Assembly: GCA_001873165.1 (NCBI GenBank)
Contig: MNYO01000090.1
Coordinates: 1-10,146, forward strand
Source of the DNA: Candidatus Gracilibacteria bacterium CG2_30_37_12
GTDB taxonomy: Bacteria; Patescibacteriota; Gracilibacteria; BD1-5; UBA2023
Direction of reading: 5' to 3'
DNA: 10,146 nt
Part shown: one piece after another, positions 1 to 10,146 of the stretch
How positions within the stretch are numbered: the first letter of the stretch is position 1
Layout of the letters: every line of letters starts with the position of its first letter
Made by a program: the position numbers and the translations under genes
Notes under the pieces: model-generated
Seen by the model: the letters and a program-made list of their open reading frames with translations, nothing else
Database searches by the model: none
What the model was told of the DNA's origin: nothing

Positions 1-3
1 AAA

Positions 4-95
4 GGAAATTGCCTGAAATTCGCTATCCCCGTAGCAAGCTAACGGGGTATTACGCGAATTTCTCGCTACACTACGCTTGACGACCGGCAATTTCT
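4..95. repeat. Nested imperfect palindrome (dispersed intergenic repeat candidate)
   Basis: Three stems are nested. GAAATTGCC at 5-13 pairs with GGCAATTTC at 86-94. GAAATTCGC at 15-23 pairs with GCGAATTTC at 54-62. The CCCCGTAGC block at 27-35 pairs, with a one-base bulge, with GCTAACGGGG at 38-47. Positions 63-85 are an unpaired arm between the outer stems. It is much richer in G and C than the surrounding DNA and contains no gene. The architecture resembles small palindromic or MITE-like intergenic repeats. That it is a multicopy family is inference; only one full copy is visible here, plus a possible degenerate relative at 127-149. Confidence 0.6.
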
Positions 96-126
96 AAAAA
101 GTAGTTAGAGTAGGAAGAGTGGAATC

Positions 127-149
127 CCACACCGCAAGCAGCGGGGTAT
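127..149. repeat. Short GC-rich hairpin resembling the core of the upstream palindrome
   Basis: CCGC at 132-135 can pair with GCGG at 141-144 around the loop AAGCA. It shares the GCAAGC centre and the GGGGTAT right flank with the inner hairpin at 27-50, so it may be a truncated or diverged copy of the same core. The stem is short, so this is a weak call. The rest of 96-164 shows no gene or other structure. Confidence 0.35.
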
Positions 150-164
150 AAGAATTTAATAAAT

Positions 165-203
165 AAAAACTCCCTTTTCCATATCTTGGAAAAGGGAGTT
201 TTT
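165..203 (-). terminator. Rho-independent terminator of the ftsA-ftsZ unit
   Basis: A perfect 16-bp stem is formed by 165-180 and 188-203 around a 7-base loop. On the minus strand the 3' arm ends in TTTTTATTT, a normal U-tract, and the hairpin begins 11 bases past the ftsZ stop codon. Because the 5' arm begins with a run of A, the structure could also work for transcripts arriving from the left on the plus strand. Confidence 0.88.
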
Positions 204-213
204 ATCGTGTATG

Positions 214-1431
214 TTATTTCATCTTATTTCTCAAAAATGCAGGAACATCGAGATCAGATTGAGGTGCGATACTTGGAGTATTGGTATTTCTCTGAGAACT
301 CTGATTGGATGGTATATGCATCAAATCTTCTTGGTGTCCGAGCATCTTTTTCCCAAACTGATTTCCGATGGTTTTTGTTGCTTCTGGATATCGTTGATTT
401 GTATCGCCATTGAAACCAGTAGCAACAACAGTAATCTTGATTTCTCCTGTATAATTTTCATTGATCGTTGCTCCGAAAATAATATTTGCTTCTGGATCAC
501 ACGCTTCGGTAATGATACGAGCCGCTTCGTCAACCTCAAACATAGAAAGATCGGTTCCTCCTGTGATATTGAAGAGAAGTCCACGAGCTCCCGCGATAGA
601 AAGTTCGAGAAGAGGGGAGTCGACCGCCGCTCGGGCAGCCTCAACCGCTCGAGTTTCTCCACTTCCATACCCGATACCCATAAGAGCAGAACCAGCATTT
701 TCCATAACTGATCGAACATCAGCAAAGTCGACATTGATAAGTCCTGGAAGAGTAATGAGATCAGAAACTCCTTGTACTCCTTGATTGAGAACTTCATCTA
801 CGATATTGAATGCATCCAAAAGAGGAGTTTTTTTATCAATAATGGAGAGAATTTTATCATTGGGGATTGTGATGAGTGTATCTACTTTTTCCTTGAGTTT
901 ATCGTACCCATCGATGGCTTGAACAAATCGACGTTGTCCTTCAAAAGCGAAAGGTTTTGTAACAACTCCGATAACAAGTGCTCCGAGTCCTTTTGCAATT
1001 TCAGCGATAACAGGAGCTGCTCCTGTACCAGTTCCTCCACCAAGTCCACAAGTAACGAAAACCATATCAGCCCCCATAAGAGCTTGTTTGATTTCTTCAC
1101 TGGATTCTTCCGCCGCTTTTTTACCAACTTCTGGATTTGCTCCAGCTCCGAGTCCACGAGTCGTTGCTCGTCCGATATTGATTCGAACTTGTGCTTTGGA
1201 TGTAAAAAGTGCTTGAGCATCGGTATTGACTGCGATGAATTCTACTCCTTCGAGTCCAGATTGAATCATACGATTGATCGCATTGGAACCAGCTCCTCCA
1301 ACACCAACTACTTTAATACTTGCGACAGGAGATATATATTCTGATACGTGAATTTCTTCGGAACTTCTTGAAAAGTTTTTTCCTCCACCAAGGAGAGATT
1401 TAAGTTTGTCATCAGTTTTTCTGATAGCCAT
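214..1431 (-). CDS. ftsZ: Cell division protein FtsZ
   Basis: FtsZ is the tubulin-like GTPase that polymerises into the Z ring at mid-cell. The 405-residue product shows the family order clearly. The nucleotide-binding N-terminus has VGVGGAGSN at about 42-50. The tubulin signature GGGTGTG is at 131-137. The catalytic T7 loop NVDFAD is at 233-238, and [11 protein letters not shown] follows near 330-340. A short linker leads to the conserved C-terminal peptide DVPAFLRNK (about 394-402), which contacts FtsA and other partners. The N-terminal tail before the fold is about 36 residues, longer than in many homologues. The ATG start at 1431 is the first in frame and has no Shine-Dalgarno sequence. 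It ends in TAA, and by hand count none of its roughly 45 glycines uses TGA. It lies downstream of ftsA on the same strand with a palindromic element between them, and a strong terminator follows it. Confidence 0.97.
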
Positions 1432-1479
1432 ATATTTGGGAAAATTAGTAAAAATAAAAAGTTTGAATATTTATTGCTT

Positions 1480-1551
1480 TGTCATTCCGAACTCGTGTCG
1501 GAATCTTCATTTTAGAAAATAGGAAGATCCTGAAATAAATTCAGTATGACA
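1480..1551. repeat. 72-bp cross-shaped palindromic element between ftsA and ftsZ
   Basis: The terminal inverted repeats are TGTCAT (1480-1485) and ATGACA (1546-1551). Inside are a hairpin ATTCCGA/TCGGAAT (1484-1490 with 1498-1504), a central arm ATCTTC/GAAGAT (1503-1508 with 1523-1528) and a second hairpin CTGAA/TTCAG (1530-1534 with 1540-1544). Together they fold into a three-armed cruciform with only small overlaps between stems. This layout is typical of small non-coding palindromic repeats that spread through intergenic DNA. Membership of a multicopy family cannot be shown from one copy. In RNA it would form a large structure in the ftsA-ftsZ transcript. Confidence 0.65.
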
Positions 1552-1561
1552 GATATGTCAT

Positions 1562-2797
1562 TTATGGCATTATTTTTTTCAAAGCATTCTTGATAGATCC
1601 AAGGAATCCACCGAAAGAAAGATTAAATTTGAATCCACTCCGAGTCACTCCATATTTCTGAGAAAGAAGAAGTGTTCCGATAATTCCAGCAAACATTGGA
1701 TCTCCGATAGAGGTTCCGCTGATGAAGTCAGAATCTTCAGGGGTTCCTATCATAGAAGGAAGCCTCAGTACTTCTTTGGCAAGTTCATTGATATCTCGTG
1801 CTTTTGCACCACCTCCACTTATAACTGCTCCTTCTGGAAGCATTCCATCTCGTCCGATTTTCTTGAGCTCATTATTTACATAGTAGAAAATCTCACTATA
1901 ACGTGCTCGGATAATCTCAGAAAGGTACTTTCGAGAAATCGTGGTCGTTTCATTTTTGGAAATCTTTGCGAGATCAATCTCATCATCTTTTGCTTTTTCA
2001 TCTTTACAGAATCCGATAGAACCGTACTCGATTTTGAGTTTCTCTGCTGTGTCGATAGATACACGAGCTCCGAGAGCGATATCCGAAGTTACATGTTCTC
2101 CTCCTATGGGTATGACCGTTGCAAATATGAGAGATCCTTCCTCATATACGGCAACATCTGTCGTGCTTGCTCCGATATCGATACATACCACTCCGAGTTC
2201 TTTTTGTCTCTTGGAAAGAACCGCTTCTGGTGCTGCGAGGACATTTGGATAGATATCGAGAATATCCACACCCACATCGTAAATACCTTTTTTGATATTC
2301 GAGAGAATATTGCTAGAGATACAAAATATATGACTGCGAACTTCGAGTTTCTTCGCAGACATTCCAACTGGATTTTTGACACCAGATTCCATGTCGAGTG
2401 TGAATGCTTCTGGGATAACCTTGAGCACTACTTTGTTCATAAGATCTACTCCATTCTGACTCATATCGAGAACGCGATTTACATCCTCGGTGCTCACTTC
2501 TCCATGTGGCACAGAGATAATACCGTTGTTAGTAACTACTTCGATATTGGTTCCAGAAAGAGAAAGATAGATAGCAGAAACTTGCTCTCCAGTCATTCGT
2601 TCTGCTTCAGAAAGAGAATCGTCTATATTTTTTTTGAATTCATCCATATCGATGATATTTCCTTTTCGGATACCATTGGACTTCGCTATACCGACTCCGA
2701 GAACACGAAGTTTCTTGTCTTCAGTAAATGTGGCGATGACAGTTTTGATTTTTGCTGTTCCTATATCTATGGCGGTAAATACTTCTCCAGATACCAT
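1562..2797 (-). CDS. ftsA: Cell division protein FtsA
   Basis: FtsA is the actin-like ATPase that tethers FtsZ filaments to the membrane. The 411-residue product carries the actin-fold motifs: phosphate-1 loop AIDIGTAKIKT near residues 9-19, phosphate-2 loop CIDIGASTTDVAVY in the middle, and the adenosine motif AVISGGGAKARDINELAKEV towards the C-terminus. The last residues, GFLGSIKNALKKIMP, form a basic amphipathic helix matching the membrane-targeting sequence of the family. I chose the ATG at 2797 because the protein then begins just before the first beta-strand. The frame is open 14 codons further to a TTG at 2839, but that extension looks non-conserved. No Shine-Dalgarno sequence is seen and the stop is TAA. 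No TGA occurs among roughly 39 glycines. It probably forms one unit with ftsZ, which follows after 130 bp. Confidence 0.95.
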   Translation of the reverse strand: MVSGEVFTAIDIGTAKIKTVIATFTEDKKLRVLGVGIAKSNGIRKGNIIDMDEFKKNIDDSLSEAERMTGEQVSAIYLSLSGTNIEVVTNNGIISVPHGEVSTEDVNRVLDMSQNGVDLMNKVVLKVIPEAFTLDMESGVKNPVGMSAKKLEVRSHIFCISSNILSNIKKGIYDVGVDILDIYPNVLAAPEAVLSKRQKELGVVCIDIGASTTDVAVYEEGSLIFATVIPIGGEHVTSDIALGARVSIDTAEKLKIEYGSIGFCKDEKAKDDEIDLAKISKNETTTISRKYLSEIIRARYSEIFYYVNNELKKIGRDGMLPEGAVISGGGAKARDINELAKEVLRLPSMIGTPEDSDFISGTSIGDPMFAGIIGTLLLSQKYGVTRSGFKFNLSFGGFLGSIKNALKKIMP

Positions 2798-2860
2798 ACG
2801 TAGTGATTGATTAGTAGAAAATAAAAAGTTGGTGTACAAAAAATGTATTCAGGAGGATGC

Positions 2861-2866
2861 ATTATA
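2861..2866 (-). promoter_or_regulatory. Candidate -10 box of the ftsA promoter
   Basis: The minus strand reads TATAAT here, a perfect -10 hexamer preceded by CTG, about 64 bases upstream of the chosen ftsA ATG. No good -35 hexamer is visible at 16-18 bases spacing. Transcription starting around 2854 would give a leader of nearly 60 bases. The rest of the 283-bp gap (2798-3080) holds the tig promoter and no other gene that I can support. Confidence 0.5.
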
Positions 2867-3019
2867 CAGAGATACTTTCTCTATAAATGTTTCCTGTTTA
2901 ACGCGACATATTATATGGCGGAATGCCTATTTTTCAAATGGAAATAAAAAAATAAAGAATTCATTTTCCTGCATTCTTTTGAGAAGTTTTTCTCTATATT
3001 TTTTTTAAGGAAGAATACA

Positions 3020-3047
3020 TTTGCCTTTTTCTGATTTTTCATATAAT
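3020..3047 (+). promoter_or_regulatory. Promoter of tig
   Basis: A TTTGCC block at 3020-3025 is followed by a T-rich spacer and a perfect TATAAT at 3042-3047, about 33 bases before the ATG. The whole stretch matches the rpsO promoter region at 9515-9543 almost base for base, including the TTTTTCT spacer, which supports it as a real promoter. Confidence 0.7.
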
Positions 3048-3080
3048 AACGCCACTTTATATTCTGTAAAAATCCCATTT

Positions 3081-4409
3081 ATGCAAAGTAGTTCAAAAAA
3101 GCTCAATGCCTACACGGTAGAGCTTACCATCAAGGAAAATACAAAAGAATTCGACAAAGCTCGAATAGAAGCGATAGAAAATATCCGAAATAATGCGAGT
3201 ATCAAGGGTTTTCGTAAAGGAGCTCAGATACCCGAAGAAGTGATTGTGAAAGAATACGGAGAAGAAGTGATTCGTGAGCGAGCAGTAAATATGCTTCTTG
3301 ATAAGATTTACCATAAAGCTCTTCAAAAAGAGGGGATTGTTCCTGTTTCAGCTGGTACAGTTAAAGCTATTGTCTCAGAATCTCCATTGGAAGTAATTCT
3401 TGATATAGAAGTGCTTCCAGAGGCAATTATCGACGAAAAGAAGATGAAGAAAATTAAAGTTAAAAAAACAGAAGTAAAAACGGAAGAAGATGAAGTAACT
3501 TCTACTATCACAGAAATCGAAAAAAGATTTACGCATTTCCATGATACTGGAAGCGAAAGTGAAGATGGATTCAATGCTTCTGAAGTGGTGATTGAAAAAG
3601 GGGATCGTGTAACTATCGATACACAAGGATTTGATAAACAAGGAGGGAAAGAGATTCCAGAAACAAAAGTTGCCGCATTTCCACTCGTTATCGGTTCTGG
3701 ATCTTTTATTCCAGGTTTTGAAGAGAAAATGATGGGAAAGAAAGTTGGTGAAGTGGTGGAATTCGATATCACCTTTCCAGCGGATTATCATTCAGAAGAG
3801 TTCAAAAATCGTACAGTATTCTTTATGACAACTATTTTCCGAATCGAAAAAGCACATAAACCAGAATGGACTCCAGAGTTTATCGAGAAACTTCGAGGAG
3901 TGAAGACTGATTTCGAAGGATTCAAAGAAGTACTTCGAAAAGAGATTCATAACGAGAAAGAATACCAAGCACGAGGAAAAGATGAACATAATCTCCTCAC
4001 AGAACTTATGGAAATTACTGAACTCGAGGTAGGCCCATCACTTGTCCAGAGCGAGATAGACCGAGTATTTTCTGAACAGAAAAGCAATATCGAATCTCAG
4101 GGATATACTATGAAAGATTATCTTTCTCATGCGAAACAAGACGAGACTTCCTATAAAGAATCTATCGTAAAACCAGAAGCAATTCGTCGAGCAAAAGCAG
4201 AACTTATCCTCAAAAAAGTTCGAGAGATTCTCAATATTGAAGCAACAGAAGAAGAAATAAAAGAAGAAGTTGAAAAAGTAATTGCTGCGTATTCTAGTAG
4301 TAAGGTAGTAGACCGTCTTCGAGAGAAACTCATTCCTGGAGATGATTACTACGAAGATATCAAGAATCGGGTGACATACCGAAAAGTGGTTGATTCATTT
4401 TTTGCTTAA
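3081..4409 (+). CDS. tig: Trigger factor (ribosome-associated chaperone, FKBP-type PPIase)
   Basis: Trigger factor binds the ribosome exit tunnel through its N-terminal domain and shields nascent chains. The 442-residue protein has the ribosome-binding signature GFRKGAQIP at 43-51. An FKBP-like peptidyl-prolyl isomerase domain spans about 170-258 and includes IGSGSFIPGFE (204-214) and FPADYHSEEF. A long helical C-terminal chaperone domain rich in Glu, Lys and Arg completes it. Order and length match the family. The ATG at 3081 is preferred over an upstream TTG at 3021, because that TTG lies inside the promoter's -35 region. No Shine-Dalgarno sequence is visible. The stop is TAA and no TGA is used among about 22 glycines. 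It is divergent from ftsA and followed by secA, linking co-translational folding with export. Confidence 0.95.
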   Translation: MQSSSKKLNAYTVELTIKENTKEFDKARIEAIENIRNNASIKGFRKGAQIPEEVIVKEYGEEVIRERAVNMLLDKIYHKALQKEGIVPVSAGTVKAIVSESPLEVILDIEVLPEAIIDEKKMKKIKVKKTEVKTEEDEVTSTITEIEKRFTHFHDTGSESEDGFNASEVVIEKGDRVTIDTQGFDKQGGKEIPETKVAAFPLVIGSGSFIPGFEEKMMGKKVGEVVEFDITFPADYHSEEFKNRTVFFMTTIFRIEKAHKPEWTPEFIEKLRGVKTDFEGFKEVLRKEIHNEKEYQARGKDEHNLLTELMEITELEVGPSLVQSEIDRVFSEQKSNIESQGYTMKDYLSHAKQDETSYKESIVKPEAIRRAKAELILKKVREILNIEATEEEIKEEVEKVIAAYSSSKVVDRLREKLIPGDDYYEDIKNRVTYRKVVDSFFA

Positions 4410-4415
4410 CTAAAC

Positions 4416-4449
4416 GAAAATCTCAAAGAAGAAATTCTTTGAGATTTTC
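4416..4449 (+). terminator. Hairpin between tig and secA (terminator or attenuator)
   Basis: A perfect 15-bp stem (4416-4430 with 4435-4449) closes on a GAAA tetraloop, 6 bases after the tig stop. The 3' arm ends in ATTTTC and is followed by AGTATATTC, so the U-tract is poor. Termination may therefore be partial, with some read-through into secA 35 bases further on. The hairpin could instead protect the 3' end of tig mRNA. I see no convincing separate secA promoter in 4450-4484. Confidence 0.65.
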
Positions 4450-4484
4450 AGTATATTCTAATTTAGATTTTCTCTCCCTATAAA

Positions 4485-7235
4485 ATGATAAATACTCTCA
4501 TTACAAAAATATTTGGTGATCCCTCTGATAAACGAGTTGCTTGATATACTGCTGATCTTGAAGCAATTAAAGCTCTTGAAGTGAAACTCGAATCAGAGCT
4601 TACCTCTTTGGATCTTGTGCAAGCAAAAACTCGAGATTTCATGGCGAAGTTTGAAGGTCTGGATTATCGACAAGATGAAGATTATAAAAAGATTCGTTCG
4701 ATTTTGAATGAAATAAAATTCGAGGCCTTTGCGGTACATCGTATCACTTGTAAGCTCATCAATAATCAGACCTTTGTACTCCCAGAGAATCGAGTTATGA
4801 AGTGGTCGATGGTTCCGTACGATGTTCAACTCGTTGGTGCACTTGCACTGCACGATGGTTCTATTGCCGAGATGCGAACCGGAGAAGGGAAGACTTTGGT
4901 TGCGACAATTGCTGCATATTTGAATGCACTTGCAGGACTTCCTGTGCATGTTGTGACAGTCAATGATTACCTTGCGAAACGAGATGCTCTAGAGATGGGG
5001 GTTATTTACCGAGCTCTTGGACTTACGGTCGGAGTAATCGTTCATAACCAGCAACCGAGCGAGAAACAGGAACAATACCGATGTAATGTCGTATATGCGA
5101 CCAATAATGAACTTGGATTCGATTATCTTCGAGATAATATGGCACCAACTTTGGAACGCCGTTCCATGGGGCCACTTTTCTTCGCGATTATTGATGAAGT
5201 GGATTCTATCCTCGTGGATGAGGCTCGAACTCCCCTTATTATCTCTGCTCCCGACAGTGAACCGACGAGTAAGTATATGAAGTTTGCTCAGATTGCAAAA
5301 AAGTTGGAAAATATAAAACATTATAAGATAGATGAGAAGATGAAAACAGCGAGTTTGACGGAAGAGGGAATTATAGAGATAGAGCGTATACTATGAATAG
5401 ACAATATCTATGTATCTGCTCATTACAACGATTTGCACCACATTGAAAACGCCCTCAAGGCAGAAACAGTCTATATCAAAGATGTAGATTATCTGTCTCG
5501 AAATGATGAAATTTTGATTATCGATGAACATACGGGACGTGTACTTTCTGGACGACGATATTCTGACGGACTTCATCAGGCTATCGAAGCCAAGGAAAAT
5601 GTGACTATTCAACAAGAATCTCGAACACTTGCATCCGTTACTTTTCAGAACTATTTCCGTCTCTATCGAAAACTTTCTGGGATGACTGGTACTGCCAAAA
5701 CCGAAGAAGAAGAATTTTATAAAATCTATCGATTAGAAGTTCTTTCTATTCCGACGAATCGCCCACTTATTCGAGATGATAAAACCGATCTCCTTTTCAA
5801 AAATGAGATGGGAAAATTTGCCTATGTTGTGAAACTTATCAAGGCATTTCATGAAGCAGGACAACCTGCTTTGATTGGAACAGTTTCTGTTGTAAAATCT
5901 GAATATTTGAGCGATCTTCTGACAAAAGAAGGCATTCCTCATAAAGTTCTCAATGCAAAACAAGATGCGAATGAAGCGGAGATTATCGGAGCAGCTGGTC
6001 AGTTTGGAGCGATTACTATTGCGACCAATATGGCAGGACGAGGAACTGATATTAAGGTATCGGAAGAAGTACGAAATCTGACTGGGGAAGTAACCGTCGA
6101 AGGACAAACGTATAAACTCGGAGGACTCGCAGTTATCGGAACAGAAAAACATGAAACACGTCGTATCGACAATCAGCTTCGTGGACGTTCTGGACGCCAG
6201 GGGGATCCAGGAATCTCTCAATTTATGGTGAGTCCACAGGATGATATTATGCGAGTGTTCGGAGGTGACACGCTTTCCTCTATTTTTAATTCTCCCGCGT
6301 TTGCTTCGATTCCCAATTATGAACCAATTCTCCGTTCTGCGATGCTCACAAAGCGTATCGATGGAGTTCAGAAACAAGTGGAAGGACGAAATTTTGATGT
6401 TCGAAAACATATTCTCGAATACGATGATGTTCTCAATCAACATCGTCTTGTAATCTACGGACGACGTAATAAGATTCTAGAAAAAGGTGATATTCACGAG
6501 GATATTCTCGATATTGTTCGTGATCAGGCAAATACTCTTGTGGAAAGTATTCTCTATTCTGACAATAAATACGATTGGGATTTTGATCACCTTATTTCTG
6601 AAATTAATACTTTTGCTCTCAAAGATATTCTTCAAACGGAACATATTACCGATGGAGAAGATAAAGAAGCGATAAAAGAAGTAGTGGCAAATCAGTTTGT
6701 GGCAACTATTGAGGCAATTCGTGCCAGTGCAAGTGTGGAAGAGTTCGCAGATTTTGAACGTCGTCTTATGCTCCAATCTATCGATGAACTTTGGATGCAA
6801 CATATTGATACTATGGCACATCTCCGAGAAGAAGTGGCTTTTGAAGGATTTGCTCAGAAAAATCCACTCATTGTCTATAAAGAACGAGCTTTTGATAAAT
6901 TTGTCGCACTTCTCAAAGAGGTTGGATTTAAGGTAACAAAAGGTCTTTTAACTGCTTCTCCTCGTCAGAAAATAGAACAGATCGAACTCGATGAAAAAAC
7001 GCTCCAAGCACTTCTGCAAACAGATGAAAGTGAATTGAAAAATTTGAATATCAATAATCTCCTTTCTGATGCGATGGCTCAAAAGTTTGGAGCTCCATGA
7101 CACCAGGAAGAAGGAGTTCGAGTATTTCAAGCGGACGCAAAAAAAGAACTTTCCTCTGAATATAAAAATGTTGGACGAAACGAAGTATGTCCTTGTGGAA
7201 GTGGAAAAAAGTTTAAACAATGTCACGGAAGATAA
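4485..7235 (+). CDS. secA: Preprotein translocase ATPase SecA (with three UGA-Gly codons)
   Basis: SecA is the motor that drives preproteins through SecYEG. Read with UGA as Gly it is one 916-residue protein. Visible motifs in order are the N-terminal ITKIFG, Walker A TGEGKT (about 132-137), [12 protein letters not shown], Walker B/DEAD region [18 protein letters not shown] (from 237), [21 protein letters not shown], the arginine-finger region [12 protein letters not shown], and the helical scaffold segment around [16 protein letters not shown]. The C-terminal zinc-binding tail has Cys902, Cys904, Cys913 and His914. In-frame TGA codons are at 4542 (residue 20), 5394 (304) and 7098 (872). The one at 304 sits in Leu-Gly-Ile-Asp-Asn, where homologues have Gly. 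Under the standard code the gene would lose its start and zinc tail. About 19 extra residues (around 93-111) precede the conserved YDVQL. The start follows CCCTATAAA with no Shine-Dalgarno sequence; the stop is TAA. Confidence 0.95.
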
Positions 7236-7259
7236 AAATTCCCAAATTAATAAGTCTCA

Positions 7260-7288
7260 TTTGCTTTTTAGAGAGAATTTCATACATT
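7260..7288 (+). promoter_or_regulatory. Promoter of the lepB-HD-truB operon
   Basis: TTTGCTTTTT begins at 7260 and resembles the -35 block of the tig and rpsO promoters. A weaker -10 box, TACATT at 7283-7288, follows TTGCTT (7261-7266) after 16 bases. It lies 32 bases before the lepB ATG and 24 bases after the secA stop. The better conserved half is the TTTGCT block. Confidence 0.5.
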
Positions 7289-7319
7289 ATCGTCAATTAT
7301 TTATTTTCCTCTTATTGTC

Positions 7320-8099
7320 ATGTCAGAAAACGAAATACTAGAAAAAGAGATTGTTCCTTCTGTCACCACAGAAGAGACAACTCCTATTAGAGAAATACCG
7401 ACTGAAGAATCTTCCAAAACTCCATTTCATGAAGTTATTGATATTATTATCATCCTCGTGGTAGTGATATTTGTTCGTACTTATATTGCTGCTCCTTTTC
7501 AGATCAGTGGTTCATCCATGGAGGAAAGTTATCATGACAGAGAATTTATCCTCGTGAATAAATTTTCATACGAGGATTTTTGACTTACAAAAGTGGGAGA
7601 TCCTGTTCGTGGAGATGTTGTTATTCTTCGTCCGCATGCATCCAATGGAAAAGAATATTATATCAAACGTGTGGTCGGAGCTCCTGGAGATACGATTCGT
7701 TTTTCTAGTGGAAATGTGTTATTGAAACAATCAGGAAAGACGAATTTTGTACAACTCGATGAACGATATCTTTCTCTCGCAAATAATGGAAAGACCTTTT
7801 TGCCCATCGATGTTAAGGAAACAGAATTTACGGTTCCAGAAGGAGAATATTTTGTCATGGGAGATAATCGAAATAATTCCTCGGATTCTCGTGCTTGTTT
7901 TCAATCATGTTCTATCTCTGGTTCCACTCACTTCGTCAGTCGATCAAATGTTGTTGGAAAGCTCTTTGTCGATTTTGGGTATATAAATCTCTTCCGAGAA
8001 TGAGGAGTTACGACGACGGGTAAATGGATATGGACGCATAATCCACGCTTTCTTTCTACGCCAAAAGATTGGGTGTACAATGAATTATCATCTTTATAA
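7320..8099 (+). CDS. lepB: Signal peptidase I (with two UGA-Gly codons)
   Basis: This membrane serine protease removes signal peptides from exported proteins outside the membrane. Read with UGA as Gly it is 259 residues. An acidic, Thr/Glu-rich cytoplasmic tail (about 1-35) precedes one membrane segment at about 39-58. Box B contains GSSM with the catalytic Ser66. Box D is YYIKRVVGAPGD with the general base Lys116. Box E is GDNRNNSSDSR at 181-191. Between box E and VVGK (211-214) lies a longer than usual loop with Cys193 and Cys197. TGA codons are at 7581 (residue 88) and 8001 (residue 228); the second precedes a tail of about 31 residues ending in TAA. Under the standard code the gene would break before its Lys box. 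It leads an apparent operon with the HD gene after 2 bp. SecA just upstream works in the same export pathway. Confidence 0.93.
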
Positions 8100-8101
8100 A
8101 A

Positions 8102-8647
8102 ATGCATAAAAAAATATCGCTGAGACGTTACAAGCACGCAAAGGAATTCCTAGGTTTCATAGGTTATATTGTTGAGGATAAACATTTCAAAGGACTTCAA
8201 GCACACAAACATCATATCTTCTTTAATCGGTATGAACATTTAATCAATGCTTCATACTTGGCTTATAGGCTTGCAAAGCTTGTAAAGGCTGATTTAGAAA
8301 CCTGTGCACTTGCAGGACTTCTTCATGACTACCATTTTACGACACTCAAATCGTATAGCCATGCAGTTATTGCTGCTAAAAATGCTGCGAGATTTGGAGT
8401 TTCGGAAGAAGTTATAGAAATTGTTCGATCTCATATGTATCCACTTGGAAGAGGAAAGATAGATCGTGCGAAAGGGAAGAATTTCTGGGTAGTAAAGGTA
8501 GCAGATTTTAGTGCAGCCATTTTTGAAGTAAGTTACTCGATTTTATCTTTTTCCTTTCATCCACAAAAAATCAAGATGAAACGAACGATACTCCTTCTTG
8601 AAATGCTAGAAAACAAAGAAGAAACTACACCTAAAAACGCTCCGTAA
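8102..8647 (+). CDS. HD-domain protein, probable metal-dependent phosphohydrolase
   Basis: The 181-residue protein fits the HD superfamily, which binds metal ions and usually hydrolyses phosphate esters. Likely ligands are His46 (RYEH), His75-Asp76 (GLLHDYHF), His111 (IVRSHMYPLG) and Asp135 (VKVADF), with a further His87 before the IAAKNA stretch. The spacing is that of a single compact HD domain. There is no signal peptide or second domain, and the C-terminus is a short charged helix. The substrate cannot be read from sequence; YqeK-like nucleotide hydrolases share the general layout, but I do not claim orthology. The ATG lies 2 bases after the lepB stop, and the TAA shares its last base with the truB ATG, so it sits in the middle of a tightly coupled operon. 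No TGA is used among its 8 glycines. Confidence 0.85.
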   Translation: MHKKISLRRYKHAKEFLGFIGYIVEDKHFKGLQAHKHHIFFNRYEHLINASYLAYRLAKLVKADLETCALAGLLHDYHFTTLKSYSHAVIAAKNAARFGVSEEVIEIVRSHMYPLGRGKIDRAKGKNFWVVKVADFSAAIFEVSYSILSFSFHPQKIKMKRTILLLEMLENKEETTPKNAP

Positions 8648-9513
8648 TGTTTTATCTGATACATAAACCTATTGGTATTTCGAGTTTTTCTGCTATTTCT
8701 CACTTACGAAAAAAGTTTGGGATTAAAAAAATCTGACATACTGGCACACTTGACCCTCTCGCGACGGGTCTTTTATTGGTTGCAACTGGTAATTCTACAA
8801 AACTCATTCCGTATATTGATAAGGCTCGAAAAACCTATGTTTTCACGGTTCGCCTCGATGGTTCTACGCCTTCCTATGATTTGGATACGCCAGTAGAATA
8901 TCTATCCGATTCTATTTTGGAACAAGCTCAGATAACACTTACAGAAGAAAAGATCGAAGAAATTATTCAACAACATTTCTCGGGGAAAATAGAACAAATT
9001 CCTCCCTCTTATTCCGCTATTCGTACACAGTGACGACGTGCTTATGAACTCGTTCGAGAGTGACAAGAGGTGATTATTTCCAAACGAACGATAGAGATAT
9101 TTTCTTCGAGAATTGTTTCATTTTCATTTCCAGAAGTGACAATCGAGATGGAAGTTTCCGTAGGAACTTATATCCGATCTATCGCTCGGGATTTGGGTGA
9201 GAGACTCTGACTTGCTGGCTATGTGACGATGCTCCACCGAAGTAAAATAGAACATCTCTGAGAAAAATTATCCCATAAAACAGAAGATATTTCCATCGAA
9301 AATGCTCTTTCTTACGAAGCGATATTTCCTGAATTTCATGTGATTTCTCCTTCACAAAAAGTACTTATTGATCTCAAAAATGGAATTGTTTTTGAAAATA
9401 CACTCTGACTACAGGTATGAAAAAAGTATCTCGTAAAAGATGGGAATATGTTTGTTTCCCTCATTGAAGAACGTGATGGAATGGTAAGAATTTGCACAAA
9501 TAATATCGAATAA
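8647..9513 (+). CDS. truB: tRNA pseudouridine(55) synthase TruB (with seven UGA-Gly codons)
   Basis: TruB isomerises uridine 55 of the tRNA T-loop to pseudouridine. With UGA read as Gly the frame is open for 288 residues from ATG 8647 to TAA 9511. It contains the catalytic motif GHTGTLDPLATGLLL with Asp36, PPSYSAI at about 119-125 followed by a GRRAYELVREG-like stretch, and GTYIRSIARDLG at 173-184. A C-terminal PUA-like part covers about 235-288. TGA codons lie at 8734, 9031, 9061, 9208, 9259, 9406 and 9418 (residues 30, 129, 139, 188, 205, 254, 258). The first is the invariant Gly of GHTG, and the second and third match Gly in the family's NG-R-YEL-REG pattern. Thus 7 of about 20 glycines are UGA. 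The start overlaps the HD gene stop (TAATG), suggesting translational coupling. The standard code would show only fragments here. Confidence 0.94.
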
Positions 9514-9514
9514 A

Positions 9515-9543
9515 TTTGCTTTTTTCTTACTTTTCTATATAAT
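9515..9543 (+). promoter_or_regulatory. Promoter of rpsO
   Basis: TTTGCT at 9515-9520 begins one base after the truB stop codon. TTGCTT (9516-9521) is followed after 16 bases by a perfect TATAAT at 9538-9543. The T-rich spacer is almost identical to that of the tig promoter. Transcription from about 9550 would give a leader of roughly 65 bases before rpsO. It contains a possible weak TTCCA/TGGAA stem (9552-9556 with 9579-9583), but I recognise no known S15 autoregulatory fold. Confidence 0.72.
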
Positions 9544-9614
9544 TCTCCACGTTCCATTTCTGGCGTATTTTCTGGTTTTGGAAGTTAATTTATTTTATTA
9601 TAATACCTTGGTCT

Positions 9615-9884
9615 ATGGCACTCGAGAAAAACGACAAGAAGACACTTATGGAGAAGTTCGCTACTCATAAGGGAGACACTGGTTCTCCAGAAGTACAAGT
9701 AGCTATTCTTACAGAACGAATCGAAGATTTGAAACTTCATCTTGATATTCACAAGAAAGATAATCACTCTCGACGTGGTATTATGCTTATGGTAGCAAAA
9801 CGACGAAAACTTCTTAATTACCTCAAGAAAAAAGACGTTTCTCGATATGAAAAACTCATTGCAGAACTCGAACTTCGAAAATAA
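9615..9884 (+). CDS. rpsO: 30S ribosomal protein S15
   Basis: S15 is a primary 16S rRNA-binding protein that starts assembly of the 30S platform. The 89-residue product is full length and colinear with the family: [10 protein letters not shown] at 21-30, the rRNA-binding segment HSRRG at 51-55, and [13 protein letters not shown] at 62-74. CGA codons encode the conserved arginines in HSRRG and RRKLL, which shows that CGA is still Arg here. The ATG at 9615 is preceded by an AT-rich leader without a Shine-Dalgarno sequence. Its own promoter lies just after truB and a strong terminator follows, so it is probably transcribed largely on its own. The truB-rpsO order is common in bacteria. The stop is TAA. 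Confidence 0.97.
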
Positions 9885-9895
9885 TCTCAACTATA

Positions 9896-9929
9896 AAAAA
9901 TACGAACAAATTTCTTTGTTCGTATTTTT
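9896..9929 (+). terminator. Rho-independent terminator of rpsO
   Basis: A perfect 15-bp stem (9896-9910 with 9915-9929) with loop TTTC ends in TTTTT, 11 bases after the rpsO stop codon. The A-run at its 5' side means it could also act on the opposite strand. Confidence 0.88.
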
Positions 9930-9951
9930 GGCATAATGGCAAAAAGTGTGT

Positions 9952-10019
9952 GGCTGTTTTGACTACTTCACCCCGCTTCCAGAGGGCAGATAAGGGGGTA
10001 AATTAGTCAAAAACAAGCC
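9952..10019. repeat. Palindromic intergenic element downstream of rpsO
   Basis: The main stem pairs TTTTGACTA (9957-9965) with TAGTCAAAA (10004-10012). Outside it GGCT (9952-9955) pairs with AGCC (10016-10019), and inside it ACCCC (9970-9974) pairs with GGGGT (9995-9999). The loop region holds a G/C-rich stretch unlike the AT-rich flank. It has the same general design as the nested palindrome at 4-95 but a different sequence. It contains no gene. Confidence 0.55.
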
Positions 10020-10123
10020 AAATTTAGCGAGAAATATAAAAGTTGATACTTGGGTGCCTTAGATAAGAGAACAACTTGTATTTTTAACCACACATAATTT
10101 TCTATTTAACCATCTTTTCAATT

Positions 10124-10146
10124 ATGATATCTCAGAAAATACGTAA
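10124..10146 (+). CDS. Possible start of a further gene, cut by the window edge
   Basis: An ATG at 10124 opens a frame (Met-Ile-Ser-Gln-Lys-Ile-Arg) that runs off the end of the window. A CATAAT hexamer at 10093-10098 could be its -10 box, without a clear -35. The 104 bases before it (10020-10123) contain only AT-rich DNA and a possible 6-bp stem AAGTTG/CAACTT (10040-10045 with 10072-10077). Too little is visible to name a product; this may also be chance. Confidence 0.25.

Follow-up and report, generated by a model that had tools for sequence, protein, structure and literature searches.

Sequence context and coding capacity of truB

The locus raises the question of whether a truB frame interrupted by seven TGA codons is a broken gene or an ordinary one, written in a code in which UGA is read as glycine (NCBI table 25). 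The window, i.e., the whole stretch of 10,146 nucleotides that was analyzed, carries the following genes when read with UGA as glycine.

214 to 1431, minus strand: ftsZ (TIGR00065); 45 glycines, no TGA
1562 to 2839, minus strand: ftsA (TIGR01174); 39 glycines, no TGA; the ATG at 2797 may be the start
3081 to 4409, plus strand: tig, trigger factor (TIGR00115); 22 glycines, no TGA
4485 to 7235, plus strand: secA (TIGR00963 and NF009538, over cutoff); in-frame TGA at 4542, 5394, and 7098
7320 to 8099, plus strand: lepB, signal peptidase I (TIGR02227, over cutoff); in-frame TGA at 7581 and 8001
8102 to 8647, plus strand: HD-domain protein gene (PF01966); no TGA
8647 to 9513, plus strand: truB, tRNA pseudouridine(55) synthase; 288 amino acids with UGA as glycine, stop TAA
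9615 to 9884, plus strand: rpsO (TIGR00952); no TGA

The last base of the TAA of the HD-domain gene is the first base of the truB ATG. Reading with table 11 breaks secA, lepB, and truB, through TGA only. Within truB, in-frame TGA codons lie at 8734, 9031, 9061, 9208, 9259, 9406, and 9418 and write seven of its 20 glycines; the frame from 8647 to 9513 contains no internal TAA or TAG, and the terminal codon is TAA. In the list of table 11 open reading frames (ORFs) of at least 60 amino acids, the region appears as fragments only. The earlier note had described a frame that, apart from its seven TGA codons, is that of TruB and ends in TAA, and all seven positions and the TruB scores agree with this description. 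The table 25 translation scored 187 bits with TIGR00431, over the curated cutoff of 151.45, and 157 bits with PF01509 (TruB_N), while PF16198 (TruB_C_2) reached 23.6 bits, below its cutoff of 29.3. Solved TruB structures also match the table 25 protein (e.g., 1sgv, E 4.8e-36). The motif GHTGTLDP, which we take to have a catalytic role, is kept when UGA is read as glycine, and TGA 8734 supplies its first Gly.

Decay of truB to a pseudogene in a standard-code bacterium would account for a frame that table 11 breaks seven times, but is extremely improbable given the lack of internal TAA or TAG and the full TruB score. In-frame TGA is also found in secA, lepB, and prfA, essential genes of the same genome; GGN codons occupy most of these sites in congeners; and, of the 55 genomes with a TruB match, 51 have TGA within the TruB frame. 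Accordingly, truB reads as broken under the standard code, yet is an ordinary intact gene when UGA is glycine.

Identity of the encoded protein is 70 to 78% to TruB of the five congeners in which a match was obtained and does not exceed 49% in the other relatives searched; horizontal acquisition of truB was rejected on these values. The five congeners have zero or one TGA in truB as compared to seven here. Treatment of truB as an anomaly of TGA count was nevertheless dropped: the probability of at least seven in 20 is 0.004 at a share of 0.109, but 87 ORFs were sampled, several with at least 35% TGA, and truB had been chosen for its TGA. The gene is at the high end of UGA share for the genus and is not exceptional.

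Residues aligned with the UGA codons

The TruB protein was aligned with those of 29 relatives (those with a listed locus among the 54 relatives with a TruB match), and the residues encoded by sense codons were counted at each of the seven TGA sites.

8734 to 8736, plus strand: TGA, first Gly of GHTGTLDP; Gly in 16 of 16 relatives with a sense codon, TGA in 13 more
9031 to 9033, plus strand: TGA, Gly before RRAYEL; Gly in 16 of 16, TGA in 13 more
9061 to 9063, plus strand: TGA, Gly of VREG; Gly in 17 of 20, TGA in nine more
9208 to 9210, plus strand: TGA, second Gly of DLGERLG; Gly in 13 of 15, TGA in 14 more
9259 to 9261, plus strand: TGA, variable position; Gly in three of 28, TGA in one more; among congeners Gly in two of five and D, N, or S in three of five
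9406 to 9408, plus strand: TGA, variable among relatives; Gly in six of 25, two gaps, TGA in two more; among congeners Gly in four of five
9418 to 9420, plus strand: TGA; Gly in 12 of 22, one gap, TGA in six more; among congeners Gly in five of five

The assignment of TGA 8734 to the Gly of GHTGTLDP, and of 9031 and 9061 to conserved Gly positions, had been made in the earlier note from the sequence and is borne out by these counts; the latter two codons are the Gly residues in TQGRRAYELVREG. In alignments with 1sgv and 1ze2, presumably from standard-code bacteria, Gly was read by eye at the first four sites (8734, 9031, 9061, and 9208). As judged by alignment, four of the seven truB sites identify glycine firmly, and 9259, 9406, and 9418 are not strongly conserved Gly positions.

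The comparison was extended to all 12 in-frame TGA codons of the window (three in secA, two in lepB, and seven in truB) and their genus orthologs. Gly was found at 43 of 54 sense codons, the rest being N (5), Q (3), D (1), S (1), and E (1), and nine further aligned genus codons were TGA themselves. At secA TGA 4542, Q or N is present in all six congener rows. Because of these residues, and of D, N, or S in three of five congeners at 9259, glycine at 4542 and 9259 probably arose recently. At lepB 7581 the five congeners compared have TGA as well, without exception, although it is a minor codon in the genus.

Reading of UGA as tryptophan (table 4) is the other known bacterial reassignment of this codon, as described in a passage of PMC8629427. 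It is nonetheless highly improbable here, with no Trp among the 54 residues at the 12 window sites and none at the seven truB sites in the 29 relatives aligned, and with glycine identity bases and U73 in all 30 UCA tRNAs that were read (see below). Cys was likewise found neither at the 12 window sites in genus orthologs nor at the seven truB sites in the aligned relatives, in agreement with the original call of glycine rather than Trp or Cys.

Release factors

The bacterium's own assembly comprises 946 kb in 134 contigs and is 90.5% complete. It holds prfA, at 443.5 bits against a curated cutoff of 423.25. A search with TIGR00020 for prfB, the gene whose absence the earlier note had proposed as a check, gave a sole match in this assembly, the prfA gene at a score below cutoff; no true prfB was found there, nor any over cutoff in 58 of the 59 genomes searched, with a control that was positive in 10 of 14 well-known genomes. 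The one relative with prfB over cutoff (G058; 2.7 Mb, 500 contigs) has it at full score. This genome also has a prfA-like match holding 16 TGA codons and otherwise has TGA-rich genes, and the stretch with its prfB (contig C153) carries five long table 11 ORFs, one of them pantothenate synthetase-like by eye. The contig is probably a contaminant.

A tRNA with anticodon UCA

A search of the same genome for a tRNA-Gly with anticodon UCA had also been proposed. In the genus, five of seven genomes carry such a tRNA with glycine identity bases; in the 134 contigs of the fragmented assembly itself, tRNA and covariance model searches found no UCA-anticodon tRNA. A 79-base tRNA with this anticodon is present in the congener G005. 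In each of the five genomes it adjoins tRNA-Arg(GCG), four copies being identical and the fifth having one change, and the two genus genomes without it are the most fragmented ones. A covariance model, run with stricter filters and at most 80 candidates scored per genome, recovered the tRNA at no less than 92 bits from 50 of 59 genomes, the next best match scoring 58.3 bits. Of the 45 genomes with completeness of 90% or more and contamination of no more than 5%, 43 have it; the two without are the bacterium's own genome and G008.

Loss of the UCA tRNA from this species, with near-cognate reading of UGA by, e.g., tRNA-Gly(UCC) or tRNA-Trp(CCA), would explain why it is missing from the assembly. 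Such a loss is very unlikely: only 22 tRNA matches were obtained here as compared to 36 in G005, eight of the nine genomes without the tRNA are at most 90.5% complete, and the TGA share of the genome falls among the values of tRNA-bearing congeners. Neither the 3 kb around the UCA tRNA of G005 nor its NDK neighbor had a match in the assembly, as expected if the locus is in a gap, though this search, which had no positive control, shows little. The genome presumably carries tRNA-Gly(UCA) in an assembly gap.

The 30 best-scoring of the 50 copies all have anticodon TCA, G1:C72, C2:G71, G3:C70, U73, and CCA. The four features G1:C72, C2:G71, G3:C70, and U73 are the glycine identity rule used in a passage of PMC8629427. 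In this bacterium, glycine is probably the amino acid with which the tRNA is charged.

ARAGORN labels the UCA tRNA as tRNA-SeC (e.g., L084:1374-1452), the one point in favor of reading UGA as selenocysteine or cysteine. An acceptor and T arm of 7+5 bp, a variable loop of five bases, and glycine identity bases fit the tRNA, and the long form of tRNA-Sec does not; moreover, no Cys occurs at the truB or other window sites, and UGA is too frequent, at about 11% of glycine codons in the sampled ORFs of the genome. A selenocysteine or cysteine reading is therefore vanishingly improbable, and the ARAGORN label is an annotation trap.

Structure was examined in an alignment of the 30 copies (L144-L173, including L145:1501-1579), of which 15 are distinct, in two families. 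Support for the cloverleaf comes from compensatory variation in the stems of the acceptor, anticodon, and T arms, with five two-sided pair changes as compared to one upon sliding by +1 column and none upon other slides, counted on an alignment fitted to the cloverleaf structure itself. The covariation score of the stems was reached by no shuffle. One of five measures, further pair types, was not above shuffles, with 430 of 500 shuffles reaching its value. The energy fold of the tRNA was indistinct from shuffles (z −0.36). The D-arm segment is nearly invariant over the 30 copies, the proposed D stem never varying, and differs from that of tRNA-Gly(UCC) of the same genus. It is possible that this odd, nearly fixed D arm has a role in reading UGA.

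Frequency of UGA among glycine codons

Shares of UGA were obtained from sampled stretches, in which ORFs were chosen greedily by length and left uncurated; TAA and TAG stops in these ORFs follow from the ORF definition and are no test of stop use. In the bacterium's own genome, TGA makes up ∼10.6 to 10.9% of glycine codons (10.6% being 194 of 1838, over 112 kb sampled), an approximate share since a spurious plus-strand ORF displaced ftsZ in the window sample. Five congeners, with GC of 0.36 to 0.46 in sampled stretches, have 7.5 to 12.6%. In six AT-rich relatives (GC 0.21–0.31; one 20-kb stretch each), TGA makes up 55 to 86% of glycine codons.

Individual ORFs of the genome differ widely. Those with scant TGA include rpoB (0 of 94 glycines), rpoC (1 of 99), EF-Tu (0 of 32, partial), and two prepilin-like proteins (0 of 29 and 0 of 31), all of which were chosen for scant TGA and named afterward, so that the paired test below is fairer. 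TGA-rich ones include a DNA methylase-like protein (6 of 10 glycines) and a Tsp45I-type restriction enzyme (7 of 17), both at L113:103-1515 on contig C113 and likely a restriction-modification pair written in the host's code. A 310-aa ORF on another contig of the genome (C128; L114:677-1606) has 25 of its 46 glycines written TGA; searches of Pfam and NCBIfam at E 0.001 gave no match to it, and it may be spurious.

A paired test drew on 27 of the 59 genomes, chosen for having a TruB locus and three rpoB segments among the matches listed, with the 74 glycines of the bacterium's own rpoB as the denominator common to all genomes. The TGA share of truB exceeded that of rpoB in 23, fell below it in three, and equaled it in one (Wilcoxon one-sided p 1.6e-5, a value which overstates the evidence because the genomes are related), with a rank correlation of 0.88. 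Omission of the bacterium's own genome, the source of the truB that prompted the analysis, left 22 of 26. Among titles and abstracts of the codon-use literature on the lineage, none was found with the contrast of rpoB and truB; absence from print is not claimed.

A tentative reading, plausible yet somewhat on the doubtful side, is that UGA in the higher-GC genus is a rare codon for glycine, read slowly by the tRNA with the odd D arm, and that selection excludes it from genes of high expression (rpoB, rpoC, EF-Tu, and pilins). In the favored view of the UGA shares, the UCA tRNA would be scarce or slow, and proteins made in abundance would be kept free of UGA by selection, except where AT pressure is the stronger force; such selection would predict the lower UGA share of rpoB. 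The differing conservation of the two proteins may likewise contribute to the contrast of rpoB and truB, or produce it. If selection against a slowly read UGA is at work, the lineage shows gene-by-gene and genome-by-genome tuning of a reassigned stop, driven by GC content and expression, and the D arm would be the part that lets tRNA-Gly(UCA) read UGA.

Discussion

Taken together, the window almost certainly comes from a member of the Candidatus Gracilibacteria lineage that uses NCBI table 25 and in which truB is intact. In the mechanism proposed, release factor 2 would have been lost, UAA and UAG would be the stops recognized by release factor 1, and glycine would be inserted at UGA by a dedicated tRNA-Gly(UCA). 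In the higher-GC genus UGA is a minor glycine codon, and its share differs from gene to gene. The intact truB would yield an ordinary TruB, probably active, that modifies U55 of tRNAs.

As a discovery this carries little weight, because the UGA-to-glycine code used here is already known and is no new code: it is established in the lineage and backed by proteomics, according to the part of PMC4032931 consulted. The practical point is that table 11 makes truB, secA, lepB, and prfA of this genome appear broken. Use of UGA from a few percent to more than 80% within one order, mostly lower in rpoB than in truB, is a natural series for the spread of a reassigned stop. For a specialist, what merits further examination is the gradient of UGA use, together with the fixed D arm.

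Lineage and comparison with known systems

Among the 10 SecA loci listed, six at 84 to 88% and one at 66% identity are from Candidatus Gracilibacteria, and the other three, at 34 to 41%, are from Bacillota-type genomes by title. The closest TruB matches with an organism name are from Candidatus Gracilibacteria or "uncultured bacterium (gcode 4)," and several already carry an annotation as Candidatus Gracilibacteria TruB. The earlier note had left the choice between Gracilibacteria and Absconditabacteria; the nearest named relatives favor the former, and the latter are not indicated for the window.

A UGA-to-glycine code was predicted for BD1-5 and SR1, as stated in passages of PMC4032931, PMC6851277, and PMC13293708. 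The part of PMC4032931 consulted gives proteomic support for it in a BD1-5 population, and a passage of PMC6851277 reports no prfB in the BD1-5 genomes then available. Some genomes named Gracilibacteria keep UGA as a stop, with release factor 2 (passages of PMC8629427 and PMC11393006), and therefore the name alone is no proof of code. According to a passage of PMC11393006, the genomes of GTDB class JAEDAM01 in that study are recoded and those of GTDB class Gracilibacteria keep the UGA stop; the code of the present genome fits class JAEDAM01.

With the table 25 members of Gracilibacteria, BD1-5, or class JAEDAM01, the genome shares UGA at conserved Gly positions, a release factor 2 that was not found, a tRNA-Gly(UCA) in most of the genomes searched, and its named relatives. 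The genus differs in its higher GC (0.36–0.46) and lower UGA share (7.5–12.6% as compared to 55–86% in the six AT-rich relatives). Absconditabacteria (SR1), also of table 25, share UGA as glycine and a specialized tRNA-Gly(UCA), which in SR1 is charged with glycine according to passages of the review PMC13293708, there in reference to Campbell et al. 2013 for the specialized tRNA. They differ in that the nearest named proteins and contigs here are those of Candidatus Gracilibacteria. CGA is common here (409 CGA and 69 CGG in sampled ORFs of the genome), in contrast to the rarity of CGA and CGG in clades that reassign them, as described in a passage of PMC8629427. The Mollicutes and insect symbionts that use table 4 have a UCA-anticodon tRNA as well. 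They resemble the present system in that UGA became a sense codon with loss of release factor 2, as stated in a passage of PMC6851277. Their UGA, however, encodes Trp, whereas the UGA sites here are those of Gly.
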